A stretch of 64,000 nucleotides of DNA from Spiroplasma endosymbiont of Clivina fossor (GTDB lineage: Bacteria > Bacillota_I > Bacilli_A > Mycoplasmatales > Nriv7), in contig NZ_OZ035006.1 of assembly GCF_964031115.1 (NCBI RefSeq), positions 1,302,001-1,366,000 of the forward strand, given 5' to 3'. Within the stretch, counting starts at the first letter, position 1, and each line of letters begins with the position of its first letter. The position numbers and the translations under genes were made by a program. Below the pieces are notes generated by a model. That model was not told the DNA's origin, did no database searches, and saw only the letters and a list, made by a program, of their open reading frames with translations. Of this stretch, positions 1 to 64,000 are shown one piece after another.

Positions 1-316
1 GGATTAGTTTTATATTTGAAATTTCCTTTATGGATTTCTTTAATAAATGTTTCATCGATTTGGATTTTACCAGATAATTTTTTAAATTTTAATTGGGTAT
101 TTTCTAATTGTTTTGATTTCATTAATTTTTGACGATTATATCAAGCAGTTTTTAATGTAGTTTTAATAAAACGAGAAATTATTTTACTAGATTGCCCCAG
201 CAATGAAATTTGAATCAATAAATTTCATTGTTCATAATTTAAATGACTTCAATAAATAAAATGATTATGAAAAGCATCAAAACTTGCACGGCAATTTTTA
301 CATAAATATTTTTGTT
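1..316 (-). pseudogene. IS1595-like transposase fragment (copy a)
   Basis: Reverse-strand reading gives the middle of the zinc-ribbon DDE transposase seen intact at 61926-62885: the second CxxC pair, then the segment up to the first catalytic region (IDETF). The window edge removes the C-terminal half. The first 70 or so residues, including the first CxxC, are missing because the copy stops at position 316 against viral non-coding DNA. It cannot encode a working enzyme. The break falls at the same place in the element as the break of the fragment at 32404-32697. Confidence 0.85.
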
Positions 317-365
317 CCTGGACGCATAAAGTTTTGTTAGGTAGGAAAAGATTTGAATAAGTATT

Positions 366-399
366 AAGACAGTCAGCAATGATTGTCTTTTTATTTTAT
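366..399 (+). terminator. Rho-independent terminator in viral intergenic region
   Basis: AAGACAGTCA pairs with TGATTGTCTT (one G-T pair) around a 4-nt loop and is followed by a T-rich tail. It is conserved in the two other copies of the region. It would end the long viral transcript. Confidence 0.7.
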
Positions 400-729
400 A
401 AGATGTTAAAAATTTGTTCTTTAAAAATTAAATACAAGTGAGTTAATAATGTTGGTATGTATTAAAGCACAATAAATTGTGGGTGGTCGCCATAACCAAA
501 AGAAGTTTACCAGTTAATAGATAACATCCTATTAGCTATAGCAATTTGTTTCGTTTTGCAATAAAAAAATGAATGGGTGGATTTCCTAAAAATATACACG
601 CTATTAAATTAGTTCCAAGGGTAGGATGCGGACATTAAAGTGTAGAAATTTCTATATAGGGATATACTAAGTTTAAAATTATTAAAATCTTTATCTAATT
701 AAAAAAACAAAATTTATTAACAAAGCTTG

Positions 730-764
730 TTAAACACTTAAATCTGCGATATATAAGTGTTTAA
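730..764 (+). other. Conserved viral leader hairpin, copy A
   Basis: TTAAACACTTA (730-740) pairs perfectly with TAAGTGTTTAA (754-764); the loop contains ATCTGCGAT. In copy B (58986-59020) one C-G pair becomes T-A, so pairing is kept while the sequence changes. A second inverted repeat, AACTAAGTT (767-775) with AACTTAGTT (780-788), follows just before the p108 ribosome site. It could be a packaging or origin hairpin in single-stranded DNA, or an RNA leader element. Confidence 0.55.
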
Positions 765-828
765 AAAACTAAGTTAACTAACTTAGTTAATATAAAACTT
801 AGTTTATTCATAAGAAAGGTAATTTATT

Positions 829-1155
829 ATGAAAAACATTGAAAACATTTTCTTAAATACTAAAAAATATCTTTTAAAAGAAACTCAAAACGCAATGCTT
901 ATTAAAGCACCAAAAATTCCGTGATTTAATGAACAAATCGGTATTTGGTTTTCAAAGCGATTTGTTTATAAAGGAAAATACGAAAATTCAATTTGCATTG
1001 GAATAATAAAAGATAGTAAATATCAAGTAATTTCGATTAATCAAAAAGAAAAAGAAACCAAATTAATTAAGGGACAAGAATTATTAGGTTTTTTCATTGC
1101 CGAAAAAGAAAACAACAAAAAAGATATAAATTATAACTATTTTAAAGGAGTTTAA
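829..1155 (+). CDS. Plectrovirus protein p108 (copy A)
   Basis: A 108-residue, lysine-rich soluble protein, first gene after the viral intergenic region, with AAGAAAGG upstream of the ATG. No membrane segment or signal peptide is visible. In-frame TGA codes Trp near residue 32. The same protein is encoded in copy B (58608-58934), and its 5' end alone at 33210-33414 and 49619-49720. First position, basic character and small size would suit a single-stranded DNA-binding protein, as filamentous viruses need, but I see no diagnostic motif. It is followed by p73 after 2 bp and is probably co-transcribed with it. Confidence 0.8.
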
Positions 1156-1157
1156 AA

Positions 1158-1379
1158 ATGAATATTGCGATTGGAATAATATTTATTATCATTTGCATAA
1201 TGCTATTGGCATATTTTGCTTATAAAATTTATGCCAAAATAAAAATTAGAATTAAATATAAAAATGTCATTAAAAATGATACTGGTAATTTTACAAAAGA
1301 CGAAAAAGTATTTATTGCTCCCTTTGAAGAATGAGTTAAAGCTCCTAATTCAAAAGAAAATAATGAGAATAAAAAATAA
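1158..1379 (+). CDS. Plectrovirus small membrane protein p73 (copy A)
   Basis: A 73-residue protein with one N-terminal hydrophobic segment (about residues 3-22), then a lysine-rich cytoplasmic tail. The gene lies 2 bp after p108 with an AAAGGAG site inside the end of p108. Its stop overlaps the next start (TAATG), a sign of translational coupling. The homologue in copy B is 58384-58605. Function is not known; single-span proteins in this part of filamentous virus genomes are usually virion or assembly components. Confidence 0.75.
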
Positions 1380-1540
1380 TGTTTTGAGAAATTATTATGG
1401 AATTTTTAAAACTGTTTGTTCCTATAGAAAAAATGCCTGCACAAGTTGCGTTTATTGCCGGATTAATTATTATCATTACTTTTCTTTTCGTGTTAATTTC
1501 AATTATATATTTACCAATAAAAATGATTTTTGGGAGATAA
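1379..1540 (+). CDS. Plectrovirus small membrane protein p53 (copy A)
   Basis: A 53-residue protein starting in the stop codon of p73. It holds one strong hydrophobic segment (about residues 22-46, IAGLIIIITFLFVLIS). TGA at codon 3 is Trp, which is why ordinary-code gene calling would miss it. Counterpart in copy B: 58223-58384. Probably a minor virion or assembly membrane protein; this is inferred from position. Confidence 0.7.
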
Positions 1541-1543
1541 AAA

Positions 1544-1774
1544 ATGACAGTAAATTTAAAAGAATTTAATTGAGAACAAATTAAACAAACTTTCTGAGAT
1601 TTATTTATTCAAATTACAACTATTCCGGCTCATATTAGTGGTGGCAAAGAAATTGATTTAACCCAAGAAACACTTTGGCTTTTAATAGCAAACATTGCTT
1701 TTTGATTCTTGACAGCAATTATGGTGTGATTTATTTTGATGTTACTTTGAAAAACCATATCGGTATTTAGATAG
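1544..1774 (+). CDS. Plectrovirus membrane protein p76 (copy A)
   Basis: A 76-residue protein with a polar N-terminal half and a C-terminal membrane segment (about residues 47-72), rich in Trp encoded by TGA. It starts 3 bp after p53, with GGGAG as ribosome site inside that gene. The copy B equivalent is 57989-58219, of the same length. It belongs to the run of short genes before the coat gene. Exact role unknown. Confidence 0.75.
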
Positions 1775-1785
1775 AAACAAAAGTA

Positions 1786-1920
1786 ATGTCGCGAAGTTAC
1801 ATTGTGATGCATTCCCAAAAAAATTCAAAATTAATTAGGAAAAAATACAATCGTGTTAAGGTTAATCGTGGTTTTAACAAATTTAAGAAAAACTTTGAAT
1901 ATAAATGATGAATGTTTTAA
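1786..1920 (+). CDS. Plectrovirus small basic protein p44 (copy A)
   Basis: A 44-residue, strongly basic protein (about a third Lys plus Arg) with no hydrophobic stretch, ending KWWMF. It lies directly before the major coat gene; copy B encodes the same length at 57843-57977. Small basic proteins are expected to bind the viral genome, but no motif proves it. The conserved reading frame and length in two diverged copies argue that it is real. Confidence 0.65.
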
Positions 1921-1923
1921 AAA

Positions 1924-1937
1924 AGAAAGGGGGTGAT
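1924..1937 (+). promoter_or_regulatory. Exceptionally strong ribosome site of the coat gene
   Basis: AGAAAGGGGGTGAT almost matches the full anti-Shine-Dalgarno complement (AGAAAGGAGGTGAT), far longer than other sites in the window. It fits the need for thousands of coat subunits per virion. The same site stands before the coat gene of copy B at 57827-57840. Confidence 0.7.
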
Positions 1938-1940
1938 TAT

Positions 1941-2186
1941 ATGATTGGAACTTTCTTGGCCGATGCACCAGCAACAGTAGAAAAAATAACAGCTAGTGAC
2001 GCGATGACTAAATTATGAAATGCGATTATAACAGCGTTTACTAAAATGTGAGAAATTATTGCTGTTAATATGCCACAAGTCGGTAACTTCTTTGCTGACT
2101 ACTGAATATTCATTTTTCCATTTATTTTGGTAATATTCTTTATTTGCTTTAAAATGTTTGAAAAATTACTTGGAGCGGTACGCTAA
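1941..2186 (+). CDS. Plectrovirus major coat protein (copy A)
   Basis: An 81-residue protein with the layout of filamentous-virus major coat proteins: an amphipathic N-terminal part, a hydrophobic span (about residues 53-70, IFIFPFILVIFFICF) and a short basic C-terminus (KMFEKLLGAVR). There may be processing after the ADA motif near residue 9. It has the strongest ribosome site in the window. Copy B (57581-57823, 80 residues) is nearly identical after the first 15 residues. Assignment rests on architecture, position before the Zot-like ATPase, and translation signals. Confidence 0.75.
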
Positions 2187-2196
2187 CAAAAAAATA

Positions 2197-2276
2197 AAAT
2201 GAGGTGCAAGATGAAATTTTGCAAATGAATAATAGAAAAAAATAACCATTTTATTGAATTGAATCGCACCTCATTT
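2197..2276 (+). promoter_or_regulatory. Hairpin covering the zot ribosome site
   Basis: AAATGAGGTGC (2197-2207) pairs with GCACCTCATTT (2266-2276), which is followed by TTAATTTT. The first arm contains GAGGTG, the ribosome site of the Zot-like gene (ATG at 2211); the second arm lies inside its coding region. The stem could hide the ribosome site and, with its T-rich tail, reduce readthrough from the coat gene. It is kept in copy B (57491-57570) with one G-T pair. Confidence 0.5.
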
Positions 2277-3881
2277 TTAATTTTATGACATTGCGGAGCA
2301 ATTTGATACATTTACAACGGTTATTTTAAAAACATTGTAAGCTATTTATTTTTAGCAGGTTGTATTTTAATTTTTCTTTTTAAAATCGGTAATTTAACAC
2401 AAATTAACAAAGTTATTAATTTCTTAAAAAATTCACCATTAAATATTGTGATTGGTTCATTAGGAACTGGAAAAACTGCTTTTCTAGTATATGCATCAAA
2501 ATTACTAAAAAAGAAGAAATATCACATCGCCTCAACCTTTCCATTACTAGAAACCCAAAAATTAAGTTTAGGACATATGGGATTATTAGACTTTGATTAT
2601 CCGGTATTGCCAGACAAAACCTTACTTTTGTGAGATGAAACCAATTTTTTAATTTTGTCGAAAACTCTTGATAAAATAAAAAAAATCATCAACTTGATAA
2701 TTTTAAAAGGCTTTTATGTAAAATTACTATTTTTACTTTAACTTTTTTATACATTAAAATATAATACCGCTGTTTGTTGGTTTGGAGTTAAACCCTTATG
2801 TTGGTATTTTCATTTTCAGAGATTTAAATAATTTTGAATATTAGTAAAACCTAAACCATGATAATGAATTAAGGCTTCTTTAAGACTAGATTGTAATTTA
2901 CTGATTTTATTTAAGTTACGATAACTAGCTTCAGGATTAATTGTTGTTTTAGTTACACATAAAGTAGAATTTGTTTGTTTTGCTACTAAAAAATATAATT
3001 TTTGCATATCAGAAGTAATAATTGAATTTTCGTTAATTAATTCTTTGTTCATATTTTCAATAACTCATTGTTTTTGTAAACGTTTGGTGTTTGTGGATTT
3101 AACATAAATATTGTTATTATTATCAATTGCCATTTGAATACAACATTTAGTATTAGTTGCGAATGGGTCAAGGTGAATTCTTCGTGGATCAGTTTTATAT
3201 TTGAAATTTCCTTTATGGATTTCTTTAATAAATGTTTCATCGATTTGGATTTTACCAGATAATTTTTTAAATTATCAAGTTGATGATTTTTTTTATTTTA
3301 TCAAGAGTTTTCGACAAAATTAAAAAACCAATTTATTTTTAGAAGGAACTGATTGAGAAAAAAAATAATACCAAAAACGAAGAAACCGGTATTCAAGAAT
3401 ATTTCGCTTTGGCACGCCATTTCGGTCATATTGTGCTGGCTAGCGGTCAAAGAGAGATAAACATATTTGAGTTAAAGTTCGTGATATTGCTAATAATGTG
3501 ATTGTGGGCATTCGCAAAAAACCTGTTAATATTTTTCGCCCTTACTTAAAAGTCATTTATGGTACCTTTACGAGCATTGAAGAATATGAACGCTGACGAA
3601 ACACCTTAATTGATGCTAAAAATAACAAAAAAGGTCGCCATATTAAATATCGTGATATTCCTGAACTTGATATTTATTTTTTTAAACTAAAAATTCCTTT
3701 ACCGATACTTAACACTTACAATTCTTTTTACCTAGCATTTTTAAGAGATTACTTAAATTCAAAAGTTAATCCCGACTATGAAGACAAATACTATACTGAC
3801 ACCGCAATTGATTTAGAAGACTTAGAATACTTAAAAATGGATAAATTTAGCAAATTTTTAAGAAAAATGAAAGAAAAATAA
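2211..3881 (+). pseudogene. Zot-like assembly ATPase, broken (copy A)
   Basis: The N-terminal part reads a membrane segment and a P-loop (GSLGTGKT) followed by LLLWDETN, the Walker B region; this is the pI/Zot family that drives extrusion of filamentous viruses through the membrane. An IS1595-like element (2647-3325) is inserted directly after DETN, with an 8-bp target duplication AACCAATT. Compared with intact copy B (56570-57556), this copy also has one extra A in the run at 3358-3365 and two extra bases near 3452-3456. All three lesions destroy the protein. Confidence 0.85.
2647..3325 (-). mobile_element. IS1595-like internal-deletion derivative (copy b)
   Basis: A 679-bp element with full IS1595-like ends (TTTTAATTTTGTCGAAAACT and its complement) and an exact 8-bp duplication AACCAATT (2639-2646 and 3326-3333). 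Only the C-terminal part of the transposase remains (minus strand, up to about 3272). The transposase 5' end and the normal right terminus are replaced by an inverted copy of the left terminus, so both ends are the same roughly 56-bp sequence. The clean duplication means that this shortened form itself transposed, presumably using a transposase in trans. Confidence 0.8.
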
Positions 3882-3943
3882 CGGTTAACCCCGGTTTTAG
3901 TAGCGACAATTATTATTTAGATATTAATTAAATTAAGTTTTAT

Positions 3944-4087
3944 TTAATATTTTTGTTTCATTATCAGTGCAATTCCAATAACAATTATAATTCAGAAAAA
4001 AATTGCCATTGGTGTAAAACCAAATAAAAACTCAAATATCTTATATACAAGAGTTCAAGCACCTTTTAAAAATTTTACTCTATGAAA
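3944..4087 (-). pseudogene. Remnant of a small membrane protein
   Basis: About 200 bp (3882-4087) are present here but absent between zot and p94 in copy B. On the minus strand an open stretch of about 47 codons ends at 3944 and reads a typical membrane segment (MAIFFWIIIVIGIALIM) ending in Lys residues. No start codon or ribosome site is visible. Probably a fragment of another viral membrane gene brought in by recombination. Confidence 0.35.
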
Positions 4088-4100
4088 GGAACAATAAAAA

Positions 4101-4412
4101 ATGGAAAATCTTGCAAAAATGGCCGACTTTCTCGCCCAAATGCTTTATAAAGTTTTTGACTTAATTTGAAGTCTTGAAGTACCAGGAACGAATATTCAAC
4201 TAATATTTCCTTTATTCTTAACGCTGGCTGTAGAATTTCTTATGGCAATTATTCTTGGATTTGGTAGTCAACAAGTTAATTTAGAAAAGCAACGCCGATA
4301 TGCCGTTAAAAATAGTGGTCGTTTAAGTGCGTGAGGAAAAGTTAAAAAACAAATACAACCAATAAATTCAAATAAAATTAATTGAAAACAAAGAAATAAA
4401 AAAACAAAATAA
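4101..4412 (+). CDS. Plectrovirus membrane protein p103 (copy A)
   Basis: A 103-residue protein with one central hydrophobic segment (about residues 33-54, IFPLFLTLAVEFLMAIILGFG) and a basic C-terminal tail rich in Lys, Arg and Asn. An AAAGGAAC site precedes the ATG. The copy B homologue (56282-56566, 94 residues) has a shorter tail. Its place after the Zot ATPase suggests a partner in assembly, as small membrane proteins accompany pI in filamentous phages; this is inferred. Confidence 0.7.
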
Positions 4413-4423
4413 GGTAACTAACG

Positions 4424-4756
4424 ATGTTTAAACTAATTATTATTTTTATCTTAATAACTGTTCTTGGATTATTAGCTGGTAGTCATTTTGAAACTTTAAC
4501 GAACTACATTAGCGAAGGTCTTGCCAATTTCCAAAAATTTATTACTAGCAATTTAACAATTTTAGAACTGTTTAAACCAATGGCACGAACATTTTCGCAA
4601 ACATATCCAATTTTTACACCATTCTTGGCGTTACCTGTGTACTTATTGCCTTATTTATTGTGATTAAAAGTAGGTAAAAAAATGAAAAAATGAACTAAAA
4701 AACAAGAATTAAAAATAGAGAATGATAAATTAAAAATAATTAAAGAAAGGAATTAA
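4424..4756 (+). pseudogene. Plectrovirus membrane protein p82, frameshifted (copy A)
   Basis: The first about 60 residues match the 82-residue protein of copy B (56031-56279): an N-terminal hydrophobic segment followed by a helical region. Here two additional bases (AC) near 4617-4620 shift the frame, so the second membrane segment (GVTCVLIALFIVIK) is lost and the frame runs on to 4756. Deleting the two bases would restore the natural C-terminus. The normal protein looks like a small two-span virion or assembly component. Confidence 0.65.
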
Positions 4757-4765
4757 TAGTTAATT

Positions 4766-5323
4766 ATGTTAAATTCTAATTTATTAAATAAAATTAATGT
4801 TAATGATGAATGATACACACAGGAATATGCTATTAAACCAATTTTAGAATTTTTAAAACCTGATAGTGCTATTTTATGCCCTTTTGATAAAATTGATAGT
4901 AAATTTGTATGTATTTTAGAAAAAAATGGGCATAAAGTTTGGAATAGTCATATTGACGATGGAATTGACTTCTTTAATTACATTAAAAGTGATGTAGATA
5001 GATATGATTATATTATTTCTAACCCTCCATTTAGTAAAAGAAAGCAAGTAATAGAACATTTATTTAATTTAGGTAAACCGTTTGCGATGTTAATACCATT
5101 AGTAAGTATTGCTTTAAAACCAATTAGGGAAAAAATAGATCAGTGTGAGTTATTAGTTTTTGATAAAAGAATAAAATTTATTGCTTATAATGGTATAGTT
5201 TGCAAAAATCCACCAAGTGAAACTGCTTATATTTGTCATAATGTTTTGCCTAAGCAAATTGTTTGTAGAAAATTAAAGGAGTTAAAAAATGAAAGAAAAA
5301 ATGCCATTAAAATTAAGAATTAA
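4766..5323 (+). CDS. DNA N6-adenine methyltransferase-like protein
   Basis: A 185-residue protein with SNPPF (about residues 91-95), the catalytic motif IV of N6-adenine methyltransferases. It is preceded by ILCPF and a DDGIDFF segment typical of compact phage methyltransferase-like proteins, some of which are mislabelled as sugar-phosphate nucleotidyltransferases. A glycine-rich AdoMet motif is not obvious. The gene is an extra module: it occurs in copy A and, truncated, in copy C (62986-63272), but copy B has no such gene at this place. It overlaps p117 by 35 bp. Likely role: modifying viral DNA against host restriction; not proven by sequence. Confidence 0.65.
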
Positions 5324-5642
5324 AAATTCTTTTAAAAAGCAGTGGTTAAAAATAGTATTAAGTATCATTTTTATCTTTATAAGCTTATTAATTTGTACAT
5401 TAACAGCAACCGATACTAAATGAATAACCGGAACAAGTGATGAGTTTAATAATTTTATGAATAAAGAAATGGTTGATTTTTTTGGCAAATTTAATAGTGG
5501 TATTATGCTGGCAGGAATATTTGTTTTTTGATGAGGTGGAGCAATATATTTTGCAATTAAATTTGAAAAATTAATCCGCTTTATTATTCAGAAAATTAAA
5601 GCAAAAAGAGCCTTGAAAAATGAAATCAAACAAACTCATTAA
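5289..5642 (+). CDS. Plectrovirus membrane protein p117 (copy A)
   Basis: A 117-residue protein with two membrane segments (about residues 21-38 and 73-92) separated by a polar loop, and a basic C-terminal tail (KIKAKRALKNEIKQTH). AAAGGAG lies inside the methyltransferase gene. Copies B (129 residues, 55619-56008) and C (117 residues, 63238-63591) keep both ends but differ strongly in the loop and second span. The following gene starts inside its 3' end. Confidence 0.7.
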
Positions 5643-5744
5643 TTCTTTAAAAAAATATTGATGGAGAATTTTGCCTTACATTTTTATGATTATTATCTTT
5701 TTCATTCCATTTTTAAAATTGGAAATTAATGATTTGAAATTATT

Positions 5745-6812
5745 AGACTTCTTGCAAAATTAATATGATAATTATAATTTTTAAATTTAAAATAAATATA
5801 AAAGTGTTATTAAAATAATTTTTAGATTATTTTTACAAATATTTTGTCATTAAAACATAATAAAAATTATTATTTACAATAAAAAAAGACTGAAATTTTA
5901 AATTATCAAATATATTTAAACTAATAGTTGTAAATTATAAATTGAAGCTATTAAATTAAATCTTAAAGCAAATCTTTTTCTACGATTTCGATATTTTTCA
6001 CTAATAATTTTAAATTTTTTAAGTATAGCAAAAACATTTTCAATAACAATTCTCATTTTTGAAATTCGCTCATTATTTTGCTTTTCTTCTTTATTTAAAG
6101 GGTTTTTCTTTGATTTTCTTTTAGGAATTAAAACATTATGATTAATTTTTTGTATGCCTTGATAACCTAAATCCACTAAAACAGTTGTTTCTGGTAAAAA
6201 TTTAATTTTTGAATCTTTTAAAATTTTAAAGTCATGGTTTTTACCATAAGAAAAATCAGAACTAATAATTTTTTTACTATCTTTTTCAATTATAACTTGT
6301 GTTTTTATTGTGTGTTTTTTCTTTTTTCCTGAGTAGTGCTGTTTTTGTCTTTTTTTGGGCGTTGGATTTGGCTTTCAGTTACATCAATTATAACAGTCTT
6401 ATCTTTGAAATAATCTTTTAATAGTGATTTTTGACCAGTAAGTTGTTGAAAATTAGGGTGTTTTATTAAAGTGTCTTCAATTCATTTGATATTTCTATAA
6501 CAACTACTTTCACTAATATCATAACTTTTTGCAATATGAAAATAAGTTCTATATTCTCTTCAATATTCTAAAGTCATTAAAATACGATTTTCTAATGATA
6601 ATTTATTGGTTCTTCCGCGACGAAATCTCTTTTTTAATTCTTCTATTTTTAAAATTTCTAGCATTTTATTAAAAGTAGTATGTTTAATACCAGTTAATCT
6701 TAAAAAATTTTTATCACTTATTTGATTATTTTTTTTAAATTTCATTTAAATTCCACCTTTTTATTAAAAACAACAATTCAATTATATTTTAAATTAATTT
6801 TGCAAGAAGTCT
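5745..6812 (-). mobile_element. IS5-family element, copy 1
   Basis: A 1068-bp element bounded by AGACTTCTTGC and its complement. The 3-bp duplication ATT at 5742-5744 and 6813-6815 is verified by the empty site in viral copy C. Transposase reads 6745 to 5916 on the minus strand with a -1 frameshift. Sequence appears identical to the other six copies, pointing to recent spread. Confidence 0.9.
5916..6745 (-). CDS. IS5-family transposase, frameshifted (copy 1)
   Basis: Same product as described for 21209-22038: upstream frame with a helix-turn-helix, downstream frame with the DDE residues, joined by a -1 shift. Confidence 0.85.
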
Positions 6813-6978
6813 ATTATATGAAAAATTTGAAGCATTAATTTCACTTATGATACTAGGGTATTTAGATATATGCATTACAATAGCAGTAGTTATAAACTGT
6901 AGCATTGAGTAACTTATTAAAAAAATTAAAGAAAAAAGAATAATGAAAAATAAAATATTTTAAAAAGGAGTGATAAAA

Positions 6979-8766
6979 ATGTTTATGAAAATATTTACCA
7001 TGCTAACTATTAGTTTTAATAACATTTTTACTATTCCACCAAACATTAACAACGAGAAAACGGCAGTGCAATTAGTTAGAAATAAAAGAAAAACTCAATA
7101 TAAAACATATGACTTAAAATTTTCAGAAATAAATAACAGTTATTTACAATCATTGTATAAAAAAGGTAGTGACCCACTATATATTAATATTGACTCAGTA
7201 AAAGAGCAATTACCTTTAGAAATAAAAAATTATGGAGAAAATACTAGAGGGTTTGCTGTCTTTACCAATGAACCAGTATTTAAAGAAATTAAAGAAATTT
7301 ATAATTATAAAAAAGAAAACAGCACCCCAGAAGAAAGAGAATTTTTTGATAAAGATTTCCAAAAAACAAATATTGAATATTTTTATACTGCTAAAAAAAT
7401 TAAAGATGTAAAAATAACAATACAAGAATATAGTTATCCCGGTTCAAACAAATTTCATATTAAAAAATTTTTAGCAAAATTAGAAACTAAACCAAGTACG
7501 GACATTGATTTGCCAGAAACAACCACCAAATTTGACGGCAACCATAACTATAGTGATGTTGTTATTGATAATCTTGACTATTTAATGATTCACCGTGGTG
7601 ATTTTGATAAATTTAATTACTCTTATCTCTATTGAACACCAGTATTTAATTTCATTGACACTTTAGAAAAAGGTTACTATAAAGAATTCACCATTAAAAA
7701 TCATGGTTTTAAAGGCGAGAGCTATTTTTATCACAAGACTTCTAGTAATAAAAATGTAGTAAATGAGAATGTTTTGAAAATTCAGGCATTTAACAAAACT
7801 ATAATTGCCGGAAATAAGTATTTACAATTGCTACACGGTGAAAAGGAAATCTGAAAATATGATACTGCAAACGCTAACGATTATTACCTAATTAAGTATC
7901 TTTTTGGTACTTTAAATTACCTTAATGTTAGATTTAGTTTTCTACGCTATGACCCAGATTTACGAAATGATATTTACCTATATTTTAAAAATAACATTCC
8001 TAGTATTAACAACAGCGATTACAAAAATGTTTTTGACGAAATCTATGAAATCCTTGGTAACTTCTTTGCCAGTTTATTTTATGCTACTTTTGATATGGAC
8101 GAAAAAACTTACACCGAAATTGATTTTAAGGGTGTAGATAATTACAACAAAAATTACTTTATTCAAATCGGTTTCTTTTACCGTTCATTAATTACCTTTT
8201 ATCCCAAAAAATACTTAGTAAATATTATAGGAAACTCAGAATTATTACTAAGAAGTTATTTCTTTACTTTTGACAAAAAAACGCATCAAGAGAATTATGA
8301 TGCCTTTAAAAACAATAATAGTATCTACCAAATTGATTTTAATGTCTTAAAATCCTATGATAATAAACTAATTATCTTGCCAACCAGCAAGACTGCTAAC
8401 AGCATCAATTACCTCAATACCGATATTGATATTCGTTATGGTATTAATATTTTTACCTTAACCTTTCCACTTTATCACAAAGATAATATCTCTAACTACA
8501 ATTTTAAAATTTATGACTTTAATGTCTTAAATTCAACAGCCTTTATCCCTGATGGTTCAAATAACAGTGAATGAGACGATTTAATTCCACCAGCAAATTG
8601 TAAATATTCTGGACGATGAATACCAACTTTTAATGATATTGGATGTGCCATTATTCAAAATGCTGGTATCAAAATGATAAACTGAATGCTGACAGCGTCA
8701 CGAACGAATCATTACAATTTTACGCGCCCCCCCCCCGTTAGCAATTATTGCAAAAGCAACAGTTAA
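6979..8766 (+). CDS. Plectrovirus ORF1 virion protein (copy A)
   Basis: A large protein starting with a short hydrophobic signal-like segment (MFMKIFTMLTISFNN). Residues about 42-165 form a domain unrelated in sequence to that of copy B; the remainder, from about residue 175 (FDGNHNYSDV), is closely conserved. A run of ten C at 8727-8736 shifts the frame, so translation ends at 8766 after about 595 residues. With nine C the frame runs to TAA at 8878 and gains the C-terminal membrane segment (FYYTFQFLIGFAIF). By architecture (signal, variable exposed domain, C-terminal anchor) it resembles minor adsorption proteins such as pIII. AAAAGGAG precedes the chosen ATG. Function is inferred. Confidence 0.75.
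8727..8736 (+). repeat. C10 homopolymer inside ORF1
   Basis: Ten consecutive C in a genome where C runs longer than four are very rare. It decides whether ORF1 keeps its C-terminal membrane anchor. Copy B has only CGCCCACTA at this point and is in frame. Confidence 0.85.
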
Positions 8767-8876
8767 CTTTTCAACCGCGATTTTTCCAGTTTTTAAAACA
8801 GTACCAGCTTTTTACTATACCTTTCAATTTTTAATCGGTTTTGCCATTTTTCTAATGAAATTAAGGATTTTCGTGT

Positions 8877-8903
8877 AATATATATATATATATATATATA
8901 TAT
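8877..8903. repeat. TA dinucleotide tract after ORF1
   Basis: About thirteen TA units directly after the restored ORF1 stop. Copy B has a shorter tract at the same place (53476-53492), where an IS5 element has joined. Confidence 0.8.
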
Positions 8904-8944
8904 TGAAAAAATAAAGTAATAAAGGAAGGTCGCGTTTAGTTTTC

Positions 8945-8988
8945 TTAGGTATATCCAATAAATATCAAGAGTTTTCGACAAAATTAAA
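8945..8988. mobile_element. Solo end of an IS1595-like element
   Basis: Only the outer 44 bp of the element remain (TATCAAGAGTTTTCGACAAA and flanking bases). It joins the end of viral copy A to the chromosomal whiA gene and probably marks an IS-mediated deletion. Confidence 0.75.
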
Positions 8989-9007
8989 AAAACATTTTAT
9001 AATATAT

Positions 9008-9940
9008 TTAATTGTCATCAGAAGCAATACTTTTAAGCAATAAATAACTATTTTTAATTTCCCGCATCATATGATTTATTCCTGATTTAGAAATCATCCC
9101 GTGATAAATATTTTCATATAAATCGCAAAGCTCATTCAACGAGGCTTCAGGATTATCTAACCGTAAATTAGCAATTTGTTGAGTTTTTAACGATAACTTT
9201 AAAAAATAATCATTCGCTTTTAAAAAATTAATCATCTTAATTTGTTCAATAGCCGCTTTATTAGTTTTTTGCTGATTAGAAATTTCAATATTTGTTAAAC
9301 GATTAATGCTATTATACATATCGCGTGAAATGCGTTCATTTTCAAATGATAATAGTGAAAGACTTGCATCAATTAATTTCAAAAAATCAGCAATTTCCGT
9401 TGATTTTTTTAAATAAATTAAAGGTTTTTTACGCCGATAAATGCGTTTAAATTTAAAACCAAAACTATTTATTAGTAATTGCAACTTCCGAATAAACAAA
9501 ATATCAATTCCTTGAATTTCTAAATGATAATTACTAATTCTTGGCGAATTAACACTACCCGTAGCAATAAATACTCCCGCAATAAATGCTCTTTTTGATA
9601 TTTCACTCGTTAATCTTTCAAAATTAACAACTAATTCATTTCGTTTAATATCATAACTAATATCTTTATCATTAATGATTAAAGAAACAATATGTGAAAG
9701 ATCTAACTTATATATAATAGTTTTAATTCCCATTGTCAAAATTTCTAGATAATAATTATAAATTTCAGCAATTAATTTTTTAACAAAAATAGCAACAGTT
9801 TTATTAGAACATTCAAAAATTAATTGCTTACTATTAAATATCGCTAACGATTTTATTAATCCCAATAAAATAGCTTGCTTTGCTGGATGATTAAATTCCT
9901 TTTTCATAATTTCTTGCTTAACAATTTTAGAAAAAGACAT
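9008..9940 (-). CDS. whiA: WhiA, DNA-binding protein of the WhiA family
   Basis: A 310-residue protein of the usual WhiA length: N-terminal homing-endonuclease-like domain (about residues 20-200) and C-terminal helix-turn-helix with the typical ending region (LRLDNPEASLNELCDLY). In Gram-positive bacteria WhiA influences cell division, chromosome segregation and metabolism without nuclease activity. GTG at 9943 directly before the ATG is an alternative start; GGAG lies 9-12 bp upstream. It is followed by trxB upstream, the conserved Firmicute neighbourhood. Confidence 0.9.
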   Translation of the reverse strand: MSFSKIVKQEIMKKEFNHPAKQAILLGLIKSLAIFNSKQLIFECSNKTVAIFVKKLIAEIYNYYLEILTMGIKTIIYKLDLSHIVSLIINDKDISYDIKRNELVVNFERLTSEISKRAFIAGVFIATGSVNSPRISNYHLEIQGIDILFIRKLQLLINSFGFKFKRIYRRKKPLIYLKKSTEIADFLKLIDASLSLLSFENERISRDMYNSINRLTNIEISNQQKTNKAAIEQIKMINFLKANDYFLKLSLKTQQIANLRLDNPEASLNELCDLYENIYHGMISKSGINHMMREIKNSYLLLKSIASDDN

Positions 9941-9987
9941 CACTATTAATCACTCCATTCATAAAACTGCTATTAATTAAGCATCAA

Positions 9988-10932
9988 TTACAATTTCAAT
10001 TGATCTAAATATTTTATTGCTTCTTGAGCAGCAATCGCACCATCACCAACAGCAGTAGCAATTTGTCTTAAAACTGTCTGACGAACATCACCAATCGCAA
10101 ATATTCCCAAAACACTAGTATGCATTATTTCATTAGTAATAATATAACCATTTTCATCACAAATTTTCAAGTCTTTAACAAAATTAGAAATTGGTGTTGA
10201 GCCAATATAAGGAAAAATTGCACTAGCATCAATTACTTGTTGCTCTTTTGTCGCAGTATGTTCAATAACAACTTGTTCAAGAGAATTTTTACCAATAACT
10301 TCTTTAACAACATAATTTAACAGTCATTCAATTTTATTATTATTTTGAGCAATTGTTAATGCCCCTTTCGAAGCCCGAAATTCATTTCGACGATGCACTA
10401 AATATAACTTTCTAGCAAACTTAGTTAAATATACCGCTTCTTCAATAGCAGAATCACCCCCGCCAACAACAACAATATCCTTATTACGAAAAAATGCCCC
10501 ATCACAAACCGCACAGTAAGAAACTCCGTGACCATATAATCTCTTAGCACCATTCACCAATAACTCATTTTCAACCGTTCCCGTAGCAATAATAACCGCT
10601 TTAGTAACCCATATTTTACCATTTTCACCAGTAATAATCTTATTATTACCATCGGTTGCAAGTTCAATATTCATTACCTTAGTAGCTTCATATTCAGCAC
10701 CTAATTTTCTAACTTGCCTATCCATTGCTAATGACAAGTCAGGTCCTAATATTTTATCAAAACCCGGATAATTTTCAATATCATAAGTTTTTACCATTTT
10801 TCCTCCAGGAGGACCTTCGTTAATAAGAAGTACTTTCAACTCTGCCCGACAGGCATAAATCGCACTAGTAAATCCACCCGGACCCGCACCAATAATAATT
10901 AAATCATAATCAGTATTAATATTGTTTTTCAT
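9988..10932 (-). CDS. trxB: Thioredoxin-disulfide reductase
   Basis: A 314-residue flavoprotein that uses NADPH to reduce thioredoxin in the cytoplasm. Visible motifs: FAD-binding GAGPGG (about residue 15), redox-active CAVC (about residues 138-141), NADPH-binding GGGDSA, HRRNEFRAS, and the C-terminal FAD motif GIFAIGDVR. One Trp is TGA. The start has AGGTGAT upstream. The gene begins inside the 3' end of lgt (17-bp overlap), so both are read from one message. Confidence 0.95.
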
Positions 10933-12145
10933 ATAATCACCTAATTTGTCTTCATTTACGAACGCTAATAACTTGTGCAAAAATTATCAAAATAATTCCA
11001 GTAATAACACCTAACCCTAAAAATATATAAGTAGCCACATAATCATAAGGAAATAAGATATCACTTTCATCACGAAACATTTCCAAAATAATTCGCACCA
11101 TACTATACATTACTACATAACTTCCAGTTTGAACACCAACTCGCGTCATTCAATATTTATCCAGATTAGCATTTTTTTCTAAAGGTTTAGCATCTTGAGT
11201 TCATAATTGTTTAATTCTTATTCATTGATTTTTAAATCATCGTTCCATAAGTCTAAAAAATGGATTATTAGCTTTTAAATGCGGTTCTGGATATTTTCTT
11301 ACTACCGTTAACTTTTTTGTTTTACTTGGAGTTTGTTCAAAATAAGCTTGATTTCAACAATTTAACTTTCAAAGACGATGATAATAAAGTTTTTTAAACG
11401 GTGTTGTCCAATTTTTTTCACTTTCCAATAATTCGACATCTTTTTCTCAAAGCGGAATAAATTTTTTAGGATATTTCTTTCAAGGTTTAACACTATTTCA
11501 CATACCAATTTTAGGAATAACAAAAGTAATTAGTACCCAAGAAAATAAATTAATTAATGATTCATACAAAAACAAAGGATGACGAACAATCCCAATTCCT
11601 TCAGCTGGACTACCATCCAAATTAGCTTTTCTTAAATTTTCTAATAATCAATTCGGTAATCAATCTAATGAACTTGCAGTGGCAATCTGTCCTAAAAGTT
11701 CATGATTAAAAAAATTACCTCATCGCCCAATAACTTGCCCTAATAAAATATTTGGAATAATGGCATCAGCAAATATTCATAACGATATTTCATATTTTTT
11801 AGAATAATGCCGAAATCAAAAATAACCAACAATAACACCAGCAATGACACCACCATGAACTGCTAATCCCGGTTCTCAAATCATAAAATAACCTCAAAAC
11901 CCATATTGATCAATAATAGGACTATTAATTTTCCCAATAATTGAAGAACCAAAAATTGCACTCGGAACAATTAAAAAAATACTTCATTCAAATGGTTCAG
12001 TTGGAATCTCGCGACGCTTTAATTTAATCCAAGAAGCTAAAATCGAAACAATTATTCCTAAAAGAATAAAAAGCGGATAAAATCTTAAAATACCATTAGT
12101 CCCTGGAATTTCATTAGGTACTCAATTTGAATATATATTCATCAT
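10916..12145 (-). CDS. lgt: Prolipoprotein diacylglyceryl transferase
   Basis: A 409-residue multi-span membrane enzyme that transfers diacylglycerol from phosphatidylglycerol to the lipobox cysteine of lipoprotein precursors. Signature segments are HGGVIAGVIVGYFWFR and GRWGNFFNHELLG, the latter containing the phospholipid-binding Arg. Between the middle and last spans it has a soluble insertion of roughly 110 residues rich in Trp, Lys and Pro. With TGA as Trp it runs to TAA at 10916 and adds about 12 residues (WRQIRWLYEKQY) overlapping trxB. ATG at 12142 is an alternative start. Confidence 0.92.
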
Positions 12146-12172
12146 TTTTACTTGTACACTTAAACCTTTCTC

Positions 12173-13105
12173 TTATGTTTTAAGTTCACTATCAATTCGG
12201 TTAATAAATAACTCAGAACTATTTATACCTTCATTATGCAACTTAATATTAATAACAGCTGCTTCAATTAATTCCGAAATATTTCTTCCTAAAGTTACAG
12301 GAATCGTAATCGCTGGAATTTTAATACCAAAAATTTCTTCCCTATCAATTTCTGTTTGCACGCGATTTAAATTAGCAAAATACTCACTATCAGCCAATTT
12401 TAAATTAACAATAATATCAACATCAGTAACTTCCAAAGTTGTTCTTGAACCATACATCTTCGTTAAATTTAAAATCCCAATGCCTCTAATTTCAATATGA
12501 TGCTTTAACTTTTCATCACTACGACCAATAACTTTATTAACATATCTTTGCAAAACAATCGCATCATCGCCGACAAACAAATGTCCTTTTTTAACTAATT
12601 CTAAAGTATTTTCTGATTTTCCAATGCCACTATCACCTTTAATTAAAACTCCCAAACCATAAATATTAATTAACGATGCATGAACCATTTCCATTGGTGC
12701 TAAACGATTATCAATGTAACTAACAATAATATTATAAAAATCATTAGAAGAATAATTAGCCTCAATAACAGGAAAATTTATTTCTTTAGCATATTCTACT
12801 AATACCGGCTCATTAAAACGAATACTAGTAAAAATCGCTGGAACATCTTGATTAATAAGTTTCTCATAACGAGCCTTGCGCTCTGATGCAGGTAACTTAT
12901 TAATATATTCATTCTCTTTACCACCTAATAAAACAATCCGATGTTTACGACTAGTTTCATCAGAAATAAAACCTGCTAATTCTAACCCCGCACGATTAAT
13001 GCCCCCAATTTCAATTTCTCGTTCCAATACTTGTTCATCACCAGATAATAACGATAAATTAAATTTTTCCACAACTTCTCGTAAAGTTAATACTTTTTTA
13101 TTCAT
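12173..13105 (-). CDS. hprK: HPr kinase/phosphorylase
   Basis: A 310-residue bifunctional enzyme that phosphorylates HPr on serine or removes that phosphate, linking sugar uptake to energy state. The C-terminal catalytic domain shows the P-loop GDSGIGKS (about residue 155), FVGDDAI, and the HPrK signature IEIRGIGILN. The N-terminal half is the usual regulatory domain. The ATG at 13105 is chosen because AGGTGAT stands 7-8 bp upstream; an in-frame codon further upstream would add a hydrophobic leader that the family lacks. Confidence 0.95.
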   Translation of the reverse strand: MNKKVLTLREVVEKFNLSLLSGDEQVLEREIEIGGINRAGLELAGFISDETSRKHRIVLLGGKENEYINKLPASERKARYEKLINQDVPAIFTSIRFNEPVLVEYAKEINFPVIEANYSSNDFYNIIVSYIDNRLAPMEMVHASLINIYGLGVLIKGDSGIGKSENTLELVKKGHLFVGDDAIVLQRYVNKVIGRSDEKLKHHIEIRGIGILNLTKMYGSRTTLEVTDVDIIVNLKLADSEYFANLNRVQTEIDREEIFGIKIPAITIPVTLGRNISELIEAAVINIKLHNEGINSSELFINRIDSELKT

Positions 13106-13192
13106 AATAACATCACCTATCATTTCATATAATTTAATGTTTTCTATTAAATATAATATCACAAAATTGATAAAGAACACACTCAAATAAGT

Positions 13193-13271
13193 TTTAATTT
13201 TAATAATACAAAATATGGTATTATGAAATCAATTAAGAGAAGCATAGTCTAATAACTGTGTGTGATTTACA
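13193..13271. repeat. 79-bp segment repeated inverted at 61755-61833
   Basis: Differs at only one position from the complement of 61755-61833. Here it separates hprK from a truncated pstS-like gene; there it precedes a truncated DeoR-type gene. See the matching finding. Confidence 0.85.
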
Positions 13272-13389
13272 TCATCACTGAACTAGAACCACCAAATAAA
13301 ATAATTTCACTTTTCTGACAAGCAACAAGATTAATAATAGTAATGAATAGAAGCAAATTTGCTCCTAATCAAGAAAATATTTTTTTCAT
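13272..13389 (-). pseudogene. 5' stub of a phosphate-binding lipoprotein (PstS-like)
   Basis: Reads a lipoprotein signal (MKKIFSWLGANLLLF, lipobox LVAC) and then EIILFGGSSSVM, which resembles the start of mature PstS-type phosphate-binding proteins (GSSSV). The frame is lost at the edge of the 79-bp repeat after about 38 residues. The remainder of the gene is not in the window. The family call rests on a short motif. Confidence 0.45.
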
Positions 13390-13493
13390 CACAATGACTA
13401 AATACCCCATTCATAACCTTAATTATCATAATAAATAACAAGGTAATAATAACAAAAAAAGCATAATTACAATAATTCTTAAAAAATTACCGT

Positions 13494-13856
13494 TTAAAAG
13501 TTAGAAGAATCTTTTTTAATTTTATTTAAAATATCTTCAATTTTTCTACTTTCACTTAATGATTGGTCATAAACAAAAATTAATTGCGGAACTTTATAAA
13601 TCGTTAACTGTTGACCTAATTTTTTTCGGATTAATCACAAATTTTGTTTTATCGCTAATTCAATAATCGGCTTTTGTTCTTGGAAAACCAAAGAATCATA
13701 ATATACTTTAGCAATTGTGCGATCATTATTTAATTTTACTTCCGTAATTATTAATTTTTGCAAAACTTCATTCTCATCTTTAATTTCTTTTTGCAAAATA
13801 TTTGTTAGCAAGCGTTGAATTGTAGTTTGCAATCGTTGAAACTTAACATTTACCAT
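13494..13856 (-). CDS. rbfA: Ribosome-binding factor A
   Basis: A 120-residue KH-type protein needed for maturation of the 30S subunit. The order nusA-ylxR-infB-rbfA is the classic translation operon. The start ATG overlaps the stop of infB by one base, so it is translationally coupled. Family features include the N-terminal RLQTTIQRLLTNILQKEI helix and the EVKLNNDRTIAKVYY strand. One Trp is TGA. Confidence 0.92.
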
Positions 13857-15688
13857 TACTTAATTTCCTTCAATAAATAAGATTCAATAACATCATTTTC
13901 TTTTATATCATTAAAGTTTTTAATAGTTAACCCACATTCTGTTCCTTGTCGTGATTCTTTAATATCTTCTTTTTGATGTTTTAAAGATGATAAATCACCA
14001 TCATAAATAACAATACCATCTCGTAAAATCTTTACTTTACTTTGACGACTAATAACACCTTCAATAACCATACATCCCGCAATGACACCAACCTTAGAAT
14101 AATGAAATAATTGGCACACAGCAGCTTGTCCTAAAACAATCTCTTCAAACTTCGGATCTAATAAACCTCTTGCTGCTTGTTGCAATTCTTCAATTACTTT
14201 ATAAATAACATTATGAAGATGAATCTCAATGCCTTCATCTAATGCCAATTTTCGCACAACAGAATTAGGTCGCACATTAAAACCATAAACTAAAGCTTTT
14301 GAAGCAACAGCTAAGATAATATCTGATTCACTAATTGTTCCAACTGAAGAACGAATAATTCTAATACTAATATCATCAATTTTAATTTTACTTAATGACT
14401 GTTTTAAAGCTTCTAAACTTCCCTGAGTATCAGTTTTTAAAAAAATATCAATATGTTTCAAATTACCAGTTGCAATTTCATCAGATAAATTTTCTAAATT
14501 TAAAGTTTTAGTTTTTCTTCGCTCATTAATTTCATCTTGTGTTTTTCTTGATAACGCTACTTCACGAGCCAACTTATCATCACCAAACACCATAAATGGA
14601 TCACCAGCCTTAGGAACAAAATCTAAGCCATGAATTTCAATTGGCATTGAAGGTGTTGCTTCCTTAATAGCTACATTACGATCATTTTTCATATCACGAA
14701 CCCGACCAAAAGAAACTCCTGCTACCAAAGCATCTTTAATTTTTAAAGTTCCATTTTGAACTAACAATGTACAAACAGGACCAACATTACGATCTAAATG
14801 CGCCTCAATAACTGTTCCACTAGCAAAACGACTTGGATTAGCTTGTAAAGTTTGCATTTCGGCTAATAATAAAATTACATCTAACAATTCATCAATTCCT
14901 GCACCAGTTAAAGCACTGCCTTTAACAAAAATTGTATCACCACTTCACTCTTCGGAAATTAAATCTAAAGTTGCTAAATCTTTCATAATTAATTCCACAT
15001 TAGCAGACGGCAAATCCATCTTATTAACAAAAACAATAATTGGCACATTAGCAGCTTTAGCATGATCAATTGCTTCTTTAGTTTGTGGCATAACACCATC
15101 ATTGCTAGCAACAACTAAAACAACAATATCAGTAACTTTAGCACCCCGAGCACGCATTTGCGTAAATGCTTCATGTCCTGGCGTATCCAAAAAAGTAATA
15201 ATTTTATTATCTTTTGTTTTAATTTGATAAGCACCAATATGTTGCGTTATACCACCAAATTCTTTCTCAGTAATTTTAGATTTTCTAATATTATCTAACA
15301 AAGTTGTTTTACCATGATCAACATGCCCCATAATGGTAACAACTGGCGGTCGTTCTTTTAAATCATTAATATCATCAATAATATCTAAATTTTCTAACAA
15401 ATTTTGATGCGTAATAACAGTTTCCTTTTTAAAATCTAAACCAAATTCTAAACATAACTCACCAATTAATTCTTCATTCAAAAAATGATTTTGCGTTAAC
15501 ATTTGTTCTTTATTAAAAAAATATTTAATAATTTTCACAACAGGAATATTTGTTTTTTTAGAAAACTCAATAATTGATAATGGTTCACTAAAAATAAAAA
15601 TCCCATTATCAAGATGTGAGTCACTTCCTGTTTTTAATTGATTTTTAATAACTGTTGTTTGTTTTTTTCTTTGATTACTTTTTTTCAT
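13856..15688 (-). CDS. infB: Translation initiation factor IF-2
   Basis: A 610-residue GTPase that brings initiator tRNA to the ribosome. G-domain motifs: G1 GHVDHGKT (about residues 123-130), G3 DTPGHEAF, G4 NKMD, G5 region GSALTG. The N-terminus is short, as in other mollicutes, with one IF2-N helix domain ([20 protein letters not shown]). Domains II-IV follow and end with KEIK. One TGA Trp lies after the G4 region (SEEWSGD). Confidence 0.97.
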
Positions 15689-15705
15689 ACAATCACCACC
15701 CCTAA

Positions 15706-15987
15706 TTAATTACTATGCTCCCGTTCTTTTACAACTTTGATTAATAATAAATAAATATTATCAACAATTTGTGTTTTAAAAATCTTTTCTAATAATTGTT
15801 TTTTTTGCATTTTTTCAATAATAGCAACTTCTCGCTTAACATAAGCACCTTTACCAGCAAGACAATAATTTAAATCAACCAAAACTTGTCCTTGTTTTGT
15901 CTTAACAACTCTTATTAACTCACTTCGTAAAACAACAACTTTTGTAACGATGCATTGCCGATATACTAATTTTTGTTTTGCCACCAA
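15706..15987 (-). CDS. ylxR: YlxR family RNA-binding protein
   Basis: A 93-residue DUF448/YlxR protein, located as usual between nusA and infB. It has the R-Q-C-I-V-T-K motif (about residues 10-16) and the GKGAYVKRE segment of the family; B. subtilis homologues bind RNase P RNA or act in transcription control. The GTG at 15987 is used here, but the in-frame TTG three bases earlier lies closer to the AAAGGA ribosome site and may be the true start. Confidence 0.85.
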
Positions 15988-16003
15988 TAATTTTTTCCTT
16001 TAT

Positions 16004-17269
16004 TTAATCTTTATCTAATTCATCACTATCTAATTCAGTATTAATATTATCAACATTATCTTGCGCTAATTGTTTTTCTTCATTAACAATATTATCTATT
16101 TCTTCAATACTTGTTTCTAACCCTACAACCAAATTATCTTTCTTGATTTTAAATTGATGTTTATTTTGTAACTCTTGCATTTGCTGTTCCGATAAATTAC
16201 CATTTCATTTAAAAATAATATTTTGATTTAAAGCATCACTGAAAGAAATAATATTAATTTTTCATTTTGTTAATTTTGCTGTTAATTTTGCTGTTATGCC
16301 TTTTTTACCAATAGCTAATGAATAATGCTCATCAGCAACGATAATATTAGCTTCATTAGTTTGTTCATCTAAACTAATAGAAATCGCTTTAGCTGGCGAT
16401 AAAGCATTAATAATAAATGTTTTTATTTCCGCATCTCACTTAATAAGATCAATTTTTTCATCATTCAATTCATCCATAATACTTTGAATTCTTTTTCCTT
16501 TATTACCAACACAAGCACCAATCGGATCAATAGTTGGGTCATTACAAAATACTGCAACTTTTGATCTTTGTCCGGCAATTCTTGCAATGACTTTAATTTC
16601 AATTATTCCTTCATAAATTTCTGGAACTTCAATTTCTAATAATCTTTTTAAAAATCCTGGATGAGTTCTTGAAGCTAAAATTTGTCCAAAATTTTTCGTT
16701 TTATTAACATCCTCAACATAAAACTTTACTTTATCACCTAAATAAAATTTCTCTGTGGGAATAATATTTTTTTTAGGTAAAATTGCAAAAGTACGATCAA
16801 CAATTTTTAATAAATAATAGTTTTCTTCAATATTATCAATTGTGCCAATTAAAATATCATCTTTCTTAGAAATATATTTTTCATAGACAACTTCTTTTTC
16901 TGCTTCTCTTAAATGTTGTTTTAAAATTTGTGCTACTTGTAATGCCACTAAACGAGAAAATTCATCAGTATCAACAGGTTCATAATATATATTATCAATT
17001 GTTAAATTTTTCTCTAAATTTTTAACATCATCTAATAAAATTTCAGCAAACTCATCTTCAATTTTACTAACAATCTTTAATAAGCGATAAACTTTAATTT
17101 GACCAGTTTGTTCATCAAAATCTACTTTTATTAAGGCTTGTGGGTCTAAATATTTTTCATAAGCTTTTATTATTCCTTCTTTAATAGCCTCAATAATTAA
17201 ACTGCGATCAATTTTCTTTTCTTCCACCAAAAGATCAATTGCTTTTAAAATTTCTATTCCATCAATCAT
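16004..17269 (-). CDS. nusA: Transcription elongation/termination factor NusA
   Basis: A 421-residue RNA polymerase-binding factor: N-terminal domain (1-130), S1 domain (about 131-200), and two KH domains including IGACVGNKGKRIQSIMDEL and IGKKGITAKLTAKL. The C-terminal tail is short and acidic (ending ELDSDELDKD), without E. coli-type repeats. First gene of the operon nusA-ylxR-infB-rbfA; rimP, often found upstream, is missing at this place. A good promoter and a leader hairpin lie just upstream. Confidence 0.95.
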
Positions 17270-17327
17270 CTTATTTTACTCCTTCTAACACTATTATTGT
17301 CAACATTTTAATTATGACTTTTAAATT

Positions 17328-17359
17328 AGATGAAGGTGAGGATTTCCTCACCTTCATCT
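17328..17359 (-). promoter_or_regulatory. Perfect hairpin in the nusA leader
   Basis: AGATGAAGGTGAGGA pairs perfectly with TCCTCACCTTCATCT across two bases. It lies between the nusA promoter and the nusA start, so it will form in the leader RNA. There is no T run after it in either direction, so it does not look like a plain terminator. It may serve RNA stability, protein binding or attenuation. Confidence 0.6.
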
Positions 17360-17376
17360 GCCCTAATTACTTGTTA

Positions 17377-17405
17377 ATTATATAATGTTTTGACTACTAT
17401 TACAA
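17377..17405 (-). promoter_or_regulatory. Promoter of the nusA operon
   Basis: On the minus strand TTGTAA (17405-17400) and TATAAT (17382-17377) are separated by exactly 17 bp, close to the consensus. It faces nusA, 108 bp away. Confidence 0.75.
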
Positions 17406-17420
17406 GAACTAAATTAATCA

Positions 17421-17700
17421 TGGACGCGTAAAGTTTTGTTAGGTGGAGAAATATTTGATTAATTTTGAAAGAAAAGTAACTACAATTTAATTATCGTTTT
17501 ATTTGAAAAATAAGTAATAAAACAAAATATTTAATATTAACAAACATAATCTTAATAAAAGGTTATAAAAACTAAGTACAATGCTTATAAAAACAACATT
17601 AAAATAATTTTTTACAACAAAAATCATACATAAGAAATATATACTTAATGACTGCATAAAGAAATCGTTTGGTGAGAATTTTAAAAAAACTACTAAGAAA
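17421..17700. other. Virus-like border and non-coding stretch
   Basis: Starts with GGACGCGTAAAGTTTTGTTAGG, nearly the same border that opens the SpV1 intergenic regions at 320, 32698 and 50235. The following 250 bp are AT-rich and hold no credible gene. It marks the left edge of the accessory segment that ends at the IS256 insertion (19104). Confidence 0.5.
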
Positions 17701-17727
17701 AAGACTGAGATAAAATCAGTCTTTTTT
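17701..17727 (+). terminator. Rho-independent terminator
   Basis: AAGACTGA pairs with TCAGTCTT around a 7-nt loop and is followed by four more T. It occupies the same relative place as the terminator of the SpV1 intergenic regions. Confidence 0.75.
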
Positions 17728-17740
17728 AATTAGGTTAAAA

Positions 17741-17990
17741 TTGTCGTTAACCTTGCTTAGTTTAAGAAAATAATAGCAAAACCAACTAAATAAAACTCTC
17801 CTACTTGGAATGTCGTTAAACCAAGCAAGCGAGGATAAACAAGATAGGGGGGTGGCCGTACCGCTACGACACAATGAGGGCAATTCTTTTAAGCAATATA
17901 AAAGAGTTATCGTGGTTTGGGGATAAATCTTTAACCTGCAATGGTTAAAGGGTAAGTGTTCCACAATAAAAAAATTTAGAAATCTTACTA
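17741..17990 (+). ncRNA. Structured GC-richer leader or non-coding RNA candidate
   Basis: Holds a 14-bp inverted repeat (CTTGCTTAGTTTAA at 17752-17765 with TTAAACCAAGCAAG at 17816-17829, one mismatch), a G6 run and a near-palindrome GTGGCCGTACCGCTAC. The base composition differs clearly from its surroundings. No gene is seen. The GGTGG block corresponds to GGGTGGTCGCC in the SpV1 intergenic region, so this may be the origin or packaging region of a related element. Confidence 0.4.
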
Positions 17991-18010
17991 TTTATAAGGA
18001 GGTTTTGCGA

Positions 18011-18313
18011 GTGTCTTTAAAAGAACTCTGTCAAAAAAAATTAAAAATTAAAGTAAAAAATAAATCAACACTGATTAACAAATGTCAGTGTTATATCAAT
18101 GATTATTTTACAAAATTAACCAAAAACAGAAAAGGTGGTTGATATTATAAAAAATATGCTCGGCATTGTTTAGCAAGGTTAGAATTTATTAATAAACAAA
18201 AAATAAATGCTAAACTTTGATTTTTAACTTTGCAATGCCAAAATAATCACCAAATTATTAAAAAATTAATTTTTGAACAAAATAAATGGAAAATTATTAA
18301 TATCAAAAATTAG
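18011..18313 (+). CDS. Small basic protein p100 of a virus-like element
   Basis: A 100-residue, strongly basic protein (KELCQKKLKIKVKNK at the N-terminus) with several Cys and aromatic residues and no membrane segment. GTG at 18011 is chosen because a strong AAGGAGG lies 8 bp upstream; two TGA codons are Trp. I do not recognise the family. It sits between two blocks that match separate parts of the SpV1 intergenic region, as if inserted into that region. A nucleic-acid-binding role is plausible from charge only. Confidence 0.6.
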
Positions 18314-18330
18314 TAAAAATGTATATATAG

Positions 18331-18470
18331 ATGTAAGAAGTTTAACAAAGTGGTCAAGCTGGAACACTAAAAAATAAACGAAGTGGGTGGATATTTGTAA
18401 GGTTAATCAACTAATTAAATTAGTACTACATGGGGCAGAAGAGTAGTCGCAAGTGATTAACAAAACCAAT
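18331..18470 (+). other. Conserved viral-type non-coding block
   Basis: GAAGTTTAAC and GTGGGTGGATA here parallel GAAGTTTACC and ATGGGTGGATT of the SpV1 intergenic region. No gene is visible. G-rich for its surroundings. Confidence 0.4.
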
Positions 18471-18529
18471 GCCTAAGAAAAACTATGCCTAAAAGAGAAA
18501 AAACAATAAAGTTATCTAACAAATAATTA

Positions 18530-18721
18530 GTGAAAAACAAAAAAATAAATGAAGAAAAGAAAATATATATGCTTGAAAATAATATTAAAAATACGATTAG
18601 CGATTTAATTAACGAAATTAAAACAACAACAGAAAATAATTTAAGTAATTTAGAACAAATTATGGAAGCTTTAATTGATAAAGTTAACAATATTGAAAAT
18701 ATTTTAAATCAAATAAGATAA
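18530..18721 (+). CDS. Short coiled-coil protein
   Basis: A 63-residue protein with GTG start, made almost wholly of a heptad-patterned helix rich in Lys, Glu, Asn and Ile (LINEIKTTTENNLSNLEQIM). No membrane segment. A terminator follows 10 bp after the stop. Family not recognised; the length suggests an oligomerising accessory protein. The ribosome site is weak, so the start is uncertain. Confidence 0.5.
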   Translation: MKNKKINEEKKIYMLENNIKNTISDLINEIKTTTENNLSNLEQIMEALIDKVNNIENILNQIR

Positions 18722-18730
18722 AAAAAATTA

Positions 18731-18764
18731 AACCAACTATTTATTAAAATTAGTTGGTTTTTTA
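18731..18764 (+). terminator. Rho-independent terminator
   Basis: AACCAACTA pairs with TAGTTGGTT and is followed by TTTTTAT, right after the coiled-coil gene. Confidence 0.8.
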
Positions 18765-18801
18765 TTTCTGATAAATAAAAAAAGAAAGGAGATGAAAAAA
18801 T

Positions 18802-18918
18802 ATGTCTGAAAATACTTTTATTAAATGCAAAAAATGTGAAACACCAAAGCAGTTTCACAAAATTAACCATCGTGAAAAAACAGAATGATTTGAAGATGTT
18901 TATTATACTGAATATTAA
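18802..18918 (+). CDS. 38-residue zinc-knuckle-like protein
   Basis: Tiny protein with one CxxC pair (KCKKCETP) near the N-terminus and an acidic, aromatic tail (WFEDVYYTEY). A very good AAAGGAGATG site precedes the ATG, which supports translation. One TGA is Trp. With a single CxxC it might bind zinc as a dimer. Not recognised. Confidence 0.5.
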
Positions 18919-19038
18919 AATTTTAGTTTTTTAAAACTTAATATTTTATAAAATAGACGACGATTGTAAATATTTATGATACAGCAATAATTATTTTTTT
19001 TCGAAAAATAATTATATTGGAAATGAGGGTTTTAAATA

Positions 19039-19103
19039 ATGAATATAACAGAATCAATTAAATTTGACAAACTACAAGAAGAAAACGAAACACTTAAAAA
19101 AAG
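19039..19103 (+). pseudogene. 5' end of an unknown gene cut by IS256
   Basis: ATG with upstream GAGGGT opens a frame (MNITESIKFDKLQEENETLK) that looks like the start of a coiled-coil protein. After about 22 codons it is interrupted by the IS256 end at 19104. The rest is not found in the window. Confidence 0.45.
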
Positions 19104-19178
19104 GGGACTGTACAATTAACTGTGTCTCTAAGTAATTAACTTAAATTCACTCTGTCCTCAAATTTTATCATTAAATGT

Positions 19179-20499
19179 GGGACTGTACAATTAACTGTGT
19201 CTCTAAGTAATTAACTTAAATTCACTCTGTCCTCAAATTTTATCATTAAATGTGAAATTGCACTACCCCAATTTTGAATTGGCATCGTTCATTTCTTAAC
19301 CATATTTTGAAATGCTAAATAAAATATTTTAAAAACTGATGCGTCATTAGGAAAAATCTTTTTATTCTTAATGACTTTTCTTAATTGACTATTAACAGAT
19401 TCAATCGCATTAGTTGTGTAAATAATTCTTCTAAATTCCTGAGGATATTCAAGAAAAATTATTAAATTATTTCAGTTATTTTTTCATGATTTAGTAATTT
19501 GTGGATACTTTTTATTTCATTTTTCTGAAAAATGATCTAAAGCAATTAACGCTATTTCTTCATTAATTGCTGTATAAATTGATTTTAAATCATTAGCTAC
19601 AAGTTTGCGATCTTTGTAAGGAACAAATTTTAAACTATTGCGAATTTGATGAACAATGCATAATTGATGCTGTGTTTTTGGGAAAACAGCTTCTATTGCA
19701 TCAGACATCCCAGTTAAATTATCACTACAAGCAACAAGAATATCTTGTAACCCACGATTTTTCATTTCCGTAAGATTATTAAGTCAAAATTTGGCTCCCT
19801 CATTCTCACTAATTCACATTCCTAAAATATCTTTTAAACCATCTAAATTAATTCCTAAGGCAAGATAAACTGCTTTATTTATTATTCGTTTATCTTGCTT
19901 TACTTTAACAACAATACAATCAAAATAAACAATCGGATAAATCTTCTCTAAAGGTTTAGTTTGTCACATTTTAACTTCTTCAATAACATCATCAGTTATT
20001 TGACTAATTAAACTTTCTGAAATTTCTGCTCCGTGATAGAATTCTTGCAATTGTGCTTTGATATCAGAAATTGTCATTCCTCTTGCATATAAAGAAATTA
20101 CTTTTTGATCAAAGTTATCAAATCTTCTTTGTCTTTTTGGAATAATTACTGGTTCAAAAGTACTATTTCGATCTCTTGGTACATCAATTGCGATTGAACC
20201 ATTTTTAGTAATAATGGTTTTTTGTGTGTTGCCATTTCTTTTATTATGATTCTCATCAGTTTCAAGATAATCTTTAATTTCCGTATTTAACATTCGTTCA
20301 GTTAATTTTTTGGTAAATTCCTGAAAAATAGTATTGCCTTTAAATAAATCTTGTGGATTATCAATATTTTCTAAAAAATAATCAACAACTTTATCAATTG
20401 CGTCAGGTTCTTTTTTTATTTTTTTTGTCATTTTCTGCTCTCCTTCTTTTAAGTATAATTCAGAATGAATTATCGAGACACAGAATTTTGGACAGGCTC
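19179..20499 (-). mobile_element. IS256-family element (i), intact
   Basis: A 1321-bp element with imperfect inverted ends (GGGACTGTACAA and GAGCCTGTCCAA). Exact 8-bp duplication TTAAATGT at 19171-19178 and 20500-20507. Inserted into the 3' end of another IS256 copy. Confidence 0.9.
19211..20431 (-). CDS. IS256-family (mutator-type) transposase
   Basis: A 406-residue transposase. It shows the family order: N-terminal DNA-binding region with the [14 protein letters not shown] helix-turn-helix, first catalytic Asp in YFDCIVVKV, second in [17 protein letters not shown], and the last acidic residue in TTNAIESVN. Several Trp codons are TGA. AAGGAGAGCAG precedes the ATG. Nearly the same protein is encoded at 40496-41716 and 42275-43495. 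Confidence 0.92.
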
Positions 20500-21141
20500 T
20501 TAAATGTGAAATTGCACTACCCCGATTTTGAATTGGCATCGTTCATTTCTTAACCATATTTTGAAATGCTAAATAAAATATTTTAAAAACTGATGCATCA
20601 TTAGGAAAAATCTTTTTATTCTTAATGACTTTTCTTAGTTGACTATTAACAGATTCAATCGCATTAGTTGTGTAAATAATCCTTCTAAATTCTTGAGGAT
20701 ATTCAAGAAAAATTATTAAATTATTTCAGTTATTTTTTCATGATTTAGTAATTTGTGGATACTTTTTATTTCATTTTTCTGAAAAATGATCTAAAGCAAC
20801 TAGCGCTATTTCTTCATTAATTGCTGTATAAATTGATTTTAAATCATTAGCTACAAGTTTGCGATCTTTGTAAGGGACAAATTTTAAACTATTACGAATT
20901 TGATGAACGATGCATAATTGGTGGGTGCTGTGTTTTTGGGAACACAGCTTCTATTGCATCAGACATTCCAGTTAAATTATCGCTACAAGCAACAAGAATA
21001 TCTTGTAAGCCACGATTTTTCATTTCCGTAAGATTATTAAGTCAAAATTTGGCTCCCTCATTCTCGCTAATTCACATTCCTAAAATATCTTTTAAACCAT
21101 CTAAATTAATTCCTAAGGCAAGATAAACTGCTTTATTTATT

Positions 21142-22209
21142 AGACTTCTTGCAAAATTAATTTAAAATATAATTGAATTGTTGTTTTTAATAAAAAGGTG
21201 GAATTTAAATGAAATTTAAAAAAAATAATCAAATAAGTGATAAAAATTTTTTAAGATTAACTGGTATTAAACATACTACTTTTAATAAAATGCTAGAAAT
21301 TTTAAAAATAGAAGAATTAAAAAAGAGATTTCGTCGCGGAAGAACCAATAAATTATCATTAGAAAATCGTATTTTAATGACTTTAGAATATTGAAGAGAA
21401 TATAGAACTTATTTTCATATTGCAAAAAGTTATGATATTAGTGAAAGTAGTTGTTATAGAAATATCAAATGAATTGAAGACACTTTAATAAAACACCCTA
21501 ATTTTCAACAACTTACTGGTCAAAAATCACTATTAAAAGATTATTTCAAAGATAAGACTGTTATAATTGATGTAACTGAAAGCCAAATCCAACGCCCAAA
21601 AAAAGACAAAAACAGCACTACTCAGGAAAAAAGAAAAAACACACAATAAAAACACAAGTTATAATTGAAAAAGATAGTAAAAAAATTATTAGTTCTGATT
21701 TTTCTTATGGTAAAAACCATGACTTTAAAATTTTAAAAGATTCAAAAATTAAATTTTTACCAGAAACAACTGTTTTAGTGGATTTAGGTTATCAAGGCAT
21801 ACAAAAAATTAATCATAATGTTTTAATTCCTAAAAGAAAATCAAAGAAAAACCCTTTAAATAAAGAAGAAAAGCAAAATAATGAGCGAATTTCAAAAATG
21901 AGAATTGTTATTGAAAATGTTTTTGCTATACTTAAAAAATTTAAAATTATTAGTGAAAAATATCGAAATCGTAGAAAAAGATTTGCTTTAAGATTTAATT
22001 TAATAGCTTCAATTTATAATTTACAACTATTAGTTTAAATATATTTGATAATTTAAAATTTCAGTCTTTTTTTATTGTAAATAATAATTTTTATTATGTT
22101 TTAATGACAAAATATTTGTAAAAATAATCTAAAAATTATTTTAATAACACTTTTATATTTATTTTAAATTTAAAAATTATAATTATCATATTAATTTTGC
22201 AAGAAGTCT
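21142..22209 (+). mobile_element. IS5-family element, copy 2
   Basis: A 1068-bp element inside IS256 (ii); duplication ATT at 21139-21141 and 22210-22212 matches the uninterrupted IS256 sequence. Ends AGACTTCTTGC and complement. Confidence 0.9.
21209..22038 (+). CDS. IS5-family transposase made by -1 frameshift (copy 2)
   Basis: The upstream frame (21209-21649, 146 residues) holds a helix-turn-helix (LSLENRILMTLEYWREYRTY) and the first catalytic Asp (IIDVTES). The second frame, -1 relative to it, ends at 22038 and holds VDLGYQG with the second Asp and RIVIENVFAILKKFK with the catalytic Glu. Two A-rich slippery heptamers lie in the overlap: A-AAA-AAA at 21598-21604 and A-AAA-AAC at 21634-21640. 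The fusion would have about 276 residues. Domains match the HTH_Tnp_4 plus DDE_Tnp_4 layout. Confidence 0.88.
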
Positions 22210-22849
22210 ATTATTCGTTTATCTTGCTTTACTTTAACAACAATACAATCAAAATAAACAATCAGATAAATCTTCTCTAAAGGTTTAGTTTGTCACATTT
22301 TAACTTCTTCAATAACATCATCAGTTATTTGACTAATTAAACTTTCTGAAATTTCTGCTCCGTGATAGAATTCTTGCAATTGTGCTTTGATATCAGAAAT
22401 TGTCATTCCTCTTGCATATAAAGAAATTACTTTTTGATCAAAGTTATCAAATCTTCTTTGTCTTTTCGGAATAATTACTGGTTCAAAAGTACTATTTCGA
22501 TCTCTTGGTACATCAATTGCGATTGAACCATTTTTAGTAAAAATGGTTTTTTGTGTGTTGCCATTTCTTTTATTATGATTCTCATCAGTTTCAAGATAAT
22601 CTTTAATTTCCGTATTTAACATTCGTTCAGTTAATTTTTTGGTAAATTCCTGAAAAATAGTATTGCCTTTAAATAAATCTTGTGGATTATCAATATTTTC
22701 TAAAAAATAATCAACAACTTTATCAATTGCATCAGGTTCTTTTTTTTATTTTTTTTTTTTTTGTCATTTTCTGTTCTCCTTCGTTTAAGTATAATTCAGA
22801 ATGAATTATCGAGACACAGAATTTTGGACAGGCCCAACTTGGTGTGTGT

Positions 22850-23276
22850 GTAGCTAATGATTTAAAATCAATTTATACAGCAATTAATGAAGAAATAGCG
22901 CTAGTTGCTTTAGATCATTTTTCAGAAAAATGAAATAAAAAGTATCCACAAATTACTAAATCATGAAAAAATAACTGAAATAATTTAATAATTTTTCTTG
23001 AATATCCTCAAGAATTTAGAAAGATTATTTACACAACTAATGCGATTGAATCTGTTAATAGTCAACTAAGAAAAGTCATTAAGAATAAAAAGATTTTTCC
23101 TAATGACGCATCAGTTTTTAAAATATTTTATTTAGCATTTCAAAATATGGTTAAGAAATGAACGATGCCAATTCAAAATTGGGGTAGTGCAATTTCACAT
23201 TTAATGATAAAATTTGAGGACAGAGTGAATTTAAGTTAATTACTTAAAGACACAGTTAATTTAATTGTACAGTCCC
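22850..23276 (+). pseudogene. IS256 transposase 3' fragment (iii)
   Basis: The C-terminal third of the transposase, from the segment VANDLKSIY to the stop near 23237, plus the terminal repeat ending CAGTCCC. It lies opposite and adjacent to IS256 (ii), separated by 14 bp (AACTTGGTGTGTGT). Confidence 0.85.
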
Positions 23277-23289
23277 TTTTATTTATCTA

Positions 23290-24114
23290 TTAACCTGAAC
23301 TTACATACAACGAACACGGATTATCACGAACAATCTTTTTCATTATTTGATAAAGCGCTTCCATATCATGATTTATAAAAAGACTTGTAAGATTTTTAGC
23401 ACTAGTTTTTGTTTTTTTAACAATTTCTAATTCATTTAATACTTTTTGATTAATAATTTCATTATCTTTCAAAGCAAAATTAATACTACCATCCTCAATA
23501 TAAAAATCAATAATATTTTTCAATCGCCCTAAGCAAGCAATAATATCTTGCCCAATTCGTAATAACTGATAATGCTTCTTATAACTATTAGCCTGTTCAC
23601 AAACTTGATTAGCAATTTCCTTTTCTGTTGTACTACTAAAAATATCATTTAAAACCAAAAAATCCATTTTTCTTTTTTTTCGTAAAGCAACTAAAAATTC
23701 AAGCAAAATTTGTTGCTTTTTTTCACTTAATATTTTTCATAAATTACTATCAATTGAAGTTTGTTCATCGATACGATGACAGTGATATACCGTATTAATT
23801 AATTTATATTTATAAAATCCCATTTCACAACTAACAACTTTATAATTTTCATTATGAAATTTATCTTTTAAAATATATTTATGAACTAAAATCCAATCAC
23901 ACTTTTTTAACTTTTTAATAATATTAAAAGTAAACTCATTTAAAGCAATAGTTAAATAAGATTCATCATTAATTTTATGTTCTGAAATATAAAGTCATTT
24001 AATTTTATGCAAAGTTTGTTTATCTATTGTCTTAACAAAAGGCTTAACAACTTGATCAATAGAAACATTGGTTTTAACTAAAATTAAAAAACTATCAATA
24101 CTATTTTTATCCAT
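23290..24114 (-). CDS. Conserved-looking hypothetical protein, 274 residues
   Basis: A soluble protein with alternating charged helices, several Cys and no signal or membrane segment. It lies 41 bp after deoD on the same strand and is probably the last gene of the nucleoside operon. One TGA is Trp (DSNLWKIL). I do not recognise its family. Context suggests a role linked to nucleoside metabolism, but the sequence alone does not show it. A GAGGGG site is 12-13 bp before the ATG. Confidence 0.7.
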
Positions 24115-24155
24115 TAGTTTGAGAAACCCCTCTTTATAAAAATTCCCCTTTTTCT

Positions 24156-24881
24156 TTAAACATCTTGTTTATAAAAATTAACTGCTGTTTTTAAAGCTAA
24201 CATCATCATCTTATCAAATGATTGTTCGCGTTCTTCACTCGTAGTAGCCTCTTTTGTTACTAACGAATCAGATACAGTTAAAATACATCCTGCTTGCTTA
24301 TTTAACACTTTTGCATTAGCAAATAACGCAAAAGTTTCCATTTCTACAGCAATAGTTTGTTTTTCACTTAAAAATCTTTTATATTCTTCAAAATTTTTAC
24401 GATAAAAAACATCAGAACAATGTACCCTTCCAGATATGATGTTAATATTTTTATCACTTGCTGTTTTTTTAATTAATTCATAAATATTAGAATTGGCTTC
24501 AATAATATCACCATTTGTTGCACCAACAATTTTAGCATAATTATTTTCACCATACACCGAACTTACATTAATAACATCATATAGTTTTAACTTTTCGTCA
24601 TATGCACCTGCACTTCCAATTCTAATAATTACATCAACATCATAAAATTTAAATAATTCATATGAGTAAATGCCAATTGAAGGACAACCCATACCACTAC
24701 CAGCAATAGTTATTCTTTTCCCTTCATATATTCCTGTATACATTAACATATTACGAACACTATTTACTAATTGCACATCTTGTAAATAATTTGTTGCAAT
24801 ATATTTTGCTCTAATTGGATCTCCCGGCATTAAAACTATTGGGGCAATGTCCTCTTTTTTAGCACTAATATGTGGCGTCAT
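24156..24881 (-). CDS. deoD: Purine nucleoside phosphorylase, DeoD type
   Basis: A 241-residue phosphorylase that splits purine (deoxy)nucleosides into base and (deoxy)ribose 1-phosphate. Motifs: PIVLMPGDPIRAKYIA at the N-terminus, GSGMGCPSIGIY, IRIGSAGA, the substrate-binding VEMETFALFA, and SDSLV with the catalytic Asp. Length is typical. It follows the nucleoside ABC transporter genes, so uptake and cleavage of nucleosides are encoded together, as expected for a purine auxotroph. Confidence 0.96.
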   Translation of the reverse strand: MTPHISAKKEDIAPIVLMPGDPIRAKYIATNYLQDVQLVNSVRNMLMYTGIYEGKRITIAGSGMGCPSIGIYSYELFKFYDVDVIIRIGSAGAYDEKLKLYDVINVSSVYGENNYAKIVGATNGDIIEANSNIYELIKKTASDKNINIISGRVHCSDVFYRKNFEEYKRFLSEKQTIAVEMETFALFANAKVLNKQAGCILTVSDSLVTKEATTSEEREQSFDKMMMLALKTAVNFYKQDV

Positions 24882-24953
24882 TCTTTTACTCCTCTTTATA
24901 TTTTAATATCATTATTATACCATTTTTTAATATTAATAATTACTCATCAAAAA

Positions 24954-25886
24954 CTAACAACTATCCACTGAATAATTTATTCCTAAAGCATTTGGCGCAC
25001 CCGTAATTTTTTTATTATAAATAAACCGAAAAATTAATAATGATACTAATGGTGACAAGTAAATTAATGATTTTAACAATTGGGGATTAATATGTTTAGT
25101 AATATCAGGAACAGCAGCAGCTTCATATGTTAACTGAATTACATATCCTAAAATAAATGAACTTAATATAATAAACCATCCATTTCAACGGGCCAGAATC
25201 ATAATTGCAATAGCAATAAAACCATAGCCTCCTGCTGTGGGCATAAAAATATTTTGGGTTATCACATATAATGAACCACTTAATCCCGCTAAAGCTCCTG
25301 AAATTGTAATCGCAACAAATTTATAACAAATAACATTAATCCCCACAGATTCACTAGCTCAAGGATTTTCGCCAACTGATTTTAAACGCAAACCAAACTT
25401 ACTAAAAACTAATAAGCAAATAATAGCAATTACAATAATTAAAATAATAAACGGATAAAAAATTAAACTATCTATTTTTCAAGGAATATATTGAATATTA
25501 CTTGAAATATTAGCACGATTATTTAATAATGTTGCTCCCATCGCAGCAATAGCAGAGCCAGCAACATTAACAACTGTCCCAGAAATAATATGATTAATTT
25601 TAAATTTTAATACCATTAGTGAATGAAGCAACGATATTATCATTCCAAAAAGAATGCCAACAATAATTGCTATTACTGCCAAATGATGATTATTTAAATT
25701 ATTAACATCATAATGACGATAAGTAACTAATGAATAACCAAAACCAGCAAACACCATTTGCCCTTCCAAACCAATATTAATTACACCTGCTCGCTCAGAA
25801 ATTAAAGCAGCAATAGCAGTAATCACAAAAATACTAATTAAAGGTAGTCCACTTATTAAAGAAGTTCCAAAAACTGAATTAAGCAT
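24954..25886 (-). CDS. Nucleoside ABC transporter permease (NupQ/BmpD-like)
   Basis: A 310-residue permease with about eight to nine membrane segments of the branched-chain-type permease family used by BMP nucleoside transporters. The motif SERAGVINIGLEGQM near residue 30 and GENPWASESVGI (the contact loop to the ATPase) are characteristic. The start overlaps the end of the preceding permease gene by 8 bp. One of two permeases; normal length, unlike its partner. Confidence 0.9.
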
Positions 25887-27564
25887 CTTTCTTTACCTCC
25901 TTCGTTATTTCTTCAATTAAAGTCTTCTTACTAATAAATTGCGATGCATTTCTTAATTGTGATTTTGTCAGTTTTTGCAATTGTGATTTATAATATCATC
26001 TTTGAAACAATGAAAGCTTAGATTTATTAATTATTTTATTTAAGTCTAAGATCTTTTTTTCTTTTGCTTCATAACTGTTTTCATATACATCAATTACTAA
26101 TGTCATATTATTATTATGCAATTTTAAAATTAGTTTTTGTTTAATTAAAATAATTTTTTTTGTTAAACCGATAATTTTATTTTCTTTACTATTCAACTTT
26201 TTAATTTTTATTTTGTCTTCTTTAAAAAAATGCTTTGCAAAATTAATTTTTTGTTCTGATATTTCTTCATATTCTTTTCAATATTCAATAATATTCATTT
26301 CTTTATTAACATTAATTAATAACTTTTGCGATAAAAATAATGCATGATTTCTCATAAAAATAAGTTTTAATCAATTTCTAGTATGAGCTTCAAAATATTC
26401 ATAATAAATATCAATTTTATTTAAAAGATAATAAATTTCAAGTTGAATAAAATCTTTAAATCGTAAAAACTTTAAATACCACCTATTAATTCCATGATAA
26501 CTATACGGTAATCTCAGTTGTCTTCTAGCCATTAATTGTAAATATCACTTTGTTATTTTTGATTTTGGTTTAACTAAAAAATATGTTCCTAAAGCAATTG
26601 ATAATAAGGAAATAGCAATAATCGTCTCAACAATTTCTTTATTACCTAACATAACAACTTTTTGAGCATACACAGCACTAACAAATAATGCTGAAAAAAT
26701 AATACCAATAAAACTATTATTTGCTAATAACGCCACAGTAATACCATCAAAACCAATATTTAATGGAATAGATTGTACGGGTAAAAACCGTACCATACCA
26801 TAGTAATAAACAAAACCAGCAATTCCAGCAACACACGAAGAAATTAACATTGTATAAATTACAATTTTATTATACTTAACGCCAGCATACTTTGTAGCCA
26901 AAGGATTACTACCACTAATTTTAATTTTATATCCTAAACTAGTAAATTTAAAAATAAATCAAAAACCAGCAATTAAAATTATTGTAATAAAAATCCCTAT
27001 ATTAAAAGGCGAAGTAACAATTTCCTTTAAATTTAAATTTATTAATAAGTGACTAGGAAAACCAATTGATGCGCCATTAGTTTCAAGAGCAGGCCCACTT
27101 TCTAAAACAAATTGATAAAAATATAAGGCCACTCAATTTAGCATTATCGTTGCAACAACTTCATGAATATTAGCATAAACTTTTAATACTGCCGTAAGTA
27201 ATCCTAGTGCCATTGCTGATAATATACAAATTATAAAGACAAAGAAAGGATTTAAAGCATCAGCATCACCTCAACTCAAAGCAATATAAGACATCACTCC
27301 AGCAAACATCATTTGTCCTGAAACACCAATATTAAATATTCCACCTCTAAATCCAATTGCAACAGCAATTCCTACTAAACCATAAACAGAAAAATATCCT
27401 AAAAAATCTAAAAATGCATTTTTACTACGAAAATTACCTCATAGTAAATCACCAATTTTATATGTTGCTAATGGATCATTACTAATTAATAAAAGGAATA
27501 ATCCAATAACAAAAGCTACTATAATTGATAATATGGGAAAAAATATTTTTTTATATTTACTCAT
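25879..27564 (-). CDS. Nucleoside ABC transporter permease with long lysine-rich tail
   Basis: A 561-residue protein. Residues 1-350 are a NupP/BmpC-like permease with multiple membrane spans, FRGGIFNIGVSGQM near residue 75 and the coupling loop SGSNPLATKYAGV. The family normally stops there. Here about 200 more residues follow, soluble, very rich in Lys, Asn and Ile, with long helical and coiled-coil-like stretches (YSYHGINRWYLKFLRFKDFI onwards). Its start overlaps the ATPase stop (ATGAGTAA). The tail should lie in the cytoplasm near the ATPase. Confidence 0.88.
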
Positions 27565-29698
27565 CTTTAAAATTCACCCCCGCCATCATTAAACCTAATT
27601 TCTCTTTAGTAACATTATTCGCTTTAACTTCGCCCATATTTTTACCATTATTAATAGTAATAATCCGATCAGATAAATTTATTACTTCATCTAATTCATA
27701 TGAAATTAAAAGCACAGCATTACCTTGATCTCTTTGTTTTAATAATGATTCATAAATATATTCAATAGCACCGACATCTAATCCTCGTGTTGGTTGTTCA
27801 GCAATAATTAACTTCGGACCTTCTGATAATTCTCGGCCAATAATTACTTTTTGTTGATTACCACCAGATAACTCTTTAGCCGTATTTTGAACACTTCTAG
27901 CACCACGAACATCAAAGTTATTAATTATTTCTTGCGTTTTCTCTTTAATTTTAGCAAGATTTAATAACCCATAATTAGTATATTTACGATTAAATTGATC
28001 ACGCAACGAAATATTTTCTCATAAACTCATATCTAAAACTAAACCTTGCTTTTGACGATCAGCAGGAATATGATGAATTCCTAAATTATATGTATCTTTA
28101 GTATCTAATCGTAATAAATTATACTCTCATGGTATTTTCTGACCAACTTTAATATTACTATCTTTTAATATTGCTTCTTTTTCTTTAATTTGTTTTAACT
28201 TATTAGTAACCTTATTAACAACATCTAATTCATCAAATAATATTACTTCACCACTAACAGGATTTAAATGACGACAAATAATATTAACAATATCTTCTTG
28301 ACCATTGCCTTCAATCCCAGCAATACCCAAAATTTCACCATGATTAATTGTTAAACTAAAATTTTTTAATATATTAACCTTAGTTTTACTTAAAGTATTA
28401 ATATTTTTAAAAACCAATAACTTTTCCCCTAATTTAACAGGTTTTTTCTTTAAAGAAAAACTTATTTTTCTTCCGACCATTTTCTCAGCTAATTTATTAA
28501 CTGATGTTTTTTTAACATTAACCGTATCAATATACTCACCTTGTCTAATTATTGTACAACGATCAGCAATTGCTTTAATTTCATTTAATTTATGAGTAAT
28601 AATAAGAATCGCTTTACCTTGCGATTTAAATTCTAAAAGCATTTTCATCAAATCATCTATTTCCTGAGGTGTTAAAACTGCTGTCGGTTCATCCAAAATT
28701 AATATTTTGGCATCACGATATAACACTTTTAAAATTTCTACTTTTTGTTGGTCATAAATAGAAATATTATTAACTTTTTCTTTTAAATTAATTTTAAAAT
28801 TAATTTTCTCACAAATTTGTTCAATTCTTTTATTAGCTTCACGAGAATTTAATCAAAATCTTGTTTGTCATTTTCTTTTCATCCGATGTAAAAAACTACG
28901 ATAAAAATTCATTCTTTTTTTAAGTTGATTAATTTTACTACAGATAATTGTTTCCGTATCAGCATTATTTTCAACACGATTATTATATTTATTTTTTAAA
29001 GCAATAATAATATCAGTTAATTTATATTCCAATTTTTCTAATTTATACGCCATCGTTTTATTAAATAAATTAAATTTTTCAAGAAGTTCTTGATATTTAT
29101 GTTCTAAATCTTTAACTTGCTGAGCATTAAGTTTCTTATTTTGTTCTTTATGATGTCAATCATTAATTTTTTTTATTTTTTTTGCAACTTTAAAATCTAT
29201 TTTTTTAGCTTTATGGAAAATTTTTGCTTCACATTTATGTTTCTTGTAATTAAAAAAATCACCTTTAATTTTTGCAATTTTTGCTAATTCAATTTTATCA
29301 ATATAACTTATATAAATGGAAAAGAAATAATTTAATTGATTAATTTTTTCTTTATCTTTTAACTCATAACCAAGAATAATATTATCTAAAACCGAAAAAT
29401 TATTAATTAATTGAAAATGTTGATGTACCATCCCAATACCTAAATCAGTAGCAATATTAGGTGAAGTAATTTGCATCACTTCACCATCAATTTTAATAAC
29501 TCCAGAAGTTGGTTGATGCAAACCAAAAAGTGTTTTCATCAAAGTAGACTTACCAGCACCATTTTCACCTAAAATCGCATGAATTTCACCATACTTAAGA
29601 TCTAAATTAATATTTTTGTTAGCAACAATACCATTAGAATAAATCTTTGAAACTTTAATTAATTCCACAGCTTTTTTGTTCTTTATTTCACTATGCAT
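27557..29698 (-). CDS. Nucleoside ABC transporter double ATPase with internal insertion
   Basis: A 713-residue protein with two nucleotide-binding domains (NupO/BmpB type, normally about 510). First domain: GENGAGKST, then after ILGYELKDKEK an insertion of roughly 180-200 residues, almost all Lys, Asn, Ile and Glu, before QQKVEILKVLYRDAKILILDEPTAV. In the second domain the P-loop is degenerate (GIEGNGQEDI), as usual in this family, while the LSGGNQQKV signature and EQPTRGLD are present. The frame is continuous across the insertion with TGA as Trp. Confidence 0.88.
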
Positions 29699-29721
29699 TT
29701 AATATATCCTACCTTACCACT

Positions 29722-31011
29722 TTACTTTGCTTCTTCACAAACACTTTCATTAGCAATATCTCCTAGCATATTTGTTCCATTACATTTCCTCAAATCTTCA
29801 ACACTAATAGCCAATGCTTTTTTTAAAGCAACTAATTTATCATTACCAACTCTTTCCCTATAAAAATTGTCAAAATCTTTACCATTCATTGGTACTAAAG
29901 AAACCTGCTTAGTTTCTTCTCAAATAAATGACTTAGTTCCCGGAGTTGAATATTCATTTTCATAATCAATAGCATTATTATTTTTAATACGATAATTAAT
30001 CGCATCCAATACAGTTTTAACAGCAAAAGACACATCTTTTAAAGCTGATGACTTAATTAAATGTTTATATCCTGCCAAATTCTTATCATTCGCTTGGTCA
30101 ACATCAACACCAACAAATCAAGTATTAGCATTAGCTGCTGCTATTTGTTTTAAAATTGTATTTCCTTCAGGAACAGAAATATTAAAAATAACACCAACAT
30201 TATTGTTAATAGCATTATTAGTATTAGTTTGAGCAGCCTTAATAGCATCATTTGTTCCAAAACCACCATTAAAAGTTCCGGCAAATCACTCAAATCGTAA
30301 CTTGTCACCCTTAGCATCAATATCATTAGCTAAAATATTATCACTAAACCATCGTAAACCTTTATTAAAACCAATCATATAGTTTTTAATCGCCGGAATA
30401 TTTAATCCTCCAATACCAGTCATTTTCACAGTGATGTTATCACCATTTTTAATAACGGATAATCCCATATTATCTTTATCAACTTTAAACCGCTGTAAAA
30501 TTTGTCCCGCCACATCAACTGCCGCCGCAAACCCTGGTTTTGATTCATCAACTGAAATTTCATAATATTTATCAACCGCTTTAGTATTTAATGATTTAAT
30601 CATTTCATAAACAGTAAGATCAACCGTTAGAAAATATGTGTTATTGTATACATCAAAAAAATTAGGTTGAAGAACAGTTTTAACATATGTAAACCCCGGA
30701 AGCACGACAGCTACTAGATAACCATCATCAATAGTTTTTGTAATTGCAGGAGTAATCATATTTGGATCATCTTGTGTATCAGGGTATAAGACATCTAATG
30801 CTTCATTTAAATTAGAATCCACTTTTAACATTCCTTCTCAAGCTGCTTGATTAAAACCACCATCTTGAGCCTTTAAAGGATTATTAGCAATCATTTTAAA
30901 GGATGACGACATACTATTATAACGACTACTACAACTAGTAATAAAGACAACTGGCAAAACCATTGTCAATAATCAACGCAGTCCTTTAATCCTTCCTAAA
31001 TTATTTATCAC
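29722..31011 (-). CDS. BMP-family nucleoside-binding lipoprotein
   Basis: A 429-residue lipoprotein: signal sequence with lipobox FITSC at about residues 23-27, then the periplasmic-binding-protein-like BMP domain (NPLKAQDGGFNQAAWEG, FAGTFNGGFGTNDAI, WFVGVDVDQAN). It captures nucleosides for the transporter encoded directly downstream. GTG at 31011 has AGAGG seven bases upstream and gives a complete signal peptide. First gene of the operon. Confidence 0.9.
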
Positions 31012-31059
31012 TTGTTTTTCCTCTCATTTCTATATTTCTTATCTTAAACTCCTTTTTTC

Positions 31060-31088
31060 ATTTTACTTTCTTTATAAAAATTTAGCAA
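31060..31088 (-). promoter_or_regulatory. Promoter of the nucleoside transporter operon
   Basis: On the minus strand TTGCTA (31088-31083) and TAAAAT (31065-31060) stand 17 bp apart, about 50 bp before the lipoprotein gene. Confidence 0.55.
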
Positions 31089-31138
31089 GATTTATTTAAA
31101 TTATTGAAAATTAATTCAACTTAATAATAAAAAACTTA

Positions 31139-31498
31139 TTAATTATTTCAAATAAAATTAGTTAAATCATAACTATCAACCCGATTAACAATTTTAATTA
31201 AATCATCAGCAGTTTTTACTGGATCATAAATTAATCATTGTTCTTAATTTAGGATTGCGATAAATTAATTTAACAAATGGCTCCATATTATCACCCTCAC
31301 TAATTTTTAAATGACTAGTCATTTCATCATTTTTAATACTAAAATATATTAAAACTTTAGAAATAAGACCTCATGATATATGACTAGCATCAGCCTCTAG
31401 TCTACTCTAATAGTTGGCTGTTTTACCCCAACCATTTTTGCCAATTGGGTTTGTGTTAAACCATTTCTTAAACGCATTTTTTTAATTAAAGTTTCCAT
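31139..31498 (-). pseudogene. Broken XRE-family regulator
   Basis: The first 33 codons give a clear helix-turn-helix (KKMRLRNGLTQTQLAKMVGV, then KQPTIR) after a good AAGGGAG site. The frame then meets TAG near 31397. Shifted frames continue with sensible protein (EADASHISWGLISKVLIYF, later DPVKTADDLIKIVNRVD), so at least two frameshifts occurred. It faces away from the nucleoside operon promoter and may once have been its regulator; that is a guess. Confidence 0.65.
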
Positions 31499-31655
31499 TA
31501 ATTTATTATTATCTCCCTTCTTTTAAGCAACATTATAATGTCATAACTTTCTAAATATGAAAATCTATTCTTTTATTGCATATACCCTTGACATATTTTA
31601 AAAAATCAAAAAAACAGCTAGATTATTAGCTGCTACAAAAAATTAAGTTTAATAA

Positions 31656-32189
31656 TTATTTAAAATTAATTTGATAATTGTTTCAATGATTTAATACTGT
31701 TTTTTCATGAAATAAATCATCTTTATCTTTAATTTGGATTTTTAATCTTTCAATTTCATTCCAAATAATATTTTGCAAATTTTCAGGATAATTTCAATTT
31801 ATCTTGTTACGACTAAACTCTTTTAAATCCAATATTTTTGTATATCCATCAGGAAATACTTTAATATCAATATCATAATCAATAAATTTTATTGCCTTGC
31901 CATCATAAGTAAAAGGACTAGCAATATTACAATAATAATGAATCCCATTATCTTTTAACATTGAAATAATATTATATCATCGGTTCTTAGAAAAAAACCA
32001 AATAGCTGGTTCATGAGTTTTCCACTTACGCCCATTAACCTCAGTAACAATAACGGCTTCATTTACTAAAATTAAATAATTTTTAGTTTCCTCTAAAACA
32101 ATAGCGTGATCCCAAGAACGATATATTTCACCATTATGTTTATAAGCATGAATTAAAACTTTTTGACCTTTTATAAGTGTGTTTTTCAT
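31656..32189 (-). CDS. DUF402 family nucleotide phosphatase-like protein
   Basis: A 177-residue protein of usual DUF402 length. It has the family pattern of the YgaC/Ntdp group of nucleoside tri- and diphosphate phosphatases: RSWDHAIVLEET near residue 24, WFFSKNRWYNIISM, YYCNIASPFTYDGKAIKFIDYDIDIKVFPDG with the acidic metal-binding residues, and a C-terminal helix. Three TGA codons are Trp. GGAGGTG precedes the ATG. Confidence 0.85.
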
Positions 32190-32403
32190 CTATTACACCT
32201 CCAAAGTCGTTCTTATAATTAATACAAAAGTACAATGTAATTATAACATAAAAAATAACCTAATTAATACAAGGTCATTAATGAGGTCGCGTTTAGTTTT
32301 CTATGTAAGAAACCACAGACTTATGACAAACACAAGAGGGTTTTTTAAAAGGGGTCGAATTTATTTTTTTTATTTAAAATTTTTATAAATAATTAAAATT
32401 CTA
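32190..32403. other. Intergenic DNA with a virus-derived piece
   Basis: Holds the probable promoter of the DUF402 gene (minus strand, TTACAT and TATAAG, 17-bp spacing). From 32284 on, GAGGTCGCGTTTAGTTTTCT repeats the sequence found just behind ORF1 of viral copy A (8928-8945), so this is viral 3' material. No gene is credible. Confidence 0.45.
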
Positions 32404-32697
32404 TTTTAATTTTGTCGAAAACTCTTGATATTTATTGAATATACTTAATTTTAGGTATATTTTTAATATGATAGAGGGGGATAATAATTATGGAAAAAAT
32501 AATTCAAGAACTAGTAAATACTTTAACAGATGATCAATTTTTAGAATTTTATGAAAAAGTCAAACAACAAGCAGAATTAATAAAAAAACAAAAACGTTTA
32601 AATGAAATTGATCAAAAATTTAGAGCGCAAGGTATTAAATGCCCTAAATGTGAATCTTACCATTGCGTTAAAAATGGACATAATTCAGAAGGAAAAC
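32404..32697 (+). pseudogene. IS1595-like 5' fragment (copy c)
   Basis: Left terminal repeat plus the transposase start (ATG 32490, GAGGGGG site) up to NGHNSEGKQ, including the first zinc-ribbon CxxC. It then breaks at 32697 against GGCGCATAAAGTTTTG, the viral intergenic border. Confidence 0.85.
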
Positions 32698-33414
32698 AGG
32701 GCGCATAAAGTTTTGTTAGGTAGGTAAAGATTTGAATAAGTATTAAGACAGTCAGCAATGATTGTCTTTTTATTTTATAAGGTGTTAAAATTTGTTCTTT
32801 GAAAATTAAATACAAGTGAGTTAATAATGTTGGTATGTATTAAAACACGATAAATTGTGGGTGGTCGTCATAACCAAAAGAAGTTTACCAGTTAATAGAT
32901 AACATCCTATTAGCTATAGCAATTTGTTTCGTTTTGCAATAAAAAAATGAATGGGTGGATTTCCTAAAAATATACACGCTATTAAATTAGTTCCAAGGGC
33001 AGGATGCGGATGTTAAAGTGTAGAAATTTCTAATATAGGGGTATGGCTAAGTTTAAAATTATTTAAATCTTTATCTAATAAAAAAAACAAAATTTACTAA
33101 CAAAGCTTGTTAAACACTTAAATCTGCGATATATAAGTGTTTAAAAAACTAAGTTAACTAACTTAGTTAATATAACTTAGTTTATAACAAATAAGAAAGG
33201 TAATTTATTATGAAAAACATTGAAAACATTTTCTTAAATACTAAGAAATATCTTTTAAAAGAAACACAAAACGCAATGCTTATTAAAGCACCAAAAATTC
33301 CATGATTTAATGAACAAATCGGCATTTGGTTTCCAAAGCGATTTGTTTATAAAGGAAAATATGAAAATTCGATTTGTATCGGAATAATAAAAGATAGTAA
33401 ATATCAAATAATTT
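32698..33414 (+). other. SpV1-type fragment: intergenic region and start of p108
   Basis: Carries the same 510-bp non-coding region as copy A, with terminator and leader hairpins, then the first 68 codons of p108 (ATG 33210). An IS1595-like element cuts the gene at 33415. Remaining viral genes are absent here. Confidence 0.8.
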
Positions 33415-34204
33415 TTTTAATTTTGTCGAAAACTCTTGATAAAATAAAAAAAAATCATCAACTTGATAATTTTAAAAGGCTTTTATGTAAAATTACTATT
33501 TTTACTTTAACTTTTTTATACATTAGACTTCTTGCAAAATTAATATGATAATTATAATTTTTAAATTTAAAATAAATATAAAAGTGTTATTAAAATAATT
33601 TTTAGATTATTTTTACAAATATTTTGTCATTAAAACATAATAAAAATTATTATTTACAATAAAAAAAGACTGAAATTTTAAATTATCAAATATATTTAAA
33701 CTAATAGTTGTAAATTATAAATTGAAGCTATTAAATTAAATCTTAAAGCAAATCTTTTTCTACGATTTCGATATTTTTCACTAATAATTTTAAATTTTTT
33801 AAGTATAGCAAAAACATTTTCAATAACAATTCTCATTTTTGAAATTCGCTCATTATTTTGCTTTTCTTCTTTATTTAAAGGGTTTTTCTTTGATTTTCTT
33901 TTAGGAATTAAAACATTATGATTAATTTTTTGTATGCCTTGATAACCTAAATCCACTAAAACAGTTGTTTCTGGTAAAAATTTAATTTTTGAATCTTTTA
34001 AAATTTTAAAGTCATGGTTTTTACCATAAGAAAAATCAGAACTAATAATTTTTTTACTATCTTTTTCAATTATAACTTGTGTTTTTATTGTGTGTTTTTT
34101 CTTTTTTCCTGAGTAGTGCTGTTTTTGTCTTTTTTTGGGCGTTGGATTTGGCTTTCAGTTACATCAATTATAACAGTCTTATCTTTGAAATAATCTTTTA
34201 ATAG

Positions 34205-35350
34205 TTTTAATTTTGTCGAAAACTCTTGATAAAATAAAAAAAATCATCAACTTGATAATTTTAAAAGGCTTTTATGTAAAATTACTATTTTTACTTTAAC
34301 TTTTTTATACATTAAAATATAATACCGCTGTTTGTTGGTTTGGAGTTAAACCCTTATGTTGGTATTTTCATTTTCAGAGATTTAAATAATTTTGAATATT
34401 AGTAAAACCTAAACCATGATAATGAATTAAGGCTTCTTTAAGACTAGATTGTAATTTACTGATTTTATTTAAGTTACGATAACTAGCTTCAGGATTAATT
34501 GTTGTTTTAGTTACACATAAAGTAGAATTTGTTTGTTTTGCTACTAAAAAATATAATTTTTGCATATCAGAAGTAATAATTGAATTTTCGTTAATTAATT
34601 CTTTGTTCATATTTTCAATAACTCATTGTTTTTGTAAACGTTTGGTGTTTGTGGATTTAACATAAATATTGTTATTATTATCAATTGCCATTTGAATACA
34701 GCATTTAGTATTAGTTGCGAATGGGTCAAGGTGAATTCTTCGTGGATCAGTTTTATATTTGAAATTTCCTTTATGGATTTCTTTAATAAATGTTTCATCG
34801 ATTTGGATTTTACCAGATAATTTTTTAAATTTTAATTGGGTATTTTCTAATTGTTTTGATTTCATTAATTTTTGACGATTATATCAAGCAGTTTTTAATG
34901 TAGTTTTAATAAAACGAGAAATTGTTTTACTAGATTGCCCCAGCAATGAAATTTGAATCAATAAATTTCATTGTTCATAATTTAAATGACTTCAATAAAT
35001 AAAATGATTACGAAAAGCGTCAAAACTTGCACGGCAATTTTTACATAAATATTTTTGTTTTCCTTCTGAATTATGTCCATTTTTAACGCAATGGTAAGAT
35101 TCACATTTAGGGCATTTAATACCTTGCGCTCTAAATTTTTGATCAATTTCATTTAAACGTTTTTGTTTTTTTATTAATTCTGCTTGTTGTTTGACTTTTT
35201 CATAAAATTCTAAAAATTGATCATCTGTTAAAGTATTTACTAGTTCTTGAATTATTTTTTCCATAATTATTATCCCCCTCTATCATATTAAAAATATACC
35301 TAAAATTAAGTATATTCAATAAATATCAAGAGTTTTCGACAAAATTAAAA
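34205..35350 (-). mobile_element. IS1595-like element, copy y, intact
   Basis: A 1146-bp element with ends TTTTAATTTTGTCGAAAACT and complement, 8-bp duplication TTTAATAG. The innermost of three nested elements, therefore the latest insertion here. Confidence 0.9.
34305..35264 (-). CDS. IS1595/ISXO2-like transposase (copy y)
   Basis: A 319-residue protein, same as at 61926-62885. N-terminal zinc ribbon (CPKC and CKNC), then IDETFIKEIHKGNF with the first catalytic Asp, ITSDMQKLY with the second, and a C-terminal NLWKWKYQH segment. Open through several TGA Trp codons. Confidence 0.85.
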
Positions 35351-36818
35351 TTTAATAGTGATTTTTGACCAGTAAGTTGTTGAAAATTAGGGTGTTTTAT
35401 TAAAGTGTCTTCAATTCATTTGATATTTCTATAACAACTACTTTCACTAATATCATAACTTTTTGCAATATGAAAATAAGTTCTATATTCTCTTCAATAT
35501 TCTAAAGTCATTAAAATACGATTTTCTAATGATAATTTATTGGTTCTTCCGCGACGAAATCTCTTTTTTAATTCTTCTATTTTTAAAATTTCTAGCATTT
35601 TATTAAAAGTAGTATGTTTAATACCAGTTAATCTTAAAAAATTTTTATCACTTATTTGATTATTTTTTTTAAATTTCATTTAAATTCCACCTTTTTATTA
35701 AAAACAACAATTCAATTATATTTTAAATTAATTTTGCAAGAAGTCTATTAAAATATAATACCGCTGTTTGTTGGTTTGGAGTTAAACCCTTATGTTGGTA
35801 TTTTCATTTTCAGAGATTTAAATAATTTTGAATATTTGTAAAACCTAAACCATGATAATGAATTAAGGCTTCTTTACGACTAGATTGTAATTTACTGATT
35901 TTATTTAAGTTACGATAACTAGCTTCAGGATTAATTGTTGTTTTAGTTACACATAAAGTAGAATTTGTTTGTTTTGCTACTAAAAAATATAATTTTTGCA
36001 TATCAGAAGTAATAATTGAATTTTCGTTAATTAATTCTTTGTTCATATTTTCAATAACTCATTGTTTTTGTAAACGTTTGGTGTTTGTGGATTTAACATA
36101 AATATTGTTATTATTATCAATTGCCATTTGAATACAGCATTTCGTATTAGTTGCGAATGGGTTCAAGGTGAATTCTTCGTGAATCAGTTTTATATTTGAA
36201 ATTTCCTTTATGGATTTCTTTAATAAATGTTTCATCGATTTGGATTTTACCAGATAATTTTTTAAATTTTAATTGGGTATTTTCTAATTGTTTTGATTTC
36301 ATTAATTTTTGACGATTATATCAAGCAGTTTTTAATGTAGTTTTAATAAAACGAGAAATTGTTTTACTAGATTGCCCCAGCAATGAAATTTGAATCAATA
36401 AATTTCATTGTTCATAATTTAAATGACTTCAATAAATAAAATGATTACGAAAAGCGTCAAAACTTGCACGGCAATTTTTACATAAATATTTTTGTTTTCC
36501 TTCTGAATTATGTCCATTTTTAACGCAATGGTAAGATTCACATTTAGGGCATTTAATACCTTGCGCTCTAAATTTTTGATCAATTTCATTTAAACGTTTT
36601 TGTTTTTTTATTAATTCTGCTTGTTGTTTGACTTTTTCATAAAATTCTAAAAATTGATCATCTGTTAAAGTATTTACTAGTTCTTGAATTATTTTTTCCA
36701 TAATTATTATCCACCTCTATCATATTAAAAATATACCTAAAATTAAGTATATTCAATAAATATCAAGAGTTTTCGACAAAATTAAAAAATTATTCTCTGC
36801 TTAGGTGCATAATCAATG

Positions 36819-36827
36819 TGTTATAAT
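36819..36827 (+). promoter_or_regulatory. Extended -10 promoter of the RNase J gene
   Basis: TGTTATAAT is an extended -10 element; the -35 region is weak (TGCTTA at 36798). Its -35 part lies only about 10 bp from the end of IS1595 copy x, so the insertion spared the promoter narrowly. Confidence 0.5.
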
Positions 36828-36881
36828 AAGAGCAATATTTTAAAATAAAATTATATTAAATTAGAGGAGAAAAAAATAGTT

Positions 36882-38537
36882 ATGGCAACAATAAAAGTTT
36901 TTGCATTAGGGGGACTTGATGAACGCGGAAAAAATATGTATGTGGTGGAAGTTAACCATGATATATTTATTTTTGATGCTGGTAGTAAAATCCCTGAACG
37001 AGAAGCATTAGGAATTGATACTGTTATTCCCGATTTTTCTTATTTAAAAGAAAATGTTAATCGGATTAAAGGATTATTTATTTCTAAACCATCAGAGGAA
37101 TGTTTTGGAGCAATAACATATCTTTTAAAGGATATTAAAATTTCTATTTATGCTAGTAAATTAACAATCTTTTTAATTAAACAAAAACTGTACAAGTTTA
37201 AGGTATGACATAGTGAAAATGAATTAATTGAAATTAAAGAAAAGGATATGTTATCTTTTGGTGATAATGAAATTGAAGTTTTTAATACGACAACTTGTAT
37301 TCCAGGAAGTTTTGGTTTTGCTTTAAAGACTGTTGATGGCACTATTGTTTATACGGGTGATTATATTTTTGATAGTGAAGAACGCAGTAATTTTGCTACA
37401 GATATGGCACACTTAGCAAAAATTGCTAGTAATAAAATTTTATTATTGATGAGTGATTCTGGTTATGCTAGTCGTAATGATTATACGGCACCTAATCATA
37501 AATGTAAGAAGTTAGTGGAATCAACTTTTAAGGCAGCCAAGTCTAAAATTATTATTGCTTGTCATGAACAGGATTTATATAAAATAAGTGAAATTTTGGA
37601 GTTGGTTAGTGAAACTAATCGTGATGCCATCGTTATGGGGGGCACATTAAAATCAATTTTAGAAGAATTTAAGTCAGGAACTTATTTACAATTTAATAAA
37701 ATTAAGTTTAGAAATTTAACTAGTGATGCTATTAATGATAATTCAGTAATTTTTGTTACAGGTAGTGGTGAGCGACTTTATACAAGATTATATAAAATTA
37801 TTAGTGGCGATGATGAGCATTTAGAAATAGAAAAGTCAGATACTGTGATTTTAGCAACGCCACCGATTCCTGGTTATGAATTAAAACATGCGAGAATATT
37901 GGATGAATTGGCAAGAACTGATGCTCGTTTTATGGCGTTATCCGATAAAAAAGTATGAGATATGAATGCTTCATATGAAGATATTAAGATGATGATTGGA
38001 ATTATGAAACCAAAATTTTTTATGCCAATTAAAGGATTACATAAAAATTTTGTTAGTGCGCAAAATAGTGCTCAAGAAGCAGGAATTCTAATTAATAATA
38101 TTTTAATTAAGGATAGTGGTCAAATTTTAGAGTTTATTAATGGTAAATTGGGACCATCACCAGTTTCTTTAAAATGTAATAATATTTATGTTGATGGTCT
38201 CGGGGTTGGCGATATTGGTGCTGTTGTTTTAAATGAAAGAAAGCAATTAGCTCGTGATGGAGTTTTAATTAGTGGAATTACATTAAATCGTCGTAGTAAA
38301 GAGATTGTTTCTTTAGTTGATGTGCAAATGCGTGGGGTTGTTTTTATTCAAGATGATGAGGAATTAACTAATAAAATGCAAGCTAAAGTTCGTACCATTG
38401 TTGAAGAACATCAAAAAAAATCAGAGTTTGATGGTACAACAGTTAAAAATCAAATCCGTAGTGAGTTGCAAGAGTTATGTCGTCAAGAAACAGGTAAAAA
38501 TCCGATGGTTTTAGCAATAATTAATGAGATAAATTAA
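36882..38537 (+). CDS. RNase J-type protein lacking metal ligands
   Basis: A 551-residue metallo-beta-lactamase/beta-CASP protein of RNase J length. The hallmark HxHxDH motif is replaced: FISKPSEECFGAI stands where active enzymes have THGHEDHIGG. The later His of the beta-CASP region is also altered (MPIKGLHKN for the usual PVHGE). TGD (YTGDYIFD) and SDSGYAS remain. It is likely an inactive, RNase J2-like partner of an active RNase J encoded elsewhere. Rich in GTG/TTG-free typical codons, one TGA Trp (KKVWDMN). Followed by ftsK after 33 bp. Confidence 0.88.
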
Positions 38538-38570
38538 CTATTACTTAAAAAATATGAGGAGATAAAAGGA

Positions 38571-38833
38571 TGGATAGCGATAAAATAAGTAGTGATTTTG
38601 TCGAGTTTGAAAATAATCCTCGCAATGCTACAAAATATGAACAAGAACAACAAGCGAAATCCAAAATTATTCAGTTAAAGAAGAAAATTCGGCGTAGTGA
38701 TAAAATTGGTGGGAAAATATGAGCTTTGTTCATTATTTTTGCTAGTATTTTGGCGCTTGCTCGTTTAACGGTTATTGGTCAATTTTTAGATGATGTTTTT
38801 TTCAATTTTCTTTTTGGATGATTTAAATACATT
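38571..38833 (+). pseudogene. ftsK: 5' end of an FtsK/SpoIIIE DNA translocase, cut by IS5
   Basis: The first 87 or so codons give a charged N-terminus and the first membrane segments (KIWALFIIFASILALARLTV, then FFNFLFGWFKY), as at the start of FtsK-type translocases. AGGAGATAAAAGG precedes the ATG. An IS5 element begins at 38834, and the DNA beyond it is unrelated. The motor domain is not in the window; since ftsK is normally important, a complete copy or the missing part must be sought elsewhere. Confidence 0.6.
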
Positions 38834-39901
38834 AGACTTCTTGCAAAATTAATATGATAATTATAATTTTTAAATTTAAAATAAATATAAAAGTGTTATT
38901 AAAATAATTTTTAGATTATTTTTACAAATATTTTGTCATTAAAACATAATAAAAATTATTATTTACAATAAAAAAAGACTGAAATTTTAAATTATCAAAT
39001 ATATTTAAACTAATAGTTGTAAATTATAAATTGAAGCTATTAAATTAAATCTTAAAGCAAATCTTTTTCTACGATTTCGATATTTTTCACTAATAATTTT
39101 AAATTTTTTAAGTATAGCAAAAACATTTTCAATAACAATTCTCATTTTTGAAATTCGCTCATTATTTTGCTTTTCTTCTTTATTTAAAGGGTTTTTCTTT
39201 GATTTTCTTTTAGGAATTAAAACATTATGATTAATTTTTTGTATGCCTTGATAACCTAAATCCACTAAAACAGTTGTTTCTGGTAAAAATTTAATTTTTG
39301 AATCTTTTAAAATTTTAAAGTCATGGTTTTTACCATAAGAAAAATCAGAACTAATAATTTTTTTACTATCTTTTTCAATTATAACTTGTGTTTTTATTGT
39401 GTGTTTTTTCTTTTTTCCTGAGTAGTGCTGTTTTTGTCTTTTTTTGGGCGTTGGATTTGGCTTTCAGTTACATCAATTATAACAGTCTTATCTTTGAAAT
39501 AATCTTTTAATAGTGATTTTTGACCAGTAAGTTGTTGAAAATTAGGGTGTTTTATTAAAGTGTCTTCAATTCATTTGATATTTCTATAACAACTACTTTC
39601 ACTAATATCATAACTTTTTGCAATATGAAAATAAGTTCTATATTCTCTTCAATATTCTAAAGTCATTAAAATACGATTTTCTAATGATAATTTATTGGTT
39701 CTTCCGCGACGAAATCTCTTTTTTAATTCTTCTATTTTTAAAATTTCTAGCATTTTATTAAAAGTAGTATGTTTAATACCAGTTAATCTTAAAAAATTTT
39801 TATCACTTATTTGATTATTTTTTTTAAATTTCATTTAAATTCCACCTTTTTATTAAAAACAACAATTCAATTATATTTTAAATTAATTTTGCAAGAAGTC
39901 T
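38834..39901 (-). mobile_element. IS5-family element, copy 4
   Basis: A 1068-bp copy between the ftsK stub and the lipoprotein gene. ATT flanks both sides, but since all copies target ATT this does not prove that the flanks were once contiguous; the right flank (TTGAAAAAATAAA) matches DNA behind viral ORF1. Confidence 0.9.
39005..39834 (-). CDS. IS5-family transposase, frameshifted (copy 4)
   Basis: Two frames joined by a -1 shift, as in copy 2. Confidence 0.85.
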
Positions 39902-39935
39902 ATTGAAAAAATAAAACAATAAAGGAATTAAAATA

Positions 39936-40412
39936 ATGAAAATTTTAAACATAATAACTCTTTCAGGGCTAACGGTATCGCCAATAGTTAGCTGTTCTAA
40001 AAAAGCGAATGAATTAGTAGAACAAAAGAATAAAGTTTTTGATTTTAAAATCAAAAATTTAGAAAAAGTAGAATTTTGAATTTCAAATACAAAAATTGTA
40101 CGAGTTCAAATATATAAAAAAGATAATAGCAATTTAAATGAAAAATTACCAGAATTAAAAAATTTAAACAACTTTACTTTTCTATTTACACAAAAATTTC
40201 AAAATAATCAAGATAAACAAGAAAAAATTAGAAAATCAATAACTACACACAGAACAAAAATAGAAAATGAAGATGATAAATGAGTAATTAATAAAAAAAT
40301 AACAATCAAAGCACAAGGCACAGAGTTAAATGTTTGAACCAATAATAATCTTACAAAAGATTACTTTTTAGAAAATATAAATGATTTTGAAATTGAAATT
40401 GAAAATTCGTAA
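39936..40412 (+). CDS. Lipoprotein carrying the exchangeable domain of viral ORF1
   Basis: A 158-residue lipoprotein: signal peptide with lipobox (SPIVSC, Cys near residue 20), a short linker, then about 120 residues (VFDFKIKNLEKVEFWISNTK to INDFEIEIE) almost identical to residues 43-165 of ORF1 in viral copy B. It ends exactly where the conserved part of ORF1 begins. AAAGGA lies before the ATG. DNA upstream matches the region behind ORF1, so it may be virus-borne. Possible roles: host adhesin from which the virus took its domain, or a viral surface protein blocking superinfection. Both are inference. Confidence 0.75.
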
Positions 40413-40463
40413 TAACTAAATTTAAACACTGCTAAAATCACTACCTAAAGAAAGGTAATTTTC

Positions 40464-41784
40464 GGGACTGTACAATTAACTGTGTCTCTAAGTAATTAAC
40501 TTAAATTCACTCTGTCCTCAAATTTTATCATTAAATGTGAAATTGCACTACCCCAATTTTGAATTGGCATCGTTCATTTCTTAACCATATTTTGAAATGC
40601 TAAATAAAATATTTTAAAAACTGATGCGTCATTAGGAAAAATCTTTTTATTCTTAATGACTTTTCTTAATTGACTATTAACAGATTCAATCGCATTAGTT
40701 GTGTAAATAATTCTTCTAAATTCCTGAGGATATTCAAGAAAAATTATTAAATTATTTCAGTTATTTTTTCATGATTTAGTAATTTGTGGATACTTTTTAT
40801 TTCATTTTTCTGAAAAATGATCTAAAGCAATTAACGCTATTTCTTCATTAATTGCTGTATAAATTGATTTTAAATCATTAGCTACAAGTTTGCGATCTTT
40901 GTAAGGAACAAATTTTAAACTATTGCGAATTTGATGAACAATGCATAATTGATGCTGTGTTTTTGGGAAAACAGCTTCTATTGCATCAGACATCCCAGTT
41001 AAATTATCACTACAAGCAACAAGAATATCTTGTAACCCACGATTTTTCATTTCCGTAAGATTATTAAGTCAAAATTTGGCTCCCTCATTCTCACTAATTC
41101 ACATTCCTAAAATATCTTTTAAACCATCTAAATTAATTCCTAAGGCAAGATAAACTGCTTTATTTATTATTCGTTTATCTTGCTTTACTTTAACAACAAT
41201 ACAATCAAAATAAACAATCGGATAAATCTTCTCTAAAGGTTTAGTTTGTCACATTTTAACTTCTTCAATAACATCATCAGTTATTTGACTAATTAAACTT
41301 TCTGAAATTTCTGCTCCGTGATAGAATTCTTGCAATTGTGCTTTGATATCAGAAATTGTCATTCCTCTTGCATATAAAGAAATTACTTTTTGATCAAAGT
41401 TATCAAATCTTCTTTGTCTTTTTGGAATAATTACTGGTTCAAAAGTACTATTTCGATCTCTTGGTACATCAATTGCGATTGAACCATTTTTAGTAATAAT
41501 GGTTTTTTGTGTGTTGCCATTTCTTTTATTATGATTCTCATCAGTTTCAAGATAATCTTTAATTTCCGTATTTAACATTCGTTCAGTTAATTTTTTGGTA
41601 AATTCCTGAAAAATAGTATTGCCTTTAAATAAATCTTGTGGATTATCAATATTTTCTAAAAAATAATCAACAACTTTATCAATTGCGTCAGGTTCTTTTT
41701 TTATTTTTTTTGTCATTTTCTGCTCTCCTTCTTTTAAGTATAATTCAGAATGAATTATCGAGACACAGAATTTTGGACAGGCTC
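40464..41784 (-). mobile_element. IS256-family element (iv), intact
   Basis: A 1321-bp element with exact 8-bp duplication TAATTTTC at 40456-40463 and 41785-41792, inserted in non-coding DNA behind the lipoprotein gene. Confidence 0.93.
40496..41716 (-). CDS. IS256-family transposase (iv)
   Basis: 406 residues, open from ATG to TAA; same motifs as at 19211-20431. Confidence 0.92.
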
Positions 41785-41842
41785 TAATTTTCTATAATGA
41801 CAAGACCATTCAACTGAGCAACTTTTTATTTTTTCTATTTTG

Positions 41843-41881
41843 ACAAAATAAAAACCAGTAATTTTAATTAATTACTGGTTT
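41843..41881 (-). terminator. Rho-independent terminator of the propeller-protein gene
   Basis: AAACCAGTAATT pairs with AATTACTGGTTT; on the minus strand TTATTTTG follows. It lies about 105 bp behind the gene that ends at 41986. Confidence 0.75.
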
Positions 41882-42206
41882 AAATATTTTTCTTATTTTT
41901 ACAAGAAATCAAAAAATTAAACTTTTTATACTTGTTGTTAAATTGATTGCTCCTAAAATTAATAATAATTTTTTTCATATTATGTTTATCTATTTTTTAA
42001 ATATATATATGGTCCCTTAGAAGTTGCAAAATAAATTTTATTAGTTATTTTATCAATAAAACTATTTCAAATATCAATGCCTTCTAATGTGTCAATTTTT
42101 TTAACTGTTGGTGTTAAAGATTTTATTTTATTTTTTGACAATAAATAAATGTTACTATAATTAATAAAATAAACATTGTTTTTATTATCAATTAATATAT
42201 TTCTAG

Positions 42207-43527
42207 GAGCCTGTCCAAAATTCTGTGTCTCGATAATTCATTCTGAATTATACTTAAAAGAAGGAGAGCAGAAAATGACAAAAAAAATAAAAAAAGAACC
42301 TGACGCAATTGATAAAGTTGTTGATTATTTTTTAGAAAATATTGATAATCCACAAGATTTATTTAAAGGCAATACTATTTTTCAGGAATTTACCAAAAAA
42401 TTAACTGAACGAATGTTAAATACGGAAATTAAAGATTATCTTGAAACTGATGAGAATCATAATAAAAGAAATGGCAACACACAAAAAACCATTATTACTA
42501 AAAATGGTTCAATCGCAATTGATGTACCAAGAGATCGAAATAGTACTTTTGAACCAGTAATTATTCCGAAAAGACAAAGAAGATTTGATAACTTTGATCA
42601 AAAAGTAATTTCTTTATATGCAAGAGGAATGACAATTTCTGATATCAAAGCACAATTGCAAGAATTCTATCACGGAGCAGAAATTTCAGAAAGTTTAATT
42701 AGTCAAATAACTGATGATGTTATTGAAGAAGTTAAAATGTGACAAACTAAACCTTTAGAGAAGATTTATTCGATTGTTTATTTTGATTGTATTGTTGTTA
42801 AAGTAAAGCAAGATAAACGAATAATAAATAAAGCAGTTTATCTTGCCTTAGGAATTAATTTAGATGGTTTAAAAGATATTTTAGGAATGTGAATTAGTGA
42901 GAATGAGGGAGCCAAATTTTGACTTAATAATCTTACGGAAATGAAAAATCGTGGGTTACAAGATATTCTTGTTGCTTGTAGTGATAATTTAACTGGGATG
43001 TCTGATGCAATAGAAGCTGTTTTCCCAAAAACACAGCATCAATTATGCATTGTTCATCAAATTCGCAATAGTTTAAAATTTGTTCCTTACAAAGATCGCA
43101 AACTTGTAGCTAATGATTTAAAATCAATTTATACAGCAATTAATGAAGAAATAGCGTTAATTGCTTTAGATCATTTTTCTGAAAAATGAAATAAAAAGTA
43201 TCCACAAATTACTAAATCATGAAAAAATAACTGAAATAATTTAATAATTTTTCTTGAATATCCTCAGGAATTTAGAAGAATTATTTACACAACTAATGCG
43301 ATTGAATCTGTTAATAGTCAATTAAGAAAAGTCATTAAGAATAAAAAGATTTTTCCTAATGACGCATCAGTTTTTAAAATATTTTATTTAGCATTTCAAA
43401 ATATGGTTAAGAAATGAACGATGCCAATTCAAAATTGGGGTAGTGCAATTTCACATTTAATGATAAAATTTGAAGACAGAGTGAATTTAAGTTAATTACT
43501 TAGAGACACAGTTAATTGTACAGTCCC
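42207..43527 (+). mobile_element. IS256-family element (v), intact
   Basis: A 1321-bp element, duplication ATTTCTAG at 42199-42206 and 43528-43535. Facing IS256 (iv) at only 422 bp distance, in opposite orientation, forming a possible composite or inversion-prone pair. Confidence 0.95.
42275..43495 (+). CDS. IS256-family transposase (v)
   Basis: 406 residues, complete; same motifs as at 19211-20431. Confidence 0.93.
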
Positions 43528-45480
43528 ATTTCTAGTGCCTTGTATTCTATATATTTTTGTAAATTCTGTATTACTTTTTAATAAGTAAGTAAAATAATCT
43601 GTACCAAAGTACATATTATCATTGTTATCAACAACTATTGCATTAATATCTCGTCTATCTATTTGTGTAAATTTTTGAACTTCATTTGCTCCTTGTTTTA
43701 AAACATATACTCCATTATTATTACCACCATTTTGATATATTCCAAAATAAATATCACCTTTTTTATTAATAGCTAGAGTATTAACATCATCAGAATTTGT
43801 AAAAATTTGTTTAAAATTTATTTGCTCAGGCACGGTTGTTCCATTTTTCAATACATAAATATGACCACTACTTGTTCCAAAATAAATATCATTATTGTTT
43901 ATTATAATTGAGGTAACACGCTTCTCATTTATACCATTTATTTTGGTTGCGGTTGTTTCGTCTTCTTTTAAAATATAAACATTACCATCAAAATTATAAA
44001 GTAAACCAGTTGCAATATATATATTATCATTATTATCAACAACTATTGAATTAATATTTGTATTTGGTATTCCCATAATTTTAGTTTCTGTTGTTTCGCC
44101 TTGCTTTAAAACATAAATATTATAATTAACATCATTACTGTCACTTTTACTAAAATAAATATTTCCTTTACTACCAACGGCAATATTTCTAATATCAGAT
44201 TCTATATTGGTGAATTTTTCAATATAAGAATTATTACACATATTTCTTTGTACTCTATTTAAATTTTCTAAATTATTTGTTTGTGAATAATTAATTTTAC
44301 TTTTAATTTCTGAAGCCGAAGCGTTTCCAACAATGCCTGATATTTCGCTTCCCGCTATGGTTATTGTCCCTAATAATCCTAAGAGTTTTTTCATATTAAT
44401 TAAATCCCTTTCGTGAATTTTTACTAATTAATAAAATTTACTTAACAATTAACATCCTTTCTCCAAATCTTAGTCTGGAATTCTCTTACTTTGGAATTTC
44501 ATTATATACCAACAAACAAAAATTTTTACTTTTTTAGGTCATTAAATATGAAAAAATTTAATAAATTTACAAGTAACGGTTGATTATAATAAAAATAAAT
44601 TAACAAAAACAATTAATTAAATAGAAAGCAGGGTTACAAACAATGAAATATATTATCGCTGAAAACCAATTATCAGATTTAGAAGCACGCTTACAATGCT
44701 GATTAAAGAGTTTTTACCGAGGTAAAAACTATCATAAAACTAAAAAACGAATTAACAGTTATTTAAACCTATGCAAACAATTTTATACCGAAAAAAATAC
44801 TTTAAAATCATTAATTAAAAAACACTTCCACAATATTGATATAACTTTTTATCGCTGAGCTAAAAAAATTATTAATGGTTATTATACAAATGATTTTGAT
44901 AATTTAATAATTAAATCAACAAAACCATTAAAACCCCTTTATCAATTTAACATTAAGAGTCGTAAAAAAGTATGTGATTTATTTTACAAATACAAAAATA
45001 TCAAAGCTGGTGGTGTTTGGTCATTATATAATAATCTACTTAGAGGCGAGCATGACGCCCATAAATATGATTTACCAAGAAATATCAGAACATTTTATCG
45101 TTGAATTAAAAATGACCCTCGTTATGATAAAATTAGACAAAAAATTAAAGAAAACAAACGCTATTATCACCGTTATGAAGTAAAAGATATTGGATTAATA
45201 CAAATGGATGCTAAACACTTTCCCAAGTCAAAATATCCGGTAGAAAAAAATATGTATGTTTATGACTTTATTGATGAAAAGACAAGAATGGCATTTGGTT
45301 ATGTTTATGATAGTTTAGGAACTAATAATGCGATTAATGCTGTGCAAAGAGCAATATATGATTTTAAGAAGTTTGGAATAGAAGTTAAGCGAATTAGAAC
45401 CGATAATGCCCCTGAATTTACTACTACTAATTGAAGTAATAAAAATGAATATAAGATAAAAGAAAGACCTTTTAGTAAAT

Positions 45481-46548
45481 AGACTTCTTGCAAAATTAAT
45501 TTAAAATATAATTGAATTGTTGTTTTTAATAAAAAGGTGGAATTTAAATGAAATTTAAAAAAAATAATCAAATAAGTGATAAAAATTTTTTAAGATTAAC
45601 TGGTATTAAACATACTACTTTTAATAAAATGCTAGAAATTTTAAAAATAGAAGAATTAAAAAAGAGATTTCGTCGCGGAAGAACCAATAAATTATCATTA
45701 GAAAATCGTATTTTAATGACTTTAGAATATTGAAGAGAATATAGAACTTATTTTCATATTGCAAAAAGTTATGATATTAGTGAAAGTAGTTGTTATAGAA
45801 ATATCAAATGAATTGAAGACACTTTAATAAAACACCCTAATTTTCAACAACTTACTGGTCAAAAATCACTATTAAAAGATTATTTCAAAGATAAGACTGT
45901 TATAATTGATGTAACTGAAAGCCAAATCCAACGCCCAAAAAAAGACAAAAACAGCACTACTCAGGAAAAAAGAAAAAACACACAATAAAAACACAAGTTA
46001 TAATTGAAAAAGATAGTAAAAAAATTATTAGTTCTGATTTTTCTTATGGTAAAAACCATGACTTTAAAATTTTAAAAGATTCAAAAATTAAATTTTTACC
46101 AGAAACAACTGTTTTAGTGGATTTAGGTTATCAAGGCATACAAAAAATTAATCATAATGTTTTAATTCCTAAAAGAAAATCAAAGAAAAACCCTTTAAAT
46201 AAAGAAGAAAAGCAAAATAATGAGCGAATTTCAAAAATGAGAATTGTTATTGAAAATGTTTTTGCTATACTTAAAAAATTTAAAATTATTAGTGAAAAAT
46301 ATCGAAATCGTAGAAAAAGATTTGCTTTAAGATTTAATTTAATAGCTTCAATTTATAATTTACAACTATTAGTTTAAATATATTTGATAATTTAAAATTT
46401 CAGTCTTTTTTTATTGTAAATAATAATTTTTATTATGTTTTAATGACAAAATATTTGTAAAAATAATCTAAAAATTATTTTAATAACACTTTTATATTTA
46501 TTTTAAATTTAAAAATTATAATTATCATATTAATTTTGCAAGAAGTCT
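45481..46548 (+). mobile_element. IS5-family element, copy 5
   Basis: A 1068-bp copy between the second Asp and the Glu of the viral transposase; duplication AAT at 45478-45480 and 46549-46551; excision restores the frame. Confidence 0.92.
45548..46377 (+). CDS. IS5-family transposase, frameshifted (copy 5)
   Basis: Two frames joined by a -1 shift, as in copy 2. Confidence 0.85.
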
Positions 46549-46797
46549 AATATTTAAAAGATAATAAGATAATACATGAAACAACACCAATAAGGTCACC
46601 ACAAAGTAATGGTAAGATAGAAAGATTTCATAAGAATTATAATAATTTATTATTGTTAGATGATATCAAAAGATTTAATACTAATGAATTACAAATATAT
46701 TTAAATGAATATTATTACTTTTATAACTTTCAAAGGAATCATTGAACAATAAAAGACACACCATTCAATTTTTTAAATAAACTTTTAAAAACCTCTT

Positions 46798-46828
46798 GAA
46801 ACTAACATATGTCTGTGCTATAGTACAA
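46798..46828 (+). repeat. Right inverted repeat of the viral transposing unit
   Basis: Reading inward: TTGTACTATAGCACAGACAT and ATGTTAGTTTC. It resembles the left end at 60238-60276 (TTGTGTAAAGCACACACTTA, then TGTTAGTTTT). Directly outside is TTTTTCAGGAATTT (46829-46842), also found outside the left end. Confidence 0.7.
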
Positions 46829-47980
46829 TTTTTCAGGAATTTACCAAAAAATTAACTGAACGAATGTTAAATACGGAAATTAAAGATTATCTTGAAACTG
46901 ATGAGAATCATAATAAAAGAAATGGCAACACACAAAAAACCATTATTACTAAAAATGGTTCAATCGCAATTGATGTACCAAGAGATCGAAATAGTACTTT
47001 TGAACCAGTAATTATTCCGAAAAGACAAAGAAGATTTGATAACTTTGATCAAAAAGTAATTTCTTTATATGCAAGAGGAATGACAATTTCTGATATCAAA
47101 GCACAATTGCAAGAATTCTATCACGGAGCAGAAATTTCAGAAAGTTTAATTAGTCAAATAACTGATGATGTTATTGAAGAAGTTAAAATGTGACAAACTA
47201 AACCTTTAGAGAAGATTTATCCGATTGTTTATTTTGATTGTATTGTTGTTAAAGTAAAGCAAGATAAACGAATAATAAATAAAGCAGTTTATCTTGCCTT
47301 AGGAATTAATTTAGATGGTTTAAAAGATATTTTAGGAATGTGAATTAGTGAGAATGAGGGAGCCAAATTTTGACTTAATAATCTTACGGAAATGAAAAAT
47401 CGTGGGTTACAAGATATTCTTGTTGCTTGTAGTGATAATTTAACTGGGATGTCTGATGCAATAGAAGCTGTTTTCCCAAAAACACAGCATCAATTATGCA
47501 TTGTTCATCAAATTCGCAATAGTTTAAAATTTGTTCCTTACAAAGATCGCAAACTTGTAGCTAATGATTTAAAATCAATATTTATACAGCAATTAATGAA
47601 GAAATAGCGTTAATTGCTTTAGATCATTTGTCAGAAAAATGAAATAAAAAGTATCCACAAATTACTAAATCATGAAAAAATAACTGAAATAATTTAATAA
47701 TTTTTCTTGAATATCCTCAGGAATTTAGAAGAATTATTTACACAACTAATGCGATTGAATCTGTTAATAGTCAATTAAGAAAAGTCATTAAGAATAAAAA
47801 GATTTTTCCTAATGACGCATCAGTTTTTAAAATATTTTATTTAGCATTTCAAAATATGGTTAAGAAATGAACGATGCCAATTCAAAATTGGGGTAGTGCA
47901 ATTTCACATTTAATGATAAAATTTGAAGACAGAGTGAATTTAAGTTAATTACTTAGAAACACAGTTAATTGTACAGTCCC
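46829..47980 (+). pseudogene. IS256 transposase, 5'-truncated and frameshifted (vi)
   Basis: Starts inside the transposase at [12 protein letters not shown]; the first about 45 codons are missing because the viral unit is inserted there. Two extra bases near 47579 break the frame. The terminal repeat CAGTCCC is present at the right. The missing 5' portion matches the fragment at 60277-60465. Confidence 0.85.
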
Positions 47981-47984
47981 TGAA

Positions 47985-48916
47985 TTTTTTTTAAGGCTTC
48001 TTTAAGACTAGATTGTAATTTACTGATTTTATTTTTAAGTTACGATAACTAGCTTCAGGATTAATTGTTGTTTTAGTTACACATAAAGTAGAATTTGTTT
48101 GTTTTGCTACTAAAAAATATAATTTTTGCATATCAGAAGTAATAATTGAATTTTCGTTAATTAATTCTTTGTTCATATTTTCAATAACTCATTGTTTTTG
48201 TAAACGTTTGGTGTTTGTGGATTTAACATAAATATTGTTATTATTATCAATTGCCATTTGAATACAGCATTTAGTATTAGTTGCGAATGGGTCAAGGTGA
48301 ATTCTTCGTGAATCAGTTTTATATTTGAAATTTCCTTTATGGATTTCTTTAATAAATGTTTCATCAATTTCAATGATGTCACTAAGTTTCTTAAAGTATT
48401 TTTGAGTTTTTGCTAATTGTTTTGATTTCATTAATTTTTGACGATTATATCAAGCAGTTTTTAATGTAGTTTTAATAAAACGAGAAATTGTTTTACTAGA
48501 TTGCCCCAGCAATGAAATTTGAATCAATAAATTTCATTGTTCATAATTTAAATGACTTCAATAAATAAAATGATTACGAAAAGCGTCAAAACTTGCACGG
48601 CAATTTTTACATAAATATTTTTGTTTTCCTTCTGAATTATGTCCATTTTTAACGCAATGGTAAGATTCACATTTAGGGCATTTAATACCTTGCGCTCTAA
48701 ATTTTTGATCAATTTCATTTAACCGTTTTTGTTTTTTTATTAATTCTGCTTGTTGTTTGACTTTTTCATAAAATTCTAAAAATTGATCATCTGTTAAAGT
48801 ATTTACTAGTTCTTGAATTATTTTTTCCATAATTATTATCCACCTCTATCATATTAAAAATATACCTAAAATTAAGTATATTCAATAAATATCAAGAGTT
48901 TTCGACAAAATTAAAA
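47985..48916 (-). pseudogene. IS1595-like element, 3'-truncated mosaic (copy d)
   Basis: Right end and transposase start (48830) are intact, but the C-terminal part stops near 47990 and two extra bases near 48032 shift the frame. A tract at about 48363-48420 (KTQKYFKKLSDIIEIDETF) matches the diverged element at 51263-52186 rather than the main IS, which points to gene conversion between the two. Confidence 0.8.
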
Positions 48917-49618
48917 ATTATTTTTACTCTTTTTAATTGGCAATAATGTATTTTTATGAACATTTTGCAAACCTTGATATCCTGAATCGGCAATTAATTC
49001 TAATTTTGGATTTATAAGTGTATTTGATTTTAAAAATAACTTATAATCATGAGTACTGCCATAACAAAAATCTACTGAAATAATTTTATTGTTAAATAAA
49101 TCAATAATTATTTGCGATTTTAATGAATGTTGCCTTTTCTTACCAGAAAATAATAATTTTAGTTTTTTTTAATTCTTTCAATTGGAATTTCTGTAGCATC
49201 AATTGCTAATAAATTATTAGTAGTACCCTTATTTTCTAATAATATCTTTTTGCCAGGTATATGAAAGTGACTATTTTTTATTAGAGTATTTTCAACTCAA
49301 AAGATATTACGAATACAACTAACATGACTAATATTATATTTTTTTGCAATAATACGATATGTACTATATTCTTTTCAGTATTCTAAAGTCATAAGTAATC
49401 TTTGCTCTATTGATAATTTATTTGGTCTACCACCAATTTGTTTTTGTTTAGCTTCACCTTCTTTTAAAATTTCTACCATTTTCATGAAAGTTTTATATTT
49501 TATGCCTATTAAACTATAAAATTCGTTTTCGTCTTTGTATTTATCTAACATTTGTACTTCACCTAGGAAATAATATTATCAAAATAGTAGATAAAATTAA
49601 AGGTTATGTACCAAGTCT
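48917..49618 (-). pseudogene. Diverged IS5-family element, truncated
   Basis: The transposase starts at 49551 (MLDKYKDENEFYSLIGIKYK) and follows the same two-frame layout as the main IS5, with IDATEIP, then ADSGYQG in the shifted frame. It ends at the IS1595 border (48917), so the catalytic Glu is gone. The outer end AGACTTGGTACATAACC resembles AGACTTCTTGC of the main element. It was inserted in a viral p108 gene after codon 34 (ATT). Confidence 0.78.
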
Positions 49619-50235
49619 ATTAAATCATGGAATTTTTGGTGCTTTAATAAGCATTGCGTTTTGTGTTTCTTTTAAAAGATATTTCTTAGTATTTAAGAAA
49701 ATGTTTTCAATGTTTTTCATAATAAATTACCTTTCTTATTTGTTATAAACTAAGTTATATTAACTAAGTTAGTTAACTTAGTTTTTTAAACACTTATATA
49801 TCGCAGATTTAAGTGTTTAACAAGCTTTGTTAGTAAATTTTGTTTTTTTTTTTTTATTAGATAAAGATTTAAATAATTTTAAACTTAGCATACCCCTATA
49901 TTAGAAATTTCTACACTTTAACATCCGCATCCTGCCCTTGGAACTAATTTAATAGCGTGTATATTTTTAGGAAATCCACCCATTCATTTTTTATTGCAAA
50001 ACGAAACAAATTGCTATAGTTAATAGGGTGTTATCTATTAACTGGTAAGACTTCTTTTGGTTATGGCGACCACCCACAATTTATCGTGTTTTAATACATA
50101 CCAACATTATTAACTCACTTGTATTTAATTTTCAAAGAACAAATTTTAACACCTTATAAAATAAAAAGACAATCATTGCTGACTGTCTTAATACTTATTC
50201 AAATCTTTACCTACCTAACAAAACTTTATGCGCCC
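49619..50235 (-). other. SpV1-type fragment: p108 start and intergenic region
   Basis: Minus-strand counterpart of 317-930: the first 34 codons of p108 (ATG 49720), leader hairpins, G-rich block and terminator, ending at GGGCGCATAAAG (50235). No gene product is possible. Confidence 0.8.
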
Positions 50236-50296
50236 AAATAATTAACAGCCAATAAATCCTTTAAATAAAAAAATGTTAATAAATAATTTTACAAAA

Positions 50297-50333
50297 ATGT
50301 TGATAAAAATTATTTTTTAAATTCTATCAACAT
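50297..50333 (-). terminator. Terminator of the deoxyribosyltransferase gene
   Basis: On the minus strand ATGTTGATA pairs with TATCAACAT and is followed by TTTTTG. It lies 45 bp behind the stop at 50378. Confidence 0.65.
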
Positions 50334-50377
50334 TGCTTCTTCATTTGTAAAAAGAATTAAAAATTTATTTCTTTTTA

Positions 50378-50872
50378 CTATTTTAAAATTCCTTCAATTT
50401 CTTTAATTTTATTAATTGCTTCTTGAAAATTTTTAACCTTAAAAATTTTCTTTTTACTAATATCATTGTATTGTAAACTACCTGATATCATCTCATTAAT
50501 ACCATATCCAGGAATTTCCGCAACATCAATATTTGATTGATACAACCTAAAATCACTATAAACACATATTAAATATTTTTCTTCGTGCAAACATTGTTCA
50601 AAGGCAAAACCATATTCCATATATGTCCCACTATCACGGCCATCAATATCAAATATTACATATTTTGACCTTTTAATTTCTTCATAATCTTTTTTAAATA
50701 TCTCGTTATTTTTTGGCGTAGCATTTTCACTATTAAAACTAAATTCAATTGGATTTAAAATTTCAAAATTACTACCTAATTGCTTTCTTAAATTTATTCC
50801 TTCTGCTCTTCGCTGATTTTGTTCTGCTTCACTAAATAATGGTCCCGCATTATAAACAAATATTTTTTTCAT
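50378..50872 (-). CDS. Nucleoside 2-deoxyribosyltransferase family protein
   Basis: A 164-residue protein. Family features: YNAGPLFSEAEQNQRR at the N-terminus (the phosphate/sugar-binding loop), FDIDGRDSGTYMEYGFAF with the catalytic Asp-x-Asp and Glu residues. These enzymes swap bases between deoxynucleosides and suit an organism relying on salvage, like deoD and the nucleoside transporter in this window. AAAGGGA precedes the ATG. Two palindromes lie at its promoter. Confidence 0.88.
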   Translation of the reverse strand: MKKIFVYNAGPLFSEAEQNQRRAEGINLRKQLGSNFEILNPIEFSFNSENATPKNNEIFKKDYEEIKRSKYVIFDIDGRDSGTYMEYGFAFEQCLHEEKYLICVYSDFRLYQSNIDVAEIPGYGINEMISGSLQYNDISKKKIFKVKNFQEAINKIKEIEGILK

Positions 50873-50904
50873 TCCGATTGTCCCTTTCCAAACACTTATC
50901 TTTT

Positions 50905-50974
50905 AATATCTCTACGAAAGTGGTACCTCTTTCGTAAAGATATTATATTTAAAATATTGCTGGCAAAGTTGCCA
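50905..50974 (-). promoter_or_regulatory. Promoter region with two palindromes
   Basis: A 40-bp near-perfect palindrome (50905-50944) centred on GGTACC has arms AATATCT, TACGAAAG and two mismatched pairs. TATAAT for the minus strand lies at 50942-50947, overlapping its edge. A second perfect palindrome, TGGCAAAGTTGCCA, is at 50961-50974 where a -35 would be. Together they look like operator sites or a leader hairpin controlling the deoxyribosyltransferase. Confidence 0.55.
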
Positions 50975-51011
50975 ATTTATGAACAAAAATTCCAAAATTA
51001 TTATTTAATTT

Positions 51012-51260
51012 CTAATCCCAAGAAGTAAACTTTTGTAAATATTCTCTAATTGCTTGTTTCATATAAGATGTCCCATGTTGTTGAAAATATTTCTTCTTAC
51101 AAGCACTATCTCAACCCCCATACATCGCATTACCACCAATAAGTGAATAAGATTTATACCAACAAATATTTTCCTTAATAATTTCCTGAATCTGCTTTTT
51201 TTCTAAAAGCAAAGTATCAACTGATTGCCCACAATTAGCATAATATTTTTCTAATTTTAT
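51012..51260 (-). pseudogene. 3' end of an unknown gene
   Basis: About 80 C-terminal residues in one open frame (including NAMYGGWDSACKKKYF and AIREYLQKF), cut at its 5' side by the diverged IS1595 end. No start codon. The family is not recognised; the density of Cys, Trp and Tyr suggests a soluble protein. Confidence 0.5.
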
Positions 51261-51262
51261 AG

Positions 51263-52186
51263 ATAAGTATTGATAAAATAAAAAAAGTCATCAACCTGAC
51301 TTCTAAAAATTAATTTTATTAAATTTTAGAATTAGTGGTTATAAATTAAAATACAACAAGTTTGATTGTTGATAAGGATTTAAACCATAATGTTGATATT
51401 TTCATTTTCATAAGTTGAGATAATCTTGAATGTTAGTAAAACCAATGCCGTGATAGTGAGTGAGAAATTCTTTTATACTGGATTGAACTTTGCTAACATT
51501 TTTTAAATTAAAATAACTACCTTTTTTAGAAGCATTATGTTTAACTTGTTTTAATTTGCATTTAGTTTGTACTGCAACTAAATCATATAAGGGGTGCATA
51601 TCTGTTTTTAAAAGCGAATTTTCTTTAATAAGTTTGTTAGTTAAATTATCTTCAACCCATTTTCGTTTTAGTCTTTTAGTGTTGGTAACTTGTGCATAAA
51701 TATTAAGGTTTTCATCAATAGCTACTTGAATACAACATTTTGTATTTTTAGCATTAGGTTCAATATAGAGTTTTCTTGGGTCATCTTTGGATTTAAAATT
51801 TCCTTTATGAATTTCTTTAATAAAAGTTTCATCAATTTCAATGATGCCACTAAGTTTCTTAAAGTATTTTTGAGTTTTTGCTAATTGCTTTGATTTCATT
51901 AATTTTTGACGATTAAATCATGCTGAAAGTGTTGAAGTGTTGATAAAACTAGCAATTATTCTTGAAGATTGCCCTAACATAGAAATTTTAATTAATAAAT
52001 CTCATTGTTCATAAGAAAGTTTACTACGATAAGTAAAATGATTTCTAAACGCATCAAAACTACTTTTGCAATTTTTACATAAATATCTTTGCTTATCATT
52101 TTTAAACCCGTTTTTTACACATTTAAAAGATTTACAATCAGAAGATAAATTATACCTTTCTTTTTAAATTTATTATCAATAATTAC
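51263..52186 (-). pseudogene. Diverged IS1595-like element, 5'-truncated (copy e)
   Basis: A second, clearly different member of the family: open on the minus strand from about 52170 to TAA at 51339, with CKNCK ribbon half, IDETFIKEIHKGNFKSKDD, TDMHPLYDL and LWKWKYQHYG. The first CxxC and start are missing, since IS1595 copy f joins at 52187. It appears to be the donor of the conversion tract in copy d. Confidence 0.75.
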
Positions 52187-52406
52187 TTTTAATTTTGTCG
52201 AAAACTCTTGATAAAATAAAAAAAAATCATCAACTTGATAATTTTAAAAGGCTTTTATGTAAAATTACTATTTTTACTTTAACTTTTTTATACATTAAAA
52301 TATAATATCGCTGTTTGTTGGTTTGGAGTTAAACCCTTATGTTGGTATTTTCATTTTCAGAGATTTAAATAATTTTGAATATTAGTAAAACCTAAACCAT
52401 GATAAT
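52187..52406 (-). pseudogene. IS1595-like left-end fragment (copy f)
   Basis: The outer 220 bp of the main element, with the last residues of the transposase, cut by IS5 copy 6 at GATAAT. Confidence 0.85.
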
Positions 52407-53474
52407 AGACTTCTTGCAAAATTAATATGATAATTATAATTTTTAAATTTAAAATAAATATAAAAGTGTTATTAAAATAATTTTTAGATTATTTTTACAA
52501 ATATTTTGTCATTAAAACATAATAAAAATTATTATTTACAATAAAAAAAGACTGAAATTTTAAATTATCAAATATATTTAAACTAATAGTTGTAAATTAT
52601 AAATTGAAGCTATTAAATTAAATCTTAAAGCAAATCTTTTTCTACGATTTCGATATTTTTCACTAATAATTTTAAATTTTTTAAGTATAGCAAAAACATT
52701 TTCAATAACAATTCTCATTTTTGAAATTCGCTCATTATTTTGCTTTTCTTCTTTATTTAAAGGGTTTTTCTTTGATTTTCTTTTAGGAATTAAAACATTA
52801 TGATTAATTTTTTGTATGCCTTGATAACCTAAATCCACTAAAACAGTTGTTTCTGGTAAAAATTTAATTTTTGAATCTTTTAAAATTTTAAAGTCATGGT
52901 TTTTACCATAAGAAAAATCAGAACTAATAATTTTTTTACTATCTTTTTCAATTATAACTTGTGTTTTTATTGTGTGTTTTTTCTTTTTTCCTGAGTAGTG
53001 CTGTTTTTGTCTTTTTTTGGGCGTTGGATTTGGCTTTCAGTTACATCAATTATAACAGTCTTATCTTTGAAATAATCTTTTAATAGTGATTTTTGACCAG
53101 TAAGTTGTTGAAAATTAGGGTGTTTTATTAAAGTGTCTTCAATTCATTTGATATTTCTATAACAACTACTTTCACTAATATCATAACTTTTTGCAATATG
53201 AAAATAAGTTCTATATTCTCTTCAATATTCTAAAGTCATTAAAATACGATTTTCTAATGATAATTTATTGGTTCTTCCGCGACGAAATCTCTTTTTTAAT
53301 TCTTCTATTTTTAAAATTTCTAGCATTTTATTAAAAGTAGTATGTTTAATACCAGTTAATCTTAAAAAATTTTTATCACTTATTTGATTATTTTTTTTAA
53401 ATTTCATTTAAATTCCACCTTTTTATTAAAAACAACAATTCAATTATATTTTAAATTAATTTTGCAAGAAGTCT
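52407..53474 (-). mobile_element. IS5-family element, copy 6
   Basis: A 1068-bp copy with IS1595 DNA on its left and viral ORF1 on its right. Both flanks read AAT, but the empty IS1595 site does not continue into the right flank, so recombination between two IS5 copies made this junction. Confidence 0.9.
52578..53407 (-). CDS. IS5-family transposase, frameshifted (copy 6)
   Basis: Two frames joined by a -1 shift, as in copy 2. Confidence 0.85.
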
Positions 53475-53490
53475 AATATATATATATATA

Positions 53491-55356
53491 TTATACAAAA
53501 ATTCGTAAAATCATTAGAAAAATGGCAAAGCCAATTAAAAACTGAAAGGTATAGTAAAAGGCAGGTACCGTTTTAAAAATTGGAAAAATGGCAGTTGAAA
53601 AATTAACTGTTGCTTTTGCGATGATTGCTAGTGGGCGTAAAATGGTAATAATTTGTGACGCTGTCAGCATTCAGTTAATCATTTTGATACCAGCATTTTG
53701 AATGGCACATCCAATATCATTAAAAGTTGGTATTCATCGTCCTGAATATTTGCAATTTGTTGGCGGAATCAAGTCGTCTCATTCCGAATTTGTTGAACCA
53801 TCAGGTATAAACGCCGTGGAATTAAGGACATTAAAGTCATAGATTTTAAAATTGTAGTTAGAAATATTTACTTTATGGTACAAAGGAAAGGTTAAGGTAA
53901 AAATATTAATACCATAGCGAATATCAATATCGGTATTAAGATAATTAATTTTGTTATTTGTTGGTTCAGATGGTAGAGCAATTAGCTTATTATCATAGGA
54001 TTTAAGGACATTAAATTCTATTTTATAGATACTGTTATTATTTTTAATAGCATTATAATTTTCTTGGTGCGTTTTTTTATCAAAAGTAAAGAAGTAACTT
54101 CTTAGTAATAATTCCGAATTACCAATAACATTGATTAAATATTTTTTGGGATAAAAGGTAATTAACGAGCGATAAAAAAATCCAATTTGAATAAAGTAAT
54201 CTTTCTTATAGTTTTCTACGCCCTTAAAGTTAATTTCGGTATGAGTTTTTTCGTCCATATCAAAAGTTGCATAAAATAAACTGGCAAAGAAATTGCCAAG
54301 AATTTCGTAGATTTCATCAAAAATATTTTTATAATTGTTACCGTTAATAGTACGAATGTTGTTTTTAAAATAAAGGTAAATGTCATTTCTTAATTCAGGG
54401 TCGTATCTTAAGAAACTAAATCTAATATTAAGATAATTTAACACTCCAAAAAGATACTTAATTAGGTAATAATCGTTAGCATTCACAGTATCATATTTTC
54501 AAATTTCCTTTTCACCGTGTAATAATTGTAAATAATTGTTTCCGGCAATTAGGGTTTTGTTAAATGCCTTGATTTTAAGGATATTTTCATTAATATTGTT
54601 TAAATCTGTTGATGTTTTGTGATAAAAGTAGCTTTCGTTTTTAAAACCGTAATTTTTAATCATAAATTCTTTGTAGTAACCTTTTTCTAAAGTGTCAATG
54701 AAATTGAATACTGGCGTTCAATAAAGATAAGAGTAATTAAATTTATCAAAATCACCACGATGAATCATTAAGTAATCAAGGTTCTCAATGACATCATTAT
54801 AGTTATGGTTGCCATCAAAATTAGTTGTTGTTGTCGGTAATTCAATATCGGTACTGTCTTTTTCAATTTCAATTTCAAAATCATTTATTTTTTCTAAAAA
54901 GTAATCTTTTGTAAGATTATTATTGGTTCAAACATTTAACTCTGTACCTTGTGCTTTGATTGTTATTTTTTTATTAATTACTCATTTATCATCTTCATTT
55001 TCTATTTTTGTTCCGTGTGTAGTTATTAATTTTCTAATTTTTTCTTGTTTATCTTGATTATTTTGAAATTTTTGTGTAAATAGAAAAGTAAAGTTGTTTA
55101 AATTTTTTAATTCTGGTAATTTTTCATTTAAATTGCTATTATCTTTTTTATATATTTGAACTCGTACAATTTTTGTATTTGAAATTCAAAACTCTACTTT
55201 TTTTAAGCCTTTGATTTCAAAATCATAAACTTTATTGTTTTGTCTTTTATTTCTAATTAGGGCTTGTGTTGTTATTTCATCATTATTAATGTTTGGTGGA
55301 ATAGTAAAAATGTTATTGAAACTAATAATTATCATGGTAAATATTTTCATAAACAT
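53491..55356 (-). CDS. Plectrovirus ORF1 virion protein, full length (copy B)
   Basis: A 621-residue protein with signal-like N-terminus (MFMKIFTMIIISFNN), an exchangeable domain (about residues 43-165) nearly identical to the lipoprotein at 39936-40412, then the conserved body (FDGNHNYNDV onwards) and a C-terminal membrane segment near the end (FQFLIGFAIFLMILRIFV). Several Trp are TGA. AAAAGGAG lies upstream. Architecture fits a minor capsid protein that binds the host and anchors the virion end during assembly. Complete, unlike copy A with its C10 tract. Confidence 0.8.
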
Positions 55357-55359
55357 TTT

Positions 55360-55641
55360 TTATCACTCCTTTTTAAAATATTTTATTTTTCGTTGTTCTT
55401 TTTTTATTTTTTTAATAAGTCACTCAATACCACAATTTATAATTACCGCTATTGTAATGCATATATCTAAATATCCTAGTATCATAAGTGAAATTAATGC
55501 TTCAAATTTTTCATATAATAATTTCAAATCATTAATTTCCAATTTTAAAAATGAAATGAAAAAGATAATAATCATAAAAATATAAGGCAAAATTCTCCAT
55601 CAATATTTTTTTAAAGAATTAATGAGTTTGTTTCATTTCAT
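55360..55641 (-). CDS. Plectrovirus membrane protein p93 (copy B)
   Basis: 93 residues with two hydrophobic segments (about 17-33 and 56-75) and a Lys-rich tail ending in KKEW. Starts inside p129 and ends 3 bp before ORF1, so it shares its message. Uninterrupted counterpart of the gene broken at 5620-6912. Confidence 0.75.
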
Positions 55642-56008
55642 TTTTCAAGGCTCTTTTTGCTTTAATTTTCTTAACAATAAGTCAAACTAATTTTTCAACT
55701 TGAAAAGCAATAAATATCGCAGTACCAAATCAATAAACAAACAATCCGAGCAACATAATAACAGTATTTAAACCAAAAAACTTATACATATCTTTTTCAA
55801 TAAAATCAATAAATTCTCTATTTGTGCCCATTATCCACTTAGTATCTAATAAAGTTAAAGTTCAAAGTATTAAGCTTATAAAGATGAAAATGATACTTAA
55901 TACGATTTTTAACCACTGCTTTTTAAAAGAATTTTTAATTCTTAATTTTAATGGCATTTTTTCTTTTGAATTATCTTTTTTAAATAATTTGCCTAAAAGT
56001 TTTTTCAT
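55619..56008 (-). CDS. Plectrovirus membrane protein p129 (copy B)
   Basis: 129 residues, two membrane segments. The start adds MKKLLGKLFKKDNS compared with p117 of copies A and C, where the methyltransferase gene occupies that place. The central part (LNTVIMLLGLFVYWFGTAIF) differs from p117 while both ends match. AAAGGAG precedes the ATG. Confidence 0.72.
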
Positions 56009-56030
56009 TTTAATTCTCCTTTCATATTTT

Positions 56031-56279
56031 TTATCGTCCTTTAATCACAATAAATAAAGCAATCAGCACACAAGTGACGCCAAGAATGGTAAAAATTGGG
56101 TGTTGCGAAAATGTCCGAGCCATTGGTTTAAATAGTTCTAAAATTGTTAAATTACTAGTAATAAATTTTTGGAAATTAGCAAGACCTTCGCTAATATAGT
56201 TCGTTAAAGTTTCAAAATGACTACCAGCTAAAAGTCCAAGAACAGTTATTAAGATAAAAATAATAATTAGTTTAAACAT
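56031..56279 (-). CDS. Plectrovirus two-span membrane protein p82 (copy B)
   Basis: 82 residues, spans at about 2-19 and 62-80, complete; the copy A version is frameshifted. Begins 2 bp after p94. Confidence 0.75.
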   Translation of the reverse strand: MFKLIIIFILITVLGLLAGSHFETLTNYISEGLANFQKFITSNLTILELFKPMARTFSQHPIFTILGVTCVLIALFIVIKGR

Positions 56280-56281
56280 TT

Positions 56282-56566
56282 TTAGTTACCTTGTTTTGTT
56301 TTTATCGGTTTTACTTGTTTTTTAACTTTTCCTCAGGCACTTAAACGACCTTTATTTTTAACTGCATATTGGCGTTGTTTTTCTAAATTAACTTGTTGAC
56401 TACCAAATCCAAGAATAATTGCCATAAGAAATTCTACGGCCAGCGTTAAGAATAGAGGAAATATTAGTTGAATATTCGTTCCTGGTACTTCCAAACTTCA
56501 AATTAAATCAAAAACTTTATAAAGCATTTGGGCGAGAAAGTCGGCCATTTTTGCGAGATTTTCCAT
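56282..56566 (-). CDS. Plectrovirus membrane protein p94 (copy B)
   Basis: 94 residues with one central membrane segment and a basic tail; homologue of 4101-4412 with a shorter C-terminus. Starts 3 bp behind zot, with its AAAAGGAA site inside zot. Confidence 0.75.
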
Positions 56567-56569
56567 TTT

Positions 56570-57556
56570 TTATTGTTCCTTTTCTTTCATTTTTCTTAAA
56601 AATTTGCTGAATTTATCCATTTTTAAGTATTCTAAGTCTTCTAAATCAATTGCTGTGTCATTATAGTATTTATCTTCATAGTCAGGATTTACTTTTGAAT
56701 TTAAGTAATCTCTTAAAAATGCTAGGTAAAAAGAATTGTAAGTGTTTAATATTGGTAGAGGAATTTTTAGTTTAAAAAAATAAATATCAAGTTCAGGAAT
56801 ATCGCGGTATTTAATGCGACGACCCTTTTTACTATTTTTAGCATCAATTAAGGTGTTTCGTCAGCGTTCATATTCTTCAATACTAGTAAAGGTGCCATAG
56901 ATGACTTTTAAATAGGGGCGAAAAATATTAACGGGTTTTTTACGAATGCCCACAATCACATTATTGGCAATATCACGAACTTTAACTCAAATATGTTTAT
57001 CTCTTTGACCGCTAGCGAGAACAATATGACCGAAATGGCGTGCCAGAGCGAAATATTCTTGAATACCGGTTTCTTCGTTTTTGGTATTATTTTTTTCCCA
57101 ATCAGTTCCTTCTAAAAATAAGTTGGTTTCATCTCATAAAAGTAAGGTTTTGTCTGGCAATACCGGATAATCAAAATCTAATAATCCCATATGGCCTAAA
57201 CTTAATTTTTGGGTTTCTAGTAATGGAAATGTTGATGCGATATGATATTTCTTCTTTTTTAATAATTTTGATGCGTATACTAGAAAGGCGGTTTTTCCAG
57301 TTCCTAATGAACCAATAACAATATTTAATGGTGAATTTTTTAAGAAATTAATAACTTTGTTAATTTGTGTTAAATTACTGATTTTAAAAATAAAAATTAA
57401 AATACAACCTGCTAAAAATAAATAACTCACAATGTTTTTAAAATAACCGTTGTAAACATATCAAATTGCTCCTCAATGTCATAAAATTAAAAATGAGGTG
57501 CGATTCAATTCAATAAAATGGTTATTTTTTTCTATTATTCATTTGCAAAATTTCAT
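56570..57556 (-). CDS. Zot/pI-like assembly ATPase (copy B)
   Basis: A complete 328-residue protein: one or two membrane segments in the first 65 residues, P-loop GSLGTGKT (about residue 84), Walker B LLLWDETN, then EYFALARHFGHIVLASGQRDKHIWVKVRD, the family's sensor region. Zot-type ATPases drive extrusion of filamentous viruses. The ribosome site lies in the hairpin arm described for copy A. It has the A7 run in frame where copy A has A8. Confidence 0.85.
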
Positions 57557-57570
57557 CTTGCACCTCACTT
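57491..57570 (-). promoter_or_regulatory. Hairpin covering the zot ribosome site (copy B)
   Basis: Same pairing as at 2197-2276, with one A-to-G change tolerated as G-T. The conserved arms are GTGAGGTGC and GCACCTCAT. Confidence 0.5.
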
Positions 57571-57580
57571 TATTTTTTTG

Positions 57581-57823
57581 TTAGCGTACAGCTCCAAGTA
57601 ATTTTTCAAACATTTTAAAGCAAATAAAGAATATTGCCAAAATAAATGGAAAAATGAATATTCAGTAGTCAGCAAAGAAATTACCGACTTGTGGCATATT
57701 AACAGCAATAATTTCCCACATTTTAGTAAACGCTGTTATAATCGCATTTCATAATTTAGTCATCGCGTCACTAGCTGTTATCTTCGTTACTGCTGGTGCT
57801 TCTGTTAAGAAAGTTCCAATCAT
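57581..57823 (-). CDS. Plectrovirus major coat protein (copy B)
   Basis: 80 residues, same architecture as at 1941-2186: amphipathic N-terminus, membrane segment (IFIFPFILAIFFICF), basic end. Differences concentrate in the first 15 residues (LTEAPAVTK against LADAPATVEK). Preceded by the strong site at 57827-57840. Confidence 0.75.
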
Positions 57824-57826
57824 ATA

Positions 57827-57840
57827 ATCACCCCCTTTCT
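57827..57840 (-). promoter_or_regulatory. Strong ribosome site of the coat gene (copy B)
   Basis: AGAAAGGGGGTGAT on the minus strand, same as in copy A. Confidence 0.7.
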
Positions 57841-57842
57841 TT

Positions 57843-57977
57843 TTAAAACATTCATCATTTATATTCAAAGTTTTTCTTAAATTTATTAAAACCACGATTA
57901 ACCTTAACACGACTGTATTTTTTACTAATTAATTTTGAATTTCTTTGTGAATGCATTACAACGTAACTTCTTGACAT
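57843..57977 (-). CDS. Plectrovirus small basic protein p44 (copy B)
   Basis: 44 residues, a third of them Lys or Arg; same length as copy A with seven or so substitutions. Confidence 0.65.
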
Positions 57978-57988
57978 TACTTTTGTTT

Positions 57989-58219
57989 CTATCTAAATAC
58001 TGATATGGTTTTTCAAAGTAGCATTAGAATAAATCACACCATAATCGCTGTTAAGAATCAAAAAGCAATGTTTGCCATTAAAAGTCAAAGTGGTGCTTCG
58101 GTTAAATCAATCTCTTTACCACCACTAATATGAGCCGGAATAGTTGTAATTTGGATAAACAAATCTCAGAAAGTTTGTTTAATTTGTTCTCAATTAAATT
58201 CTTTTAAATTTACTGTCAT
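57989..58219 (-). CDS. Plectrovirus membrane protein p76 (copy B)
   Basis: 76 residues, C-terminal membrane segment; collinear with 1544-1774. Confidence 0.75.
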
Positions 58220-58222
58220 TTT

Positions 58223-58384
58223 TTATCTCCCAAAAATCATTTTTATTGGTAAATACATAATTGAAATTAAGGCGAAAAGAAAAGTAATGATAATAATTAA
58301 TCCGGCAATAAATGCAACTTGTGCAGGCATTTTTTCTATCGGAACAAACAGTTTTAAGAATTCCATAATAATTTCTCAAAACAT
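58223..58384 (-). CDS. Plectrovirus small membrane protein p53 (copy B)
   Basis: 53 residues, one span; start overlaps the p73 stop by one base, as in copy A. Confidence 0.7.
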
Positions 58385-58605
58385 TATTTTTTATCCGCGC
58401 TATTTTCTTTTGAATTAGGAGCTTTAACTCATTCTTCAAAGCGAGCAATAAACACTTTTTCATCTTTTGTAAAATTACCAGTATTATTTTTAATGGCATT
58501 TTTATATTTAATTCGCATTTTTATTTTGGCATAAATTTTATAAGCAAAATATGCCAGTAACATTATGCAGATAATAATAAATATTAGTCCAATCGCAATA
58601 TTCAT
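58384..58605 (-). CDS. Plectrovirus small membrane protein p73 (copy B)
   Basis: 73 residues, N-terminal span; collinear with 1158-1379. Confidence 0.75.
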
Positions 58606-58607
58606 TT

Positions 58608-58934
58608 TTAAACTCCTTTAAAATAGTTATAATTTGTATCTTTTTTGTTGTTTTCTTTTTCGGCAACGAAGAAACTTAATAATTCTTGTCCTTTAATTAA
58701 CTTGGTTTCTTGCTCAGATTGATTAATTGAGATTACTTGGTATTCATTATTCTTGATTATTCCGATGCAAATCGAATTTTCATATTTTCCTTTATAAACA
58801 AATCGTTTTGGAAACCAAATACCGATTTGTTTATTAAATCACGGAATTTTTGGTGCTTTAATTAAAATTGCATTTTGTGTTTCTTTTAAGAGATATTTTT
58901 TAGTATTTAAGAAAATGTTTTCAATGTTTTTCAT
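58608..58934 (-). CDS. Plectrovirus protein p108 (copy B)
   Basis: 108 residues, soluble and basic; first gene of copy B, collinear with 829-1155. Confidence 0.8.
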
Positions 58935-59161
58935 AGTAAATTACCTTTCTTATTTGTTATAAACTAAGTTATTTAACTAAGTTTTTTAAACATTTATATA
59001 TCGCAGATTTGAATGTTTAACAAGTTTTGTTAGTAAACCTCGTTTACTAATTAACTTAGTTTGATTTCATTGGTGCAAAAAAATATAAGGCATAATTAAA
59101 AATAATAAGTGTTAATTTAACCTTATATTTCTTGCAATAAATAAATGAGCTCATATTTATT
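58935..59161 (-). other. Viral leader, shortened form, with covarying hairpin
   Basis: Contains the leader hairpin (58986-59020): TTAAACATT pairs with AATGTTTAA around a loop that keeps ATCTGCGAT. The G-rich block and terminator of the other copies are absent; AT-rich DNA of unknown role extends to the IS5 element. Confidence 0.5.
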
Positions 59162-60229
59162 AGACTTCTTGCAAAATTAATATGATAATTATAATTTTTA
59201 AATTTAAAATAAATATAAAAGTGTTATTAAAATAATTTTTAGATTATTTTTACAAATATTTTGTCATTAAAACATAATAAAAATTATTATTTACAATAAA
59301 AAAAGACTGAAATTTTAAATTATCAAATATATTTAAACTAATAGTTGTAAATTATAAATTGAAGCTATTAAATTAAATCTTAAAGCAAATCTTTTTCTAC
59401 GATTTCGATATTTTTCACTAATAATTTTAAATTTTTTAAGTATAGCAAAAACATTTTCAATAACAATTCTCATTTTTGAAATTCGCTCATTATTTTGCTT
59501 TTCTTCTTTATTTAAAGGGTTTTTCTTTGATTTTCTTTTAGGAATTAAAACATTATGATTAATTTTTTGTATGCCTTGATAACCTAAATCCACTAAAACA
59601 GTTGTTTCTGGTAAAAATTTAATTTTTGAATCTTTTAAAATTTTAAAGTCATGGTTTTTACCATAAGAAAAATCAGAACTAATAATTTTTTTACTATCTT
59701 TTTCAATTATAACTTGTGTTTTTATTGTGTGTTTTTTCTTTTTTCCTGAGTAGTGCTGTTTTTGTCTTTTTTTGGGCGTTGGATTTGGCTTTCAGTTACA
59801 TCAATTATAACAGTCTTATCTTTGAAATAATCTTTTAATAGTGATTTTTGACCAGTAAGTTGTTGAAAATTAGGGTGTTTTATTAAAGTGTCTTCAATTC
59901 ATTTGATATTTCTATAACAACTACTTTCACTAATATCATAACTTTTTGCAATATGAAAATAAGTTCTATATTCTCTTCAATATTCTAAAGTCATTAAAAT
60001 ACGATTTTCTAATGATAATTTATTGGTTCTTCCGCGACGAAATCTCTTTTTTAATTCTTCTATTTTTAAAATTTCTAGCATTTTATTAAAAGTAGTATGT
60101 TTAATACCAGTTAATCTTAAAAAATTTTTATCACTTATTTGATTATTTTTTTTAAATTTCATTTAAATTCCACCTTTTTATTAAAAACAACAATTCAATT
60201 ATATTTTAAATTAATTTTGCAAGAAGTCT
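59162..60229 (-). mobile_element. IS5-family element, copy 7
   Basis: A 1068-bp copy in the leader of viral copy B; ATT on both sides. Confidence 0.9.
59333..60162 (-). CDS. IS5-family transposase, frameshifted (copy 7)
   Basis: Two frames joined by a -1 shift, as in copy 2. Confidence 0.85.
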
Positions 60230-60237
60230 ATTTATTG

Positions 60238-60276
60238 ATTTTGTGTAAAACTAACATAAGTGTGTGCTTTACACAA
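60238..60276 (-). repeat. Left inverted repeat of the viral transposing unit
   Basis: On the minus strand it reads TTGTGTAAAGCACACACTTA then TGTTAGTTTTACACAA. TTTTGTGTAAA and TTTACACAAAA inside it can form an 11-bp hairpin. Outside it is AAATTCCTGAAAAA (60277-60290), the complement of the 14 bp outside the right end at 46829-46842. Confidence 0.7.
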
Positions 60277-60465
60277 AAATTCCTGAAAAATAGTATTGCC
60301 TTTAAATAAATCTTGTGGATTATCAATATTTTCTAAAAAATAATCAACAACTTTATCAAGTGCATCAGGTTCTTTTTTTATTTTTTTTTTTTGTCATTTT
60401 CTGTTTTCCTTCGTTTAAGTATAATTCAGAATGAATTATCGAGACACAGAATTTTGGACAGGCCC
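60277..60465 (-). pseudogene. IS256 transposase 5' fragment (vii)
   Basis: The first about 45 codons and the terminal repeat (CAGGCCC). The A run after the start codon (ATG at 60397) is lengthened and shifts the frame. It matches the part missing from the fragment at 46829-47980, plus 14 shared bases. Confidence 0.85.
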
Positions 60466-60473
60466 AAATAAAA

Positions 60474-60505
60474 AATCATTCTCATATGAGAATGATTTTA
60501 TTTTT
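60474..60505. terminator. Bidirectional terminator behind tsaD
   Basis: AATCATTCTCATATGAGAATGATT is a perfect palindrome with a T run on both strands. Confidence 0.8.
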
Positions 60506-61466
60506 TCTTTTTAGAAGCTTCTTTTAAGCGATTATTAATTATTTGTCAAGTTAATCTTGCAATCATCGCAGCATTATCAGTACAGTATTTGTTATTAGGA
60601 ATAATAACTGTGGTATTTTTTGTTGCTAAGTTTTTAACCTTAGTTCGTAAAACACTGTTAGCAGCAACCCCACCTACTACTGTTATCATTTTTGGATGAT
60701 ATTTTTTCATTGCCATTGTTAATTTTTTAATTAAAATGTTAGTTGCTTGTTCTTGAAAAGAACAAGCAATATCTTCTTTTCTAAATTCTAATTGGCGAGC
60801 ATTTAATTTTTTAATTAAATTTGCTACTGCAGATTTTAAACCACTAAATGAAAAATCAAAACTGTTATCATTTTTCCCTAATGGCAGTTCAAAAATATTT
60901 TGTCCTTTTTTTGCTATTTTATCAATTATTGGTCCACCTGGATATTCAAGTTCTAATAATCTTGCTACTTTATCATAAGCTTCACCGACAGCATCATCAT
61001 AAGTTTCTCCTAAAATATGAAAATCAAGATGTTTTTTCATTAAAACTAATTGCGTATGACCACCGGATACTACTAAGGTTATTAAGGGAAACTTAAATTC
61101 ATTATTAATGGCAGCACTATAAATATGACCTTCAATATGATTACAAGCAATAAGTGGTTTTTTTAACATTAATGATATTGTTTGAGCGCAAACTTTACCG
61201 ATATGAAGCGAACCACTTAATCCCGGATGGTCAGTATAACCGATGTAGTCAATATCATGATATTGGATTTGTGCTTGTTTAATAGCTTCTTTTAAAACAT
61301 AACTAATTTTAGAAATATGAAGTCTTGAAGCAATTTCAGGAACAACCCCACCATATTGTTGATGATTAGCTATTTGTGAAAAAATAATATTGCTTTTAAC
61401 TTTTTTATCTTTATATATTGCTATTGCTGTTTCATCACAACTTGTTTCAATAGCTAAGATGGTCAT
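60498..61466 (-). CDS. tsaD: tRNA N6-adenosine threonylcarbamoyltransferase
   Basis: A 322-residue enzyme that forms t6A at position 37 of ANN-decoding tRNAs, with TsaB and TsaE. Motifs: AIETSCDETA at the N-terminus, NHIEGH with the metal-binding His residues, LVVSGGHTQL, and GGVAANSVLR. A TGA Trp after MIARLT extends the protein by about 17 residues to TAA at 60498. TAAGGAG precedes the ATG. Confidence 0.96.
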
Positions 61467-61477
61467 ATTTTTTCTCC

Positions 61478-61777
61478 TTAATTAATAACAATAATTGAAT
61501 TACCTATTTCATTAATATTGGGTAATGATTTATTATTTGTAATAAATATATCACATTCCTTTAAATTGGCGTATTTAATAAAACCAATTGTGTTAATACT
61601 ATCATTTTCAGCAATAATAATTTTAGTATTAGAAGCACTTAATACTTTTTGTTTCAGTTGTGCTTCTTCTTCATTTTTAGCATATAAATCATAAGTATTA
61701 GAAATATTCTTAATATTAAGAATGCATTTACTGAATTTAACATTTTCTAAATTTGTAAATCACACACAGTTATTAGA
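61478..61777 (-). pseudogene. 3' end of a DeoR-type regulator
   Basis: About 99 codons open up to TAA at 61478 with the C-terminal DeoR sensor pattern (KNEEEAQLKQKVLSASNTK, IIIAENDSINTIGFIKYAN, CDIFITNN). Upstream it meets TAG at 61778, inside the 79-bp repeat; the DNA-binding half is missing. It lies 11 bp before tsaD. Confidence 0.6.
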
Positions 61778-61833
61778 CTATGCTTTTCTTAATTGATTTC
61801 ATAATACCATATTTTGTATTATTAAAATTAAAA
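61755..61833. repeat. 79-bp segment repeated inverted at 13193-13271
   Basis: One mismatch to the complement of 13193-13271. It ends six bases before the IS1595 element at 61840. Confidence 0.85.
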
Positions 61834-61839
61834 TAAAAA

Positions 61840-62985
61840 TTTTAATTTTGTCGAAAACTCTTGATATTTATTGAATATACTTAATTTTAGGTATATTTTT
61901 AATATGATAGAGGTGGATAATAATTATGGAAAAAATAATTCAAGAACTAGTAAATACTTTAACAGATGATCAATTTTTAGAATTTTATGAAAAAGTCAAA
62001 CAACAAGCAGAATTAATAAAAAAACAAAAACGGTTAAATGAAATTGATCAAAAATTTAGAGCGCAAGGTATTAAATGCCCTAAATGTGAATCTTACCATT
62101 GCGTTAAAAATGGACATAATTCAGAAGGAAAACAAAAATATTTATGTAAAAATTGCCGTGCAAGTTTTGACACTTTTCGTAATCATTTTATTTATTGAAG
62201 TCATTTAAATTATGAACAATGAAATTTATTGATTCAAATTTCATTGCTGGGGCAATCTAGTAAAACAATTTCTCGTTTTATTAAAACTACATTAAAAACT
62301 GCTTGATATAATCGTCAAAAATTAATGAAATCAAAACAATTAGAAAATACCCAATTAAAATTTAAAAAATTATCTGGTAAAATCCAAATCGATGAAACAT
62401 TTATTAAAGAAATCCATAAAGGAAATTTCAAATATAAAACTGATCCACGAAGAATTCACCTTGACCCCTTCGCAACTAATACTAAATGCTGTATTCAAAT
62501 GGCAATTGATAATAATAACAATATTTATGTTAAATCCACAAACACCAAACGTTTACAAAAACAATGAGTTATTGAAAATATGAACAAAGAATTAATTAAC
62601 GAAAATTCAATTATTACTTCTGATATGCAAAAATTATATTTTTTAGTAGCAAAACAAACAAATTCTACTTTATGTGTAACTAAAACAACAATTAATCCTG
62701 AAGCTAGTTATCGTAACTTAAATAAAATCAGTAAATTACAATCTAGTCTTAAAGAAGCCTTAATTCATTATCATGGTTTAGGTTTTACTAATATTCAAAA
62801 TTATTTAAATCTCTGAAAATGAAAATACCAACATAAGGGTTTAACTCCAAACCAACAAACAGCGGTATTATATTTTAATGTATAAAAAAGTTAAAGTAAA
62901 AATAGTAATTTTACATAAAAGCCTTTTAAAATTATCAAGTTGATGATTTTTTTTATTTTATCAAGAGTTTTCGACAAAATTAAAA
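61840..62985 (+). mobile_element. IS1595-like element, copy g, intact
   Basis: 1146 bp with both ends. The flanks (AATAAAAA left, AAAGAAAT right) do not match, and left is chromosomal while right is viral, so the element is a recombination junction and not a simple insertion. Confidence 0.9.
61926..62885 (+). CDS. IS1595/ISXO2-like zinc-ribbon transposase
   Basis: 319 residues, open through five or more TGA Trp codons. Zinc ribbon: CPKC (about residues 51-54) and CKNC (about 75-78). Catalytic core: KIQIDETFIKEIHKGNF, TNTKCCIQMAIDNNNNIYVK, ITSDMQKLYFLVA, LIHYHGLGFTNIQNYLN. Ribosome site GAGGTGG. The family assignment is from domain layout and the 8-bp duplications made by intact copies. Confidence 0.87.
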
Positions 62986-63272
62986 AAAGAAATCAAGTAA
63001 TAGAACATTTATTTAATTTAGGTAAACCGTTTGCGATGTTAATACCATTAGTAAGTATTGCATTAAAACCAATTAGGGAAAAAATAGATCAGTGTGAGTT
63101 ATTAGTTTTTAATAAAAGAATAAAATTTATTGCTTATAATGGTATAGTTTGTAAAAATCCACCAAGTGAAACTGCTTATATTTGTCATAATGTTTTGCCT
63201 AAGCAAATTGTTTATAGAAAATTAAAGGAGTTAAAAAATGAAAGAAAAAATACCATTAAAACTAAGAATTAA
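62986..63272 (+). pseudogene. Methyltransferase-like gene, 5'-truncated (copy C)
   Basis: Codes for the last 93 or so residues of the protein at 4766-5323, starting at KQVIEHLFNLG (here KRNQVIEHLF). The NPPF motif is lost at the IS1595 border. Confidence 0.8.
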
Positions 63273-63591
63273 AAATTATTTTAAAAAGCAGTGGTTAAAA
63301 GTATCATTAAGTATCATTTTCATCTTTATAAGCTTATTAATTTGTAGCCTAATCTCAATGAATACTGAATGAATAAACGGAACAAGTGACCAATTTAATA
63401 AATTTATGAATGAACAAATGGTTAAATTCTTTGGTAAATTCAATAGTGGTATTATGCTAGCGGGAATATTTGTTTTTTGATGAGGCGGAGCAATATATTT
63501 TGCAATTAAATTTGAAAAATTAATCCTCTTTATTATTCAAAAAATTAAAGCAAAAAGAGCCTTGAAAAATGAAATCAAACAAACTAATTAA
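63238..63591 (+). CDS. Plectrovirus membrane protein p117 (copy C)
   Basis: 117 residues, two spans; closer to copy A than to copy B, with a changed loop (SMNTEWINGTSDQF). Confidence 0.75.
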
Positions 63592-63853
63592 TTCTTTAAA
63601 AAAATATTGGTGGAGAATTTTGCCTTACATTTTTATGATTATTATCTTTTTCATTCCATTTTTAAAATTGGAAATTAATGATTTGAAATTATTATATGAA
63701 AAATTTGAAGCATTAATTTCACTTATGATACTAGGATATTTAGATATATGCATTACAATAGCTGTAATTATAAATTGTGGTATTGAGTGACTTATTAAAA
63801 AAATTAAAGAAAAAAGAACAATGAAAAATAAAATATTTAAAAAGGAGTGATAA
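63569..63853 (+). CDS. Plectrovirus membrane protein p94C (p93 homologue, copy C)
   Basis: 94 residues, complete; the uninterrupted site for the IS5 insertion in copy A. Confidence 0.75.
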
Positions 63854-63855
63854 AA

Positions 63856-64000
63856 ATGTTTATGAAAATATTTACCGTCTTAATTATTAGTTTCAATAAC
63901 ATTTTTACCATTCCCCAAAATATTAATAATAACAAAATAACAACACAATCACTAATTAGAAATAAAAGACAAAATAACCAAATTTACGAAAAAGAAGTTA
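63856..64000 (+). CDS. Plectrovirus ORF1, start only (copy C, runs off window)
   Basis: First 48 codons (MFMKIFTVLIISFNNIFTIP). After the shared NKRQNN segment it reads QIYEKEV, unlike both copy A (TYDLKFSEI) and copy B (VYDFEIKGL), so a third domain type may follow outside the window. Preceded by AAAAGGAG. Confidence 0.7.
   Translation, partial: MFMKIFTVLIISFNNIFTIPQNINNNKITTQSLIRNKRQNNQIYEKEV

What the first reader, a model, noticed from the sequence alone, without database searches (positions are those of the whole stretch)
39936..40412. A free-standing lipoprotein equals the exchangeable domain of viral ORF1
The mature part of this 158-residue lipoprotein (from VFDFKIKNLEKVEFW to the last residues INDFEIEIE) is almost identical to residues 43-165 of ORF1 in viral copy B (53491-55356). 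The match stops exactly at the domain edge on both sides; only the export signal differs (lipobox SPIVSC here, viral signal there). If ORF1 is the host-binding virion protein, a membrane-anchored copy of its binding domain could occupy the receptor and block superinfection, or it could be the host adhesin from which the virus acquired its tropism.
Basis: partly seen in the sequence, partly recalled or inferred. Interest (0 to 1): 0.85.

Follow-up and report, generated by a model that had tools for sequence, protein, structure and literature searches.

The report
Virus lipoprotein copying its own attachment domain
Rod-shaped viruses of Spiroplasma bacteria carry, next to the gene for their attachment protein, a second gene that appears to put a copy of the same variable attachment domain on the infected cell's surface, probably to block re-infection by the same virus type, and the gene found here is a stranded leftover of that arrangement.

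Summary
The 158-aa lipoprotein matches ORF1 copy B (minus strand) at 116/123 residues and 96.9% of DNA, with sharp edges. But it is not a host gene that resembles a virus. It is a stranded copy of a gene that plectroviruses carry themselves, usually 10-60 nt after ORF1. I found it in 77 distinct viral copies, in two Spiroplasma genera and three virus lineages. It is tandem in two lineages and on the opposite strand in the SpV1 lineage, including published SkV1 and R8A2B (and, frameshifted, C74), whose records do not annotate it. The domain varies greatly between viruses, often to no detectable similarity, yet each lipoprotein carries its own virus's version: 28 of 28 virus types match their own ORF1 best. 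Some virus pairs are largely conserved around and between two slots, yet both slots hold a different domain, the same one in each slot. The lipoprotein follows the domain (partial Mantel r 0.89 and 0.88), not the backbone. Most likely it displays the receptor-binding domain on the cell surface, occupies the receptor and blocks re-adsorption of kin virus: specificity-matched superinfection exclusion (about 0.6; function untested). The host-adhesin reading is not supported. R8A2B is a natural mismatched exception.

The parts
39936..40412 (+). Orphan viral lipoprotein gene (158 aa; signal peptide and lipobox residues 1-20, lipidated Cys20 at 39993-39995)
40035..40403 (+). Copied ORF1 domain in the lipoprotein (residues 34-156)
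   Evidence: 116/123 identical to ORF1 copy B; AF2 model of the mature part pLDDT 88.6, pTM 0.82
39903..39935 (+). Remaining viral 5' flank with ribosome-binding site (TTGAAAAAATAAAACAATAAAGGAATTAAAATA), close to that of intact viral copies
   Evidence: alignment with L021, L027 and others
38833..39902 (-). 1070-bp insertion sequence (terminal repeats TAGACTTCTTGCAAAATTAA / TTAATTTTGCAAGAAGTCTA) that cuts the orphan off at the place of the TATATA tract after ORF1
   Evidence: transposase 39394-39834 has HTH_Tnp_4
40496..41716 (-). Mutator/IS256-type transposase bounding the orphan on the right
   Evidence: Pfam Transposase_mut E 3.7e-116
53491..55356 (-). ORF1 (adhesion protein) of viral copy B, 621 aa: signal, variable domain, conserved body, C-terminal hydrophobic segment
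54862..55230 (-). Variable (exchangeable) domain of ORF1 copy B, residues 43-165
52406..53475 (-). Same 1070-bp IS inserted about 15 nt after the ORF1 stop of copy B, where intact copies carry the lipoprotein gene
   Evidence: no domain-like DNA within 3 kb downstream
56570..57568 (-). Homologue of SpV1 ORF2 upstream of ORF1 copy B, showing that the element is a plectrovirus
   Evidence: 33% identity to C74 ORF2, E 3e-33; phrog_11343 E 2.9e-50
6970..8766 (+). ORF1 of viral copy A with a different variable domain; no lipoprotein found within 3 kb downstream

Best explanation
The gene is a stranded copy of a plectrovirus gene that I call the ORF1-partner lipoprotein. Spiroplasma plectroviruses carry a highly variable domain in ORF1, the adhesion protein, and a second, cell-anchored copy of exactly that domain in a small lipoprotein next to it. 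Proposed mechanism: the infected or lysogenic cell displays the virus's receptor-binding domain on the outer face of its single membrane; there it occupies the receptor in cis, so released progeny do not re-adsorb and viruses with the same domain type are excluded. When a virus changes its domain, the lipoprotein must change with it. Shown here: gene position, lipoprotein signal, sequence copying, matching in 28 of 28 virus types, decoupling from the backbone, tandem and convergent gene layouts. Inferred: that the ORF1 domain binds the receptor, that the lipoprotein is expressed and surface-displayed, and that it excludes virus. The window copy itself has lost its upstream context and may be silent.
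For: (1) In intact viral copies of lineages 1 and 2 the lipoprotein gene usually lies 13-60 nt after ORF1 on the same strand; in the SpV1-C74 lineage it lies 10-26 nt after ORF1 on the opposite strand; one lineage-2 virus (L154) has an opposite-strand version with a different signal. Different signals and orientations with the same content suggest the pairing arose more than once. (2) Matching: 56 intact ORF1+lipoprotein pairs, median own identity 93.5%; over 77 viruses in 28 types, 28/28 lipoproteins match their own ORF1 best, against a mean of 1.0 and a maximum of 7 in 10,000 permutations. (3) The lipoprotein tracks the ORF1 domain and not the ORF1 body: partial Mantel r 0.890 (lineage 1), 0.878 (lineage 2), 0.605 (C74 type), 0 of 2000 permutations as high in each. 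(4) Two-slot replacement: L021 vs L168 are 92.5% identical upstream, 96.8% in the 1.37-kb body and 96.7% in the lipoprotein signal, but 59.8% in the ORF1 domain and 60.6% in the mature lipoprotein (shuffled expectation 57.7%); both lipoproteins match their own ORF1 at 93-95%. (5) Differences within a pair sit at the domain edges (26% and 15% in the outer tenths, 1-5% inside). (6) Precedents: in Ff phages pIII made in the host saturates TolA and blocks superinfection (PMC7070036); in T5 the exclusion lipoprotein Llp lies directly downstream of the receptor-binding protein pb5, and purified pb5 blocks infection (PMC9586334). (7) ICTV names gene 1 of the plectrovirus SVTS2 the adhesion protein (PMC8295915).
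Against: No expression, receptor or infection data. The ORF1 domain has no fold or family match, so its receptor-binding role rests on position, variability and the ICTV name, which was given for SVTS2, a virus without this domain. R8A2B, a published virus isolate, has a mismatched lipoprotein (33% to its own ORF1; 78% to that of virus L222), so matching is not essential for propagation. SVTS2 lacks both the domain and the lipoprotein, so the reported S. citri resistance linked to integrated SVTS2 DNA (cited in PMC8140453) cannot be credited to it. Low synonymous divergence within pairs (dS mostly 0.01-0.13) shows DNA-level homogenisation (concerted evolution), which could keep copies alike without selection for matching. 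Thirteen of 69 intact ORF1 copies have no intact lipoprotein next to them.
Confidence: 0.6

Rival explanations
1. Assembly or release partner: the lipoprotein pairs with the ORF1 domain, or caps it, at the membrane to help place ORF1 on the particle or to shield its binding site until release. Matching would then reflect self-association of the domain.
For: Adjacent and tandem with ORF1 with no terminator-like site between them, so probably cotranscribed in lineages 1 and 2; matching to own ORF1 is equally expected.
Against: Self-association was not tested. In the C74 lineage the gene is on the other strand beyond a terminator-like hairpin, so it is made separately from the virion genes. C74 carries it frameshifted and R8A2B mismatched, yet both are virus isolates.
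Confidence: 0.15
2. No function of its own: the lipoprotein is a by-product of repeated domain duplication, kept similar by gene conversion between the two copies in the viral genome.
For: Concerted evolution at synonymous sites (for example L168 vs L097: between-virus dS 0.125/0.127, within-virus dS 0.018). Pooled within-pair pN/pS 0.60 is not strongly constrained.
Against: A complete lipoprotein signal and an open frame are kept in 56 of 69 intact ORF1 loci. Between related viruses the lipoprotein is as constrained as the ORF1 domain (pooled pN/pS 0.709 vs 0.718; dN/dS about 0.1 for both genes in L168/L107 and L156/L172). Matching is kept across unrelated domains, where homology inside the domain cannot start conversion, and in both gene layouts.
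Confidence: 0.13
3. Surface adhesin or conversion factor: the displayed domain lets infected cells bind other Spiroplasma cells or insect tissue, aiding spread of virus or host; virus exclusion is incidental.
For: A surface-anchored variable binding domain is what an adhesin looks like; hosts here include insect symbionts (G001 is the Nebria riversi endosymbiont).
Against: Does not predict that the domain must match the same virus's ORF1 in 28 of 28 types.
Confidence: 0.08
4. Host gene: a host surface protein (adhesin or antiviral lipoprotein) from which the virus acquired its domain, or a domesticated viral copy kept for antiviral defence.
For: The orphan at 39936-40412 is intact and stands alone, and a second intact orphan lies at genome position 441639-442148 with no ORF1 body in the 1.5 kb upstream. 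Orphaned viral entry proteins can become restriction factors (soluble truncated Env, PMC11019853).
Against: The gene is a regular viral gene in 77 distinct copies. The orphan keeps viral 5' and 3' flanks cut by two insertion sequences, has lost its upstream transcription context, and is no more different from ORF1 copy B than normal viral pairs are from each other.
Confidence: 0.04

Closest known systems
pIII-mediated superinfection immunity of Ff filamentous phages (M13, f1, fd)
   Same: The host-facing adsorption protein made in the infected cell occupies the (co)receptor and blocks infection by the same phage type (PMC7070036); same order of viruses, Tubulavirales.
   Different: In Ff phages the full virion protein itself does it; here a separate gene carries only the variable domain on a lipoprotein anchor, and the gene switches together with the domain.
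Llp of phage T5 (and Cor of T1-like phages), exclusion lipoproteins
   Same: Small viral lipoprotein encoded directly downstream of the receptor-binding protein gene; stops further infection (PMC9586334).
   Different: [quoted passage not shown] here the lipoprotein is a near-identical copy of the adsorption protein's domain and would sit on the outer face of a single membrane.
Ltp of Streptococcus thermophilus phage TP-J34
   Same: Surface-exposed phage lipoprotein for superinfection exclusion (PMC3952083).
   Different: The reported target is the tape measure protein; it is a mobile moron-type gene and not matched to an adsorption domain.
Soluble truncated Env restriction factors from endogenous retroviruses (FeLIX)
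   Same: A free receptor-binding piece of a viral entry protein blocks infection by competitive receptor binding (PMC11019853).
   Different: Product of a defective endogenous env in a mammal; here intact viruses carry and co-evolve the piece.
Repeats annotated in SpV1-C74 (inverted) and SkV1-CR2-3x (repeat_region)
   Same: Exactly this feature: the repeat arms are the ORF1 domain and the lipoprotein domain.
   Different: The records annotate only repeats; no lipoprotein gene is called and no function given.

Membership tests
Plectrovirus (Plectroviridae) gene | Lies in a viral gene block with homologues of SpV1 ORF2 and ORF1 | tested here: met
   ORF2 homologue 33% to C74, E 3e-33; ORF1 profile match to the C74 lineage, hhalign probability 72, E 3.5e-5, weak; order ORF2 - small ORFs - ORF1 as in C74
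Plectrovirus (Plectroviridae) gene | Present in recognised isolates of the family | tested here: met
   SkV1 (155 aa, 90% to own ORF1 domain), R8A2B (133 aa), C74 (frameshifted); absent from SVTS2
Bacterial lipoprotein | N-terminal signal with lipobox and Cys | tested here: met
   MKILNIITLSGLTVSPIVSC, Cys20, by pattern; similar signals in the other copies
Bacterial lipoprotein | Lipidated and displayed on the outer face of the membrane | not testable with these tools
   Needs surface labelling or proteomics
Superinfection exclusion lipoprotein (Llp, Cor, Ltp kind) | Encoded by the phage near the adsorption or tail genes | tested here: met
   Usually 10-60 nt after ORF1 in intact copies
Superinfection exclusion lipoprotein (Llp, Cor, Ltp kind) | Blocks infection by the same or related phage | not testable with these tools
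   No infection data; inferred from matching only
Superinfection exclusion lipoprotein (Llp, Cor, Ltp kind) | Homologous in sequence or fold to a known exclusion protein | tested here: not met
   No Pfam match; PHROGs only insignificant (best E 0.034); no Foldseek match with E <= 0.001 in PDB or BFVD
pIII-type immunity | Immunity protein is the adsorption protein or contains its receptor-binding domain | tested here: inconclusive
   Sequence copying shown; that the copied domain binds the receptor was not tested
Host adhesin | Encoded by the host outside viral DNA | tested here: not met
   Viral gene in 77 copies; the orphan keeps viral flanks

The most novel reading that the evidence does not exclude
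A whole virus group carries a two-slot specificity system: one interchangeable receptor-binding domain is held in both the adsorption protein and a cell-displayed lipoprotein, and both slots switch together. This gives kin-specific exclusion: each virus type marks its cells against its own type only, so a Spiroplasma genome with many prophage types would carry many separate exclusion specificities, and orphans such as the window gene would be leftover immunity.
Probability: 0.5. Interest if true: 0.9.

Novelty: new variant of a known kind. Interest (0 to 1): 0.8.

Why it matters
How infected Spiroplasma cells that keep releasing virus avoid being re-infected is, as far as I know, open, and most plectrovirus proteins have no known function (PMC8295915). 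The paired domain names the likely specificity part of ORF1, points to an unannotated gene in the type viruses, and turns exclusion into a prediction that can be checked type by type: only matching domains should block. It also offers a clean natural case of two separate genes that change in step, with R8A2B as a ready-made mismatched control.

Tried and rejected
Assembly chimera: rejected, because the arrangement recurs in other genomes and in published virus records. Host adhesin or domesticated host gene: considered and rated low (see rivals). Single insertion that split copy B from the orphan: the same IS lies at both places, but each gene abuts the same end of the IS (transposase 5' end), which one insertion does not give; two separate insertions into the TATATA tract fit better. 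Credit for SVTS2 resistance: rejected, SVTS2 has no such gene. Fold: the domain model is good, but no solved or viral fold matches significantly; weak OB-like hits (TM about 0.35) were not used. Full ORF1 model: too poor to use (pLDDT 33). tblastn in the phage collection and scans of viral contigs found nothing; near records may be left out there, so this is not evidence of absence. Literature: full-text searches for plectrovirus with lipoprotein and for SpV1 with ORF1 listed no paper that appears to describe this gene (judged from titles and abstracts, and from passages of PMC8140453 and PMC8779666); subscription papers, including the original SpV1 sequence papers, could not be read. Coordinated double swap as the only history: not claimed; a late exchange of the ORF1 body between viruses would give the same picture, but in either case crossovers inside the body would leave mismatched pairs, and few are seen (R8A2B; broken chimera L146).

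Full report
Observation. The window gene at 39936-40412 (+, code 4) encodes a 158-aa protein with a lipoprotein signal ending in IVS|C. Its residues 34-156 match residues 43-165 of ORF1 copy B without gaps, with 7 mismatches in 123. At DNA level the match is 96.9% over 127 codons, dS 0.046 and dN 0.029. ORF1 copy B lies on the minus strand.

It is a viral gene. The genome holding the window (2.05 Mb, one contig) has 58 places that match the lipoprotein and 113 that match ORF1. Many come in pairs on one strand: ORF1, then 16-60 nt later a lipoprotein whose mature part copies that ORF1's N-terminal domain. Upstream of ORF1 copy B lies a homologue of SpV1 ORF2 (33% identity, E 3e-33), and a profile comparison links ORF1 to that of the SpV1 lineage, weakly but over 225 columns. 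The elements are therefore plectroviruses. Two ORF1 lineages occur here (bodies about 45-49% identical), and both carry the lipoprotein.

The type viruses have it too. In SpV1-R8A2B and SkV1-CR2-3x a lipoprotein gene lies on the opposite strand 14 nt after ORF1; in C74 the same gene is frameshifted in the record. There the variable domain sits inside ORF1 at about residues 175-285. The records annotate only repeats (C74, SkV1) or nothing (R8A2B) at this place. Searching 320 genomes of the order with the SpV1-type ORF1 found strong matches in nine genomes of a second genus, and most of the intact loci read there carry the convergent lipoprotein, 78-100% identical to their own ORF1 domain. One lineage-2 virus (L154) has an opposite-strand lipoprotein with a different signal, 98% identical to its own ORF1 domain. 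SVTS2 lacks both the domain and the lipoprotein.

Matching. Among 69 distinct intact ORF1 proteins of the first set, 56 have an intact downstream lipoprotein; median identity to their own ORF1 domain is 93.5%, and apart from R8A2B (33%) the lowest is 80%. Of the 13 others, two have domain-like DNA about 1.2 kb away, several have it broken, and for the rest none was found in the DNA held. Pooling all sets gives 77 viruses in 28 types at 60% domain identity; the lipoprotein of every type's representative matches its own ORF1 best (28/28; permutations mean 1.0, maximum 7 in 10,000), and similarity to other types (identity scaled for short matches) has median zero and maximum 53%. The count includes R8A2B as one representative, although it matches its own ORF1 at only 33% and, among all viruses, fits L222 better.

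Two slots. Lipoprotein similarity follows domain similarity and not the ORF1 body: partial Mantel r 0.890, 0.878 and 0.605 for the three lineages, none of 2000 permutations as high in any. L021 and L168 show it most simply: 92.5% identical upstream, 96.8% in the 1.37-kb body, 96.7% in the lipoprotein signal, but 59.8% in the ORF1 domain and 60.6% in the mature lipoprotein, against 57.7% for shuffled DNA. Each lipoprotein is 93-95% identical to its own ORF1 domain. L087 and L091 show the same in the body and the two slots, though their upstream DNA differs. Differences between the two copies of a virus cluster at the domain edges.

How the copies stay alike. Within one virus dS between the copies is low (for example 0.018) while the same genes differ between viruses by dS 0.125 and 0.127 (L168 vs L097). 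That is concerted evolution, so conversion between the copies takes part. It does not by itself show selection for matching. Between related viruses the lipoprotein is as constrained as the ORF1 domain (pooled pN/pS 0.709 and 0.718), which speaks against a functionless by-product. Where a new, unrelated domain arrives, conversion inside the domain cannot start from homology, yet both slots carry it.

The window orphan. It keeps the viral ribosome-binding site and the viral 3' flank. On the left a 1070-bp IS (38833-39902) cuts it off in the TATATA tract that follows ORF1 in intact copies; on the right lies an IS256-type element. ORF1 copy B has the same 1070-bp IS about 15 nt after its stop and no domain-like DNA within 3 kb. 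The two may come from one virus type, but one insertion does not explain both junctions. The orphan has lost its upstream context and may be silent.

Mechanism. ICTV names gene 1 of SVTS2 the adhesion protein (PMC8295915). A surface-anchored copy of its variable domain, nearly always of the same type, is what a receptor-occupying self-exclusion factor would look like in a host with one membrane and no wall. Precedents exist: Ff pIII made in the cell saturates TolA (PMC7070036); T5 Llp lies directly downstream of pb5, and purified pb5 blocks T5 (PMC9586334). None of the functional steps was tested here. R8A2B, whose lipoprotein fits virus L222's ORF1 domain at 78% and its own at 33%, shows that matching is not essential for a virus to propagate, and offers a natural control.

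Structure. The mature lipoprotein models well as a mixed strand-helix domain (pLDDT 88.6, pTM 0.82) but has no significant fold match in the PDB or among viral models and no family match.

Limits. Many loci are multi-copy relatives, so the type count (28) is the safer number. Domain boundaries in the statistics were set by fixed residue windows, and lipoprotein signals were called by a simple pattern. Absence from the phage collection and viral contigs is uninformative, since near records may be left out. I found no published account of this gene in the open papers searched; the original SpV1 papers were not readable here, so novelty is provisional.

Verdict. Observation confirmed; interpretation partly supported and moved from host to virus. 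A new variant of a known kind (superinfection exclusion by receptor occupation), interest 0.8.

Noticed in passing
window 52406-53475 and 38833-39902: The same 1070-bp IS has entered the TATATA tract just after ORF1 in copy B and just before the orphan lipoprotein; another viral remnant (genome 735272-735733) also has this transposase 48 nt after an ORF1 fragment, so the tract looks like an insertion hot spot.
   Followed up: partly
NC_003793 (C74), 3277-3695 minus strand (locus L074): The convergent lipoprotein of SpV1-C74 is split by a frameshift in the record; I cannot tell a sequencing error from a real defect.
   Followed up: partly
L146 (G001:1186000-1194000), downstream of ORF1: A broken lipoprotein gene whose start fits its own ORF1 type and whose rest fits another type (L192): apparently a recombinant within the domain that is now a pseudogene.
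   Followed up: partly
window 6970-8766: ORF1 copy A is 598 aa with its last part in another frame (match continues at genome 1310705-1310875); its variable domain resembles that of L167/L168.
   Followed up: partly
L039 8684-10882 and similar loci: A subgroup of lineage-1 ORF1 proteins is about 730 aa long, with roughly 100 extra residues between the N-terminal part and the body; not examined.
   Followed up: no
genome 441639-442148 (locus L024): A second intact lipoprotein of this kind with no ORF1 body in the 1.5 kb upstream.
   Followed up: partly
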